Positions 1-40,611 of a stretch of DNA of 40,611 nucleotides are shown here, piece after piece. The DNA comes from a virus. The first letter of the stretch is position 1. The number at the start of each line of letters is the position of its first letter. The stretch is from the IMG/VR virus record IMGVR_UViG_3300042922_000416, positions 1-40,611 of that record, one strand, 5' to 3'. The notes beneath the pieces were generated by a model, which did not search any database, was not told where the DNA came from, and saw only the letters and a list, made by a program, of their open reading frames with translations. A program made the translations under genes and the position numbers.

Positions 1-127
1 CAGACGGTTTCTCGTACGTTCCGGACGGTGAAAGCGTCACGTGATTCTGGTGTGTCGTTCGCGGGGTTCGCGAAGGGCGACAAGGTCACTGTCACGGGTT
101 CCGAGAAGACCGAGGTTCGTGAGTGGC
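1..127. repeat. Terminal direct repeat (circular contig overlap), left copy
   Basis: Bases 1-127 are identical to 40485-40611. The repeat lies inside one reading frame (SSB), and joining the ends restores a full gene, so the molecule is circular or circularly permuted. The length of 127 matches a common assembler k-mer size, so this is probably an assembly overlap and not a biological terminal repeat. Confidence 0.95.
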
Positions 128-282
128 AGGGGAAGAAGCTTTACGACCTTGTGGTGTGGGCTGATTCTGTTGCGCCGGTGAATCGCGGCGGTGCTGCTGC
201 TTTCGTGCCGGCTCCGCAGCCGCAGTCGTGGGATTCGACCCCGGTCGGAGGTGAACAGTATGGCGACGACACCCCGTTCTGA
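1..282 (+). CDS. ssb: Single-stranded DNA-binding protein, C-terminal part (continues from 40371)
   Basis: This is the 3' part of an SSB whose 5' part lies at the right end. Joined across the circle (40371-40484 then 1-282) it encodes 131 residues. The tail is rich in Pro, Gln and Gly and ends in Gly-Asp-Asp-Thr-Pro-Phe, the acidic hydrophobic-capped tip typical of bacterial SSB, which binds host replication and repair proteins. The body has the length and beta-strand pattern of one OB fold. In the cell it would coat phage ssDNA during replication and recombination. It is followed at once by a gene whose Shine-Dalgarno lies in its own 3' end (GGAGGTGAA, 247-255). It heads the left early gene train, directly after the replication genes. 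Confidence 0.8.
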   Translation, partial: QTVSRTFRTVKASRDSGVSFAGFAKGDKVTVTGSEKTEVREWQGKKLYDLVVWADSVAPVNRGGAAAFVPAPQPQSWDSTPVGGEQYGDDTPF

Positions 283-895
283 CGAGCAGATCATCGCGGA
301 CACCGAGGAGGCGTTCGCTGACGGGTGGTGCGTGTGCATCTCATCGTCTCTCCCGGCTGAGTTGCTGGATCTTGCGAAGCGGTCGCGGGCTGAGGTGGCA
401 CGACTCGAAGCTCAGGTGGCTGACTTGTTCGACGGGTGCGCACGACTCGAAGCCGAGAACGCGGCGCTGCGGCTCAAGGCAGGGACGCTGGAAGACCAGC
501 TCCGGCTTGCGCGCGAAGACGAGCCAGCGGCGGTCCAGTACCGGGCTGAGCGCGATTCTCTCGCCGCCGTGATCGAGCGCGCGTCGCGAGAGCTAGATTG
601 CGGGGCCTCCCCGTACGTGGTGGCTGCAACGCTCGTCACCGCGGACCCGTCTGAGGTGTTGCGTTCCCGTGACGAGAAGGTTCTGTCCGACGCGCGCGTT
701 CGTCCCGCATTTGAGGCGTCGCTGATCAATGACGGCGAGTTCGAGTACACCGTCTCCGCGGATTGCGACGGGTCCAATGCGCGGTACATGCGCCGTCGCC
801 CGCGGTTCGTCGGCGAGTACCACCCGTGGGAGTTGAGCACTCGGGACGCGTGGGATACCGCGTATCGCCGGGTGCAGGAAGGAGACCAGCGATGA
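260..895 (+). CDS. Coiled-coil early protein, unknown function
   Basis: A 211-residue protein, not recognised. ATG at 260 is chosen because GGAGGTGAA lies 4 bases upstream, inside the end of SSB, which it overlaps in another frame. Residues about 35-95 are rich in Leu, Ala, Glu and Arg with heptad-like spacing, predicting a coiled coil. The C-terminal third is charged and aromatic. It is the first of a chain of tightly packed small genes and is probably translated by coupling to SSB. Confidence 0.65.
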   Translation: MATTPRSDEQIIADTEEAFADGWCVCISSSLPAELLDLAKRSRAEVARLEAQVADLFDGCARLEAENAALRLKAGTLEDQLRLAREDEPAAVQYRAERDSLAAVIERASRELDCGASPYVVAATLVTADPSEVLRSRDEKVLSDARVRPAFEASLINDGEFEYTVSADCDGSNARYMRRRPRFVGEYHPWELSTRDAWDTAYRRVQEGDQR

Positions 896-1047
896 GGCCG
901 ACGACGCGTTGGGAGCGATTCATGCGTCATCTCGTGTGGGGCCAGTGGTCCTGGTTCACGTTTGGTGTTCGCCGTTTCGATGATCAGACGTTGGTGGTCG
1001 TGAGCAAGCTCAAGGTGATCGTTCCGAAGCGAGGGGGCGTCCGATGA
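892..1047 (+). CDS. Small basic hypothetical protein
   Basis: A 51-residue Trp- and Arg-rich protein. ATG at 892 overlaps the previous stop as ATGA and is preceded by AAGGAGA, giving clear translational coupling. No known domain is visible. It is kept because both ends fit the overlapping gene chain. Confidence 0.55.
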   Translation: MRPTTRWERFMRHLVWGQWSWFTFGVRRFDDQTLVVVSKLKVIVPKRGGVR

Positions 1048-1382
1048 GCGCTGAGGAAACACGAGCCGACTGGTTCACCGCGAGCAACGGCGTCCAGGTT
1101 CGCCGCGGTGACGATGGTGAGATCGTCACGCGCACGCCCACCGAGCGGGGCGGGCAGTACGGATACCACGGCAACCGAGGCGACGCGATCGCTGAGTGGC
1201 AGGCGTCCCGTGAGGTGACCGAAGCCGAGCGCGAGGCAATGGAGCGAGAGGTTCATCGGCAGCTCTCTCGCCTGGCGCTGCGAGATGTCGAGGACTGGGC
1301 CGAGGATGACACCGCAATCGGTGGGCACGCGGCGCGCATCGTGGACGCCGCTCTGGTTGCTGCTCGTGAGGTGCGGTCATGA
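1044..1382 (+). CDS. Hypothetical early protein
   Basis: A 112-residue acidic and charged protein of unknown role. ATG at 1044 overlaps the upstream stop by 4 bases. The middle (about residues 55-85) is rich in Glu and Arg and probably helical. It ends in Glu-Val-Arg-Ser, encoded by a sequence that also supplies the Shine-Dalgarno and ATGA start of the next gene; the same junction recurs three more times downstream. Confidence 0.6.
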   Translation: MSAEETRADWFTASNGVQVRRGDDGEIVTRTPTERGGQYGYHGNRGDAIAEWQASREVTEAEREAMEREVHRQLSRLALRDVEDWAEDDTAIGGHAARIVDAALVAAREVRS

Positions 1383-1627
1383 GTGCCTGGCCCGACACGC
1401 CGGAAGCTGAACGCGACGCACTCATCGCCGTCGTGAAAGACCTCGTCGCCCATCTGGCAGGGGGCCGCGGACCTCTCGGGGCGAAGGTGGAGGGAGCATT
1501 CGAGATCCTGCACCGGATTCCGAGTGACGTGCTTGCGGAGCACACCCGGCGGCAGAAGCTCGCCCGCGAGCGTGAGTGGCTGGAGTACCGACGCAACCTC
1601 GAAGCGTCCCGGGAGGTGCAGTCATGA
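1379..1627 (+). CDS. Hypothetical early protein
   Basis: An 82-residue, mostly helical charged protein, not recognised. It starts with ATG at 1379 in an ATGA overlap and ends in Glu-Val-Gln-Ser, a one-base variant of the recurrent Glu-Val-Arg-Ser junction. Confidence 0.6.
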   Translation: MSAWPDTPEAERDALIAVVKDLVAHLAGGRGPLGAKVEGAFEILHRIPSDVLAEHTRRQKLAREREWLEYRRNLEASREVQS

Positions 1628-1782
1628 GCGCCCGAGGATTCGAAAACGTCCGGGTGTGGCACGACGAGATGCAGCGATACGAGCGCACCGGGCGACTCGA
1701 TGAGGGGCCGTGCTGGTGTGCCGAGTGTGTCGCCATGGAGCTGGATGGCGGAGCCGAGAAGGAACCGGAGGTGCGGTCATGA
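1624..1782 (+). CDS. Small Cys-containing hypothetical protein
   Basis: A 52-residue protein with Cys-Trp-Cys-Ala-Glu-Cys in its centre, possibly a half zinc site. ATG at 1624 overlaps the previous stop (ATGA) with GGAGGTG upstream. It ends in Glu-Pro-Glu-Val-Arg-Ser, as does its downstream neighbour. Confidence 0.55.
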   Translation: MSARGFENVRVWHDEMQRYERTGRLDEGPCWCAECVAMELDGGAEKEPEVRS

Positions 1783-2027
1783 AGGGCCGCGTCACCCGTT
1801 ACTCGGGAGACGACATCGCCGCAGCGTTCGGACGGCCGCTCCCAGCGACACTTTGCGCCGGATGTGGGCACCCGAGGCACAATCACCGACGTGAGGTCAC
1901 CCCCGACCCCGAGGGGCGGCTGTTCCACTCCACCGAAGAGCACTACGAGTGCACTCGTCGCGACCGTCGTCGCAGGGCTGGCGTGTGCCCGTGTGAGGCG
2001 TTCGCAGAACCGGAGGTGCGGTCATGA
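1779..2027 (+). CDS. Small zinc-ribbon-like protein
   Basis: An 82-residue protein with Cys-x2-Cys near residue 27, then a Cys at about residue 59 and Cys-x-Cys near 70, flanked by His and Arg; this suggests one zinc site. ATG at 1779 overlaps the upstream stop. The start and end both lie in near-identical copies of the GAGGTGCGGTCATGA junction. Function unknown. Confidence 0.55.
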   Translation: MKGRVTRYSGDDIAAAFGRPLPATLCAGCGHPRHNHRREVTPDPEGRLFHSTEEHYECTRRDRRRRAGVCPCEAFAEPEVRS

Positions 2028-2347
2028 CCGGGACTGAGGAAGCACGAGAAGCGGCGCTGGGATTCGTGATCGAGAAACGCGCTGGTATCGACTGCATCGT
2101 GGAGGACGGGATCGGTGTCCGTTTGGGCGCGGGTATCCGTCCAGCCACCAATTACGAGGTTGCGCTCTGGGACGCCCTGCAATCCGTCCGTGCCGCGGGT
2201 GTTCGTGAAGGCATCCGACAGGCGCGGTCCGCAGTCGCGGCCGAGGCACTAGTTGATGACGCGGATGACGAATTCGACGTGGTGTATCAGTCCGCGATTG
2301 AGGACGCTCTCGCCGCTATCGACGCATTGGAGGCAGACCATGACTGA
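2024..2347 (+). CDS. Hypothetical early protein with a shared Gly-Val-Arg-Glu-Gly-Ile-Arg-Gln-Ala-Arg motif
   Basis: A 107-residue acidic protein. Residues about 57-68 (Ala-Ala-Gly-Val-Arg-Glu-Gly-Ile-Arg-Gln-Ala-Arg) are repeated exactly in the gene at 31409-31717 in the lysogeny region, so the two share a helical module. ATG at 2024 sits in the fourth copy of the repeated coupling junction. Function unknown. Confidence 0.6.
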   Translation: MTGTEEAREAALGFVIEKRAGIDCIVEDGIGVRLGAGIRPATNYEVALWDALQSVRAAGVREGIRQARSAVAAEALVDDADDEFDVVYQSAIEDALAAIDALEADHD

Positions 2348-2648
2348 GCCGTACACACCGACGATGGACGAGCTTCGGACCGACTACATCCGCCACGACG
2401 TCGAGTGCGGTTCGTACGGTCGGGCGCTGATGAACATCGATACGCCAACGGACGAGGCATCCGGCGCCGCGTTCGATCGGGCAATCGCCGCTCATGACCG
2501 TGAGGTAGCCGCAACCGCGCTCGACAAGGCGGCCGACGAGTTCCGGTCGGGTCAGATAACGGGCCTGTTCACCGGTCGCGATCAGTACCCCCGCGAATGG
2601 CTGCGTCAGCGAGCGGACAAGATCCGGGAGGGCCGTAACGATGCCTGA
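2340..2648 (+). CDS. Hypothetical early protein
   Basis: A 102-residue protein, acidic at the N-terminus and basic at the C-terminus. ATG at 2340 overlaps the preceding stop by 8 bases and GGAGG lies just upstream. It contains helical stretches (Ala-Ala-Thr-Ala-Leu-Asp-Lys-Ala-Ala-Asp-Glu-Phe). No family recognised. Confidence 0.6.
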   Translation: MTEPYTPTMDELRTDYIRHDVECGSYGRALMNIDTPTDEASGAAFDRAIAAHDREVAATALDKAADEFRSGQITGLFTGRDQYPREWLRQRADKIREGRNDA

Positions 2649-2874
2649 CGTCGTGAACCACCCAACCCACTACACATCTGACCCATCAGGTGTCGAGTGC
2701 ATCCAGATCACCCGACACCGCAACTTCAACGTGGGCAACGCAATCAAGTACCTGTGGCGCGCCGGCCTCAAAGAATCAGCCGGGAAAACAGCGCACGCCA
2801 AACAAATCGAAGACCTCGAAAAAGCACGCTGGTACATCACCGACGAAATCAACCGACTGAAAGGCAACCCATGA
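2641..2874 (+). CDS. DUF3310 protein
   Basis: A 77-residue protein with the full DUF3310 signature: Val-Asn-His-Pro-Thr-His-Tyr at the start, Gly-Val-Glu-Cys-Ile, Asn-Phe-Asn-Val-Gly-Asn-Ala-Ile-Lys-Tyr-Leu-Trp-Arg-Ala-Gly in the middle and Asp-Leu-Glu-Lys-Ala-Arg-Trp-Tyr near the end. This family is widespread in phages among nucleotide-metabolism and replication genes; its biochemical role is not known to me. ATG at 2641 overlaps the previous gene. From here rightward the + strand becomes rich in C and A, unlike the block before it. Confidence 0.85.
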   Translation: MPDVVNHPTHYTSDPSGVECIQITRHRNFNVGNAIKYLWRAGLKESAGKTAHAKQIEDLEKARWYITDEINRLKGNP

Positions 2875-3512
2875 CCTGGGACACACTCGTAGAACGGTTG
2901 ACCCGAACCCACAAAGTCGCCATCATGCGCGACGACGGATCAAAAGTAGTCGCAACAGAAGACGGCCTCATCTCACAACTGCGGGAAGCAATCTGTTCAT
3001 CGGTTGGGCGAACGGAGTCTGGTAGAAGCGATTCGTCTTCGAGAAGCCCGATGAACCTTGCAGCGTTCGAACTGTACGAGCGCATCAAGGGTGAAGCGAA
3101 CGACCTATGGGAGTCGGTGTCGGGAGGACGCGCATCGGACCCGGACGCCACCGAAACGATCGTGGCGTTGTGGGCGGCGGCCGTTGGCCCTGACGCCTTT
3201 ATCGAATCGGATCACAGGACTTCCACCCAAATCCTGGAAGGTTGGGATCGCGCCGCAACCGGATTGTTCGACCCGCCCGTGACGAAGGAGATCGTCGGCG
3301 CATGCCCAGAATGCGGCGAACGCGACCACTTCGGCCCAGAGGGCGAGCGCTCATCTGCAGTCATGGCGTACTACTGGCGTGGGGTCGAGCCGGCCGCTCA
3401 ATGTCGGCGGTGCCGTCGAGAATGGAAGGGTCGAACCGAGCTGATTCAGCTTGGGTATCGCATCGGTGCTGCCGTAGATGAGGACGCGCTTCAAGAATTG
3501 GAGGCCTTATGA
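2871..3512 (+). CDS. Zinc-ribbon protein, unknown function
   Basis: A 213-residue protein. ATG at 2871 overlaps the DUF3310 stop (ATGA). The N-terminal 120 residues are unassigned; about residues 145-190 hold a Cys-x2-Cys and a second Cys-x2-Cys separated by roughly 35 residues including His and Trp, a typical zinc ribbon. Proteins of this layout are common among actinophage early genes. A role in nucleic-acid or host-protein binding is inference. Confidence 0.65.
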   Translation: MTWDTLVERLTRTHKVAIMRDDGSKVVATEDGLISQLREAICSSVGRTESGRSDSSSRSPMNLAAFELYERIKGEANDLWESVSGGRASDPDATETIVALWAAAVGPDAFIESDHRTSTQILEGWDRAATGLFDPPVTKEIVGACPECGERDHFGPEGERSSAVMAYYWRGVEPAAQCRRCRREWKGRTELIQLGYRIGAAVDEDALQELEAL

Positions 3513-3823
3513 CCCACCGGCGTCGGCGCACCTACGCGGGCCAAGTCAAACTCCTGGTTCCCGACCGCAAGTGCGACTTGTGTCGCGGCGAAGCATGGAT
3601 GGGGACACTCATCACCGTGGGCGAGAAGGAACTCTGCTTCCCCTGCTCGTGGCGCACGGTAGAATCCCTGTCTGCTGTCTACAACGCCCCAGAGATCGAT
3701 GCTCTCGAGCGCGTCAAGCACCGTAGGAAGAACGGCAGCGAGGGCCAAAAGGTTGCCGCCATGTTCTCCGGTCGCGGTCTCGGGTACCTGGACGACGACA
3801 GCGCCATCCGCCAAGTGGTGTAA
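3509..3823 (+). CDS. Small zinc-finger-like protein, last gene of the left early operon
   Basis: A 104-residue protein with a basic N-terminus, Cys-Asp-Leu-Cys (about residues 22-25) and Cys-Phe-Pro-Cys (about 43-46), consistent with a four-Cys zinc site, then a basic helix. ATG at 3509 overlaps the upstream stop. It is followed by two intrinsic terminators, so it closes the transcription unit. It is unlikely to be an enzyme; DNA or protein binding is inferred. Confidence 0.65.
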   Translation: MTHRRRRTYAGQVKLLVPDRKCDLCRGEAWMGTLITVGEKELCFPCSWRTVESLSAVYNAPEIDALERVKHRRKNGSEGQKVAAMFSGRGLGYLDDDSAIRQVV

Positions 3824-3829
3824 TGGTAC

Positions 3830-3858
3830 TTGTGAATTACACGCTTGTAGTTTAGAAT
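3830..3858 (+). promoter_or_regulatory. Sigma70-like promoter candidate
   Basis: TTGTGA (3830-3835), a 17-base spacer and TAGAAT (3853-3858). The spacer and -10 contain TTGTAGTTTA (3845-3854), also present in the lysogeny control region at 31146-31155. Transcription would start near 3865, only a few bases before a strong terminator, so the promoter is either attenuated, antiterminated or fortuitous. Confidence 0.4.
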
Positions 3859-3866
3859 CGGATCAC

Positions 3867-3900
3867 GCGCTAGAAGTGTTTCTTCTAGCGCTTCTTTGTT
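3867..3900 (+). terminator. Intrinsic terminator
   Basis: A perfect 10-bp stem, GCGCTAGAAG / CTTCTAGCGC, with a 5-base loop, followed by TTCTTTGTT. It ends the left early operon. Confidence 0.9.
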
Positions 3901-3937
3901 CCCCACCGTCCTCCGGGCCTGGTGGGGATTTTGCTTT
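3901..3937 (+). terminator. Second intrinsic terminator in tandem
   Basis: CCCCACC (3901-3907) pairs with GGTGGGG (3921-3927), followed by ATTTTGCTTT. It directly follows the first terminator. Confidence 0.8.
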
Positions 3938-4149
3938 CCCGGCACGCGCAACTACCTACACACAGCCAGCCAACACGGCTGAGCCTCTCAACACTGTGCG
4001 GCTGTGGTCGGGAATCATACGGTCTCGGCGCGACTCCTACGCGGGGTGCGGTCGATGACCCGGCGGGGGAGATGCCCGCACAAATCGCAGGCAGTGATCC
4101 GGACGGTACCACGTACCTGCAACCGACTACTCGAACGTAGTCGACACGC
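3938..4149. other. Intergenic stretch with hairpins, no gene seen
   Basis: No convincing ORF with a ribosome site. Two small perfect hairpins are visible: GGTAC-CAC-GTACC at about 4105-4117 and CGACTAC-TCGAAC-GTAGTCG at 4124-4143. This lies in a 1.1-kb RNA-rich island between early genes. Confidence 0.5.
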
Positions 4150-4230
4150 GATCGGGGCACGGGGATAACACCAGGCGTGCTGCCACGCCCTCCCGTACAC
4201 CGGTTCGGCTGAGGTGCCCCGGCCCCGATC
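4150..4230 (+). ncRNA. Candidate multihelix RNA A
   Basis: A 9-bp perfect closing stem (4150-4158 with 4222-4230) encloses a second stem ACGGG/CCCGT (4159-4163 with 4192-4196), which carries a hairpin GGCGTG-CTGC-CACGCC (4174-4189), and next to it a CACC/GGTG stem (4198-4201 with 4213-4216). All helices are nested and compatible. It lies upstream of the secreted-peptide gene and could be a 5' leader element or a free small RNA. The strand is chosen from context only; no family was recognised. Confidence 0.4.
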
Positions 4231-4284
4231 TTGCGTGCAACCAACACCCCCTCAAACCACTGCGCCGGTTCAAGGGAAAACGTG

Positions 4285-4452
4285 ATGCGAAAGTTCACAA
4301 CCATTGCTGCTGGCCTCGCATTGACGGCCGGGATGGTGCTAGTCGCCGGTCCCGCTGAGGCCCGCAAACTGCCACCGAAGGCACCATCGTTCCCTGGGTA
4401 CACGTGTCAGAGCGTGTACTCGGGTGGCGGATGGATGTCGTTCTGCTGGTGA
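4285..4452 (+). CDS. Small secreted peptide with two cysteines
   Basis: A 55-residue precursor. Residues 1-26 are a classic Sec signal peptide: a basic start (Met-Arg-Lys), a hydrophobic core rich in Ala, Leu and Val, and Ala-Glu-Ala before the likely cut. The mature part is about 29 residues, Pro- and Gly-rich, with Cys41 and Cys54 that could form one disulfide, and aromatic residues at the end. AAGGGAAA lies upstream of ATG 4285. It is isolated between terminators and tRNA genes, like a moron. Lysogenic conversion or surface action is inference; no family is known to me. Confidence 0.6.
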   Translation: MRKFTTIAAGLALTAGMVLVAGPAEARKLPPKAPSFPGYTCQSVYSGGGWMSFCW

Positions 4453-4595
4453 AATAAGTGACCCCTGCCACGCTCTCGGGCGTGACGCCGGGCCGTAGTG
4501 CTTGTGCACGGTGCGCTGCGGGCGTCTGGTCCCGGACGCGTCGGGCTCGTCGGCCCCGAGCTGGCCTTGCGGTCCAGCAAACAGACAGGGCGAAT
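4453..4595. other. Intergenic GC-rich spacer
   Basis: It holds a CACGC/GCGTG hairpin just after the secreted-peptide gene and other GC-rich hairpins. No T-loop consensus was found, so no further tRNA is called here. Confidence 0.45.
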
Positions 4596-4677
4596 CCTCG
4601 ATTGGTGGAATTGGGATACACGACGCACTCAAAATGCGCTGCCTTTGGGCTTGCAGGTTCGAATCCTGCATCGAGGA
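4596..4677 (+). tRNA. tRNA-Leu(CAA)
   Basis: The acceptor CCTCGAT (4596-4602) pairs perfectly with ATCGAGG (4670-4676), discriminator A4677. The D arm begins TGGTGG as in leucine tRNAs. The anticodon stem is 623-627/635-639 (four pairs plus one mismatch) with loop CTCAAAA, anticodon CAA (4630-4632), reading TTG. There is a short GCC/GGC class II variable arm, and a T arm GCAGG-TTCGAAT-CCTGC. CCA is not encoded. It may support translation of the TTG-containing late genes. Confidence 0.9.
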
Positions 4678-4746
4678 CGGTGCCGCCGGTTGGAATAGAC
4701 CGGGACGGGCCAACTCCTGCGGGGAGTGATCACCCTCGCAGAGTCG

Positions 4747-4807
4747 CATGTCGTAGCTCAGTCGGAAGAGCCGTTTAGGTGCGCGAGTTCAAGTCTCGCC
4801 GACATGT
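4747..4807 (+). pseudogene. tRNA-like element lacking the anticodon arm
   Basis: The acceptor CATGTCG (4747-4753) pairs with CGACATG (4800-4806), 7/7. The D arm is GCTC-AGTCGGAA-GAGC and the T arm GCGAG-TTCAAGT-CTCGC, both perfect. Between the D and T arms there are only 11 bases where about 23 are expected, with no anticodon stem. It is a deletion derivative of a tRNA that cannot decode, though its acceptor/T half could still fold and be processed. Confidence 0.7.
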
Positions 4808-4905
4808 GCAACACAACTGAACACGCCGGAGCCGGGTAAAAGCCGCGGCCGGCCCCAATAACTCCACAGTTGCCCAATGACCTGATGGCCCGAAAGGGGC
4901 GCGTG

Positions 4906-6228
4906 GTGTCTACAGTCTCCCCACTCTTCAACGACCCCAACTTCGTCGCCGACCTGCTCAACACCCACATCTCGTCCGGCAGGATCGAAACGAAATGGGG
5001 CATCGCGAAATCCGCCGTGAACAAATGGCGTCGCCGAGTCCGCCAAGGGCAAGCGTTGCCGTCCACCGGCACCCCCGCACACCGTGTCGGTGCTGCGACC
5101 GCCGCCGACGACATGCAACGCGACTCCGAAGACCGCATCCTGTCCGCCACCCGCATGGCCGCAACAGCGTGGGGTGCCGCTGAATGGCGTGAATTCATTC
5201 GCGCGCACGGCCAAGACCCCGACACGGTGACGTTCCGGTACGGTGTCACGTCTAACCCGACCGGCGGGTACTGGAACAAACTCCTCGACGTCCGCCCGAT
5301 CGCCGGCAACCCGGCTGATGTTCTCAAGGACGAGGACGTTGAAGCGGCGCAGAAACGCGTCAGAGGTTGGAAGCTCCCGACGCGCACACCCGGCACCGGC
5401 CTGGGCGCGCCCGTCGCAGCCGTCCTCAACCTTGCCGACATGCAGCTCGGGAAGTCCGAGGGTGGCGGCATCAAAGCAACCGAACAACGCCTGTACGACG
5501 GCCTCGACAACTTCCGCCGTTGGGTAGACCGGCAACGCAAAGGCGGCCGGAACATCAACGAAGTCGTCATCGTCAACAACGGCGACCCGTTCGAAGGCAT
5601 CGCCGGTAACTACGCCTCCCAAACACACACCGTTCAGCGTGGACTCAGGGGGCAGCAGAACCTCGTGCTGGACGTGTGGTTGGCGTACGCGCGGGAACTG
5701 TACCCCGAATTCGACAAGGGCCAGTTCGTGTCCGTCCTCTGCAACCACACCGAGTACGGGCGTCAGGGCGGTGCGAAGAACTCGATCACATCCGACTCGG
5801 ATAGTGGTGGTGCGTTCCTCGCAGAAACGTTGCAACGCATCCTCGCTGGACGTGCCGAGTTCGACCATGTTGAGTTCACCATCCCGCACGACGAAATGAA
5901 CGTCTACACGGAAATCGCAGGCGTCCAGGCCGGCTTCAACCACGGCCACAAAATCCCAGGGTCCGACGCAACCGGGTTCGAAAAATGGCTCAACGGTCAA
6001 ATCCGAGGCGACGAACGTGCATACCGGGCGAAAGTCTGGTTCACCGCACACAAACACAACTTCCAAGCGTGGGACCTCGGTTCCGCTTCAGTGTTCTCGT
6101 GCCCCTCATGCGACGGTGGCTCGAAGTGGTTGCGTGACACGACCGGCAAGTTCTCGAACTCGGGAATCTTCGCCGTCCTCGTCGGTGAACACGAACGCCT
6201 CGGCTGGTCAGACCCGGCGTTCCTCTGA
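4906..6228 (+). CDS. Metallophosphoesterase with N-terminal helix-turn-helix
   Basis: About 440 residues. GTG at 4906 is preferred because AAAGGGG ends 6 bases upstream; GTG 4903 and ATG 4870 or 4885 are alternatives. Residues about 24-48 look like a helix-turn-helix (Lys-Trp-Gly-Ile-Ala-Lys-Ser-Ala-Val-Asn-Lys-Trp). From residue 170 the calcineurin-like phosphoesterase motifs follow in order: Asp-Met-Gln-Leu-Gly-Lys (178-183), Asn-Gly-Asp-Pro-Phe-Glu-Gly (225-231), Cys-Asn-His-Thr-Glu (279-283), Asn-His-Gly-His-Lys (345-349) and Ala-His-Lys-His (381-384). These bind two metal ions. The first-motif His is replaced by Gln180. Such HTH-phosphoesterase fusions occur in actinophages; a DNA-directed nuclease or phosphatase role is inference. 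It stands just after the tRNA-like element. Confidence 0.75.
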   Translation: MSTVSPLFNDPNFVADLLNTHISSGRIETKWGIAKSAVNKWRRRVRQGQALPSTGTPAHRVGAATAADDMQRDSEDRILSATRMAATAWGAAEWREFIRAHGQDPDTVTFRYGVTSNPTGGYWNKLLDVRPIAGNPADVLKDEDVEAAQKRVRGWKLPTRTPGTGLGAPVAAVLNLADMQLGKSEGGGIKATEQRLYDGLDNFRRWVDRQRKGGRNINEVVIVNNGDPFEGIAGNYASQTHTVQRGLRGQQNLVLDVWLAYARELYPEFDKGQFVSVLCNHTEYGRQGGAKNSITSDSDSGGAFLAETLQRILAGRAEFDHVEFTIPHDEMNVYTEIAGVQAGFNHGHKIPGSDATGFEKWLNGQIRGDERAYRAKVWFTAHKHNFQAWDLGSASVFSCPSCDGGSKWLRDTTGKFSNSGIFAVLVGEHERLGWSDPAFL

Positions 6229-6231
6229 AAC

Positions 6232-6320
6232 GTGAGTGCGCGGTGGCTCCCTTAATCGTCAAGGCGGACCTTGAGCATCGGACGGGGCAACCGTCTATAC
6301 AGGGGGCGAAACGCACTCAC
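6232..6320 (+). ncRNA. Candidate multihelix RNA B
   Basis: Starting 4 bases after the phosphoesterase stop: P1 of 9 bp, GTGAGTGCG (6232-6240) with CGCACTCAC (6312-6320); P2 of 7 bp, GCTCCCT (6246-6252) with AGGGGGC (6301-6307, one G-U); P3 TCAAGG-CGGA-CCTTGA (6259-6274); P4 GACGG-GGCAA-CCGTC (6281-6295). P1 and P2 are separated by an internal loop CGGTG/GAAA. All four helices are nested and leave short single-stranded joints, the architecture of a folded RNA and not of a terminator (no U-run). No ORF fills 6229-6376. Family not recognised. Confidence 0.5.
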
Positions 6321-6376
6321 CCAACTCGTAGATTCGCAGCCACGTTTTCGTAGGTTTGTCACGCTTGGAGACGGTG

Positions 6377-6484
6377 ATGTATGGGCCAGACGAACGGTTA
6401 GAACGCCGCTACAACACGGTACTCGACGGCGACGACTGGTTGCTGCCCGACCCGGACAACGACCATGTGGGCGAGGACACCTGA
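6377..6484 (+). CDS. 35-residue acidic protein
   Basis: A small acidic ORF starting at ATG 6377, with GGAG at 6367-6370, and overlapping the next ATG by one base (TGATG). It contains Asp-Gly-Asp-Asp-Trp and Asp-Pro-Asp-Asn-Asp. Function unknown; supported by spacing and ribosome site only. Confidence 0.5.
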   Translation: MYGPDERLERRYNTVLDGDDWLLPDPDNDHVGEDT

Positions 6485-6633
6485 TGCTGCCCACGTTGTG
6501 TTTCATCGCCGCAATCGCGTTGATCGTGAACGTTCTGATGGACCTCCGCGACGAAGCACTCGAACCCGTCCGCGGTGTCGGATTCGGTCTCGTCGCGCTG
6601 ATCCTCCTATGGGCCGGATTGGATGCGACATGA
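6484..6633 (+). CDS. Small membrane protein
   Basis: 49 residues with two hydrophobic segments (about 3-19 and 31-47) separated by a charged turn (Asp-Leu-Arg-Asp-Glu), so a two-pass hairpin in the membrane. It starts by TGATG overlap with the upstream ORF and overlaps the next gene by 4 bases. Role unknown. Confidence 0.6.
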   Translation: MLPTLCFIAAIALIVNVLMDLRDEALEPVRGVGFGLVALILLWAGLDAT

Positions 6634-6833
6634 GCGAAATGCTGCTCCGAGTCAACGTCCCCGAAGGTGAAGAACTCGTCGCCGCCGTCTCCATATCGGT
6701 ACGACCAGACGGACAATTCACCGTCCAGGAATACCGGCAAGCAATCAACTTCACCAGCCCCGACATGGTCCGCGCACTCACCGAACTCGCAACCACCCTC
6801 GAACTCGAACAACAGTTCACCGAGGGCAACTAA
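6630..6833 (+). CDS. Hypothetical small acidic protein
   Basis: 67 residues, probably a compact beta-alpha protein. ATG 6630 is in an ATGA overlap, and the last residues are followed by an immediate ATG at 6833. No domain recognised. Confidence 0.55.
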   Translation: MSEMLLRVNVPEGEELVAAVSISVRPDGQFTVQEYRQAINFTSPDMVRALTELATTLELEQQFTEGN

Positions 6834-7108
6834 TGACCGACCTACTCGAAGACATCGACGTCACCGTGTGGGAGCAACAATTCGAAGAAGTGCAATGCGA
6901 ATCCGTCATGCACAACGAAAAAGGCTACCCAACACACCCCGCCAACTGGTACGCAACCGGACCATGCGGCGACGTCATCGCAGTATGCGAAACACGCCGC
7001 CAACAATGCTTCGGCCACGGCGGATGGAAATGCGTCATCGGCCGCAACGGCGGCTGCTCAGCATTCCACCCCTACGACCACATCCAATTCCACCCCGTGA
7101 AGGGATAG
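6833..7108 (+). CDS. Cys/His-rich small protein
   Basis: 91 residues with six cysteines and several histidines, including Cys-Gly-Asp, Cys-Glu-Thr, Cys-Phe-Gly-His-Gly-Gly-Trp-Lys-Cys and Gly-Gly-Cys. Metal binding is likely. It starts at ATG 6833, overlapping the previous stop by one base. Function unknown. Confidence 0.6.
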   Translation: MTDLLEDIDVTVWEQQFEEVQCESVMHNEKGYPTHPANWYATGPCGDVIAVCETRRQQCFGHGGWKCVIGRNGGCSAFHPYDHIQFHPVKG

Positions 7109-7111
7109 CAA

Positions 7112-7363
7112 GTGGACACCCACGCCGACGATGAGCTGCGACCCGTCCCGCTCATGCAATGGCTCGTTGAAACGGGAACCGTGGACAGAATGACCGCTGC
7201 CCTATCAGCCAAGCTCGACTCGCTCGATGACGCCCGGGGCAACGACGGCCTGACCAACGAACAGCGCGCCGAATTGGCGGACTCGTACTACGCCGGAGCT
7301 GGCAGCAAAACGCTGAGCCGGGCGGAGAAGGATGCGTACTCGGCATGGCGGATTCATCGATGA
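7112..7363 (+). CDS. Hypothetical early protein
   Basis: 83 residues, charged and helical. GTG 7112 follows AAGGGATAG by a few bases, so the upstream stop overlaps its ribosome site. No family recognised. Confidence 0.55.
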   Translation: MDTHADDELRPVPLMQWLVETGTVDRMTAALSAKLDSLDDARGNDGLTNEQRAELADSYYAGAGSKTLSRAEKDAYSAWRIHR

Positions 7364-7479
7364 CTGCTGCTGCGGGTATCGGAACATTCACCGGCCTGGT
7401 CGCCGGCATCCTAATCCTCACACTCGGCAAACGCTGGTTCTTCCGCACCCTCGTATGGGTGCTCTCGAGAGGCGATTGA
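7360..7479 (+). CDS. 39-residue single-pass membrane protein
   Basis: ATG 7360 overlaps the upstream stop (ATGA). Residues about 4-22 are hydrophobic (Ala, Gly, Leu, Ile), followed by a basic and aromatic tail (Lys-Arg-Trp-Phe-Phe-Arg), which suggests an N-out, C-in anchor. It is coupled to the next gene by another TGATG overlap. Confidence 0.55.
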   Translation: MTAAAGIGTFTGLVAGILILTLGKRWFFRTLVWVLSRGD

Positions 7480-7619
7480 TGTTCAAGTGCGAATACCCCG
7501 GATGCACATCCGAATACACATCCGCACTCTCAGCATCCATCTGCGAAGACGAAGACCGCGAAGCAGACCAGAACACGCGGCAATGGTTCTCCAACTACCA
7601 ACCACACCGGAAAGACTGA
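7479..7619 (+). CDS. Small Cys-containing protein
   Basis: 46 residues with Cys-Glu-Tyr-Pro-Gly-Cys near the start and one more Cys, reminiscent of half a zinc finger. It overlaps the previous stop by one base. Function unknown. Confidence 0.55.
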   Translation: MFKCEYPGCTSEYTSALSASICEDEDREADQNTRQWFSNYQPHRKD

Positions 7620-7623
7620 CACC

Positions 7624-7806
7624 GTGATCAAAGGACTGAGCGACGCACCCAAAGGCACGCTCGCACACGACGTCGACATGCTCGCAGTAGCGCTGCTGAG
7701 ATTCCGGGTAGCGGTCCGCCCGCAACTACCTACCCTCCTCGCCGGGTACATTCTCCTCGTTGGAGCCGCCGCCGCTGGTGCCTACCTACTCGACACGCTG
7801 CCCTAA
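7624..7806 (+). CDS. Small membrane protein
   Basis: 60 residues. GTG 7624 follows GGAAAG. It has a soluble N-terminal half and a C-terminal hydrophobic segment (about residues 38-57), so it is probably tail-anchored. Function unknown. Confidence 0.5.
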   Translation: MIKGLSDAPKGTLAHDVDMLAVALLRFRVAVRPQLPTLLAGYILLVGAAAAGAYLLDTLP

Positions 7807-7856
7807 CAAACGGGAAGCACGCGCCACCCAAGACCACCACATGCGGGAGGTAGCAC

Positions 7857-8126
7857 ATGGCTGCCCCACGCAACAAAGACCTAGCCAAGAAATGGCGGGC
7901 ACGAATACGCCGCACCAAACCCGCATGCCACATCTGCGGACAACCCATCAACTACGAAGCCGAATGGCTAGACCCCAACAGCTTCGTCATCGACCACGTC
8001 ATCCCCTTGGCCAAGGGCGGAGAAGACGCATGGCACAACGTGCGAGCCGCACACAGAGCATGCAACTCCAAGAAACGCGCACGGGTAGTGGCTCCGATCA
8101 TTCGACGATCCGGATCACTCGGCTGA
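7857..8126 (+). CDS. HNH endonuclease
   Basis: 89 residues, basic. It has the full HNH signature: Cys24-x2-Cys27, Asp46-His47 before Pro50-Leu51, Lys-Gly-Gly, Asn61, His66 and Cys69-Asn70. The HNH nucleases that sit beside phage terminases (as in HK97 gp74) assist cos cleavage and packaging. GGGAGG lies 7 bases before ATG 7857. It lies just before the endonuclease VII and terminase genes. Confidence 0.9.
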   Translation: MAAPRNKDLAKKWRARIRRTKPACHICGQPINYEAEWLDPNSFVIDHVIPLAKGGEDAWHNVRAAHRACNSKKRARVVAPIIRRSGSLG

Positions 8127-8240
8127 CCGATATCCAGGACACATGAACCCAGGGGGAGTGCCCCCCACGGGCAAGCCGCTAGACCTCCGGGTGTAGCGCT
8201 GATCCCTCCCCGCCTTTTTCCACCAAGGAGACCGCCCCAG
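8127..8240. other. GC-rich spacer before endonuclease VII; possible cos region
   Basis: 114 bases without an ORF, with G- and C-runs (GGGGG-AGT-GCCCCC) and a C-rich stretch ending CCGCCTTTTT. Its position between the HNH nuclease and the terminase genes is where cos often lies in actinophages. No known cohesive-end sequence is certain here. Confidence 0.25.
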
Positions 8241-8768
8241 ATGAAGCCGTGTAGCAAGTGCGGGGAGGTGAAGAACCTCGATGATTTCTACAAGCACATG
8301 GCCGCACCGGACGGTCGGCGTGGGGGCTGTAAAGCCTGTGTTCTTCGCGCCCGTCGCGCACGGTATGAGGCCGATGGGGAAACGCTCAAGCGCAGGGTGC
8401 GCGAGTACCAGGCGCGGCATCCGGAGCGGGCTGCGGCATGGCGCTCGAGCGAGCGGGGCAAGGAATCCGTTCGCTTGTCGACACGGAAGCGCTATCTGGA
8501 GCAGACGTACGGTCTGACGCTCCGTGAGTACGAATCCATGTTTTACGCACAGGGCGAGCGATGCGCGGTCTGTCGAAGCGATGATCCGATCAGGTATTGG
8601 ACCGTCGATCACGATCACTTGAGCGGTGCTGTACGAGGCATCCTCTGTTGGCACTGCAACGTCGGCCTTGGGCATTTCCGGGACGACATCGCGAACCTAG
8701 TTGCCGCCGCCGATTATCTGTCCCGATCACTTGAGTCGCAGAACACGGGAGGCCGAAATGCCTCGTAG
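8241..8768 (+). CDS. Recombination endonuclease VII family protein
   Basis: 175 residues. The N-terminal knuckle Cys4-x2-Cys7 and Cys30-x2-Cys33 is followed by a basic helical linker and the endonuclease VII core: Cys108-x2-Cys111, Trp-Thr-Val-Asp-His-Asp-His (120-126), Gly-Xaa-Val-Arg-Gly-Ile-Leu-Cys-x2-Cys-Asn (129-140). T4 gp49-type enzymes resolve branched DNA before or during packaging. AAGGAGA lies upstream of ATG 8241. It heads the packaging block and overlaps the small terminase gene by 11 bases. Confidence 0.88.
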   Translation: MKPCSKCGEVKNLDDFYKHMAAPDGRRGGCKACVLRARRARYEADGETLKRRVREYQARHPERAAAWRSSERGKESVRLSTRKRYLEQTYGLTLREYESMFYAQGERCAVCRSDDPIRYWTVDHDHLSGAVRGILCWHCNVGLGHFRDDIANLVAAADYLSRSLESQNTGGRNAS

Positions 8769-9048
8769 TCGAAACTTGCGCGCAGTCAACGAGGGCGAGC
8801 GCGCCCCTCAGCGTCTGACCCTCACCGAGGCTGCCGCCGTGGGGGATACGCGGCAGATGTTGGTGGCGACGCGGGATCGTATTGCGTTGGCGGTTGAGAA
8901 CAAGGAGACGCCGGCTCGGGATCTTGCTGCTTTGACGAAGCGCCTGATGGAGACGCAGCGGGAGATTGAGGCGTTTGACGCTCGCAACAAGGAGGCGGAC
9001 GCGCATGCCGAAGTCTTCGATGGGGAGTTCGACGCCGCGGCTATCTGA
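8758..9048 (+). CDS. terS: Terminase small subunit
   Basis: 96 residues, helical. It has the actinophage TerS pattern: Leu-Thr-Leu-Thr-Glu-Ala-Ala followed by Arg-Asp-Arg-Ile-Ala and Thr-Pro-Ala-Arg-Asp-Leu-Ala-Ala-Leu-Thr-Lys-Arg-Leu-Met, then a Glu-rich helix. It would bind the packaging start site and load the large subunit. GGGAGG lies upstream of ATG 8758; it overlaps the large-subunit start by 44 bases. Confidence 0.8.
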   Translation: MPRSRNLRAVNEGERAPQRLTLTEAAAVGDTRQMLVATRDRIALAVENKETPARDLAALTKRLMETQREIEAFDARNKEADAHAEVFDGEFDAAAI

Positions 9049-10483
9049 GGTTGCACGTCATGTTGTGATCCCGAAGGGGATTGTGACGACGGCTTGGCCG
9101 CGTGTGGTGGCGAAGTGCGCCGAGATGGGTGTGACGTTTGATCCGTGGCAGCACGGCATCGGGTCGATTGCATTGGGGAAGCGGAAGAGCGGGAAGTATG
9201 CCGCCACGGTCGGTGGTGTTGTTCTCAGCATTCCTCGCCAGGTGGGTAAGACATTCCTTGTCGGAATGATCATCATTGCCCTGTGCATCCTGTTTCCGGG
9301 AATGACTGTGTTGTGGACGGCGCACCGTACCCGGACGGCGACGAAGACGTTCGGTTCGTTCCAGGGCATGGTGCGTAAGAAGAAGATTTGGCCGAACGTC
9401 GCTGCGATTCGCAAGACGAACGGTGAGCAGGAGATTCACTTCACCAACGGCTCCGTGATCATGTTCGGTGCTCGCGAGCAGGGCTTCGGTCGTGGTTTCG
9501 ATCAGGTCGATATTGAGGTCTTTGACGAGGCGCAGATCCTCAGCGAGAAGGCGCTCGAGGATATGGTGCCGGCGACGAACGCTTCGTTGCATGAGGCCGG
9601 CGCGTTGCTGTTCTTCATGGGGACTCCGCCGCGTCCGTCTGATCCGGGTGAGGAGTTCACGAATCGTCGGGCAAAGGCTCTTGATGGGCGCTCGAAGGAC
9701 ATGGTTTACGTCGAGCTGTCCGCGGATGAGAATGCCGATCCGGATGATCAGTCGCAGTGGGCGCAGGCGAATCCGTCTTTCCCATCGAGGACGCCGCTTG
9801 AGTCGATGGAGCGCATGCGTGAGAACCTCACGGATGATGACTCGTTCAAGCGTGAGGCGTTGGGCATTTGGGATCCGGAGGGTAGTTCTCGGGTCATCGA
9901 TGAGGCGTCGTGGACGGAAGTGGGTGACCCGGCGTCCATGGCTGTTGAGCGTTTGACGTTGGCGATTGATGTTCCTCCGGAGCGTTCGGTGTCGTCGGTG
10001 TCTTTGTCTGGGCGGCGTGCGGATGGTCGCTGGCATGTCGAGTTGGATGACGAGCGCAAGGGAACCGACTGGATCGTTCCTTGGGTGAAGGCGCGTGCGG
10101 AGAAGAACCGTTTGCATGCGGTGGTCGTGGATGAGTTGTCGGGTCTGGTGGAGAAGCGCCGGGATCGTCATTACCTGATCGGTTCTGACATTGAGGTGAC
10201 TTTGGCGGGCGCGGAGGGCCGGGATATGGCGATTGCGTGCGCGAAGTTGTATGACGCGGTGATGGATAAGTCGGTTCGGCATACGGATCAGCCGCAGGTG
10301 AATGTGGCTTTGTCGGTTGCGACGAAGCGGCCTTTGCAAGGTGGTTGGGCGTGGAATCGGAAGGATGCTGCGTCTGATATTTCGCCTGTGGTTTCGATGA
10401 CTTTGGCGCTGTGGGGTGCTCAGAACGACAACGTGAAGCGGCCGACGAGGCGTGCGGGATCTAGGACGGCGGTGGTCATGTGA
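9005..10483 (+). CDS. terL: Terminase large subunit
   Basis: 492 residues from ATG 9005. ATPase domain: Walker A Pro-Arg-Gln-Val-Gly-Lys-Thr (77-83), Walker B Ile-Glu-Val-Phe-Asp-Glu-Ala (170-176), coupling motif Phe-Met-Gly-Thr-Pro-Pro (204-209). The C-terminal RNase H-like nuclease has Asp322 in Ala-Ile-Asp-Val, Asp376 in Val-Val-Val-Asp-Glu, and a late Asp in Ser-Asp-Ile-Ser-Pro. It cuts concatemers and pumps DNA into proheads. It is followed by portal in a GTGA overlap. The T-ending codon preference typical of the late block starts about here. Confidence 0.95.
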   Translation: MPKSSMGSSTPRLSEVARHVVIPKGIVTTAWPRVVAKCAEMGVTFDPWQHGIGSIALGKRKSGKYAATVGGVVLSIPRQVGKTFLVGMIIIALCILFPGMTVLWTAHRTRTATKTFGSFQGMVRKKKIWPNVAAIRKTNGEQEIHFTNGSVIMFGAREQGFGRGFDQVDIEVFDEAQILSEKALEDMVPATNASLHEAGALLFFMGTPPRPSDPGEEFTNRRAKALDGRSKDMVYVELSADENADPDDQSQWAQANPSFPSRTPLESMERMRENLTDDDSFKREALGIWDPEGSSRVIDEASWTEVGDPASMAVERLTLAIDVPPERSVSSVSLSGRRADGRWHVELDDERKGTDWIVPWVKARAEKNRLHAVVVDELSGLVEKRRDRHYLIGSDIEVTLAGAEGRDMAIACAKLYDAVMDKSVRHTDQPQVNVALSVATKRPLQGGWAWNRKDAASDISPVVSMTLALWGAQNDNVKRPTRRAGSRTAVVM

Positions 10484-11895
10484 CGGAGACTCTTCGAGTT
10501 CCGGGGCTGTCCGATGATGAGTCTCGTACTCTCGGGATGCTGGCAGAGAAGTTGCATGAGAAGTCGAAGCGGAATCGTCTGCGGTCGAATATTTACGACG
10601 GTAAGCGGGCTGTGAAGCAGCTCGGGACGGTGATTCCGGCTCAGTACACGCGTGTTGCGCAGGTGCTTGGGTGGGGTGCTAAGGGTGTTGACGGGCTGGC
10701 TCGTCGGTGCAATTTGGACCGAATGGTGTGGACTGGTGGCGATCTTGATTCGCTGGGTATGCAGTCTCTTGCCGATTCCAACTTCTTGTTCTCGGAGATC
10801 GCTCAGGGGCGTACGGATTCGTTGTTGCATGGTGTGTCGTATCTGATTACGACGCGTGGTGTTGAGGGTGAGCCTGAGGCGCTGGTGCATGCGCGGGATG
10901 GGTTGAGCGCGGCGGGTGATTGGAATCCGAGGAAGCGCGCCCTGGACAGTCTTTTGTCGGTTACGGCTCGTAAGGATGAGTCGGTTACCGGGTTTGTGCT
11001 GTATCTGGACAATCTGACGATCAGTGGTCAGCGTGATGGCGCGAAGTGGTCGATTGATCGTTCGGAGCACACGTTTGGGGTGCCGGCTGACCCGCTGGTG
11101 TATCGGCCGCGTTCGTCGAGGCGTATGGGTAGGTCGCGTATCTCGCGCCCGGTGATTGGGTTGCAGGATGCTGCGTTGCGGGCTGTTGTGCGCCTTGAGG
11201 CGCACATGGATATCTATTCGATTCCGAAGCTGATTGTTCTTGGTGCCGATGAGGGCATTTTCAAGAATGCGGATGGTAGCCCGAAGACGTCGTGGCAGGT
11301 CATTTTGGGGCGTTCGTTCGGTATTCCGGATGATGAGGATGCCGTGCAGCCGCGAGCGGATGTGAAGCAGTTTTCGGCGGAGTCTCCGGAGCCGCATCTT
11401 GCGCATTTGAACGCGTTGGCGAAGTTGATGGCGCGTGAGACGGATCTTCCGGATACGGATTTTGCTCTCACTGATATGTCGAATCCGACGAGCGCGGAGG
11501 CGTACTCGGCTTCGCGGGAGAATCTGATCGCTGAGGCCGAGGGCGCTATGGACGACTGGTCGGTTCCGATTCGTCGGACGGTGACTAGGGCGCTCGCGAT
11601 TCAGAATGGTCTTTCGGCTGTTCCTGATGAGTGGGCGTCGATTGCGCCGAAGTGGCGTTCACCGATCTATCTGTCTCGTGCGGCTCAGGCGGATGCTGGT
11701 GCGAAGCAGTTGGGTGCTGGTCCTGAGTGGTTGAAAGAGACTGAAGTTGGTCTTGAGCTGCTTGGTTTGGATGATCAGCAGATTCAGCGCGCGTTGGCGG
11801 AGAAGCGGCGTGTTGCTGGGCGTGCGGTGTTGACGGCTTTGGCGTCGCGTGCTGGCGCGCCTCAGGAGGCTTCGGCTGATGGTGACACCACTTGA
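10480..11895 (+). CDS. Portal protein (SPP1 gp6-like)
   Basis: 471 residues. GTG 10480 overlaps the terminase stop. Size, place and composition fit SPP1 gp6-type portals: a helical N-terminus, a central wing domain, and a conserved Asp-Leu-Pro-Asp-Thr-Asp-Phe-Ala-Leu-Thr-Asp-Met-Ser-Asn-Pro-Thr-Ser-Ala segment (about 321-338) before the long helical C-terminal part. A dodecamer forms the DNA channel at one capsid vertex. Confidence 0.9.
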   Translation: MTETLRVPGLSDDESRTLGMLAEKLHEKSKRNRLRSNIYDGKRAVKQLGTVIPAQYTRVAQVLGWGAKGVDGLARRCNLDRMVWTGGDLDSLGMQSLADSNFLFSEIAQGRTDSLLHGVSYLITTRGVEGEPEALVHARDGLSAAGDWNPRKRALDSLLSVTARKDESVTGFVLYLDNLTISGQRDGAKWSIDRSEHTFGVPADPLVYRPRSSRRMGRSRISRPVIGLQDAALRAVVRLEAHMDIYSIPKLIVLGADEGIFKNADGSPKTSWQVILGRSFGIPDDEDAVQPRADVKQFSAESPEPHLAHLNALAKLMARETDLPDTDFALTDMSNPTSAEAYSASRENLIAEAEGAMDDWSVPIRRTVTRALAIQNGLSAVPDEWASIAPKWRSPIYLSRAAQADAGAKQLGAGPEWLKETEVGLELLGLDDQQIQRALAEKRRVAGRAVLTALASRAGAPQEASADGDTT

Positions 11896-12544
11896 GTCGA
11901 GGGCGGCTCTTGAGCTTGTGACGGGGGAGGCGGTTGCTACGGCGGCCGCCTTTCTTACGTCTACGGCGGGGTCGCCTGAGGCGCGCCGTGCTGTACTGCT
12001 TGAGGGTGTTCCGCAGATCGTTGGGTACTTCTCTGAGGGGTCTGCTGCGTTGGCGGCTGATTTCTATGAGGAGGAGCGGGAGCTTTCCGGTGCGCGCCGG
12101 TTGTTTGTGCCCGAGTTGGTGATCGCTGATCGGACGGTGAAGGAGCGGCGCGCCATCGTGTGGGCTGCTGACCCGCTATTCGAGGGTGACGAGTTGTTGG
12201 CTGCGTCTCGGCTGGCTGAGGTTGTGCAGCTTGGGACTGCCAGGCCTTATCGGGACACGGTGTTGGGGAACCGGCGTCGTGACCCGGAGGCGGTTGGGTG
12301 GCGGCGTATTTCGTCGGGCAATGGCTGCAAGTTCTGCCGGATGCTTGCCGATCGCGGCGCGGTGTACAAGCGGGATACCGCTACTTTCGCGTCGCATGAG
12401 CACTGCAATTGCACCGCTCAGCCGGTGTTTGTGGGGAGTGAGCCGGGGCCGGAGGCGTCGGTGATGCAGTACACGGCTTCGAAGCGGGGTCGCACGCCGG
12501 CTCAGAAGGCTGCTCTGCGTGCGTATTTGAACGCGAACTATTGA
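11879..12544 (+). CDS. MuF-like minor capsid protein
   Basis: 221 residues from ATG 11879, with CAGGAGG about 10 bases upstream; it overlaps the portal end. The C-terminal part holds Gly-Trp-Arg-Arg-Ile-Ser-x4-Gly-Cys-Lys-Phe-Cys-Arg-Met-Leu-Ala and later Ser-His-Glu-His-Cys-Asn-Cys, the cysteine/histidine signature of actinophage MuF (head morphogenesis) proteins. It would be a few-copy internal capsid protein bound near the portal. Confidence 0.85.
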   Translation: MVTPLESRAALELVTGEAVATAAAFLTSTAGSPEARRAVLLEGVPQIVGYFSEGSAALAADFYEEERELSGARRLFVPELVIADRTVKERRAIVWAADPLFEGDELLAASRLAEVVQLGTARPYRDTVLGNRRRDPEAVGWRRISSGNGCKFCRMLADRGAVYKRDTATFASHEHCNCTAQPVFVGSEPGPEASVMQYTASKRGRTPAQKAALRAYLNANY

Positions 12545-12623
12545 TCTTCCCCGTTTGGGGATAAGCGCTACGGCCGCGCGAAGGCCGGTTCTGATGTCCG
12601 ACGGGACAGAAACGGAGATACCG

Positions 12624-13124
12624 ATGACTGATGCATCCGACGCGGTGGGCGACAGCGCTGACAGCGCAACCGACACCAACGGGGGCACCAAGGAGCAGAC
12701 GTTTACTCAGGCCGATGTGGACCGCATCGTCAAGGAGCGCGTGGCGCGCACCGCGGCGAAGTATGCGGATTACGACGACTTGAAGTCGAAGGCTGAGGGC
12801 GCGAGGACGCTCGAGGAGCGGCTCGCCGCTGTTGAGGGCGAGTTGACGACCACGAAGGCGGAGGCGCTTCGTACGCGGATCGCGAGTGAGTTTGGCGTCA
12901 GCACGAAGCCCGGCGCGAACGGTGAGCCTTCCGATGCTGATTTGTTCCTCACCGGTACCGACGAGGCATCTCTTATCGCGCAGGCGCAGCGTCTCGCGGC
13001 TCGGGAGGCCGACCGGAAGCAGCACGGCAATGTCGCCCGGAACGAGGGCGATTCCAAGCAAACCGGCGAGAACGGCGACACCAGTTCCTTTGTGACGGAA
13101 CTGTTCTCTTCTTCCGCCGACTGA
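12624..13124 (+). CDS. Scaffolding protein
   Basis: 166 residues. ATG 12624 is chosen for CGGAGATA just upstream. The N-terminus is acidic and Asp/Ser/Thr rich; a central charged coiled coil (about 35-95) contains Leu-Glu-Glu-Arg-Leu-Ala-Ala-Val-Glu; the C-terminal part is polar. Composition and place just before the major capsid gene fit a scaffold that guides prohead assembly and then leaves. Confidence 0.85.
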   Translation: MTDASDAVGDSADSATDTNGGTKEQTFTQADVDRIVKERVARTAAKYADYDDLKSKAEGARTLEERLAAVEGELTTTKAEALRTRIASEFGVSTKPGANGEPSDADLFLTGTDEASLIAQAQRLAAREADRKQHGNVARNEGDSKQTGENGDTSSFVTELFSSSAD

Positions 13125-13140
13125 CAGAAGGAAGTACATC

Positions 13141-14058
13141 ATGGCAGTTATTGCGCAGAGCAATATCACGCTCCCGAAGAACATCGCTTCGGGCTTGTTC
13201 TCGAAGGCGCTGACCGGTTCCGCGGTTGCGGCCCTGTCGGGTGCTGAGCCGCAGCAGTTTGGTGAGGTTACTCACATGACCCTGACGGGTCGGCCTCGTG
13301 CTGAGTACGTTGGTGAGGGTGCGGACAAGTCGCACACGACTACCACGTTCGGAACGAAGGTTGTGACGCCGCACAAGGTGCAGGTGACGCAGCGGTTCAA
13401 CGAGGAGGTCCAGTGGGCTGACGAGGAGTACCAGCTTGGTATCCTCACCACGCTTGCAAACGAGGGTGGCCTTGCGCTTGCCCGCGCCCTTGATCTGGGC
13501 GTGTTCCACGGCATCAACCCGCTTACGGGTAACGCGATCGCGAGCATTGTGGCTGGTGACCGTATCGGGACCACGACTAACTCGGTTGAGATCACGACTG
13601 CGACTCTGACTACGCCTGACACGGTGATTGAGCAGGCCGCGGGTCTGGTGATCGCTGACGGGTACATTCCTGACGGCATCGCGTTCGACCCGACCTATGC
13701 GTGGACTGTGGCGACGTCGCGTTACACGGATGGTCGCAAGAAGTACCCGGAGCTTGGTTTCGGGTCGGACATTTCGCAGTTCGAGGGTCTGCGGGCGTAC
13801 AGCTCGTCTACTGTTTCGGGACTTCCTGAGGCGGCGGCGAACTCGAACATCAAGGCGATCGTCGGCCAGTGGGATCTTCTGCGCTGGGGTGTCCAGAAGA
13901 CGGTTCCGGTTGAGCTGATCAAGTTCGGTGACCCGGACGGTCAGGGCGACCTTAAGCGCAAGAACCAGATCGCGCTTCGTCTTGAGGTTGTGTACGGCTG
14001 GGGCGTCATGGACCTCGACGGGTTCGCGACCGTGAAGGACGCGGTGGCGAATGTCTAA
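13141..14058 (+). CDS. Major capsid protein (HK97 fold)
   Basis: 305 residues, with GAAGGAAG before ATG 13141. Features of HK97-type capsid proteins: an N-arm, an E-loop region with Thr-rich strands (about 60-80) after Gly-Glu-Gly, a Phe-Asn-Glu-Glu spine-helix start, and a P-domain with Leu-Ala-Arg-Ala-Leu-Asp-Leu-Gly. No protease domain is present, so assembly uses the separate scaffold. Confidence 0.9.
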   Translation: MAVIAQSNITLPKNIASGLFSKALTGSAVAALSGAEPQQFGEVTHMTLTGRPRAEYVGEGADKSHTTTTFGTKVVTPHKVQVTQRFNEEVQWADEEYQLGILTTLANEGGLALARALDLGVFHGINPLTGNAIASIVAGDRIGTTTNSVEITTATLTTPDTVIEQAAGLVIADGYIPDGIAFDPTYAWTVATSRYTDGRKKYPELGFGSDISQFEGLRAYSSSTVSGLPEAAANSNIKAIVGQWDLLRWGVQKTVPVELIKFGDPDGQGDLKRKNQIALRLEVVYGWGVMDLDGFATVKDAVANV

Positions 14059-14176
14059 GTTCCGTAATCGTGATACGAACGTCGTTGTGTCGGTCGCTGA
14101 CGAGAAGGATGAGCGTTTCGGGGAGGGCTGGGAGCCCGTGAAGGACCAGCCGGCCCCGCGTTCGAAGAAGTCCTAG
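14051..14176 (+). CDS. Small protein after capsid (DUF7302-like)
   Basis: 41 residues, beginning at ATG 14051 and overlapping the capsid stop. It reads Arg-Asn-Arg-Asp-Thr-x-Val-Val-Val-Ser-Val-Ala-Asp-Glu-Lys and later Gly-Trp-Glu-Pro-Val, a pattern of short proteins found right after the capsid gene in many actinophages. A structural or head-decoration role is inferred from position. Confidence 0.7.
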   Translation: MSKFRNRDTNVVVSVADEKDERFGEGWEPVKDQPAPRSKKS

Positions 14177-14192
14177 AGGGAAGGGGGCGGTC

Positions 14193-14672
14193 ATGTCTGT
14201 GACTCCCGTAATGCTTGCGGTTGCTCTTGGGCAGGCCGCCCCCGTACCTGGTTCGATTCAGGAACAGCAGTGGCAGTTGTGGATTGATGACGCGACGATG
14301 CTGATCGATTCGCGTGCGATCAAGATTGGTGTGAACCCGACGTCGATCGATGAAGCGAAGTTCGACTATGTGGTGCGTGAGGCTGTTGTCGCGCATATCA
14401 AGAAGCCGGATGATGCGACGCAGGTGACGATTTCGGTTGATGATGCGTCGACTTCGAAGTCGTACCGGTCGGGTAATGGTCGGGTGAAGATCGTTGATGA
14501 GTGGTGGACGTTACTTGGCTTGACCGAGCCGTCTGGCGCGTTCTCGATTGACATGCTTTCGGAGGGGTCGCGGCATTTGCCGTGGTGCTCGTTGAACTTT
14601 GGCGCGGTGTATTGCTCGTGCGGTACGGATATCGCTGGTTCCCCGATTTTCGAGCGGGGTGACGAGTGGTGA
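14193..14672 (+). CDS. Head-tail adaptor
   Basis: 159 residues; GGAAGGGGG before ATG 14193. The helical N-terminal half, with Trp-Ile-Asp-Asp-Ala-Thr-x-Leu-Ile-Asp and Val-Val-Arg-Glu-Ala-Val-Val-Ala-His-Ile, resembles gp6/gp15-type adaptors that dock under the portal. It is followed by a GTGA overlap into the stopper gene. The C-terminal Cys-Ser-Cys is unusual. Confidence 0.75.
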   Translation: MSVTPVMLAVALGQAAPVPGSIQEQQWQLWIDDATMLIDSRAIKIGVNPTSIDEAKFDYVVREAVVAHIKKPDDATQVTISVDDASTSKSYRSGNGRVKIVDEWWTLLGLTEPSGAFSIDMLSEGSRHLPWCSLNFGAVYCSCGTDIAGSPIFERGDEW

Positions 14673-15061
14673 CGTTTGCTGCGGATGTCGTGGCGGCGTT
14701 GCCGGAGCTGCAGCGGTTGGCTGAGTCGATCATGGTTGACACGGTGTTGATTCGGCGTCGGACGGGTTCTGTTCGGAATCCGGAGACGATGGAGAACGAA
14801 CCGACTTTCGCGACCGTATATGAGGGTCGTTGTCGCCTTGTGATGCCGTCTGGCGTTGTGTCGGATGCTGATTCGGTGTCTGAGTTGGTGGCATTACAGC
14901 AGCCGCGTCTTGATTTGCCTGTTGTGGGTTCTGAGGGTGTGTTGCCTGATGATGTGTTCACGGTGACGGGTTCTGATGGGTCCGTGTCGGGTCGTGTGGC
15001 TGGTGTGTTTCCGCAGTCGTTGAAGACGGCTCGTCGGTTGCCGGTGGTCATTGAGTCGTAG
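14669..15061 (+). CDS. Head-tail stopper
   Basis: 130 residues from GTG 14669 (GTG 14666 possible). A beta-rich protein of gp16/HK97 gp7-like size: Val-Leu-Ile-Arg-Arg-x-Thr-Gly near residue 32 and Gly-Arg-Cys-Arg-Leu-Val near 52. It is predicted to close the connector and bind the tail. The assignment rests on order and length more than on a strict motif. Confidence 0.7.
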   Translation: MTFAADVVAALPELQRLAESIMVDTVLIRRRTGSVRNPETMENEPTFATVYEGRCRLVMPSGVVSDADSVSELVALQQPRLDLPVVGSEGVLPDDVFTVTGSDGSVSGRVAGVFPQSLKTARRLPVVIES

Positions 15062-15069
15062 GGGGTCCG

Positions 15070-15459
15070 ATGAGCATCGATATCGACTTCTCGGAGCTGA
15101 CCAAACTGGTTGCTGATCTGAACGATGCGCCGCGGAAGGTCATTCCGAAGGTCGTGCAGGCGTTGCACGAGTCCGCGAAGAAGGTTCAGGAAGACTGGCG
15201 AGAACCCCTCAAAGGATCTGAATACGTTCCTGGTGGTGCCGGTTCGGTCACGTATGACGTGGAGGCTGGCGGGTCACTGTTGGCGTCGGCGATCACGGCG
15301 GAGGTTGGGCCGCGTACCGGTGGGCCAGGTTCCCTGGTCGCCATGCTTGAGTACGGCACTCCGACAACTGGGCCTCGCGGTTACGGTGCTGAGGCATTGC
15401 GAAGGAATGAGGCGGCTTTCGAGCGAGCCGTCGGCGATGCTGCGGAGGACGCGTTTTGA
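15070..15459 (+). CDS. Tail completion / neck protein (HK97 gp10-like)
   Basis: 129 residues. The N-terminal helix with Lys-Lys-Val-Gln-Glu-Asp-Trp, followed by the central Ala-Glu-Val-Gly-Pro and Leu-Glu-Tyr-Gly-Thr-Pro-Thr-Thr-Gly-Pro-Arg motif, is typical of HK97 gp10-like proteins. It is followed by a TTGA overlap with the next gene. Confidence 0.8.
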   Translation: MSIDIDFSELTKLVADLNDAPRKVIPKVVQALHESAKKVQEDWREPLKGSEYVPGGAGSVTYDVEAGGSLLASAITAEVGPRTGGPGSLVAMLEYGTPTTGPRGYGAEALRRNEAAFERAVGDAAEDAF

Positions 15460-15857
15460 GTGCTACAGCACATCACGAGGCGGTGGTCGCTTTCTTTCGG
15501 GATGACCCTCAGTTGGCCTCTTCGACGTTCGAGCTGGGTAAGGTTCCGACCCCTGCGCCGAGCCGGTATGTCGTGGTTGTGTCGTCGTTGGGTGATTGGT
15601 CGAAGTCGCGTTGGACGGGGTTGAAGGATGCTCTGACGACGACGCATACGGTGTATTGCGTTGGTGATGCTGTGTGGCAGGTTCTTGCTGTCGCGGATCG
15701 TGTAAGCCGGTTGAAGGATGTCCGCCTGTCTGTTGAGGGTCGGAATGTGTTTCTTCCTGATCCGTGGATTGCTCGACCGATTTCCAACGACACTGACGGC
15801 TTGTTTCCGAAGCCGTATGGCGTGATTCAGTTCGACTTGTACTCCGAACCCGCCTAA
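15456..15857 (+). CDS. Tail terminator
   Basis: 133 residues starting at TTG 15456, which overlaps the upstream stop. Size, order and alpha/beta pattern (His-Glu-Ala-Val-Val-Ala-Phe-Phe, then strands, ending in Val-Ile-Gln-Phe-Asp-Leu-Tyr) fit the hexameric tail terminator that caps the tube at the head end. Confidence 0.75.
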   Translation: MSATAHHEAVVAFFRDDPQLASSTFELGKVPTPAPSRYVVVVSSLGDWSKSRWTGLKDALTTTHTVYCVGDAVWQVLAVADRVSRLKDVRLSVEGRNVFLPDPWIARPISNDTDGLFPKPYGVIQFDLYSEPA

Positions 15858-15869
15858 CCCATTTGCTTG

Positions 15870-15898
15870 AGCCCTGGTTGCCGACCGGGGCTTTTTTC
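15870..15898 (+). terminator. Intrinsic terminator after head-tail genes
   Basis: AGCCCTGGT (15870-15878) pairs with ACCGGGGCT (15884-15892) with one G-U, followed by six T. It separates the connector genes from the major tail gene. Confidence 0.9.
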
Positions 15899-15972
15899 GT
15901 GCCCGCATTCCCGCGGGTGGCCCGGTCCTGCGGGTTCTCCGACAGGACTCATAACTCAAAAGGAGAATCCCT

Positions 15973-16464
15973 ATGGTTGCTGAGCAGGTTCCTGCTTCTA
16001 CCCAGTCTGATGGCCGGTGGCGGATTGCGTTGACGACGCTCGAGGAAGACCCGCTGTCGGTCGCGGATCTCCTTCTTGCGCCGTTGCTGACGTATTCGTT
16101 CACTGCGGATGGGTTCAATCACACGGTCACGCAGGCGACGACTGAGGACAAGCGTCTGACGCTTGAGACGGACCTTTCTCGTCCGGGCAAGATCACCGAG
16201 ACGGTTGAGGTGACGTATGTGCGTTCGTCTGACCCGGACTCGGCTCACGCCCTCTTGACCCGCGGTACCGAGGGGCATCTGACGGTGCGTCGCAGCATCG
16301 ACAACGCGATTGAGTGGACTGCGACGACTCAGAAGGCGGACGTTATCACGTTTATCGCGGGTGTGCAGCGTCCGAACGCGCCGACCGAGAACGGCGTGGA
16401 CACGATCACGCAGACCCTCTTTATCACCGCTCCTACGCGGTATGAGCAGGCGCTGACGGCCTAA
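15973..16464 (+). CDS. Major tail tube protein
   Basis: 163 residues; AAAAGGAG precedes ATG 15973. Rich in beta strands and Thr, with an N-terminal arm, an insertion region (about 45-75) and the Arg-Ser-Ile-Asp-Asn segment. Gene order (terminator protein, tube, chaperones, tape measure) is standard. It is the only gene between two strong terminators, which would allow separate, high expression. Confidence 0.85.
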   Translation: MVAEQVPASTQSDGRWRIALTTLEEDPLSVADLLLAPLLTYSFTADGFNHTVTQATTEDKRLTLETDLSRPGKITETVEVTYVRSSDPDSAHALLTRGTEGHLTVRRSIDNAIEWTATTQKADVITFIAGVQRPNAPTENGVDTITQTLFITAPTRYEQALTA

Positions 16465-16471
16465 TCAAGCT

Positions 16472-16515
16472 GCCGGGGTGGGTTATCCCACTGGCCCACC
16501 CCGGCTTTCACTTTT
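16472..16515 (+). terminator. Intrinsic terminator after tail tube gene
   Basis: An 11-bp stem GCCGGGGTGGG (16472-16482) / CCCACCCCGGC (16495-16505), then TTTCACTTTT. Confidence 0.9.
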
Positions 16516-16538
16516 CATCAGTGGGGTAGGTGGGGATT

Positions 16539-16973
16539 ATGGGTTTTCTTGAGGATCTTGCTGCGGCTAAAGAGGCGTCCGCGACTGCTGAGCGGCCGAA
16601 GTCACCGGTGATCGATGTTGCCTTGAACGGCAATCCGTATGGGGTGGTTTTCTATCGTGTGCCGGCCGATGAGTGGCCGGTGCTGACGATGCACAACCCG
16701 CCTCGTGACGGGGCGACGCTTGATACACGGTACGGGTACAGCTTGGCAGGTGTTGCGCTCGAGCAGGCTCCGAAGCATGGTCGTCTTGTTGACGCCGGCC
16801 AGGAAGTCGAGTTGACGGCCGAGCAGTGGGCGGATCTGTTCGCTGTGCAGCCCGGTTCGGTCAAGCGGCTTCTTGAGGTCACGGTGTGGACGCTCAATGA
16901 CTTCGATGTGGAGCAGGAGATTGAGGCTGCAAAAAAAGCCTCGCGGGCTTCGCGGAAGAAGCGGTCCAAGTAG
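16539..16973 (+). CDS. Tail assembly chaperone, upstream product (gpG-like)
   Basis: 144 residues from ATG 16539 (GGTGGGG upstream; an in-frame ATG 16530 is less well placed). An acidic N-terminal part and a C-terminus rich in Lys, Arg and Ala fit gpG-type chaperones that coat the tape measure. Near its 3' end, codons GCA AAA AAA GCC form the slippery heptamer A-AAA-AAA (16931-16937). Confidence 0.85.
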   Translation: MGFLEDLAAAKEASATAERPKSPVIDVALNGNPYGVVFYRVPADEWPVLTMHNPPRDGATLDTRYGYSLAGVALEQAPKHGRLVDAGQEVELTAEQWADLFAVQPGSVKRLLEVTVWTLNDFDVEQEIEAAKKASRASRKKRSK

Positions 16974-17341
16974 CTCGGAAGCTGGGTGTTGCGCCGTCGC
17001 GGTTGCTGGGGCGTGTGCCTGCCGAGTGGCATGAGCACTTTGATGCGGACGGTAATCGGACTGGCGTGACTGTGGTTCGTCGCGAACCGGAGTTCACGGT
17101 GGATGATTGGCGGCTGCTGTTCGCTGCTCGTCGTGCCGAGAGCGAGCTTGGCCCGTATGGCATTCCGAACAGTGAGGCCGAGGACCCGGCGAACCAGTTC
17201 GCGTATGAGGGTTCTCGTCTACCGCGGGTGAATTGGGCGGTTAAGGCCGCAATGGACGCTCAGGATTCGTATTACAAGAACCGTCCGAAGGGTGAGTCCC
17301 GCAACGGTCACGTGTGGGCCCCGCCTAAGCGGAGGTCGTGA
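16539..17341 (+). CDS. Tail assembly chaperone, -1 frameshift product (gpGT-like)
   Basis: Slipping back one base at A16931-A16937 continues from AGC at 16937 in the -1 frame to the stop at 17339-17341, giving about 267 residues. The downstream frame is open across the whole overlap and encodes a T-domain with Ala-Arg-Lys-Leu-Gly-Val-Ala-Pro-Ser-Arg-Leu-Leu-Gly and Ala-Glu-Trp-His-Glu-His. A small CGCG/CGCG stem follows the slip site. Programmed frameshifting here is conserved in long-tailed phages and sets the ratio of the two chaperones. Confidence 0.88.
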
Positions 17342-17582
17342 TGATGCTGACGAAGATCCCGACGACCGCGGCGACGATCCCGGCGATTGCCATCCAGTTC
17401 TGAGGTCGCTCGTCGCGGCGCGCGAGGCCGATGTCTACTACTCCGGCGATGACCGCGATTGTGCCTGCGATGAGCGGGATGCCGGGGGTCGTGGCAATGA
17501 ACCCGGCGATGAGTGCGACCGCGCCGAGTACGAGCGCAGCTAGAGGCGCTTCGCTGCGCTTTTTCGTTTCGACATTGCTCAT
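17325..17582 (-). CDS. Antisense membrane protein (moron candidate)
   Basis: About 85 residues from ATG at 17582; GTG 17597 with AAGG upstream is an alternative. The N-terminus is polar (Ser-Asn-Val-Glu-Thr-Lys-Lys-Arg), followed by three hydrophobic Ala/Ile/Val/Gly segments with one basic loop (Arg-Arg-Asp-Glu-Arg), resembling DUF4190-type small membrane proteins. It fills the only gap between the chaperones and the tape measure gene, on the opposite strand; its stop overlaps the chaperone end by 17 bases. It is a good candidate for a lysogen-expressed exclusion or conversion gene. No strong promoter is seen. Confidence 0.6.
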   Translation of the reverse strand: MSNVETKKRSEAPLAALVLGAVALIAGFIATTPGIPLIAGTIAVIAGVVDIGLARRDERPQNWMAIAGIVAAVVGIFVSIITTSA

Positions 17583-17647
17583 GTGGTGACCGTACACCGC
17601 GCCTTGGTCGTTTGTCTCGGGGTCCGCCCTGATCCTTGGGAGGTTTC

Positions 17648-20344
17648 ATGGCCGAGCGCAATACGAAGGTCACTCTCACTGCTGCTGTTGGGCAGTACGT
17701 CGCGGGGATGCAGAAGGCCGAAGAGGCTACGCGGAGTACTACGAACGAGGCGAAGCGGCTTAGCACGCAGAAGCAGGACTTTGATGCTCTTGGCCGTGGG
17801 ATGGTCGCGTTTGGTGCGTTGACTGCGGCTGGTATTGGTGTTGCGGTTGCGAAGTTTGCTGACTTCGACAAGCAGATGTCGTCGGTTCAGGCGGCTACGC
17901 ATGAGTCGACCGAGAACATGCATGCGTTTCGGAACGCGGCGCTCGAGGCCGGCGCGGATACGGCGTTTACCGCGTCGGAGGCAGCCAAGGGTATTGAGGA
18001 GCTGGCGAAGGCTGGCGTTTCGACTCGGGATGTTCTCGGCGGCGGGTTGAAGGGCGCGCTGGATCTTGCGGCCGCTGGCGAGATCGCGGTCGGGGATGCG
18101 GCGGAGACTGCCGCGTCGGCTATGACGCAGTTCGGTCTTGCGGGTTCCGATGTTCCGCATATTGCGGACTTGTTGGCTGCTGCTGCTGGTAAGGCGCAGG
18201 GTGGCGTGTCGGACATGGCTGCGGCTCTGAACCAGTCGGGTCTTGTGGCGTCTCAGATGGGGTTGTCTCTTGAGGAGACGACTGGTGCGCTGGCGTCGTT
18301 CGCGTCGGCGGGTTTGGTCGGTTCGGATGCTGGTACGTCGTTCCGTGCGATGTTGCTGCGGTTGGCGAATCCGACTGATGAGGCGAAACAGCGGATGGCT
18401 GAGCTTGGCATCGCGGCGTATGACGCGGGCGGCCAGTTCGTCGGTATTGAGAGCCTGGCCGGGCAGTTGGAGGACCGCCTTGGCGGGTTGACGCAGGCGC
18501 AGCGGAATCAGACTCTTGCGTTGCTGTTCGGTCAGGATGCGATTCGTTCTGCGTCGATTCTGTATGAGCAGGGCGCTGCGGGCATCGCAGACTGGACCGA
18601 CAAGGTAAACGACGCCGGGTATGCGGCTGAGACCGCCGAGATGCGGATGGACAACCTTGCCGGCGATGTTGAGAAGCTTGGCGGGTCGCTCGATACGGCC
18701 CTGATCAAGACTGGCTCCGCAGCGAATGATGCGCTGCGCGGTTTGGTGCAGGGTGCTGAGTCGGTTGTTGACGGATTCGCGAATGCGCCGGCTGGGGTTC
18801 AGGCGACGACGCTTGCTGTGGCTGGTGTGGCCACGGCCGCGTCGCTCGCGGGTGGGGCGTTCATTCTTGCGGTTCCGAAGGTGGCGGCGTTCAAGGCTGC
18901 GGTTGCGACGATGACGCCTGGTGCTCAGCGCGCGGTCGGCGTATTGGGTGGTATCGCGAAGGCTGGCGGTCTGATCGCGGGCATGGGTGTCGCGGTTTCA
19001 ATTCTTGACAAGTTGACGAAGGCTGGTAACGACGCGGCGATTGGTCTCGAGAAGGTGTTTGAGGCGGCTCGTCAGGGCGACGTGGATAAGGCGTTCGAGA
19101 ATGTGTCGGGCAGCGTCAACGATCTTGCTTCTTCACTTGAGTTGCTCGAGGGCAGTTCGTTTGATTCGGTGATGGAGCGGTTTGGTGAGGCGATTGGTGG
19201 CCCGCTCGGGGTGACCGGTCAAGTCACTGAGGCGCGCACGGCTTTCCAGACTCTCGGTGAGTCTCTTGCTCGGATGGTGCAGGAGGGTCGCGGGGAAGAG
19301 GCGGCGGCGCTGTTTGATCGGATTCGGGATCGGGCGGAGCAGCAGGGCATCTCGGTTGAGAAGGTAAACGAGCTGATGCCTGCTTATGGCGAGGCGTTGT
19401 CTGGTGCTTCGAATGAGCAGGATCGTGCTGCGGGTGCGGCTGGTGCTGCGGCTGAGGGGATCGATGCTGTCGGTTCGACTGCGGATGCGGCTGGCGAGAA
19501 GGTGCAGTCGTTCGCGGATCAGATGCGGAACCTTGGGAATACGCATATCTCGCTGGAGCAGGCGCAGTCACGTGTACAGCAGGCTTTGGACGAGTTCGAT
19601 GCGGCGTTGGGTGAGAACGGGGCGACGCTTGATCTGAATGAGGAGGCGGGCCGGGCGAACCTGGCCGCTATTCACGAGATCGCTCAGGCGTACAAGGAAG
19701 AGGCTGCGGCGACGGTCGAGGCGACTGGCAATCAGGCGGATGCTATTCCGGTGATCGAGGCTGGGCGTCAGGCCGTGATCAATGCCCGTATGGCCCTGGG
19801 CGAGTCCGCCGAGGCGGCTGGGTCGTATGCGGATCGACTCGGTCTGATCCCTGGGAACGTGCAAACTCAGGTGGACTTGCGGGGCACGGAAGAGGCGTTC
19901 CGCAAGGCCGACGAGATGGCCCGGAAGATCCGTGAGATTCCGAACTCGAAGACGGTGTACCTGTACATCCAGGAGCAGAAGCAGGCTGCTGGTGCTGCTC
20001 CGGGTGTGACGTTCGCTGGTGCGAACGGAATGATCCACGCGTATGCGGGTGGCGGCTTCTCGACGGGGATCTACAAGGGCCGGCCGGGTTCGATTCACAA
20101 GTTCGCTGAACCGGAGACGCGCTGGGAAGCGTACATCTCCGGGAAGCCGGGTCAAGAAGACCGGAACATCGGTATCGCTTTGGAGGCCCTGAACCGTCTT
20201 GGGTATCACGGTGGTGGCGCGCAGGCAGTGACGAATGTTGTCAACAACAACTTCAACGTTAGCCAGACCCCGATTCGGGATAACGATCCGTTGACGACGG
20301 CGACGGTGATGGGTCGTGAGTTCGCTAGAAGGGCGGCGGGATGA
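17648..20344 (+). CDS. Tape measure protein
   Basis: 898 residues from ATG 17648 (GGGAGG upstream). It has the TP901-type tape measure core near residues 75-250: Thr-Ala-Ser-Glu-Ala-Ala-Lys-Gly-Ile-Glu-Glu-Leu-Ala-Lys-Ala-Gly and repeated Ala/Gly-rich helices. Hydrophobic Ala/Val/Gly segments follow at about 375-440, and the C-terminal part is coiled. Tape measure length sets tail length; at about 0.15 nm per residue this predicts roughly 130 nm. No lysozyme or peptidase motif was seen. It ends in an overlap with the Dit-like gene. Confidence 0.95.
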   Translation: MAERNTKVTLTAAVGQYVAGMQKAEEATRSTTNEAKRLSTQKQDFDALGRGMVAFGALTAAGIGVAVAKFADFDKQMSSVQAATHESTENMHAFRNAALEAGADTAFTASEAAKGIEELAKAGVSTRDVLGGGLKGALDLAAAGEIAVGDAAETAASAMTQFGLAGSDVPHIADLLAAAAGKAQGGVSDMAAALNQSGLVASQMGLSLEETTGALASFASAGLVGSDAGTSFRAMLLRLANPTDEAKQRMAELGIAAYDAGGQFVGIESLAGQLEDRLGGLTQAQRNQTLALLFGQDAIRSASILYEQGAAGIADWTDKVNDAGYAAETAEMRMDNLAGDVEKLGGSLDTALIKTGSAANDALRGLVQGAESVVDGFANAPAGVQATTLAVAGVATAASLAGGAFILAVPKVAAFKAAVATMTPGAQRAVGVLGGIAKAGGLIAGMGVAVSILDKLTKAGNDAAIGLEKVFEAARQGDVDKAFENVSGSVNDLASSLELLEGSSFDSVMERFGEAIGGPLGVTGQVTEARTAFQTLGESLARMVQEGRGEEAAALFDRIRDRAEQQGISVEKVNELMPAYGEALSGASNEQDRAAGAAGAAAEGIDAVGSTADAAGEKVQSFADQMRNLGNTHISLEQAQSRVQQALDEFDAALGENGATLDLNEEAGRANLAAIHEIAQAYKEEAAATVEATGNQADAIPVIEAGRQAVINARMALGESAEAAGSYADRLGLIPGNVQTQVDLRGTEEAFRKADEMARKIREIPNSKTVYLYIQEQKQAAGAAPGVTFAGANGMIHAYAGGGFSTGIYKGRPGSIHKFAEPETRWEAYISGKPGQEDRNIGIALEALNRLGYHGGGAQAVTNVVNNNFNVSQTPIRDNDPLTTATVMGREFARRAAG

Positions 20345-21180
20345 CGGTCGTTTCTTTTGGCGGGCTGACGTTTGACGATTCGGCGCAGGCGGGGTGGACG
20401 TTGGCTCGCCTTCAAGGCTGGTACGACGCTGCCCCGTCTCGCCGTTCGGTTCGTGATCGTCCGCAGGCTGATGGTGCGTTTGGTGTGGATCGGTATTTTC
20501 GTGGTGCCCGGGTTGTCACGGTCGAGGGTTCGTATATTGGTTCTTCTTTGGAGGACGCGTATCGGGCTCGGGATCGGTTGGCGGCGTTGCAGGCGGATGG
20601 TCGTTCGTCGGAGTTCACGGTGAGTGACCTGTTGGGGGAGCGTTCGGCTGGGGTTGAGTTGTTGCGCGCCCCGGAGGCTGATGACGGTTTGTATCAGCCG
20701 TTTTTTCAGTTCGCGTTTGACGTGGTGGCGGCTGATCCTCGGAGGTATGGCCCGGTTGAGGTTGTGTCTACTGGTCTTCCGAGTTCGGGTACTGGTATCA
20801 CGTATCCGATCGTGTACCCGATTGATTATGGTACGCCGGGTGATCCGGGCCGGCTGATTGTGTCGAACACTGGTACGCAGGAAACGACGTCGGTGTTTGA
20901 GGTGTCGGGTGGTTTGGATGCCGGGTTTGAGATTAAGGACATTGCCACGGGTCGCCGGTTGAGGTTTGAACGGTTGGTGCCGTTGGGCTCGACGGTTGTG
21001 TTGAATGCTCGCACGGGTCGCGCGTATTTGGACGTGCCGGCGAATGATGTGTCGGGGTTTCTGACTGTGCGTGAGTGGTGGTCGACTCCGCCGAGCGTGT
21101 CGCAGGAGATTCAGTTTTCGACGTTGGGGTCGACGTCTGGAACGCCGACGTTGACTGCTCGGACTCGTCCCGCTTACTGA
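20341..21180 (+). CDS. Distal tail (Dit-like) protein
   Basis: 279 residues; ATG 20341 overlaps the tape measure stop. The N-terminal Leu-Gln-Gly-Trp-Tyr-Asp and Val-Thr-Val-Glu-Gly-Ser-Tyr-Ile-Gly and the beta-rich C-terminal domain (Asn-Thr-Gly-Thr-Gln-Glu-Thr) match the siphovirus distal tail protein family that forms the hub between tube and baseplate. Confidence 0.8.
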   Translation: MTVVSFGGLTFDDSAQAGWTLARLQGWYDAAPSRRSVRDRPQADGAFGVDRYFRGARVVTVEGSYIGSSLEDAYRARDRLAALQADGRSSEFTVSDLLGERSAGVELLRAPEADDGLYQPFFQFAFDVVAADPRRYGPVEVVSTGLPSSGTGITYPIVYPIDYGTPGDPGRLIVSNTGTQETTSVFEVSGGLDAGFEIKDIATGRRLRFERLVPLGSTVVLNARTGRAYLDVPANDVSGFLTVREWWSTPPSVSQEIQFSTLGSTSGTPTLTARTRPAY

Positions 21181-21198
21181 TCTCTCTTCTTTTTGTTC

Positions 21199-21226
21199 AA
21201 CCGTCCTGCTGGGGCGGTTTCTTGTT
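21199..21226 (+). terminator. Intrinsic terminator after Dit gene
   Basis: AACCGTCC (21199-21206) pairs with GGGCGGTT (21212-21219, one G-U), followed by TCTTGTT. Confidence 0.75.
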
Positions 21227-21248
21227 GTACCCGCGCGGAGGTTTGCTG

Positions 21249-22142
21249 ATGACGGCTATCGAATCGTTTCCTGGCCCTTCGGGGGTGGTGGATTCTATTG
21301 AGTTGCGGAAGAACCTCGCGGGCTTGATTGTGCGGAGCACATCGGGGTCGCCGCGTGCTGGCGTCTTTCCGCGTAATGCGAGCCCGCTGGTTTCTGCGAC
21401 GGCTGCGACGGGGCCGATGACGGTTGATGTGTCTGCGTTTGAGGCTGCGTTGGTGCGTCAGGGTGGGCCGTTGTTTATGCAGAATGATGGCACTGTGTCG
21501 GTGACGATTGGTACGGCTCCGGTTTCGAACAGTCGTATCGATGTGGTGTATGTGCGGCAGAATGAGTCGGCTGCGCCGATGTCGGATGGTTCGAATACGC
21601 CAGTGATTGCTGTGGTTGCGGGTACTGCTGCGGCGACGCCGGTGAAGCCGACGATTCCTGTTGGCGCGTTGGAGTTGGCGACGGTTACGGTGCCGTCTGG
21701 TGTGACTTCGACGAACGCTGTGGGTGTGGTGATTACGCAGACGTTCCCGTGTACTGCCGCGTCGGGTGGCCTGGTTCGGTTTCGTGATCAGGCTGAGCAG
21801 GATGGGTTTGTTGCGACGGCTGGAACGTTGGGTTACCGGGCAGATACCGGTGTTCATTTGAAGAGTTCGGGTACTGGTTGGGTTCCGTTGTTTTCGCGGG
21901 GTACGTGGACTGGTGCGACGAATGTTGACGGGCTCGTCGTCATTGGGCACGGGTTGGGTGTGGTGCCGTCCGCGGTCGTGGTGACTATGCGTTCTATCGG
22001 GGTGACTGATCTGGTGGCGCGGATCATGGATGTCCGCCTTTACGACAAGACCACGACTCAGTTTTATGTGCGCAATTTCCGGCGCGACACGAATGCGTGG
22101 TTCCAGGACTACATTTCGTTCGACTGGATCGCGATCCCCTAA
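21249..22142 (+). CDS. Minor tail protein / receptor-binding candidate
   Basis: 297 residues from ATG 21249 (GGAGG upstream). Thr-, Val- and Gly-rich with strongly beta composition; C-terminal Trp/Phe/Tyr-rich strands (Phe-Tyr-Val-Arg-Asn-Phe, Phe-Asp-Trp-Ile-Ala). It fits an upper baseplate or fibre-tip protein. Exact role not determined. Confidence 0.65.
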   Translation: MTAIESFPGPSGVVDSIELRKNLAGLIVRSTSGSPRAGVFPRNASPLVSATAATGPMTVDVSAFEAALVRQGGPLFMQNDGTVSVTIGTAPVSNSRIDVVYVRQNESAAPMSDGSNTPVIAVVAGTAAATPVKPTIPVGALELATVTVPSGVTSTNAVGVVITQTFPCTAASGGLVRFRDQAEQDGFVATAGTLGYRADTGVHLKSSGTGWVPLFSRGTWTGATNVDGLVVIGHGLGVVPSAVVVTMRSIGVTDLVARIMDVRLYDKTTTQFYVRNFRRDTNAWFQDYISFDWIAIP

Positions 22143-22156
22143 GGAGGCTGATCAAC

Positions 22157-22894
22157 ATGGTTAATGCACCGTTCACGGCGTACTCGGATACGCCGAATAA
22201 GTCGGTGCGGCAGGATGTTGCCCGCCGTGGTGTGGTGTTGCATCACGCGGCGATGACGTCGTTCTCCGGGTTGCGGCGGCTCGCGATGGGTGGGAAGCAG
22301 GTTTCTGCTACCGCGATCGTGAAGGACGGCCAGGCGGAAGTTCTTGTCGGGGATGAGTACCGTCCGTGGTCGTTGTCATCGGCGTACTGGGACTCGGCGA
22401 TGCGGTCGGTTGAGACGTGTAACGAGTCCACGGATGGGTGGACGGTCAGTGACGCGTCGCATTGGACGTTGGCGCGTCTGGTGGCGTTCTGGGCGGAAAA
22501 GGACGGGTTCTTCCCGCACCGTGGTGGACACCCGTCCACGTGGACCGTCATTGGTCACCGTGAGGTGTACAGCATCCATGGCGCTTCGTACGCGACGGCA
22601 TGTCCTGGGTCGATGGATCTTGATCTGGTTGTCGCTCGAGCGCAGCAGATTCTTGCCGGGTCGGACCCGGACGAGGAACTTATTGAGGAGGAAGACATGC
22701 GTTCTTACGCACGATTCATTACGGACAACCCGGCTGGTGCCTGGTGGGTCACTGACGGCCTTACCCGCCGTGCTCTGGCCTCTGGCGAGGCACAATTCCT
22801 CGTCGACATTGGGGTCGCGACGTTCGAGGAAGGCGACCGGAAAGTGAAGATCGTCCCCACTGAGTACTTGTCCCGTATTCCTGTCGCGAAGTAA
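22157..22894 (+). CDS. lysA: Endolysin: N-acetylmuramoyl-L-alanine amidase
   Basis: 245 residues; AAGGAGG precedes ATG 22157. PGRP/amidase-2 features: Val-Leu-His-His (27-30) with a zinc His, Val-Ile-Gly-His-Arg-Glu (131-136) with the second zinc His, and Thr-Ala-Cys-Pro-Gly (147-151) with the third ligand region. It cleaves the bond between MurNAc and L-Ala. Residues about 165-245, after an acidic linker, form a separate domain with Tyr-Ala-Arg-Phe-Ile and Trp-Trp-Val-Thr-Asp, possibly wall binding. It sits among tail genes, away from the holin. Confidence 0.9.
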   Translation: MVNAPFTAYSDTPNKSVRQDVARRGVVLHHAAMTSFSGLRRLAMGGKQVSATAIVKDGQAEVLVGDEYRPWSLSSAYWDSAMRSVETCNESTDGWTVSDASHWTLARLVAFWAEKDGFFPHRGGHPSTWTVIGHREVYSIHGASYATACPGSMDLDLVVARAQQILAGSDPDEELIEEEDMRSYARFITDNPAGAWWVTDGLTRRALASGEAQFLVDIGVATFEEGDRKVKIVPTEYLSRIPVAK

Positions 22895-22903
22895 AGGGGT
22901 CTC

Positions 22904-24259
22904 ATGCTGCGTTGGTTCTTGGCTGATCTGAGGACCGGCCGGCAGATTCTTGACCTTCCGGTGGTTTCGGGTCGGTGGCAGCGGTTGTTGAACCGGCCGG
23001 AGACGCTTGAGTGCACGGTTGATTTGCGTGACCCGGATGTGCAGGCGTTGCATGTGCGGAACACGGCAGCGGTCGCGAAGACGATTCTTGCGGTTGCGGA
23101 GGGGGATGTGGTGTTGGCGGCTGGCCCGATCTGGGCGAAGTCGTATCAGCGGGACGATTCGACGGTTACGTTGTCGGCTCGGGGCGTGTGGTCGTACTAC
23201 GATCACCGCCACATCCTGCCCTTGTTGGCGGCGACGCTGCCGGTGACGGACTTCACTGTCCCGGACCCGGATGAGTCTGGGAAGACGATGCCGAATCCTG
23301 CGGTGAAGACGTCGTACAACGGGTTCGAGTTGGGCACGATTGCGAAGAAGCTGGTTCAGCAGGCGCACGCGTGGACTGGTGGTTCGCTGCCGGTCGTGTT
23401 TGAGGCTGACCGGGTTGCTGCGGTTGATGACAACCACGAACGTAACTATGAGGGCTCGGATTTCAAGGTTCTGGGTGACGTGTTGCGTCAGTTGCAGGAG
23501 GTTGAGAACGGGCCGGATATTCGGTTCATGCCGCGGTTCACGTCAGACAAGCTCGGTATTGAGTGGGTGTTGCAGACGGGCACTGAGACGCAACCTTTGC
23601 TGTTCTCGAACGTTACTCATCGGTGGGATGCGACGGCGAAGGATTCTCCGGTGTCGAACTTCCGCATCGATGAGGATGGGTCGTCGCTCGCTGACCTGGG
23701 GTGGGTGACTGGTGGTCGTGCTGCGGATGAGGTGTTGGTGTCTCGCCGCTATTCGACTGGTCTTGTCGGGCGTGGTTACCCGTTGTTTGAGGCGTTGGAT
23801 TCGTCTCGGTCTTCGGTGGTGAAGCAGGCGACGTTGGATCGTCACGCCGCGGAGTTGGTGAACACTGGTTCCGCACCGTTCGAGACCTGGCAGTTCGATG
23901 TCGAGGCGAACGTGCAACCGCTGCTCACCCAGTATTGGGAGGGCGATTTCATTGAATTGGATTTCCGCCCGTATGGGTCTGACGTGTATACAGCGTACGC
24001 GTTGGCGTCGGCTGGGGATGGTTTCTTCGAGGCTGGCGGGCTGTTCGAGACGCAGGAAGATTTCTACTCGCCTGGCGCTCTGGTGGAGGACCCGGACAAC
24101 CCGGGGTTCTACATCAATGGTGCGCCGGTGCGGACTGAGGTTGCGGGTGACCCGTACTTGGTTGAGGGTGGCACGTTCCGTCAACGCATCATTGCTATTG
24201 GTGGGGATGAGCGTGGCGAGACGGTTTCGGTGCAGTGTGAGCCTAGGAGGGCCGTGTGA
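22904..24259 (+). CDS. Minor tail protein (ReqiPepy6 Gp37-like)
   Basis: 451 residues; AAAGGGG before ATG 22904. It begins with Trp-Phe-Leu-Ala-Asp-Leu-Arg-Thr-Gly and has Trp-Ser-Tyr-Tyr-Asp-His-Arg, then Asp-Ile-Arg-Phe-Met-Pro-Arg, features of the Gp37-like tail-hub family of actinophages that corresponds in place to Tal. It is coupled to the next gene by a GTGA overlap. Confidence 0.8.
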   Translation: MLRWFLADLRTGRQILDLPVVSGRWQRLLNRPETLECTVDLRDPDVQALHVRNTAAVAKTILAVAEGDVVLAAGPIWAKSYQRDDSTVTLSARGVWSYYDHRHILPLLAATLPVTDFTVPDPDESGKTMPNPAVKTSYNGFELGTIAKKLVQQAHAWTGGSLPVVFEADRVAAVDDNHERNYEGSDFKVLGDVLRQLQEVENGPDIRFMPRFTSDKLGIEWVLQTGTETQPLLFSNVTHRWDATAKDSPVSNFRIDEDGSSLADLGWVTGGRAADEVLVSRRYSTGLVGRGYPLFEALDSSRSSVVKQATLDRHAAELVNTGSAPFETWQFDVEANVQPLLTQYWEGDFIELDFRPYGSDVYTAYALASAGDGFFEAGGLFETQEDFYSPGALVEDPDNPGFYINGAPVRTEVAGDPYLVEGGTFRQRIIAIGGDERGETVSVQCEPRRAV

Positions 24260-24984
24260 GCGCAGGTTACTCGCGGGGGCAGGGTGACGGTCTCGATAAT
24301 CTGATTGAGGATATCCGGGCGATTCAGCGCAGGTTGCGTGAGCTGGAGATTCCGACTGGGACGCAGACGGCTTCGCTTGTGCAGCAGGTTCAGGCGAAGC
24401 TTGCGGAGTTGGATGCGACGGTTAACGCTTTGGTTGCGTCGGCGTTGGGAAACTATTATACGAAGGCTCAGACGGATTCCAAGGTCACTAGCCCGGGAAA
24501 CATTGCGCCGGCAAACGTGACCGCCTCTGGCACGGTTAGTGGAAACTACGGCGGCAACTTTCCGGCCGGTCTTCAATCGACGGGTGCGTACAACACGCTC
24601 GTGACTGGTGGCGGCGCGTATGTTGCCGCGTGGATTCATAATGACGGCCGGATTGGTTATGCTCCGTCGTCTCGTCGGTTCAAGACAGGGTTTAAACCTG
24701 TGGCGCTGACCATCGAGACCGTGTTGCGGTTGCAGGGGTTTTACTTCCAGTACCTTGCGATGGCTCCGTACGATCAGGAGCAGCAGCGCGTCATGATTGG
24801 CCTGTTGGCTGAGGACACGCACGGTGCGGGGTTCCCGTGGCTTGTTGATTACGACGAGAACGGTGACCCGTTCGGTATCCGAAATGATCTGCTCTCGGTC
24901 GTGGTGCTTGAGGGCATGCGTGATTTCTTCGGCCAGTTTGTGGAGCTGCGGGATCGTGTTGGACGGCTCGAGCTGGCTGTTTAG
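24256..24984 (+). CDS. Tail spike with S74-type intramolecular chaperone domain
   Basis: 242 residues from GTG 24256 (GGAGG upstream). An N-terminal coiled coil (about 12-66), a short Gly/Thr-rich stalk, then a peptidase S74-like domain from about residue 138: Ser-Ser-Arg-Arg-Phe-Lys, a Thr-Val-Leu-Arg-Leu-Gln-Gly-Phe-Tyr-Phe-Gln-Tyr helix-strand, Ile-Gly-Leu-Leu-Ala-Glu-Asp, and a terminal helix with heptads. S74 domains trimerise beta-helical fibres and then cut themselves off at a Ser. The fibre body before it is unusually short (about 70 residues). Confidence 0.75.
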   Translation: MSAGYSRGQGDGLDNLIEDIRAIQRRLRELEIPTGTQTASLVQQVQAKLAELDATVNALVASALGNYYTKAQTDSKVTSPGNIAPANVTASGTVSGNYGGNFPAGLQSTGAYNTLVTGGGAYVAAWIHNDGRIGYAPSSRRFKTGFKPVALTIETVLRLQGFYFQYLAMAPYDQEQQRVMIGLLAEDTHGAGFPWLVDYDENGDPFGIRNDLLSVVVLEGMRDFFGQFVELRDRVGRLELAV

Positions 24985-25433
24985 TGCTGGCAGGGAACCT
25001 GGGTGCCGTCCTCGAGGACCTGGCAGATGGTGTGCGTTTGCGTGCCGGGCACTGGCCCGCTGTAGGCGGGCTCTTCGACTACGGGTTCCGTGTACACGGG
25101 TTCTTCGGCTTGTGATGCTTCCCAGGCGGCTTGTTCTGCTGCTGCTTGTTCAGCGGCAACGCGTGCAGCTTCGGCTTCCGCAGCAACGCGTGCGGCTTCT
25201 GCTTCGGCGGCAAGTCTTGCGTTTTCTGCGACAACGGCGGCGGCTTGTGCTTCCTGTTCGGTTGCGAGGCCGTTGGTGTAGGGGAGCGTTGCGGGGTTGA
25301 CCGTGATGGCTGCGACGGTGGGTTCGGGTGCTTCTGCTGCTGCGCCACCGGTGAACAGGGTGACGGCTCCGAACGCGACGAGGGCGGTTGCTGCGATGAC
25401 TCCCGCGCCGGCTGCGATCTGCTTCTTGGTCAT
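24981..25433 (-). CDS. Antisense secreted or anchored Ala/Glu-rich protein
   Basis: 150 residues from ATG 25433. Residues 1-35 are a signal peptide or N-terminal anchor (Met-Thr-Lys-Lys, then Ala/Gly/Val). Residues about 60-110 are a long Ala-Glu-Arg coiled coil with tandem repeats of Glu-Ala-Ala-Arg-Val-Ala-Ala. The tail is Pro-rich with two Cys (Ile-Cys-Gln-Val and Pro-Cys-Gln-His). It lies opposite to the late genes; its stop overlaps the spike stop by 4 bases. TAAACT 7 bases before the ATG would fit a leaderless transcript. Spanin-like or exclusion roles are possible; neither is proven. Confidence 0.7.
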   Translation of the reverse strand: MTKKQIAAGAGVIAATALVAFGAVTLFTGGAAAEAPEPTVAAITVNPATLPYTNGLATEQEAQAAAVVAENARLAAEAEAARVAAEAEAARVAAEQAAAEQAAWEASQAEEPVYTEPVVEEPAYSGPVPGTQTHTICQVLEDGTQVPCQH

Positions 25434-25499
25434 GACACCAAGTTTAGGCGCATTTGATGGTTGTTCACCATAGGGGCTACCACTGAGTTAGGGGACCGT

Positions 25500-25949
25500 A
25501 TGAGACGTGTTTGGGGTGCGAGCGTTTGGTCTCCGACTGGTGTGCGTCCGGAGGATTGGCGGTACCGCGGGTTGTTCCGCGTGGTCTTGCCGCTGACGGA
25601 CTTGTTGTTCATGTATTTCGGTGTTGTTGGGTTTCATAACGGCATTGGGTCGGTGCAGGAGGCGGGCGGGCAGGCGTGGCAGGCGTGGTGGTCTGGCGGT
25701 ATCGCGTTGTCAGCGGTCGTCGCGTTTTTCGGTGTGGCGTTCCCGGCGCTGTGGCGGATTGAGGTTGTGGGGAAGATTGCGCTGATTAGCCTCGTCACGT
25801 ACTACGTCGCGTTGTTCCTGGCGCGTGGCGTGGATGACACGAACGTGACTGCCACGGCGGGTCTGATGGTGATTCTGATTCTGTTGCCGATCTGGCGTTT
25901 GGCGGATCTCGGGTATACCGCTTGGAAGCAGAAGCGGGGCGGCGCATGA
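25500..25949 (+). CDS. Four-pass membrane protein, lysis-region
   Basis: 149 residues from ATG 25500 (AGGGGACC upstream). Four hydrophobic segments lie at about 30-52, 65-85, 92-110 and 117-138, ending in a Lys-rich tail. It stands between the tail spike and the next membrane genes, where actinophages carry holins and accessory membrane proteins. It may help lysis. Confidence 0.7.
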   Translation: MRRVWGASVWSPTGVRPEDWRYRGLFRVVLPLTDLLFMYFGVVGFHNGIGSVQEAGGQAWQAWWSGGIALSAVVAFFGVAFPALWRIEVVGKIALISLVTYYVALFLARGVDDTNVTATAGLMVILILLPIWRLADLGYTAWKQKRGGA

Positions 25950-26344
25950 ACGAGGGTTTGAATGTTGCTGCGCTCGCGACTGCTGGTGTTTCTTTGTTGG
26001 CTGCGGTGCTGGTGTACGTGAATAGTCGTCGTGCGAATCGGACGAATGAGAAGAAGGCTGCGGCTGAGGATCACAACGCTACGTTCGCTTTGTCGTTCGA
26101 CATGATGAAGTACATAGATCAGCGCGTTGAGGAGAAGGTTGCTCCGATTCGGCAGCGTCTTGAGGAGCAGGAGGCGCGGGATCGTACGCGGACGAATGCG
26201 TTTGTTCGGGTGTTGCGTGCGATTTCGTTTCAGTGGCCTCGTGAGCATCCTGGTCCGGTGTTGGACCCGGTTGATATTGAGTCGATTGAGGACACGATTC
26301 CGCCGCATTGGCTTCGGGAGGGTGGGACTCCGAAGCAGTCCTAA
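25946..26344 (+). CDS. Membrane-anchored coiled-coil protein (DUF2746-like)
   Basis: 132 residues; ATG 25946 overlaps the upstream stop. One N-terminal membrane segment (about 6-25), then a charged coiled coil (about 30-85) and a soluble tail. This is the layout of small actinophage proteins next to holins. Role in lysis inferred from place. Confidence 0.65.
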   Translation: MNEGLNVAALATAGVSLLAAVLVYVNSRRANRTNEKKAAAEDHNATFALSFDMMKYIDQRVEEKVAPIRQRLEEQEARDRTRTNAFVRVLRAISFQWPREHPGPVLDPVDIESIEDTIPPHWLREGGTPKQS

Positions 26345-26359
26345 TGCCTCGGAGTCCCG

Positions 26360-26380
26360 CGCCCCCGTGGGGGCGTTCTT
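26360..26380 (+). terminator. Intrinsic terminator
   Basis: CGCCCCC (26360-26366) with GGGGGCG (26369-26375), then TTCTTA. It separates the preceding operon from the holin candidate. Confidence 0.75.
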
Positions 26381-26437
26381 ACGTTATTGGTTTCCTCGTG
26401 TGGAGCACATCGGGGTTGACCCTGAATGGAGTGTGTG

Positions 26438-26674
26438 ATGACTAGTGCGAAGGCTTGGGTTGCGGCGATTTACGCGGCGATTGGTTCTGGTTTGTCGGCG
26501 TTGGCGATTGTGTTGGTGGGCGATTTGACGTTGTCGGATTTGTCGCAGGCGCAGTGGTTGGCGATTGCGATTGCTGTGTTCACGAACTTTGGTGCGGCGT
26601 TTGGTTTGACGTGGGCGACGTCGAACAAGCCGGCTGAGGATGTCGCGACGGTGGTGTACACGTCGGGCGGTTAA
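26438..26674 (+). CDS. Putative holin
   Basis: 78 residues from ATG 26438 (GGAG upstream). Two membrane segments (about 5-27 and 40-60) with a short acidic loop; a small polar C-terminus. Size and topology fit a class II holin that would release the amidase. It lies between two terminators. Confidence 0.7.
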   Translation: MTSAKAWVAAIYAAIGSGLSALAIVLVGDLTLSDLSQAQWLAIAIAVFTNFGAAFGLTWATSNKPAEDVATVVYTSGG

Positions 26675-26708
26675 GTCTGCTGTTTGAATCTTGTCCTGTT
26701 TAAGCCGT

Positions 26709-26729
26709 GCCCCTTATGGGGCTTCATTT
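26709..26729 (+). terminator. Short intrinsic terminator
   Basis: GCCCC-TTAT-GGGGC (26709-26722) followed by TTCATTTG. Confidence 0.65.
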
Positions 26730-26744
26730 GTTTAAGGGGAACGC

Positions 26745-28646
26745 ATGGCGGACCTGATTCCGGCTACTGATGCATCGTCCTTTCGGTGGCCGCTCAAGGC
26801 GCGGGAGCGTCTTGCTTTGGACTTGGCGGACCCGGGTACGCCCGAGGGCGCGGTCCTTGCTGACGCAGTTGCTACTCAGGTGATTGCGCCGGATTCGCCT
26901 GCGGCTGAGGCGATTGCTGCGGCGACTTCGACGGCGGTCTCTGCTGCCGCTGATGCTGCTGCCGCGGTCGCTTCGCTCCCGGAACACTTGGATACCGAGG
27001 ATGGCGCTATCGCCGCGCTTGTCGGCTCGACCAGCTCGCAGACAAGAGCAGCACTGTCAGACACGTACGCAGCTGCCAGGACCGTCGACATGCTCGCCGA
27101 GGGAGCCTCCGCAGACGGCATCACCGACGACCTCGCGGTCTTCACCGCGGCGCGAACGAAGGCCGGCGCGAAGGGCATCGTTCACTTCCCGGCGAAAAAG
27201 GGTGCGGCCTCCACCACATATTTCCTGGCCGGCGTGCGCCCTGACCTCTCCGGAACGCAGATCACGACCGATCCCACGGTTGTACTCAAGATGGACGCCT
27301 CGCCGAACCTCAAGACGTTCGGCTTCCTGACGGATGTGACGGTCGAGAACACGGCGCACAGCTCGACCCTTCGGAAGCGGCATGCGCTCGATCTGCCGGT
27401 GGCGATCGGGATGGCCGCGAACGTAAGGCCGCAGCAGGTGGACCTCACTGCGATCGACCTCACCACGTGGGAGTCGCTGGCGGTCGAGGGCTCGGCCCTG
27501 GGTGTTCGCACGTTCGGCACGTTCACCGGCACGGTGACAGCCGATCAGGTTTCGTGGGCGAGCGCGTTTGCGGCGGGCACGCAGGGCAAGTTCGTCGTCC
27601 CGCAGCTCGGCGCACTCTATGAGGCTTGTGTGGAGACGACGAAGGCGGGCTCGAACACGAACAACGATACGGCGGGGATCATGATTCTCTCGGCCGACAA
27701 CCACAGCGTCGATGTCCGCATGCCTCGGAGCGGCGTGAGCCCGCTCATCATCGGTTCCGCGGACTTCGCGACCGGTGTTGGCGGGACTGGAATCACGCTT
27801 ACGCTTCCTGGCCAGTACGGGCTCCCTTCGACGTCGGGCGGCGTGAACGTTGGTGTTCGGCTGTTGGGCGCGCGCGAGGCCGAGTTCTACGCGAACGGAC
27901 GCATGTTCTACCGCCTGCGCACGCTCAAGGACATCGCCAAGGTTGGATTCGTGGCCGCGTTCCCGGATTCGAATCTCAAGACGATTCACCACGCGGTGTC
28001 CTACGGCACGAAGTTCGTGCCTACGAGCGCTCGGCGCTGCACGGTATCGATCGTCGGCGACTCGATCAGCTACGGCGCATGGACGCCGATCACCTACGGT
28101 GACCTGCTCCCGATTGCGTTCGCCGGCCTCCCCGGCGGTGGCGGCGTAAACGTGCGGCAGAACATCGCCGTCTCCGGGAGCACCGCGCAGCAGTGGGGCA
28201 CCGCGGGCGGCACGCAAGACATCGCCACGAAATCGTTCGCCGGTGATGACTACGTTCTCGTGATGCTCGGGACGAACGATGGCCAGGCACTCCGAACCGT
28301 CGCTGACTACCTGACGTACGTGGCGTACATCGCTGCGAAGATCATTGCGGACGGGTCCCGGCCAGTGTTCGGTCAGTTCCCGCTCTGGTGGTCTACCGGA
28401 GCGACCGGTGTTCCCGGAGCGCCAGGCGTGCAGAACTCCGGACGTGCGGCGTCGTTGCGAGCAGCCCTCACGAGCTTCTGCGCGAAGAACGGGTACCCGC
28501 TCGCGCTCGTCCAGGAAGCGATCGGCGACGTGTACGAGTGGCTTCCTGACAATATCCACCCGGACGAGCGCGGGCAGGCAGCGGTGGCTCGCGCGTTCGC
28601 TCAGGCGATTGCTAGGGATCGGATGCGTCAGCTTCCTGCCGGGTAG
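26745..28646 (+). CDS. Tail spike/fibre with SGNH (GDSL) hydrolase domain
   Basis: 633 residues; AAGGGG before ATG 26745. An N-terminal Ala-rich helical part (1-95) is followed by the Ala-Asp-Gly-Ile-Thr-Asp-Asp spike entry motif (about 126-132), a beta-rich middle, and from about residue 430 an SGNH hydrolase: Val-Gly-Asp-Ser-Ile-Ser (block I), Val-Ser-Gly-Ser-Thr (block II Gly), Leu-Gly-Thr-Asn-Asp-Gly (about 505-510, block III), Asp-Asn-Ile-His-Pro-Asp-Glu (about 600-606, catalytic Asp and His). It probably deacylates a cell-surface glycan during adsorption. Codon choice changes to C/G-ending at about 27.03 kb, inside the gene, which points to a swapped C-terminal module. Confidence 0.85.
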   Translation: MADLIPATDASSFRWPLKARERLALDLADPGTPEGAVLADAVATQVIAPDSPAAEAIAAATSTAVSAAADAAAAVASLPEHLDTEDGAIAALVGSTSSQTRAALSDTYAAARTVDMLAEGASADGITDDLAVFTAARTKAGAKGIVHFPAKKGAASTTYFLAGVRPDLSGTQITTDPTVVLKMDASPNLKTFGFLTDVTVENTAHSSTLRKRHALDLPVAIGMAANVRPQQVDLTAIDLTTWESLAVEGSALGVRTFGTFTGTVTADQVSWASAFAAGTQGKFVVPQLGALYEACVETTKAGSNTNNDTAGIMILSADNHSVDVRMPRSGVSPLIIGSADFATGVGGTGITLTLPGQYGLPSTSGGVNVGVRLLGAREAEFYANGRMFYRLRTLKDIAKVGFVAAFPDSNLKTIHHAVSYGTKFVPTSARRCTVSIVGDSISYGAWTPITYGDLLPIAFAGLPGGGGVNVRQNIAVSGSTAQQWGTAGGTQDIATKSFAGDDYVLVMLGTNDGQALRTVADYLTYVAYIAAKIIADGSRPVFGQFPLWWSTGATGVPGAPGVQNSGRAASLRAALTSFCAKNGYPLALVQEAIGDVYEWLPDNIHPDERGQAAVARAFAQAIARDRMRQLPAG

Positions 28647-28647
28647 C

Positions 28648-28812
28648 TCACCATGCGGCGCGGTTCATGTACGCGGTGGCGCACTCGTCGCTGCACTCGA
28701 AGATCCGCGCGGAGCGGGCTGCGGGCTCCATCACCCGTCCGCACTCGCGGCACCGGCGGGCACGCGGTTCGTGCAACCAGCGCGCGAGCCGTACGATCGG
28801 AGTCTCACCCAT
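28648..28812 (-). CDS. Small zinc-binding protein
   Basis: 54 residues from ATG 28812. Cys-Arg-Glu-Cys (about 21-24) and Cys-Ser-Asp-Glu-Cys (about 40-44) form a likely four-Cys zinc site in a basic protein. It is the last leftward gene and converges with the spike gene. Start without strong ribosome site; a longer form from 28941 is less likely as it would run through the terminator hairpin. Confidence 0.5.
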   Translation of the reverse strand: MGETPIVRLARWLHEPRARRCRECGRVMEPAARSARIFECSDECATAYMNRAAW

Positions 28813-28853
28813 GCGAGCAACGTAGCACTTGTCTGCACATAGCCCGACGCGCG

Positions 28854-28905
28854 AGCGCCCCCTCTCACCACCGTGAAGTGATGAGAGGGGGCGCTTCTGT
28901 CGTTT
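28854..28905 (+). terminator. Strong terminator ending the late block
   Basis: A perfect 14-bp stem: AGCGCCCCCTCTCA (28854-28867) with TGAGAGGGGGCGCT (28882-28895), then TCTGTCGTTT. It stands between converging late and lysogeny transcripts. Confidence 0.9.
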
Positions 28906-28916
28906 CCAGTGCGTTT

Positions 28917-29210
28917 CTAGTGACCGTTTCCAGTAGGCCACGGGTTGGGTGCGAATCCTCCCGGCCCATGCGAACCGATGTACGCCGTGTGCACCTTCTC
29001 CACCGCAACCCGGAGCGTCGGGAACACGCCCACGAGATCGTCATGCAACCATGCCCGGTAGAACCGTTCCCCACCCTCTGACACGATCCGCACCGTCCCG
29101 TACGCGCCGCGCTGATCCGTCAACGTCCAAACGCCCGGAGTGCTCTCTACACAATCCAGCAACGGATGCCACACACCCGCATACAACCACGCACCACCCA
29201 CAAGCTGCAC
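28917..29210 (-). CDS. Hypothetical protein downstream of HTH gene
   Basis: 97 residues if GTG 29210 is used, two bases after the upstream stop; GTG 29255 gives 112 residues with a GAGGCGG site and is an alternative. Trp/Tyr-rich (Gly-Ala-Trp-Leu-Tyr-Ala-Gly-Val-Trp) with a beta-strand pattern and one Cys. No family recognised. Cotranscribed with the HTH gene. Confidence 0.55.
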   Translation of the reverse strand: MQLVGGAWLYAGVWHPLLDCVESTPGVWTLTDQRGAYGTVRIVSEGGERFYRAWLHDDLVGVFPTLRVAVEKVHTAYIGSHGPGGFAPNPWPTGNGH

Positions 29211-29212
29211 GG

Positions 29213-29443
29213 TTATGGTGCCAACACGTTCAACTCCACATCGAACGCGCGGCACATCAGCACCGCCTCAGAGAACCGCAACACACGCCGCCCGTTCTCC
29301 ACACTCGAAACCGTCGTCACGTACCACGACAACGACGGCCGCAGATACCGGGCGAACTCCGCTTGCGTCATCGCTTCCTGTTCACGGAGGGCGCGCACAC
29401 GTTCCCCGATCCGGTGTTCTATGTCGCCTTGTACACTGTTCAT
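29213..29443 (-). CDS. XRE-family HTH regulator
   Basis: 76 residues from ATG 29443, chosen because TGAGGAG lies 6 bases upstream (ATG 29470 is open but lacks it). Residues about 10-65 are a helix-turn-helix: Arg-Ile-Gly-Glu-Arg-Val-Arg-Ala-Leu-Arg-Glu, Met-Thr-Gln-Ala-Glu-Phe-Ala-Arg-Tyr-Leu, Val-Ser-Ser-Val-Glu-Asn-Gly. It lies downstream of integrase and could control it or autoregulate through the dyads at 29534-29619. Confidence 0.75.
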   Translation of the reverse strand: MNSVQGDIEHRIGERVRALREQEAMTQAEFARYLRPSLSWYVTTVSSVENGRRVLRFSEAVLMCRAFDVELNVLAP

Positions 29444-29471
29444 CACCGACTCCTCACTCGAGTTGGTCATG

Positions 29472-29513
29472 CCCCCGGCCCTGTTACCGCAGGGTGCGGG
29501 GGTCCCTTTTCTG
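29472..29513 (+). terminator. Hairpin with T-run, upstream of the XRE gene
   Basis: CCCCCG (29472-29477) with CGGGGG (29497-29502), inner CCCTG/CAGGG, then TCCCTTTT on the + strand. On the minus strand it lies in the leader of the HTH gene, so it may act there as a leader hairpin instead. Confidence 0.55.
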
Positions 29514-29533
29514 TTATCGGTTCAAATGGTGCG

Positions 29534-29619
29534 CTGATTGGATGCGATCCGAATCAGTGCAGGCACTGACTGGGGGACCGACGTCGATAATGACGTATAC
29601 CAGTGTGACGTCAATATCG
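29534..29619. promoter_or_regulatory. Cluster of dyads between integrase and the XRE gene
   Basis: Three inverted repeats: CTGATTGGAT/ATCCGAATCAG (29534-29557, one bulge), CAGTGC-AG-GCACTG (29555-29568) and an imperfect 12-mer CGATAATGACGT/ACGTCAATATCG (29585-29619). GACGT occurs three times between 29579 and 29611. It is likely an operator region or integrase arm sites; the function is not settled. Confidence 0.45.
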
Positions 29620-29653
29620 AAGTCAAAGGCGAACCCCGTCGCCATTACACGCC

Positions 29654-30850
29654 CTAATGGGTGATCCGCTCGCCACTCGTCAGCTCGCGCACCGGATCAG
29701 GCACACCCGCCATGATCCGATCCAGCACGTTCACAATCTCAAGATCCGCGCCCGGTGCCATATGCCCGTACACAGCGACGGTCGTCTCGATCTTCTCGTG
29801 ACCCAACCTGCGCTGAACCTCAGTGATCGGCGTACCGGCAGCCATCAACCATGACGCGTACGAGTGCCTGAGGTCGTGAATGTTGGGGGTCTTGTCGATA
29901 CCGGACCGTTTGACGGCAGGCTTCCAGATCCGCGTGTTGAACATGCCGTACCAGAGCCGCCCACCCTCACGACCCGTGAACACCAGATCATCGGGTGCAC
30001 CCCTCGTCGGCAGGTACGCGACCACCTTCTCGGACAGGGGGATGCTGCGGCGACCCGCTTTGGACTTCGGCGGACCCAACACCGCCCTACCGTCAACACC
30101 CTTCTTCCACGCCTTGTTGATGCTGACGTGTGGGGGCCGGCGCGCAAGGTCGATGTCAGCCCACGTGAGCGCGGTCGCTTCACCCCAACGTGTCCCGGTG
30201 TTCGCCATGAACACGACCAACGGTTTGTAGTGCTCAGGGATCTGCTCGAGGACCTTCACGTACTCGACAGGGGACAGGAACACGCCTTCACGCGACTGTC
30301 CGGCGGTCGTCTTCACGCCACGCACAGGGTTAGTGGGGATGTGTCCGCGTTCCACAGCCGCCTTGAAGATGTTCGACAACAACGCCTGATAGTTCTTCAC
30401 CGTCTTGGCAGACACCGGAACGTCAGGCGCATCTTCCTTCTTCCTCCGTCCGGACGGCTGCGACTCGACCCACTGGACCCACCGCCCAACGTCGTCGCGG
30501 GTGATCGTGTTGATGGGGTACTCACCGAAGAACGGCCTCAGGGCGCGCTCGGCGATGCGTTCGTAGCCGTGGCGGGTGCCGGGTTGGATGCCGGTGAGGA
30601 TGCCTGATTCGGGGGAGAGGTATGTGTGCACCCATGCGGCGAACGTGGGTGACGCGCCTACGTTCTCGTCGCGGCGTCGCGCGAGGACTTCGCGTGCAGC
30701 TTTCCCCCCGACGCGCTCAACGAGCTTGGCGTAGTTGTCGCCGCCCTTTTCGTCGTCGAAGGTGTCGGTCACTACCTTGCCGTCGATGCGGTACTGGACA
30801 CGCCATACAACTTCACCGGACTTCTTCCGGTGCGGGGTCGCCCTAGGCAT
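29654..30850 (-). CDS. int: Tyrosine integrase
   Basis: 398 residues from ATG 30850, which overlaps the stop of the upstream gene; an upstream in-frame start at 30904 lies inside that gene. An N-terminal arm-binding domain (about 1-60) with Trp-Arg-Val-Gln-Tyr, a core-binding SAM-like domain (about 68-175), and a catalytic domain with Arg221 in Gly-Thr-Arg-Trp-Gly-Glu, a Lys at about 262-264 in the beta-hairpin, His325-x2-Arg328 in His-Asp-Leu-Arg-His-Ser, His351 in Leu-Gly-His-Glu, and nucleophile Tyr361 in Val-Tyr-Gly-His-Met. It catalyses integration into the host chromosome. All catalytic residues are present. Confidence 0.95.
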   Translation of the reverse strand: MPRATPHRKKSGEVVWRVQYRIDGKVVTDTFDDEKGGDNYAKLVERVGGKAAREVLARRRDENVGASPTFAAWVHTYLSPESGILTGIQPGTRHGYERIAERALRPFFGEYPINTITRDDVGRWVQWVESQPSGRRKKEDAPDVPVSAKTVKNYQALLSNIFKAAVERGHIPTNPVRGVKTTAGQSREGVFLSPVEYVKVLEQIPEHYKPLVVFMANTGTRWGEATALTWADIDLARRPPHVSINKAWKKGVDGRAVLGPPKSKAGRRSIPLSEKVVAYLPTRGAPDDLVFTGREGGRLWYGMFNTRIWKPAVKRSGIDKTPNIHDLRHSYASWLMAAGTPITEVQRRLGHEKIETTVAVYGHMAPGADLEIVNVLDRIMAGVPDPVRELTSGERITH

Positions 30851-31112
30851 TGCGCCACGTCGCGGCGTAGTTGTGAAGCGCTGCGACGAGACGTCGATGC
30901 TCATCTCGGTCGTCGTCGTCCATTGCGTAGGCGTGCGCCTCGGTCGTTGCTACTTGCAGCTCCGCGAACTGTTCGATCACTGCGGCGGCGACCTCTCGGA
31001 GCGCTGCTTTGTGCGCGTCCCGGTGCTGCTGATTGGATATCGGTTGCGTCGCGTTGTACGCCGAGTGGTAGGCGCGTTGCAGAACGGCCAACGTAGCGTC
31101 AGGTGCGGTCAT
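30843..31112 (-). CDS. Small helical protein upstream of integrase
   Basis: 89 residues from ATG 31112, helical and rich in Ala, His and Asp (four successive Asp near residue 66). It overlaps the integrase start by 8 bases, so the two are co-translated. No family recognised; it may regulate integrase level. Confidence 0.6.
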   Translation of the reverse strand: MTAPDATLAVLQRAYHSAYNATQPISNQQHRDAHKAALREVAAAVIEQFAELQVATTEAHAYAMDDDDRDEHRRLVAALHNYAATWRNA

Positions 31113-31132
31113 CGGAACCTGCCTTCTGGCCC

Positions 31133-31160
31133 GATGTAGTGCCGTTTGTAGTTTACGGCG
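31133..31160. promoter_or_regulatory. Operator-like site before the integrase operon
   Basis: GATGTAGTGC (31133-31142) followed by TTGTAGTTTA (31146-31155) within GCCGT..ACGGC arms. The first 10-mer recurs at 31347-31356 and the second at 3845-3854. Confidence 0.45.
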
Positions 31161-31190
31161 TTTGAATGGGCCTACAGCCCTTATTTTACA

Positions 31191-31235
31191 TGGGGTGAGT
31201 AACGGGGCTTGAACCTGTAGGTCAGATTCCCAAGA
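31191..31235 (-). other. attP: Candidate attP: tRNA 3'-half-like sequence
   Basis: On the minus strand the order is ACAGG-TTCAAGC-CCCGT (a T arm with one mismatch), TACTCAC (a 3' acceptor strand), a C discriminator and CCA. The 5' half of a tRNA is absent, as expected if the phage carries only the part of a host tRNA gene needed to rebuild it after integration. It is 0.35 kb upstream of the integrase start. No search against tRNA genes could be run. Confidence 0.4.
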
Positions 31236-31304
31236 TTGGTGCCCGTTTTTGCCGTCTGATCTGGTGATAAATCCAGCAAATTGATTCTATCGTCCGCGTG
31301 TCGG

Positions 31305-31333
31305 ATGTGGCAACGTCTTGGTGTATGTGGCAA
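31305..31333. promoter_or_regulatory. Two ATGTGGCAA repressor-site candidates
   Basis: ATGTGGCAA at 31305-31313 and 31325-31333, 20 bp apart, same orientation. Identical copies lie at 32702 and 32803 within the two divergent repressor/Cro promoters. No matching promoter is seen here, so they may act as stoperators or looping sites. Confidence 0.55.
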
Positions 31334-31394
31334 GAAATGTGGGGGTGATGTAGTGCAAACTACATCCTGACGCTAGGTGAAACTACCAAGACGT
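31313..31394. promoter_or_regulatory. Nested inverted repeats in the control region
   Basis: A 10-bp repeat ACGTCTTGGT (31313-31322) / ACCAAGACGT (31385-31394) flanks a perfect dyad GATGTAGTGCAAACTACATC (31347-31366). This looks like a protein-binding dyad within a loop upstream of the gene at 31409. Confidence 0.5.
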
Positions 31395-31408
31395 GGGAGA
31401 ATGGCATC

Positions 31409-31717
31409 ATGACTGATCGCGATATGGCCGAGGAAGTACGAGAAGCGGCGTACGAGCGGTACGTGCGCGAGGCTCGCGAGCTGATGCGACGTGGTGACGA
31501 ACTCCGCGCTGGTGGCGCACGCGGACACGACACTCCCGTGATGCTCGATCCCCGTCGGTTCCTTGAGGTCATCGAATCCGCGAAAGCCGCTGGTGTTCGT
31601 GAAGGCATCCGGCAAGCCCGCGAAGCGATCGAAACGGCGCGGCCGACGACGTTCAACTTGAACTGGGGATGGCGTGCAGTATCCGAACTCGAACGCGGCG
31701 AAGATCAGCCAAACTAG
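31409..31717 (+). CDS. Hypothetical protein with motif shared with 2024-2347
   Basis: 102 residues; GGGAG lies upstream of ATG 31409. N-terminal charged helices, then Ala-Ala-Gly-Val-Arg-Glu-Gly-Ile-Arg-Gln-Ala-Arg (about 60-71), identical to part of the early protein at 2024-2347. It is the only rightward gene between leftward ones and probably is expressed in the lysogen or early, under the adjacent dyads. It converges with the next gene by 4 bases. Confidence 0.65.
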   Translation: MTDRDMAEEVREAAYERYVREARELMRRGDELRAGGARGHDTPVMLDPRRFLEVIESAKAAGVREGIRQAREAIETARPTTFNLNWGWRAVSELERGEDQPN

Positions 31718-32085
31718 CCGCCCTCTTCTTCTTGAACCCCGACTCCTACTTTCCTTGTGGGGTCGGGGTTCTTCTTTCTGTACTCGAGCGCACGCCGGTT
31801 CAACTCGCCCGTCAACACCTCCAACGGGGCATACCTCACCAATGCGTCATAGTTGATCGAGCTGACCCGCTCATCCTCTAGGAAACCCCACACAACAAGC
31901 GCTTCGATAGGGTCGCGTCGTTGCTGCACTGTAAGATCCCAAAGGGCTTGCGCGGGCATACCGTTCCGCAACCACCGTTGAACGGTCGTGTGAGACACGC
32001 CGGCCACCCTCGCGACGCCGCGAATGGTGTCCTGTCCGGTTGCTTCTTTCAACCAGCGCCACCGTTGCCCGTAAGGCATTGCCAC
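31714..32085 (-). CDS. Helix-turn-helix DNA-binding protein
   Basis: About 123 residues from GTG 32085 (ATG 32079 possible), after AAAGGGGG. Residues about 18-45 form an HTH: Asp-Thr-Ile-Arg-Gly-Val-Ala-Arg-Val-Ala-Gly-Val-Ser-His-Thr-Thr-Val-Gln-Arg-Trp. The remainder is helical with a charged, Gly/Glu-rich tail. Divergent upstream DNA has two GCGTGCCA copies (32112, 32167). Possible second lysogeny regulator. Confidence 0.7.
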   Translation of the reverse strand: MAMPYGQRWRWLKEATGQDTIRGVARVAGVSHTTVQRWLRNGMPAQALWDLTVQQRRDPIEALVVWGFLEDERVSSINYDALVRYAPLEVLTGELNRRALEYRKKNPDPTRKVGVGVQEEEGG

Positions 32086-32111
32086 CCACCCCCTTTAGTG
32101 GGTCACGGTTT

Positions 32112-32174
32112 GCGTGCCACTTCTGTCCGCTTATGGGGGGACAAACGAACGCTATTCCGGCGTGTCGCGTGCCA
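32112..32174. promoter_or_regulatory. Paired GCGTGCCA sites upstream of the HTH gene
   Basis: GCGTGCCA occurs at 32112-32119 and 32167-32174, upstream of the leftward HTH gene (TGGCACGC when read leftward). It shares the TGGCA core with ATGTGGCAA and may be a related operator. The rest of 32086-32304 shows no clear gene. Confidence 0.35.
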
Positions 32175-32304
32175 ACAAGGGATTGACCCTGCTACATGTC
32201 GGCGGCTCGGAATATGGTTCAAATCACAACCGAACATACATGCGAATACAACTGGTTCGCGTGTGGAGGCGATGACCCTACTTACCACTTCCTTGGGGGG
32301 AACG

Positions 32305-32436
32305 ATGAGCAACCTGTGCGGCAACGGGGCCCAATGCGAGCAACACTGTCCGGTTATGTTGTTGGGGCGTGTCTGCCCTGACCCAGTGCAGCTCGTGCAG
32401 GAGATCCTTGACGCTCAGTTGCCGTCTGTCGCGTAG
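32305..32436 (+). CDS. 43-residue Cys-rich protein
   Basis: A strong GGGGGGAA precedes ATG 32305 by 3 bases. Four Cys are present (Leu-Cys-Gly-Asn-Gly, Gln-Cys-Glu-Gln-His-Cys, Val-Cys-Pro). It converges with and overlaps the 3' end of the repressor gene by 22 bases. An overlapping frame (32196-32381) is also open, so this call is tentative. Confidence 0.4.
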   Translation: MSNLCGNGAQCEQHCPVMLLGRVCPDPVQLVQEILDAQLPSVA

Positions 32437-32681
32437 AGCCGCTTGCTTTCCTTCTCGACGTACCGTGCGTAGACAACGAAGTCCACGCCGATTGCGTTGA
32501 GTGTGTTGATGACGAGAGGCGCGTCTAGGACGGCATGCGGTTTGCCGTTCAGCTTGTTTGAGAAGGTGTCTTCTCGTTCGCCAACCGCGTCGGCCACCAC
32601 TTTCTGCTTCATGCCCGACTCGCGGATGAGTCGCTTGAGCACGATGCGGGGCGCGTCTGGGTGAAGGTTCGGGTTATTCAC
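32415..32681 (-). CDS. Putative immunity repressor (HTH)
   Basis: 88 residues from GTG 32681; the frame is open to 32747 but the predicted promoter lies inside that extension. Residues about 10-45 form an HTH: Arg-Ile-Val-Leu-Lys-Arg-Leu-Ile-Arg-Glu-Ser-Gly-Met-Lys-Gln-Lys-Val-Val-Ala-Asp-Ala-Val-Gly followed by Phe-Ser-Asn-Lys-Leu-Asn-Gly. The rest is helical, perhaps for dimerisation. It is divergent from the Cro-like gene, and its promoter carries an ATGTGGCAA site in the spacer, which suggests autoregulation. Confidence 0.7.
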   Translation of the reverse strand: MNNPNLHPDAPRIVLKRLIRESGMKQKVVADAVGEREDTFSNKLNGKPHAVLDAPLVINTLNAIGVDFVVYARYVEKESKRLYATDGN

Positions 32682-32694
32682 GAAAACCAGCGTA

Positions 32695-32723
32695 TTGCTA
32701 AATGTGGCAAGAGTTGTAGGCAA
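32695..32723 (-). promoter_or_regulatory. Repressor promoter with operator
   Basis: Read leftward: TTGCCT (32723-32718), a 17-base spacer, TAGCAA (32700-32695). ATGTGGCAA (32702-32710) fills the spacer next to the -10. Confidence 0.5.
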
Positions 32724-32797
32724 TATCACAAAGATCAGTGCTAGCACTTAGGCTTCCACGAACCTGAGGTTTGATCCAAGAAATTGGCAATTTCGCC

Positions 32798-32833
32798 TAG
32801 ACATGTGGCAAGTCGTGGGCTTATCTTTGCGAT
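32798..32833 (+). promoter_or_regulatory. Rightward early promoter with operator, leaderless start
   Basis: TAGACA (32798-32803), an 18-base spacer, TATCTT (32822-32827); the start point would fall at the ATG of the Cro-like gene (32834), which has no Shine-Dalgarno. ATGTGGCAA (32803-32811) sits at the start of the spacer. Confidence 0.55.
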
Positions 32834-33067
32834 ATGGCAAAGTTCCCCATCAGCCCAGAGCTGATCACACAGGGCATCCGGGGTCGCATCGACGCGACCC
32901 TCACAGCCCAGGGGCACAACCTCGACTGGCTGGCCGGCGAGGTAGGTGTCTCAACCCACCGGCTACTGGCCGACTTCTCAACCGGCCCCAGCTTCGGTCT
33001 CCTCTGGGACACCGCTGAGGTGTTAGGTGTTCCGCTCGAGTTCCTGGCAACAGGGGCCAAGTCGTGA
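32834..33067 (+). CDS. Cro-like HTH protein
   Basis: 77 residues from ATG 32834, which lacks a ribosome site and is probably leaderless. HTH-like segment about 22-55: Leu-Thr-Ala-Gln-Gly-His-Asn-Leu-Asp-Trp-Leu-Ala-Gly-Glu-Val-Gly-Val-Ser-Thr-His-Arg. First gene of the rightward operon and divergent from the repressor, the place of cro. Followed by a GTGA overlap into the excisionase-like gene. Confidence 0.7.
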   Translation: MAKFPISPELITQGIRGRIDATLTAQGHNLDWLAGEVGVSTHRLLADFSTGPSFGLLWDTAEVLGVPLEFLATGAKS

Positions 33068-33282
33068 ACGCCACACAAGAGCAGCCGTTGACCGTCAGTG
33101 AGATGGCTGCCTACTTGAAGAAGTCGGCCTACACGGTTCGCGAGTACGCCAAGGCTGGGACGATCCCGGCGCACAAGCTTGGCGGGACGTGGACTTTCTA
33201 TCTGTCCGAGTTTCATGAGGCCCGCACGAAAGCTGTGGTGGACCCGTGGGTTCGGAAGGGGCGTCGCGGTCGAGCCGCTTGA
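33064..33282 (+). CDS. xis: Excisionase-like (MerR-type HTH_17) protein
   Basis: 72 residues; GTG 33064 overlaps the upstream stop. Leu-Thr-Val-Ser-Glu-Met-Ala-Ala-Tyr-Leu-Lys-Lys-Ser-Ala-Tyr-Thr-Val-Arg-Glu-Tyr (about 9-28), then Ile-Pro-Ala-His-Lys-Leu-Gly-Gly-Thr-Trp, the winged-helix pattern of the excisionase family. It would bind attP/attL arms and favour excision, or act as an early regulator. Confidence 0.8.
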   Translation: MNATQEQPLTVSEMAAYLKKSAYTVREYAKAGTIPAHKLGGTWTFYLSEFHEARTKAVVDPWVRKGRRGRAA

Positions 33283-33302
33283 CGCCTGAGCAGTAACCCT
33301 GC

Positions 33303-33362
33303 GCGTCCGTCCACGGAGTGGCCCGGAACTAGAGCTTCTTGAGAGAGAGAAGCCGCGGACGC
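33303..33362 (+). promoter_or_regulatory. Three-helix leader structure
   Basis: GCGTCCG (33303-33309) pairs with CGGACGC (33356-33362), enclosing CCAC-GGA-GTGG (33311-33321) and GCTTCT-(8)-AGAAGC (33334-33353). The closing helix ends one base before ATG 33364, so the fold could gate translation of that gene or end the excisionase transcript. Confidence 0.45.
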
Positions 33363-33363
33363 A

Positions 33364-33732
33364 ATGCAGGGACAACTCCATATTGGAATGCTTCACAACT
33401 GGTGGGGCGTACTGGTTGAGGTGCGGGGCGTCGTGGTGGACGCGGCCCGTTTCCCAGTGCAGGTAGTGCAGTTGACTTGGCGGTCGCTGACGACACTACC
33501 GATGAATGTTGCCGCACGGCAATCAGGGTTTGCCCTGAACCGTGCGAAGGCAGATAGCTACGGCGTCACTGGTCGCTCATTCCGAACTACGAAATTTCGC
33601 GGGGTTCAACTACCCAATTTCGTTCGGTTCGGAGCTGGTGGTCGCTACACGGTCGTCAAGCGCATAGAGCTGCGCGGAGGCGACCAGGAACGGATCTGCG
33701 TGTGTAGGTGGTCTACACGGTGGCGTGACTAG
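33364..33732 (+). CDS. Hypothetical protein
   Basis: 122 residues, basic and Val/Arg-rich, no family recognised. ATG 33364 has no standard ribosome site because it directly follows the leader structure; ATG 33388 is an alternative. Codon use is less biased than in neighbours. It may be real or a long fortuitous frame. Confidence 0.45.
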   Translation: MQGQLHIGMLHNWWGVLVEVRGVVVDAARFPVQVVQLTWRSLTTLPMNVAARQSGFALNRAKADSYGVTGRSFRTTKFRGVQLPNFVRFGAGGRYTVVKRIELRGGDQERICVCRWSTRWRD

Positions 33733-33798
33733 CAGACACCGGGTTGCGAGTACCCGGCACGCACGAGCAAACCGCTCAAAGACGAAAGGTGGGAACGG

Positions 33799-34146
33799 AT
33801 GGACAGGGGCTTCGGCGGAATCGGAATCGTCATTGGACTTGCAGTAGCAGGCGTCGTGATCGCAGCGCCGGTGTACGGCATCGCGTGGTCAAACACGCAC
33901 AACACGGTCACTTGCACGGTCGAGACGAAAGACCGAACCGCGAAGGCGAAGGGGGGCAGCGATCAGCGGCTCTACACCGACTGCGGCGTTCTCGCGGTGG
34001 CTGATGACTGGATCAACGGTCAGTGGAACTCGAGCGACCTGTACGCGCAGATCGATGAGGGCGAGACGTACATATTCGAGACGGTCGGTTGGCGTAACGG
34101 GCTCCTCAGCGCCTTCCCGAACGTCGTTCGAGCAGAAGCCGACTGA
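33799..34146 (+). CDS. Membrane-anchored protein
   Basis: 115 residues from ATG 33799 (AAAGGTGGG upstream). One hydrophobic segment (about 7-29), then an exported domain with Cys-Thr-Val-Glu-Thr-Lys-Asp-Arg, a second Cys in Tyr-Thr-Asp-Cys-Gly and an acidic beta-rich tail. The two Cys could form a disulfide outside. The layout is common among actinophage early membrane proteins. Confidence 0.7.
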   Translation: MDRGFGGIGIVIGLAVAGVVIAAPVYGIAWSNTHNTVTCTVETKDRTAKAKGGSDQRLYTDCGVLAVADDWINGQWNSSDLYAQIDEGETYIFETVGWRNGLLSAFPNVVRAEAD

Positions 34147-34199
34147 CTTACCGGCGCGACTAGCAGCCTCCGAGGTGCAAGGCCTCGGCGCGCACTCAC

Positions 34200-34223
34200 G
34201 GGCGCACCCATTCGGGTGCGCCC
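34200..34223 (+). terminator. Stable hairpin, terminator candidate
   Basis: GGGCGCACCC-ATTC-GGGTGCGCCC, a perfect 10-bp stem, preceded by CCGAGG/CCTCGG (34170-34188). There is no T-run, so it may be a U-less terminator or an RNA-protecting hairpin. Confidence 0.5.
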
Positions 34224-34229
34224 GACTTC

Positions 34230-34370
34230 GTGGCTGCCGTAGACGCGACGGACACGCCGTCTCGGCAGCGGCAATACGCGTGGATGGTTGCGAACTATCC
34301 AGCGGACCAAATCACCGATGACTGGGTCGACGCGGAGGGGTTCTCTTTCCACCGCGGCGAATTCTCCTGA
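34230..34370 (+). CDS. 46-residue hypothetical protein
   Basis: GTG 34230 gives an ORF with Arg-Gln-Arg-Gln-Tyr-Ala-Trp-Met-Val-Ala-Asn-Tyr and Ile-Thr-Asp-Asp-Trp-Val-Asp, amino-acid use typical of the phage. No clear ribosome site; ATG 34275 could also be used. It is followed by AAAGGAACG for the next gene. Confidence 0.4.
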   Translation: MAAVDATDTPSRQRQYAWMVANYPADQITDDWVDAEGFSFHRGEFS

Positions 34371-34382
34371 AAGGAACGACTG

Positions 34383-34547
34383 ATGTTTGAGAAGAAATCG
34401 TTGGCGGCGGCGAATGTGTCCCCGTTTCCCGAAGCGTCGTGGTTGAACGACACGGAGATTACGCCGGACGTTCGTGAGCGTGCGCGGCTGGTTGTTACGT
34501 GGTTCGGGGCGGCGGACTGCCTCGACGCACTCGGACTGGCGGACTAG
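34383..34547 (+). CDS. 54-residue hypothetical protein
   Basis: ATG 34383 with GAAAGGAACG upstream. Mixed polar protein with Trp and one Cys. Function unknown. Confidence 0.6.
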   Translation: MFEKKSLAAANVSPFPEASWLNDTEITPDVRERARLVVTWFGAADCLDALGLAD

Positions 34548-34549
34548 TC

Positions 34550-34882
34550 ATGTCGTGGGGTGAAGAGTGGCCGCGTCATCGTGCACGTCTGATGGCGTCC
34601 ACGATGCAACCCATTGATCGGCAAATACATGACGAACAGTCGTGGCGGGAACTCAATGACTACTTGAGTGAGCTGAACGACCACAACGACGAACTCAAAT
34701 GCGACTTCCCCGACAACCACGAATGCGGACCTGCAACGCACCGGTACGTGTCCTGCAAGTTCCAGTTCAACATTTGCGATGTTGTCGCGGCGAACCGGCG
34801 GGACTACATGTCGAAGGAACGCGCACGGTGCCAGGACTGCTGGGTACGGTGCGCCGACTGCTGGCGAGTCTGGCCCATCTGA
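34550..34882 (+). CDS. Cys-rich hypothetical protein
   Basis: 110 residues. The C-terminal part holds Cys-Asp-Phe-Pro-Asp-Asn-His-Glu-Cys and Cys-Gln-Asp-Cys-Trp-Val-Arg-Cys-Ala-Asp-Cys-Trp, a metal-binding pattern. ATG 34550 lies 2 bases after the preceding stop. Its last base overlaps the next ATG. Confidence 0.6.
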   Translation: MSWGEEWPRHRARLMASTMQPIDRQIHDEQSWRELNDYLSELNDHNDELKCDFPDNHECGPATHRYVSCKFQFNICDVVAANRRDYMSKERARCQDCWVRCADCWRVWPI

Positions 34883-35037
34883 TGGGTACTTCTGGTGTGT
34901 GGCGGTCAACGGTCGCCCTGTCCATTAATTGCACGTGCGGCTGGTCCGGTGTCGTTGACGCAATCGAGGACACCGAAGACATGTCGCTGTCGTACACGTG
35001 CGCCGGCTGCGGCTGGACCGAAACCGAAAGGTACTGA
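34882..35037 (+). CDS. Small zinc-ribbon protein
   Basis: 51 residues with Cys-Thr-Cys-Gly-Trp-Ser-Gly and Cys-Ala-Gly-Cys-Gly-Trp-Thr-Glu, two symmetric knuckles that would bind one zinc. It starts by TGATG overlap. Role unknown. Confidence 0.6.
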   Translation: MGTSGVWRSTVALSINCTCGWSGVVDAIEDTEDMSLSYTCAGCGWTETERY

Positions 35038-35039
35038 AC

Positions 35040-35228
35040 GTGATCAAGACGATTGACGAGCTGCGGGAAGACCTCATGTTCGTCGACATGGACCTAGAAC
35101 AGATCAACGAAACGATCGAGCACCACCAAACCGAGGTAGGACGAGCGTTGGTTGAACGCGTCCAACTCTGGGTCGAACGCGACCGGCTACGACGCGAACT
35201 CATCGCAGCAGGCGGAGAAGCATCATGA
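35040..35228 (+). CDS. Small coiled-coil protein
   Basis: 62 residues from GTG 35040 (AAAGG upstream), almost entirely heptad-like helix with Leu, Ile, Glu and Arg. Likely an oligomer. Followed by an ATGA overlap. Confidence 0.55.
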   Translation: MIKTIDELREDLMFVDMDLEQINETIEHHQTEVGRALVERVQLWVERDRLRRELIAAGGEAS

Positions 35229-35389
35229 CCCGCGACGACCTCAACGTGTGCGGTGTCGGTTTCGCTGGGTTCCTCATGACCCTCACCTGTACCGGCTTAC
35301 AAGTCTGGCCCGGTGTCCTCCTCGGTCTCGCCCTAATCGGCGGGGCCGTTTTCATTATCGGAAAGGCGACGATCCATGACCCGCAATAG
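35225..35389 (+). CDS. Two-pass small membrane protein
   Basis: 54 residues; ATG 35225 in an ATGA overlap. Hydrophobic segments at about 8-25 and 29-47. It overlaps the following nuclease gene by 14 bases. Confidence 0.55.
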   Translation: MTRDDLNVCGVGFAGFLMTLTCTGLQVWPGVLLGLALIGGAVFIIGKATIHDPQ

Positions 35390-35738
35390 GTCATCCGCGA
35401 AGAAAGCCGGCTCATGGTTCGAACAATCCATCGCCGACTACCTCAGCTTCCAAATTGACGACCGAATCGAACGCAGAGTGAAGAACGGCGCGAAAGACCG
35501 CGGCGACATCTCCGGTCTCCGCGTACTCGGTAACCGCGTCGTCATCGAAGCGAAGAACTACGGCGGACAAATCAAAGCCGCCGAATGGGTCGCAGAAGCA
35601 CACGCCGAAGCGGGCAACGACGACGCCATAGCGGGTCTCGTCGTCGCCAAACGACGCGGCACCACGAAGGCGGGGGAACAGTGGGTCCTCTGCACTCTCG
35701 ACGACCTGATTGCGCTTATCACAGGAGACAGGCCATGA
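35376..35738 (+). CDS. Holliday-junction-resolvase-like PD-(D/E)XK nuclease
   Basis: 120 residues. The conserved core is Glu16 (Trp-Phe-Glu-Gln-Ser-Ile), Arg-x-Gly-Asp-Ile-Ser-Gly (Asp44), Val-Val-Ile-Glu-Ala-Lys-Asn (Glu58, Lys60), then Gly-Leu-Val-Val-Ala-Lys-Arg, which matches Hjc-like resolvases. It would cut branched recombination intermediates. It belongs to the early recombination operon with the RecE-like exonuclease. AAAGG lies upstream of ATG 35376. Confidence 0.75.
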   Translation: MTRNRSSAKKAGSWFEQSIADYLSFQIDDRIERRVKNGAKDRGDISGLRVLGNRVVIEAKNYGGQIKAAEWVAEAHAEAGNDDAIAGLVVAKRRGTTKAGEQWVLCTLDDLIALITGDRP

Positions 35739-35881
35739 ACGCTGACGTTCTCCACCTCCACGAACACGGCCACACCCTCATGTACACCGGCGACTCACTC
35801 AGTGCCTACGCCGAATACCGGCGACTCAAACACGAATACCCCGATCAACGATTCACCATCCGACAGAAAGGCATCCGATGA
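35735..35881 (+). CDS. Hypothetical protein
   Basis: 48 residues, His- and Tyr-rich, ATG 35735 in an ATGA overlap with GGAGA upstream. No domain. Confidence 0.55.
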   Translation: MNADVLHLHEHGHTLMYTGDSLSAYAEYRRLKHEYPDQRFTIRQKGIR

Positions 35882-35928
35882 ACACGAACGGTTGCAACGT
35901 GCACATCATCATCGGCGGTGCGTCATGA
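35878..35928 (+). CDS. 16-residue micro-ORF
   Basis: ATG 35878 overlaps the upstream stop and its stop overlaps the next ATG (35925), so it may serve as a coupling peptide. Too short to judge further. Confidence 0.3.
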   Translation: MNTNGCNVHIIIGGAS

Positions 35929-36251
35929 GCGCGTACAGCAGCGGCAAGCACACCGCCGTCACGGCAGACCCTGAGCCATGGCTCGGTGCGGACGGAAGTC
36001 GCCGCGCGCGGTACTCGCGGTTCGCGCCGCAATACCTTCCCCGCCCCGAGTACGCGCGCCCCCTGACCAATCCCGCGAACTCGTGGTTGGGCGAATTCCG
36101 AAATGACTGGGAAACGAACCGGTGGTTGGGAGACGGACAGGGCCAGATCCGTGTGTGGATCGGAGGCATGCGAGACCTGACTGACGACAAGTCGGTCCAC
36201 GCTCGCCGGGTACTCGAACGATTCGCACGGATATTCGGGGGTGTCTCGTGA
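35925..36251 (+). CDS. Hypothetical protein
   Basis: 108 residues, Arg/Trp/Tyr-rich, from ATG 35925. No known domain. It is followed by a GTGA overlap. Confidence 0.55.
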   Translation: MSAYSSGKHTAVTADPEPWLGADGSRRARYSRFAPQYLPRPEYARPLTNPANSWLGEFRNDWETNRWLGDGQGQIRVWIGGMRDLTDDKSVHARRVLERFARIFGGVS

Positions 36252-36454
36252 CCCCGGTTGAGAAGCCCGGACCGTTCGATCAGGTCGAGCCGGTGCCGTA
36301 CCTCGAGTGCATGGTGTGCGACGAGCCGGTCGTGTTCAACGACTTCCATGGGTGCTGGTTCCACGACGTGTTGTTCCCGTTGTTCGCGACTCGAACGCAT
36401 GGGCATGTTGCGGAGCCGAAGCCTGAGGATCTTGAGAGGTGGGGGCTCGCATGA
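36248..36454 (+). CDS. Small Cys/His protein
   Basis: 68 residues from GTG 36248. Cys-Met-Val-Cys followed by a Cys and two His suggests a zinc site. Its first 18 bases after the start base are identical to those of the next gene. Confidence 0.55.
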   Translation: MTPVEKPGPFDQVEPVPYLECMVCDEPVVFNDFHGCWFHDVLFPLFATRTHGHVAEPKPEDLERWGLA

Positions 36455-36765
36455 CCCCGGTTGAGAAGCTACAGGCCGCAATCGACAAGCTGACGATGCT
36501 CAAAGAGCAGAGCACGCCGCGGTGGGCACGGAGCCACGACTACACGGCACCGGGAGAGCTGGCACTGTGCTTCCACGACCTTCTGGACGCGGATGCGGAA
36601 CTGGTGCTGACGTTGCATCGCACGATCGACGCACAGCTCGCGATCCTCCGCGACGCGGTCGAGTTCGGCAAGACGTTCGGGTACGGCGAATCCGGGTCAC
36701 GGTCCTCACAGATCGATCACTGGTTCGAGCTTGCCGACGCACTGTTGTGGCCGGCTCATGAGTGA
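36451..36765 (+). CDS. Hypothetical helical protein
   Basis: 104 residues from ATG 36451, coupled to its upstream neighbour, with the same Met-Thr-Pro-Val-Glu-Lys start. Helical, with His-rich and acidic segments. No family. Confidence 0.55.
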   Translation: MTPVEKLQAAIDKLTMLKEQSTPRWARSHDYTAPGELALCFHDLLDADAELVLTLHRTIDAQLAILRDAVEFGKTFGYGESGSRSSQIDHWFELADALLWPAHE

Positions 36766-36786
36766 TCCGAGAGAGGAGGTGGCGGT

Positions 36787-36963
36787 ATGCGCCGGAAAGT
36801 AACACTCCGAGATGAGTTCGGTGACACGCACTACGGAACCGAGCACCCCTCCGAATTCAGCGACCTTCCATCCATGATCACCGTGAACGGCACCAACTGG
36901 TGGCCCGAAACCTGGAGACGACACGGCTGGTCAATCATCGCAACAGGGGACTGGGAAGAATGA
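36787..36963 (+). CDS. 58-residue hypothetical protein
   Basis: GAGGAGGTGGCGG lies just upstream of ATG 36787. Trp-rich (Asn-Trp-Trp-Pro-Glu-Thr-Trp-Arg-Arg-His-Gly-Trp). It overlaps the nuclease start (ATGA). Confidence 0.55.
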   Translation: MRRKVTLRDEFGDTHYGTEHPSEFSDLPSMITVNGTNWWPETWRRHGWSIIATGDWEE

Positions 36964-37784
36964 TCATCCACGGAATGACAGACGCCGAATATCACGCGCG
37001 CCCCGAGCTCTCGAGCACCGGGGCGCGTTTGCTTCTACCGGAGTACGGCGGATCACCAGCGAAGTTCAAATACCGGCAGGGCAAGGAGTTCAACACTCCC
37101 GCGTTCGACCTCGGCAAAGCAGTCCACGCCCGTGTACTCGGCGTTGGCGCACAAGCCATTGCCTACCCCGATGACGTGCTCGCGGCGAACGGTGCCGCGT
37201 CAACCAAGGCCGCGAAGGACTGGGCCGAACAGGTGCGCGCAGAAGGTCACGTGCCCATGAAAGCGGCCGACCTGCAACCCATCGAAGACATGGCCGAAGC
37301 CGTACTCGCGCACCCCGAAGCACGCGAAGTGCTCGAGACCGTGACCGGCCGCGAAGTCAGCATCTTCGCGGACGTTGACGGTGTACCCACGCGGGCACGA
37401 TTCGACATCTACGGCAACAACCAAGGCGGAGACGTCAAGACCGCCGTAGACGCGTCCCCCGAAGGATTCAACCGGGCCGTCGCGAAATACGGGCTACACG
37501 TACAGGGCGGCTGGTACGACGCAGCGCACACGGCCGAAACCGGGATCGCACTCGACGGCTTCAAGTTTCTCGTCGTGGAGAAGACCGCACCCTATCTCGT
37601 CGGGGTATACGACCTCGACGCACAGTGGCGCGAAATCGGCCGCGACCGTGCACAGGTAGCACGCGAAACGTGGGCCGAATGCACACGAACCGGCACCTGG
37701 CCCGGGTACGCATCCGGCACCCTCTCATGCCCCCCATACGTCGTCTACCGACACGAAGACACCTACGAGGAGATCCAAATCTGA
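36960..37784 (+). CDS. RecE-like exonuclease (exonuclease VIII family)
   Basis: 274 residues from ATG 36960. PD-(D/E)XK features of the RecE/exonuclease VIII group: Gly-Lys-Ala-Val-His-Ala-Arg (52-58, His56), Arg-Glu-Val-Ser (131-134), Ala-Arg-Phe-Asp-Ile (146-150, Asp149), Gly-Asp-Val-Lys-Thr (157-161, Asp158, Lys160), and Val-Gln-Gly-Gly-Trp-Tyr (181-186). It digests 5' strands to give 3' overhangs for annealing. The gene at 38038 may be its annealing or binding partner. Confidence 0.8.
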   Translation: MIIHGMTDAEYHARPELSSTGARLLLPEYGGSPAKFKYRQGKEFNTPAFDLGKAVHARVLGVGAQAIAYPDDVLAANGAASTKAAKDWAEQVRAEGHVPMKAADLQPIEDMAEAVLAHPEAREVLETVTGREVSIFADVDGVPTRARFDIYGNNQGGDVKTAVDASPEGFNRAVAKYGLHVQGGWYDAAHTAETGIALDGFKFLVVEKTAPYLVGVYDLDAQWREIGRDRAQVARETWAECTRTGTWPGYASGTLSCPPYVVYRHEDTYEEIQI

Positions 37785-38038
37785 TGGAAGAGACCGACGA
37801 GCGCATTGACGCATGGAAACAGATCGCTCGACACCCCTTCTTTGCTGAGTGCTACGCGGAGGAAGCGCCGCTGATCAACTCAATGCTCTCCGCACTCGAT
37901 GCACAGGTGGCAATGCCGAAGGAGGCGTCGGAGAACACCCAGGCCGAGGAACCCGTCGAATGGCGAATCCTCCGCGCATTCAGCAACGGGTTCAACGAGG
38001 GTCTCCTCCGCGGCAAGGAAGGCAGGTTCGACCGCTGA
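37784..38038 (+). CDS. Hypothetical helical protein
   Basis: 84 residues from ATG 37784, overlapping the exonuclease stop by one base. Acidic and helical. It lies between the exonuclease and the putative binding protein, so an accessory recombination role is possible but not shown. Confidence 0.55.
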   Translation: MEETDERIDAWKQIARHPFFAECYAEEAPLINSMLSALDAQVAMPKEASENTQAEEPVEWRILRAFSNGFNEGLLRGKEGRFDR

Positions 38039-38580
38039 TGGACATCGCAGACACGATCATCGCGAACAGCGACCAAGTCAACGCAATCGACCTACTCGCC
38101 GGCCCCGTAACCGTCCGCATCACGAACGTCGAGCGCGGCAACAACCAAGACCAACCAGTATTCATCCACACCGACGCATTCGAAGGACGCACCTACCGGC
38201 CGGCGAAAAGCATGCGGAGAGTGCTCGTCAAGGCTTGGGAATCCGAAGCCTCAACATGGGTCGGGCGTCGCATGACCCTGTTCAACGACCCGACAGTTAA
38301 ATGGGCCGGCCAGGCGATCGGCGGAGTGCGGATCTCTCACGTGTCGCACATTTCCAAGCCGCTGACGGTTTCGCTTCCGGTGGCGCGAGGAAAGTTCGCC
38401 CCATGGACCGTGCAACCACTCGCAGCCGCTGACTCGGCTGACGAGTGGATTGCCTCGTTCAACGAAGCAGCCACCGTCGCACAGTTGCAGGCCGCATGGG
38501 ACGGCGCAACCAAAGCCGGCGTGACCAGCGATAAGCGTGTCGTCGCGGCGAAGGACAAGCGGAAACAAGAACTCGCATGA
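38038..38580 (+). CDS. Putative recombination partner / DNA-binding protein
   Basis: 180 residues from ATG 38038. The N-terminal part contains Gly-Pro-Val-Thr-Val-Arg-Ile-Thr-Asn-Val-Glu and Tyr-Arg-Pro-Ala-Lys-Ser-Met-Arg-Arg-Val-Leu-Val-Lys-Ala-Trp, likely an OB- or beta-rich fold; the C-terminal part is a helical tail with many Lys. Actinophage genes of this type commonly follow RecE-like exonucleases. An annealing function is inference. Confidence 0.6.
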   Translation: MDIADTIIANSDQVNAIDLLAGPVTVRITNVERGNNQDQPVFIHTDAFEGRTYRPAKSMRRVLVKAWESEASTWVGRRMTLFNDPTVKWAGQAIGGVRISHVSHISKPLTVSLPVARGKFAPWTVQPLAAADSADEWIASFNEAATVAQLQAAWDGATKAGVTSDKRVVAAKDKRKQELA

Positions 38581-38786
38581 CCGACTGGGAAGCGCGCGCC
38601 GAATGCCGCAAACACGACCCGGACAAATGGTTCTCCACCGAACCGCGAACCATCATCGAAGCGCTCGACATCTGCGACACGTGCCCCGTGAAAACACTCT
38701 GCCTCACCCGCGGAATGCGTGAACGATACGGCATCTACGGCGGCAAAACAGCAGCGTCACGCGCACGACTCAGGCGGACCCAATGA
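38577..38786 (+). CDS. whiB: WhiB-family iron-sulfur regulator
   Basis: 69 residues from ATG 38577. Four Cys in WhiB spacing (Cys10, Cys34, Cys37, Cys43) for a 4Fe-4S cluster: Cys-Arg-Lys-His-Asp-Pro-Asp-Lys-Trp-Phe, Ile-Cys-Asp-Thr-Cys-Pro-Val-Lys-Thr-Leu-Cys, and Gly-Ile-Tyr-Gly-Gly-Lys-Thr. The family is restricted to Actinobacteria and their phages and acts with the primary sigma factor; phage versions can reprogram host WhiB genes. It supports the host assignment. Confidence 0.92.
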   Translation: MTDWEARAECRKHDPDKWFSTEPRTIIEALDICDTCPVKTLCLTRGMRERYGIYGGKTAASRARLRRTQ

Positions 38787-38905
38787 CCGTTTTCTACCTC
38801 ACATCAGGTGACTGCCCGAGGTGCGGTCACTGGGCCGGCGAAACGGTCGTGTTCTGTCAAGGGTGCCGGGTTGAGTCCCGCGAAGGAGAAGCACTATGGA
38901 GGTGA
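38783..38905 (+). CDS. 40-residue zinc-ribbon protein
   Basis: Starts at ATG 38783 overlapping the WhiB stop. Cys-Pro-Arg-Cys-Gly-His and Cys-Gln-Gly-Cys-Arg make a complete four-Cys ribbon. Its end supplies GGAGGTGAG for the replication gene. Confidence 0.6.
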   Translation: MTVFYLTSGDCPRCGHWAGETVVFCQGCRVESREGEALWR

Positions 38906-38909
38906 GCTA

Positions 38910-39620
38910 GTGACGTGGTTCAAAGTCGATGACGGCTTCTGGTCCCACCCGAAAACGTTGCAGCTCACGCCCTCTGCGGTCGCCCTGTGGGTTCGTGCGG
39001 GGGCGTGGTCATGTCAGCACCTGACGGATGGTTTCGTGCCGTCGTATGCGCTCAACCTTTTCGGTTTCGATGAGCATTCCGCTGTTGAGCTGGTCGAAGT
39101 TGAGTACTGGCACGAGGCGCAGGGCGGGTATGAGTTCCATGACTGGGAGGACTACCAGGAGTCGTCCGGCAAGGTGAAGGAGCGGCGGGCGAAGAACGCG
39201 GAGAAGCTGCGGAAATGGCGTGAGAAACAAGGTTCGAACGACGGCGGTAACCCGGTTGCAGACGAGGTTACGAACCCGGTTAGTAACCCTGCCCCCGACC
39301 CGACCCGACCCGACCCGACCAATAAACCTTCTTCTACGAAGAAGGTTGGCGCTTCGCGCCGCAAACCAGAAACTCCTATGCCGGATGACTGGACGCCGAA
39401 ACCCGCGCACGTGAAGTACGCAGCTGATCGCGGTGTTGATGGCAGGCACGAAGAGGGACAGTTCCGTGCATGGTGCGCTTCGAAGGACATGCGCTACCGG
39501 GACTGGGATGCGGCGTTCCGTAACTGGTTGGGTCGTGCGAATCCGTCGAAGGTAACGCCGACGCAGAAGGCGCAACGGACCGTGATGTTGGCAACCGAAC
39601 TGATGGAGATCGAGCAATGA
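38910..39620 (+). CDS. Replication initiation protein
   Basis: 236 residues from GTG 38910 (GGAGGTGAG upstream). The N-terminal winged-helix-like domain (about 1-90) starts Val-Thr-Trp-Phe-Lys-Val-Asp-Asp-Gly-Phe-Trp-Ser-His-Pro-Lys-Thr-Leu and has Ala-Val-Ala-Leu-Trp-Val-Arg-Ala-Gly. A Pro/Asn/Thr-rich linker (about 110-155) contains repeats in the DNA. The C-terminal domain (about 160-225) with Arg-Ala-Trp-Cys-Ala-Ser-Lys-Asp and Trp-Asp-Ala-Ala-Phe-Arg-Asn-Trp-Leu resembles DnaT/DnaD-like helicase-loading domains. It likely opens the phage origin and recruits host helicase. Confidence 0.78.
   Translation: MTWFKVDDGFWSHPKTLQLTPSAVALWVRAGAWSCQHLTDGFVPSYALNLFGFDEHSAVELVEVEYWHEAQGGYEFHDWEDYQESSGKVKERRAKNAEKLRKWREKQGSNDGGNPVADEVTNPVSNPAPDPTRPDPTNKPSSTKKVGASRRKPETPMPDDWTPKPAHVKYAADRGVDGRHEEGQFRAWCASKDMRYRDWDAAFRNWLGRANPSKVTPTQKAQRTVMLATELMEIEQ
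39245..39347. other. ori: Candidate replication origin within the initiator linker
   Basis: AACCCGGTT occurs twice (39249-39257, 39273-39281); GGTTAC/GTAACC forms a dyad around the second; a tandem (CCCGA)n array follows (about 39295-39320); then AATAAA and a perfect 9-bp hairpin AACCTTCTT-CTACG-AAGAAGGTT (39325-39347). Iterons in the linker of an initiator gene are known from lambda O. Confidence 0.45.
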
Positions 39621-39799
39621 CGAAAGTCGCGTATTGGTACGAGGACGGCAAGAAGGAGCGCGTCGCGGAATACCGCGGCGTCGGACAGCTCAAGATCATG
39701 GACGGCGCGATCGTAATCCATGACGAGCGCGGGGAGCCGAGGCTGATCCTCGCACCAGGTGACTGGCATGAGCTTGTGCTTGAGGATGAGGACGAGTGA
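39617..39799 (+). CDS. Hypothetical acidic protein
   Basis: 60 residues from ATG 39617, overlapping the initiator stop. Beta-rich, ending in Asp-Glu-Asp-Glu. Function unknown. Confidence 0.55.
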   Translation: MTKVAYWYEDGKKERVAEYRGVGQLKIMDGAIVIHDERGEPRLILAPGDWHELVLEDEDE

Positions 39800-40113
39800 A
39801 TAAGTCGGAGTGCGCGAAGGTGTTGGCGAAGATCCAGCTCGGAGACAACCGGCAAGTAGACGGGCTCACCCTCGAGGAATGGTTCGACACGATCGGGCAC
39901 CTCGGATTCGACGACGCTGTTGCCGGGGTTCGGTTGCATCGGCAGGAGTCAACTGACTGGTTGATGCCGGCGCATGTGATCCGGAACGCGAAACGCGCGA
40001 AGGAGACACGGTTGCCGTTGCGTTCGATCGAGGCGTCCAAATACGAGTGCGCGGACCATGCGGGTTATCCGTTGCCGTGCATCAGGTGCGACGAGGAAGA
40101 GAGCCCGTTCTGA
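39796..40113 (+). CDS. Putative helicase-loader-like protein
   Basis: 105 residues from GTG 39796 (GTGA overlap). The helical N-terminal region with Gly-Asp-Asn-Arg, Trp-Phe-Asp, Ala-Val-Ala-Gly-Val-Arg and Trp-Leu-Met-Pro-Ala-His-Val-Ile-Arg resembles small phage helicase loaders such as SPP1 G39P. The C-terminal His/Cys cluster (Cys-Ala-Asp-His, Cys-Ile-Arg-Cys) may bind zinc. Assignment is tentative; it fits the neighbouring initiator and SSB. Confidence 0.5.
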   Translation: MNKSECAKVLAKIQLGDNRQVDGLTLEEWFDTIGHLGFDDAVAGVRLHRQESTDWLMPAHVIRNAKRAKETRLPLRSIEASKYECADHAGYPLPCIRCDEEESPF

Positions 40114-40370
40114 TGAGGGTGTCGTTTGAGGTGCCTGATCCGTTGTGGTTCCGTCTCGCGCATACCGATATTCCCGGTCTGGTTGTTGGTGCGTTGAAGC
40201 GTGCCGCACACGACCCGGAAGGTTTCGCGTCGGTGAAGACGCTGCACGGTCAGGGGAAGTGTGACGCGGATATCGCGCGCGAATTGAACATGACGCCAGG
40301 GGCTGTTGCCACGGTGCGTCGCGGTATGGGTTTGCCGGCGAATCGCCGGTACGTGAAGAAGGAGAAGTAA
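40113..40370 (+). CDS. Small HTH protein
   Basis: 85 residues from ATG 40113, overlapping the previous stop by one base. The C-terminal half reads Cys-Asp-Ala-Asp-Ile-Ala-Arg-Glu-Leu-Asn-Met-Thr-Pro-Gly-Ala-Val-Ala-Thr-Val, a sigma-region-4-like helix-turn-helix, followed by a basic tail. Likely a DNA-binding accessory of replication or early regulation. Confidence 0.65.
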   Translation: MRVSFEVPDPLWFRLAHTDIPGLVVGALKRAAHDPEGFASVKTLHGQGKCDADIARELNMTPGAVATVRRGMGLPANRRYVKKEK

Positions 40371-40611
40371 TTGGCCAAGGTTGAGTTCGAAGCGTTCATC
40401 GAGGATGTCCTGTCGGGTCAGTCGGGTGTGTTCGGTTTGAAGACCGCCGAACCGCACTCGAAGAAGGACGAGGGCGGTCGGTGGCAGACGGTTTCTCGTA
40501 CGTTCCGGACGGTGAAAGCGTCACGTGATTCTGGTGTGTCGTTCGCGGGGTTCGCGAAGGGCGACAAGGTCACTGTCACGGGTTCCGAGAAGACCGAGGT
40601 TCGTGAGTGGC
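40371..40611 (+). CDS. ssb: Single-stranded DNA-binding protein, N-terminal part (continues at 1)
   Basis: TTG 40371 is preceded by GAAGGAGAAG (40358-40367). The frame runs off the right end and continues at the left end after removal of the 127-base overlap. N-terminal residues Ala-Lys-Val-Glu-Phe-Glu-Ala-Phe and Thr-Val-Ser-Arg-Thr-Phe-Arg-Thr-Val-Lys fit one OB fold; the acidic tip is at 268-282. Confidence 0.8.
   Translation, partial: MAKVEFEAFIEDVLSGQSGVFGLKTAEPHSKKDEGGRWQTVSRTFRTVKASRDSGVSFAGFAKGDKVTVTGSEKTEVREW
40485..40611. repeat. Terminal direct repeat, right copy
   Basis: Exact copy of 1-127; see the left copy. It defines a 40,484-bp circle. Confidence 0.95.

Follow-up and report, generated by a model that had tools for sequence, protein, structure and literature searches.

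Does the short sequence directly behind the phosphoesterase gene of this phage specify a structured RNA and, if so, what kind of RNA is it? The window, by which we mean the whole stretch of DNA that was analyzed, is a 40.6-kb IMG/VR siphovirus record with genes for a terminase, portal, protease, scaffold, major head protein and tape measure. An earlier note on this sequence had proposed a four-helix RNA at 6232-6320 on the plus strand, and a closed four-helix fold is what we find at these positions (hereafter the W-RNA).

Fold and position of the W-RNA

The W-RNA starts 3 nt past the stop codon (6226-6228) of the phosphoesterase gene, directly behind that gene as had been described, and its helices have the sizes proposed for them: 9 bp in P1, 6-7 bp in P2, 6 bp in P3 and 6 bp in P4 (five pairs plus one G-U). 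The parts of the RNA and its upstream neighbors are listed below; remarks on conservation refer to an alignment with two homologues, L361 and L389.

4596-4678 (+): tRNA-Leu (CAA), ~200 nt upstream of the phosphoesterase gene
4870-6228 (+): exonuclease-type metallophosphoesterase (PHROG 284), directly upstream; matches a phage exonuclease family
6232-6320 (+): structured RNA core (W-RNA); fold z -4.4, homologues L361 and L389, covariation
6232-6240 (+): P1 5' strand; compensated rewriting in both homologues, 15 bp in L361
6241-6245 (+): J1/2, CGGUG; GGUG invariant in the alignment
6246-6251 (+): P2 5' strand, GCUCCC; the same in the three sequences
6252-6258 (+): J2/3, UUAAUCG; L361 and L389 insert an extra short hairpin here
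6259-6274 (+): P3 hairpin, UCAAGG-CGGA-CCUUGA (strands 6259-6264 and 6269-6274, CGGA loop); three compensated pairs
6275-6279 (+): J3/4, GCAUC; invariant
6280-6296 (+): P4 hairpin, GGACGG-GGCAA-CCGUCU (strands 6280-6285 and 6291-6296); paired in all three, sequence and length differ
6297-6301 (+): J4/2, AUACA; invariant
6302-6307 (+): P2 3' strand, GGGGGC; invariant
6308-6311 (+): J2/1, GAAA; GAA invariant
6312-6320 (+): P1 3' strand; fold and covariation

The sequence bears out that there is no U-run at the W-RNA, and a terminator scan gave no site at 6232-6320; an intrinsic terminator is not supported. The absence of an ORF holds to the extent that no convincing gene is present here; mechanical ORFs do overlap the element. 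Readthrough of the phosphoesterase stop codon was also rejected, as the same frame meets another stop eight codons later.

The plus-strand fold has a minimum free energy of -42.3 kcal/mol (z -4.43), and none of 200 shuffles was as stable. However, folding energy does not agree with the description of this element as the strongest noncoding RNA signal in the window, since about two dozen sites are equal or stronger: a scan of both strands with GC correction places the W-RNA at approximately the 0.7th percentile, and ~25 other sites match or exceed its folding once GC content is allowed for. The 181 nt from 6200 to 6380, taken as a whole, are unremarkable (z -0.26), and the minus strand at the W-RNA folds nearly as well as the plus strand, for which reason the energy does not indicate the strand. 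Folding energy alone is weak evidence for the W-RNA in this GC-rich window. An alternative fold is also possible, in which the 5' strand of P1 (6228-6240) would pair with 6335-6347 (13 nt, 85% complementary). The strongest fold in the window is elsewhere, at 28812-28921, just past a gene for a 633-residue protein (26745-28646), with -53.4 kcal/mol for 28812-28900 on the minus strand and a z of -8 for 28832-28921 on the plus strand.

Homologues and covariation

A covariance model was made from the window sequence alone (R1), and a search of other phages with the sequence and this model, which the earlier note had suggested, produced two homologues, both of them in related actinophage contigs. 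The homologue at L361 164-258 (+), a contig among relatives fetched through the terminase, matched R1 with 44.6 bits (E 6.2e-7 over 667 kb), and that at L389 1501-1596 (-), found by scanning whole records from related phages with R1, with 44.8 bits (E 1.8e-8 within its record). The W-RNA is thereby known from three sequences, that of the window and those of two metagenome samples, which all belong to a narrow phage lineage.

The phosphoesterase has relatives in IMG/VR contigs and also in Agromyces, Microcella and Arthrobacter prophages. The W-RNA was absent from the slots downstream of the phosphoesterase in these relatives and from the records searched whole with R1, and the window's closest relatives by phosphoesterase are among those that do not carry it. 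Several other candidates were rejected as chance matches. Matches in IMG/VR to DNA patterns built on P1/P2 or on the junctions were not scored by R1, the best blastn matches in phages and plasmids proved on inspection to be chance matches to P3, and two R1 matches of 33-35 bits, from 396 order-level and 395 class-level genomes, fall within coding genes on the opposite strand. We found no description of the W-RNA in the literature.

The absence of covariation in homologues would, according to the earlier note, have spoken against an RNA at this locus. Over the pairs that were counted (the inner six of P1, P2, P3 and two of P4), 10 of the 20 are changed on both sides, all 60 pair cells of the three sequences hold standard pairs, and none of 500 shuffles reached any of these measures; when the partners were slid as a control, pairing fell to 27-53%. 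The W-RNA thus displays the compensatory changes above controls that characterize a conserved structured RNA. P1 is completely rewritten among the three sequences with pairing retained, being GUGAGUGCG/CGCACUCAC in the window, a 15-bp helix in L361 and CCGAGC/GCUCGG in L389. P1, P3 and P4 vary, and P2 and the junctions (GGUG, CU-AA, UCGU, AGCAUC, AUACA and GAA) are invariant; the runs common to the three sequences are GGUGGCUCCCU-AA, UCGU, GGCG-ACC, AGCAUC and AUACAGGGGGCGAA. Invariant junctions and an invariant P2 among variable stems are the behavior of RNAs that have a tertiary fold or a bound partner.

The homologues were retrieved with a model that itself rewards pairing. This bias is countered by the conserved unpaired runs and by the P1 of L361, which at 15 bp exceeds the 9 bp that R1 rewards and so lies partly outside the model. 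We infer that the W-RNA is very probably a real RNA.

HNH genes, known RNA classes and a second RNA

Both homologues adjoin a small ORF of the HNH type. The W-RNA of L361 starts 3 nt behind a small ORF and is followed by an HNH_3 ORF (253-669, 138 residues, identified by Pfam) whose start lies at or within the 3' strand of the RNA. A relative (L382) has the same two flanking genes ~26 nt apart and no HNH gene, from which we conclude that the RNA and HNH gene of L361 together constitute an insertion of ~500 nt. In L389 the HNH-type ORF (1572-2006, minus strand, 145 residues) is upstream and its last codons overlap the RNA; it is called HNH from relatives annotated as HNH endonucleases, as Pfam reports nothing for it. 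Another relative (L216) has the same flanks as L389 with neither the HNH gene nor the RNA. The insertions carrying RNA and HNH gene interrupt an otherwise compact gene array and are missing in sister phages, and the HNH proteins of L361 and L389 represent separate families, encoded one downstream and the other upstream of the RNA.

In the mycobacteriophages ArcherS7 and ET08, the frame for a relative of the L389 HNH protein extends into a tRNA-Trp gene, and in another phage (L006) a tRNA-Trp gene is located behind the phosphoesterase. An HNH-like frame at 401-814 of the ET08 sequence (L408), between tRNA-Pro and tRNA-Trp, is unannotated there and in similar Bxz1-type records. No HNH gene adjoins the W-RNA of the window, in which the nearest is at 7857-8126. 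That the HNH families and their sides differ, that the tRNA-Trp loci offer parallels and that the window copy is free of HNH leads us to view the W-RNA as an RNA gene beside which HNH genes become established, and the window copy as one that stands alone. The link, seen in two cases, is suggestive; this region is rich in HNH genes, and chance could account in part for the two adjacencies.

The element could not be placed in a known family when first noticed, and we found no Rfam match for the window W-RNA at gathering score or at E ≤ 10, nor any Rfam family at a meaningful score for the L361 and L389 copies. By architecture the closest known system is HEARO, the guide RNA of IscB/IsrB-type nucleases. 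Copies without the ORF are a feature that the two have in common. Like the W-RNA homologues, HEARO (RF02033) links an RNA structure to an HNH-encoding ORF (PMC9755519). However, the RF02033 covariance model matches neither the window W-RNA nor its homologues; no large RuvC-HNH partner adjoins it, the ORFs here (138 and 145 residues) having little room for RuvC; and the partners of the W-RNA come from two small HNH families with no fixed order of RNA and HNH gene. The tRNA-HNH loci of ArcherS7 and ET08 are similar in that there, too, a relative of the L389 HNH gene extends into a structured RNA gene at the corresponding position, but the W-RNA is not a tRNA, neither ARAGORN nor Rfam detecting a tRNA or tmRNA cloverleaf at it. 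Self-cleaving ribozymes and RAGATH motifs share with it a small size, a conserved junction and phage nuclease genes nearby, whereas the W-RNA matches no Rfam ribozyme family at E ≤ 10. As far as these comparisons show, it lies outside the HEARO, tRNA and ribozyme families and is filed under none.

Sister phages have another structured RNA that is absent from Rfam, in the same slot behind the phosphoesterase or behind a DnaQ/PolB-exonuclease-like gene. Ten records scanned whole have one copy each, at the following positions:

L002 3907-4003: second RNA
L003 890-981: second RNA
L004 3907-4002: second RNA
L008 3904-3993: second RNA
L129 3407-3490: second RNA (the copy in the whole-record scan was a weaker match than this one)
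L284 2802-2899: second RNA
L285 2981-3075: second RNA
L287 3072-3165: second RNA
L288 2816-2908: second RNA
L289 2897-2992: second RNA

Among 12 distinct sequences of the second RNA, 97.4% of cells are paired and both partners are changed in 12 of 19 pairs; an Rfam search of L002-L008 gave nothing at this RNA. The second RNA (covariance models R2/R3) resembles the W-RNA in its slot, closed P1, inner P2, hairpin P3 and strong covariation, but its core is unlike the W-RNA core, and membership of the W-RNA in this family was rejected because it has no R3 score even with filters off. A single record, that behind L285 and L389, carries both RNAs, so that one genome can hold the two. The second RNA may merit separate study.

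Three further observations concern this slot and its surroundings. Behind the phosphoesterase/exonuclease gene, L128 and L290 have the sequence CCUCCCACCUCCCACGC...GGCGUCGAGGCAUGGUGGGGA, possibly a diverged second RNA, noted by eye and with no R3 score. A terminase relative has a weak but significant R3 match (L339 1810-1897, E 1.4e-5). Long near-perfect hairpins are present just downstream of the second RNA in L004, L005, L008, L243, L260 and L265, and these vary among otherwise near-identical phages, as if swapped as cassettes.

Possible roles of the W-RNA

What we propose, at about even odds, is that the W-RNA is a rare RNA of ~90-110 nt, either a gene of its own or one domain within a longer transcript, that is absent from Rfam and belongs to a lineage of siphoviruses of Actinobacteria. 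It would be transcribed as part of a phage operon; once RNases trim the transcript, the long P1 would close and protect the domain, and the invariant core would bind a phage or host factor. HNH homing endonuclease genes would settle at the W-RNA in the way they settle at tRNA genes, the RNA of the window being a copy that lacks an HNH neighbor. We put the chances at about even that the element is such a domain, part of an operon transcript, with a tertiary fold, a P1 that serves in protection or processing, and a binding partner.

The most substantial alternative, possible yet doubtful, is a cis-acting operon element, which would either stabilize or terminate the transcript at the 3' end of the upstream gene or switch the translation of the gene that follows. 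In both the window and L361 the RNA begins 3 nt past a stop codon, hairpins fill this slot in other phages (that of L136 is a canonical intrinsic terminator), and in L361 the P2 strand GGGGG could serve as a ribosome-binding site for the HNH gene, whose GTG start is overlapped by P1. Yet terminators need no invariant junctions and the U-run is absent, the neighbors differ among the three copies, with the HNH gene upstream in L389, and in the window no start codon follows closely behind the RNA. (The L136 terminator, downstream of 3412, is GGGAGCCC-TTCG-GGGCTCCCTTTCTTTTT.) A riboswitch or protein-binding leader for the downstream small genes is very unlikely, for while the conservation of the junctions is aptamer-like, the downstream genes are unrelated among the three phages and no Rfam riboswitch matches. 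That the fold arose by chance in a GC-rich intergenic stretch is scarcely credible: ~0.7% of window positions do fold equally well, but the two homologues and ten compensated pairs refute this unless both contigs are artefacts.

An invariant multi-helix junction within variable stems is also the pattern of natural ribozymes, and the location of the W-RNA near phage nuclease genes would suit a self-cleaving or catalytic RNA in which the junction forms the active site and cleaves the operon transcript past the end of the upstream gene. We consider this unlikely from the sequences compared, since searches with known ribozyme models gave no match at E ≤ 10, no pseudoknot was identified, and P1 shuts both ends as a long perfect helix. 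It is similarly improbable that the W-RNA belongs to a new functional class of phage RNA that is either catalytic or paired with small HNH endonucleases, for example a ribozyme or the RNA cofactor of a mobile homing element, of which the window would have an ORF-less copy.

The W-RNA represents a covariation-supported family that Rfam lacks, and the actinophages that carry it are poorly sampled as a group. Its joining with HNH genes in two independent insertions provides a testable case of RNA genes and homing endonucleases travelling together, and the three sequences with their invariant junction are well-defined material for cleavage, probing and pull-down experiments.
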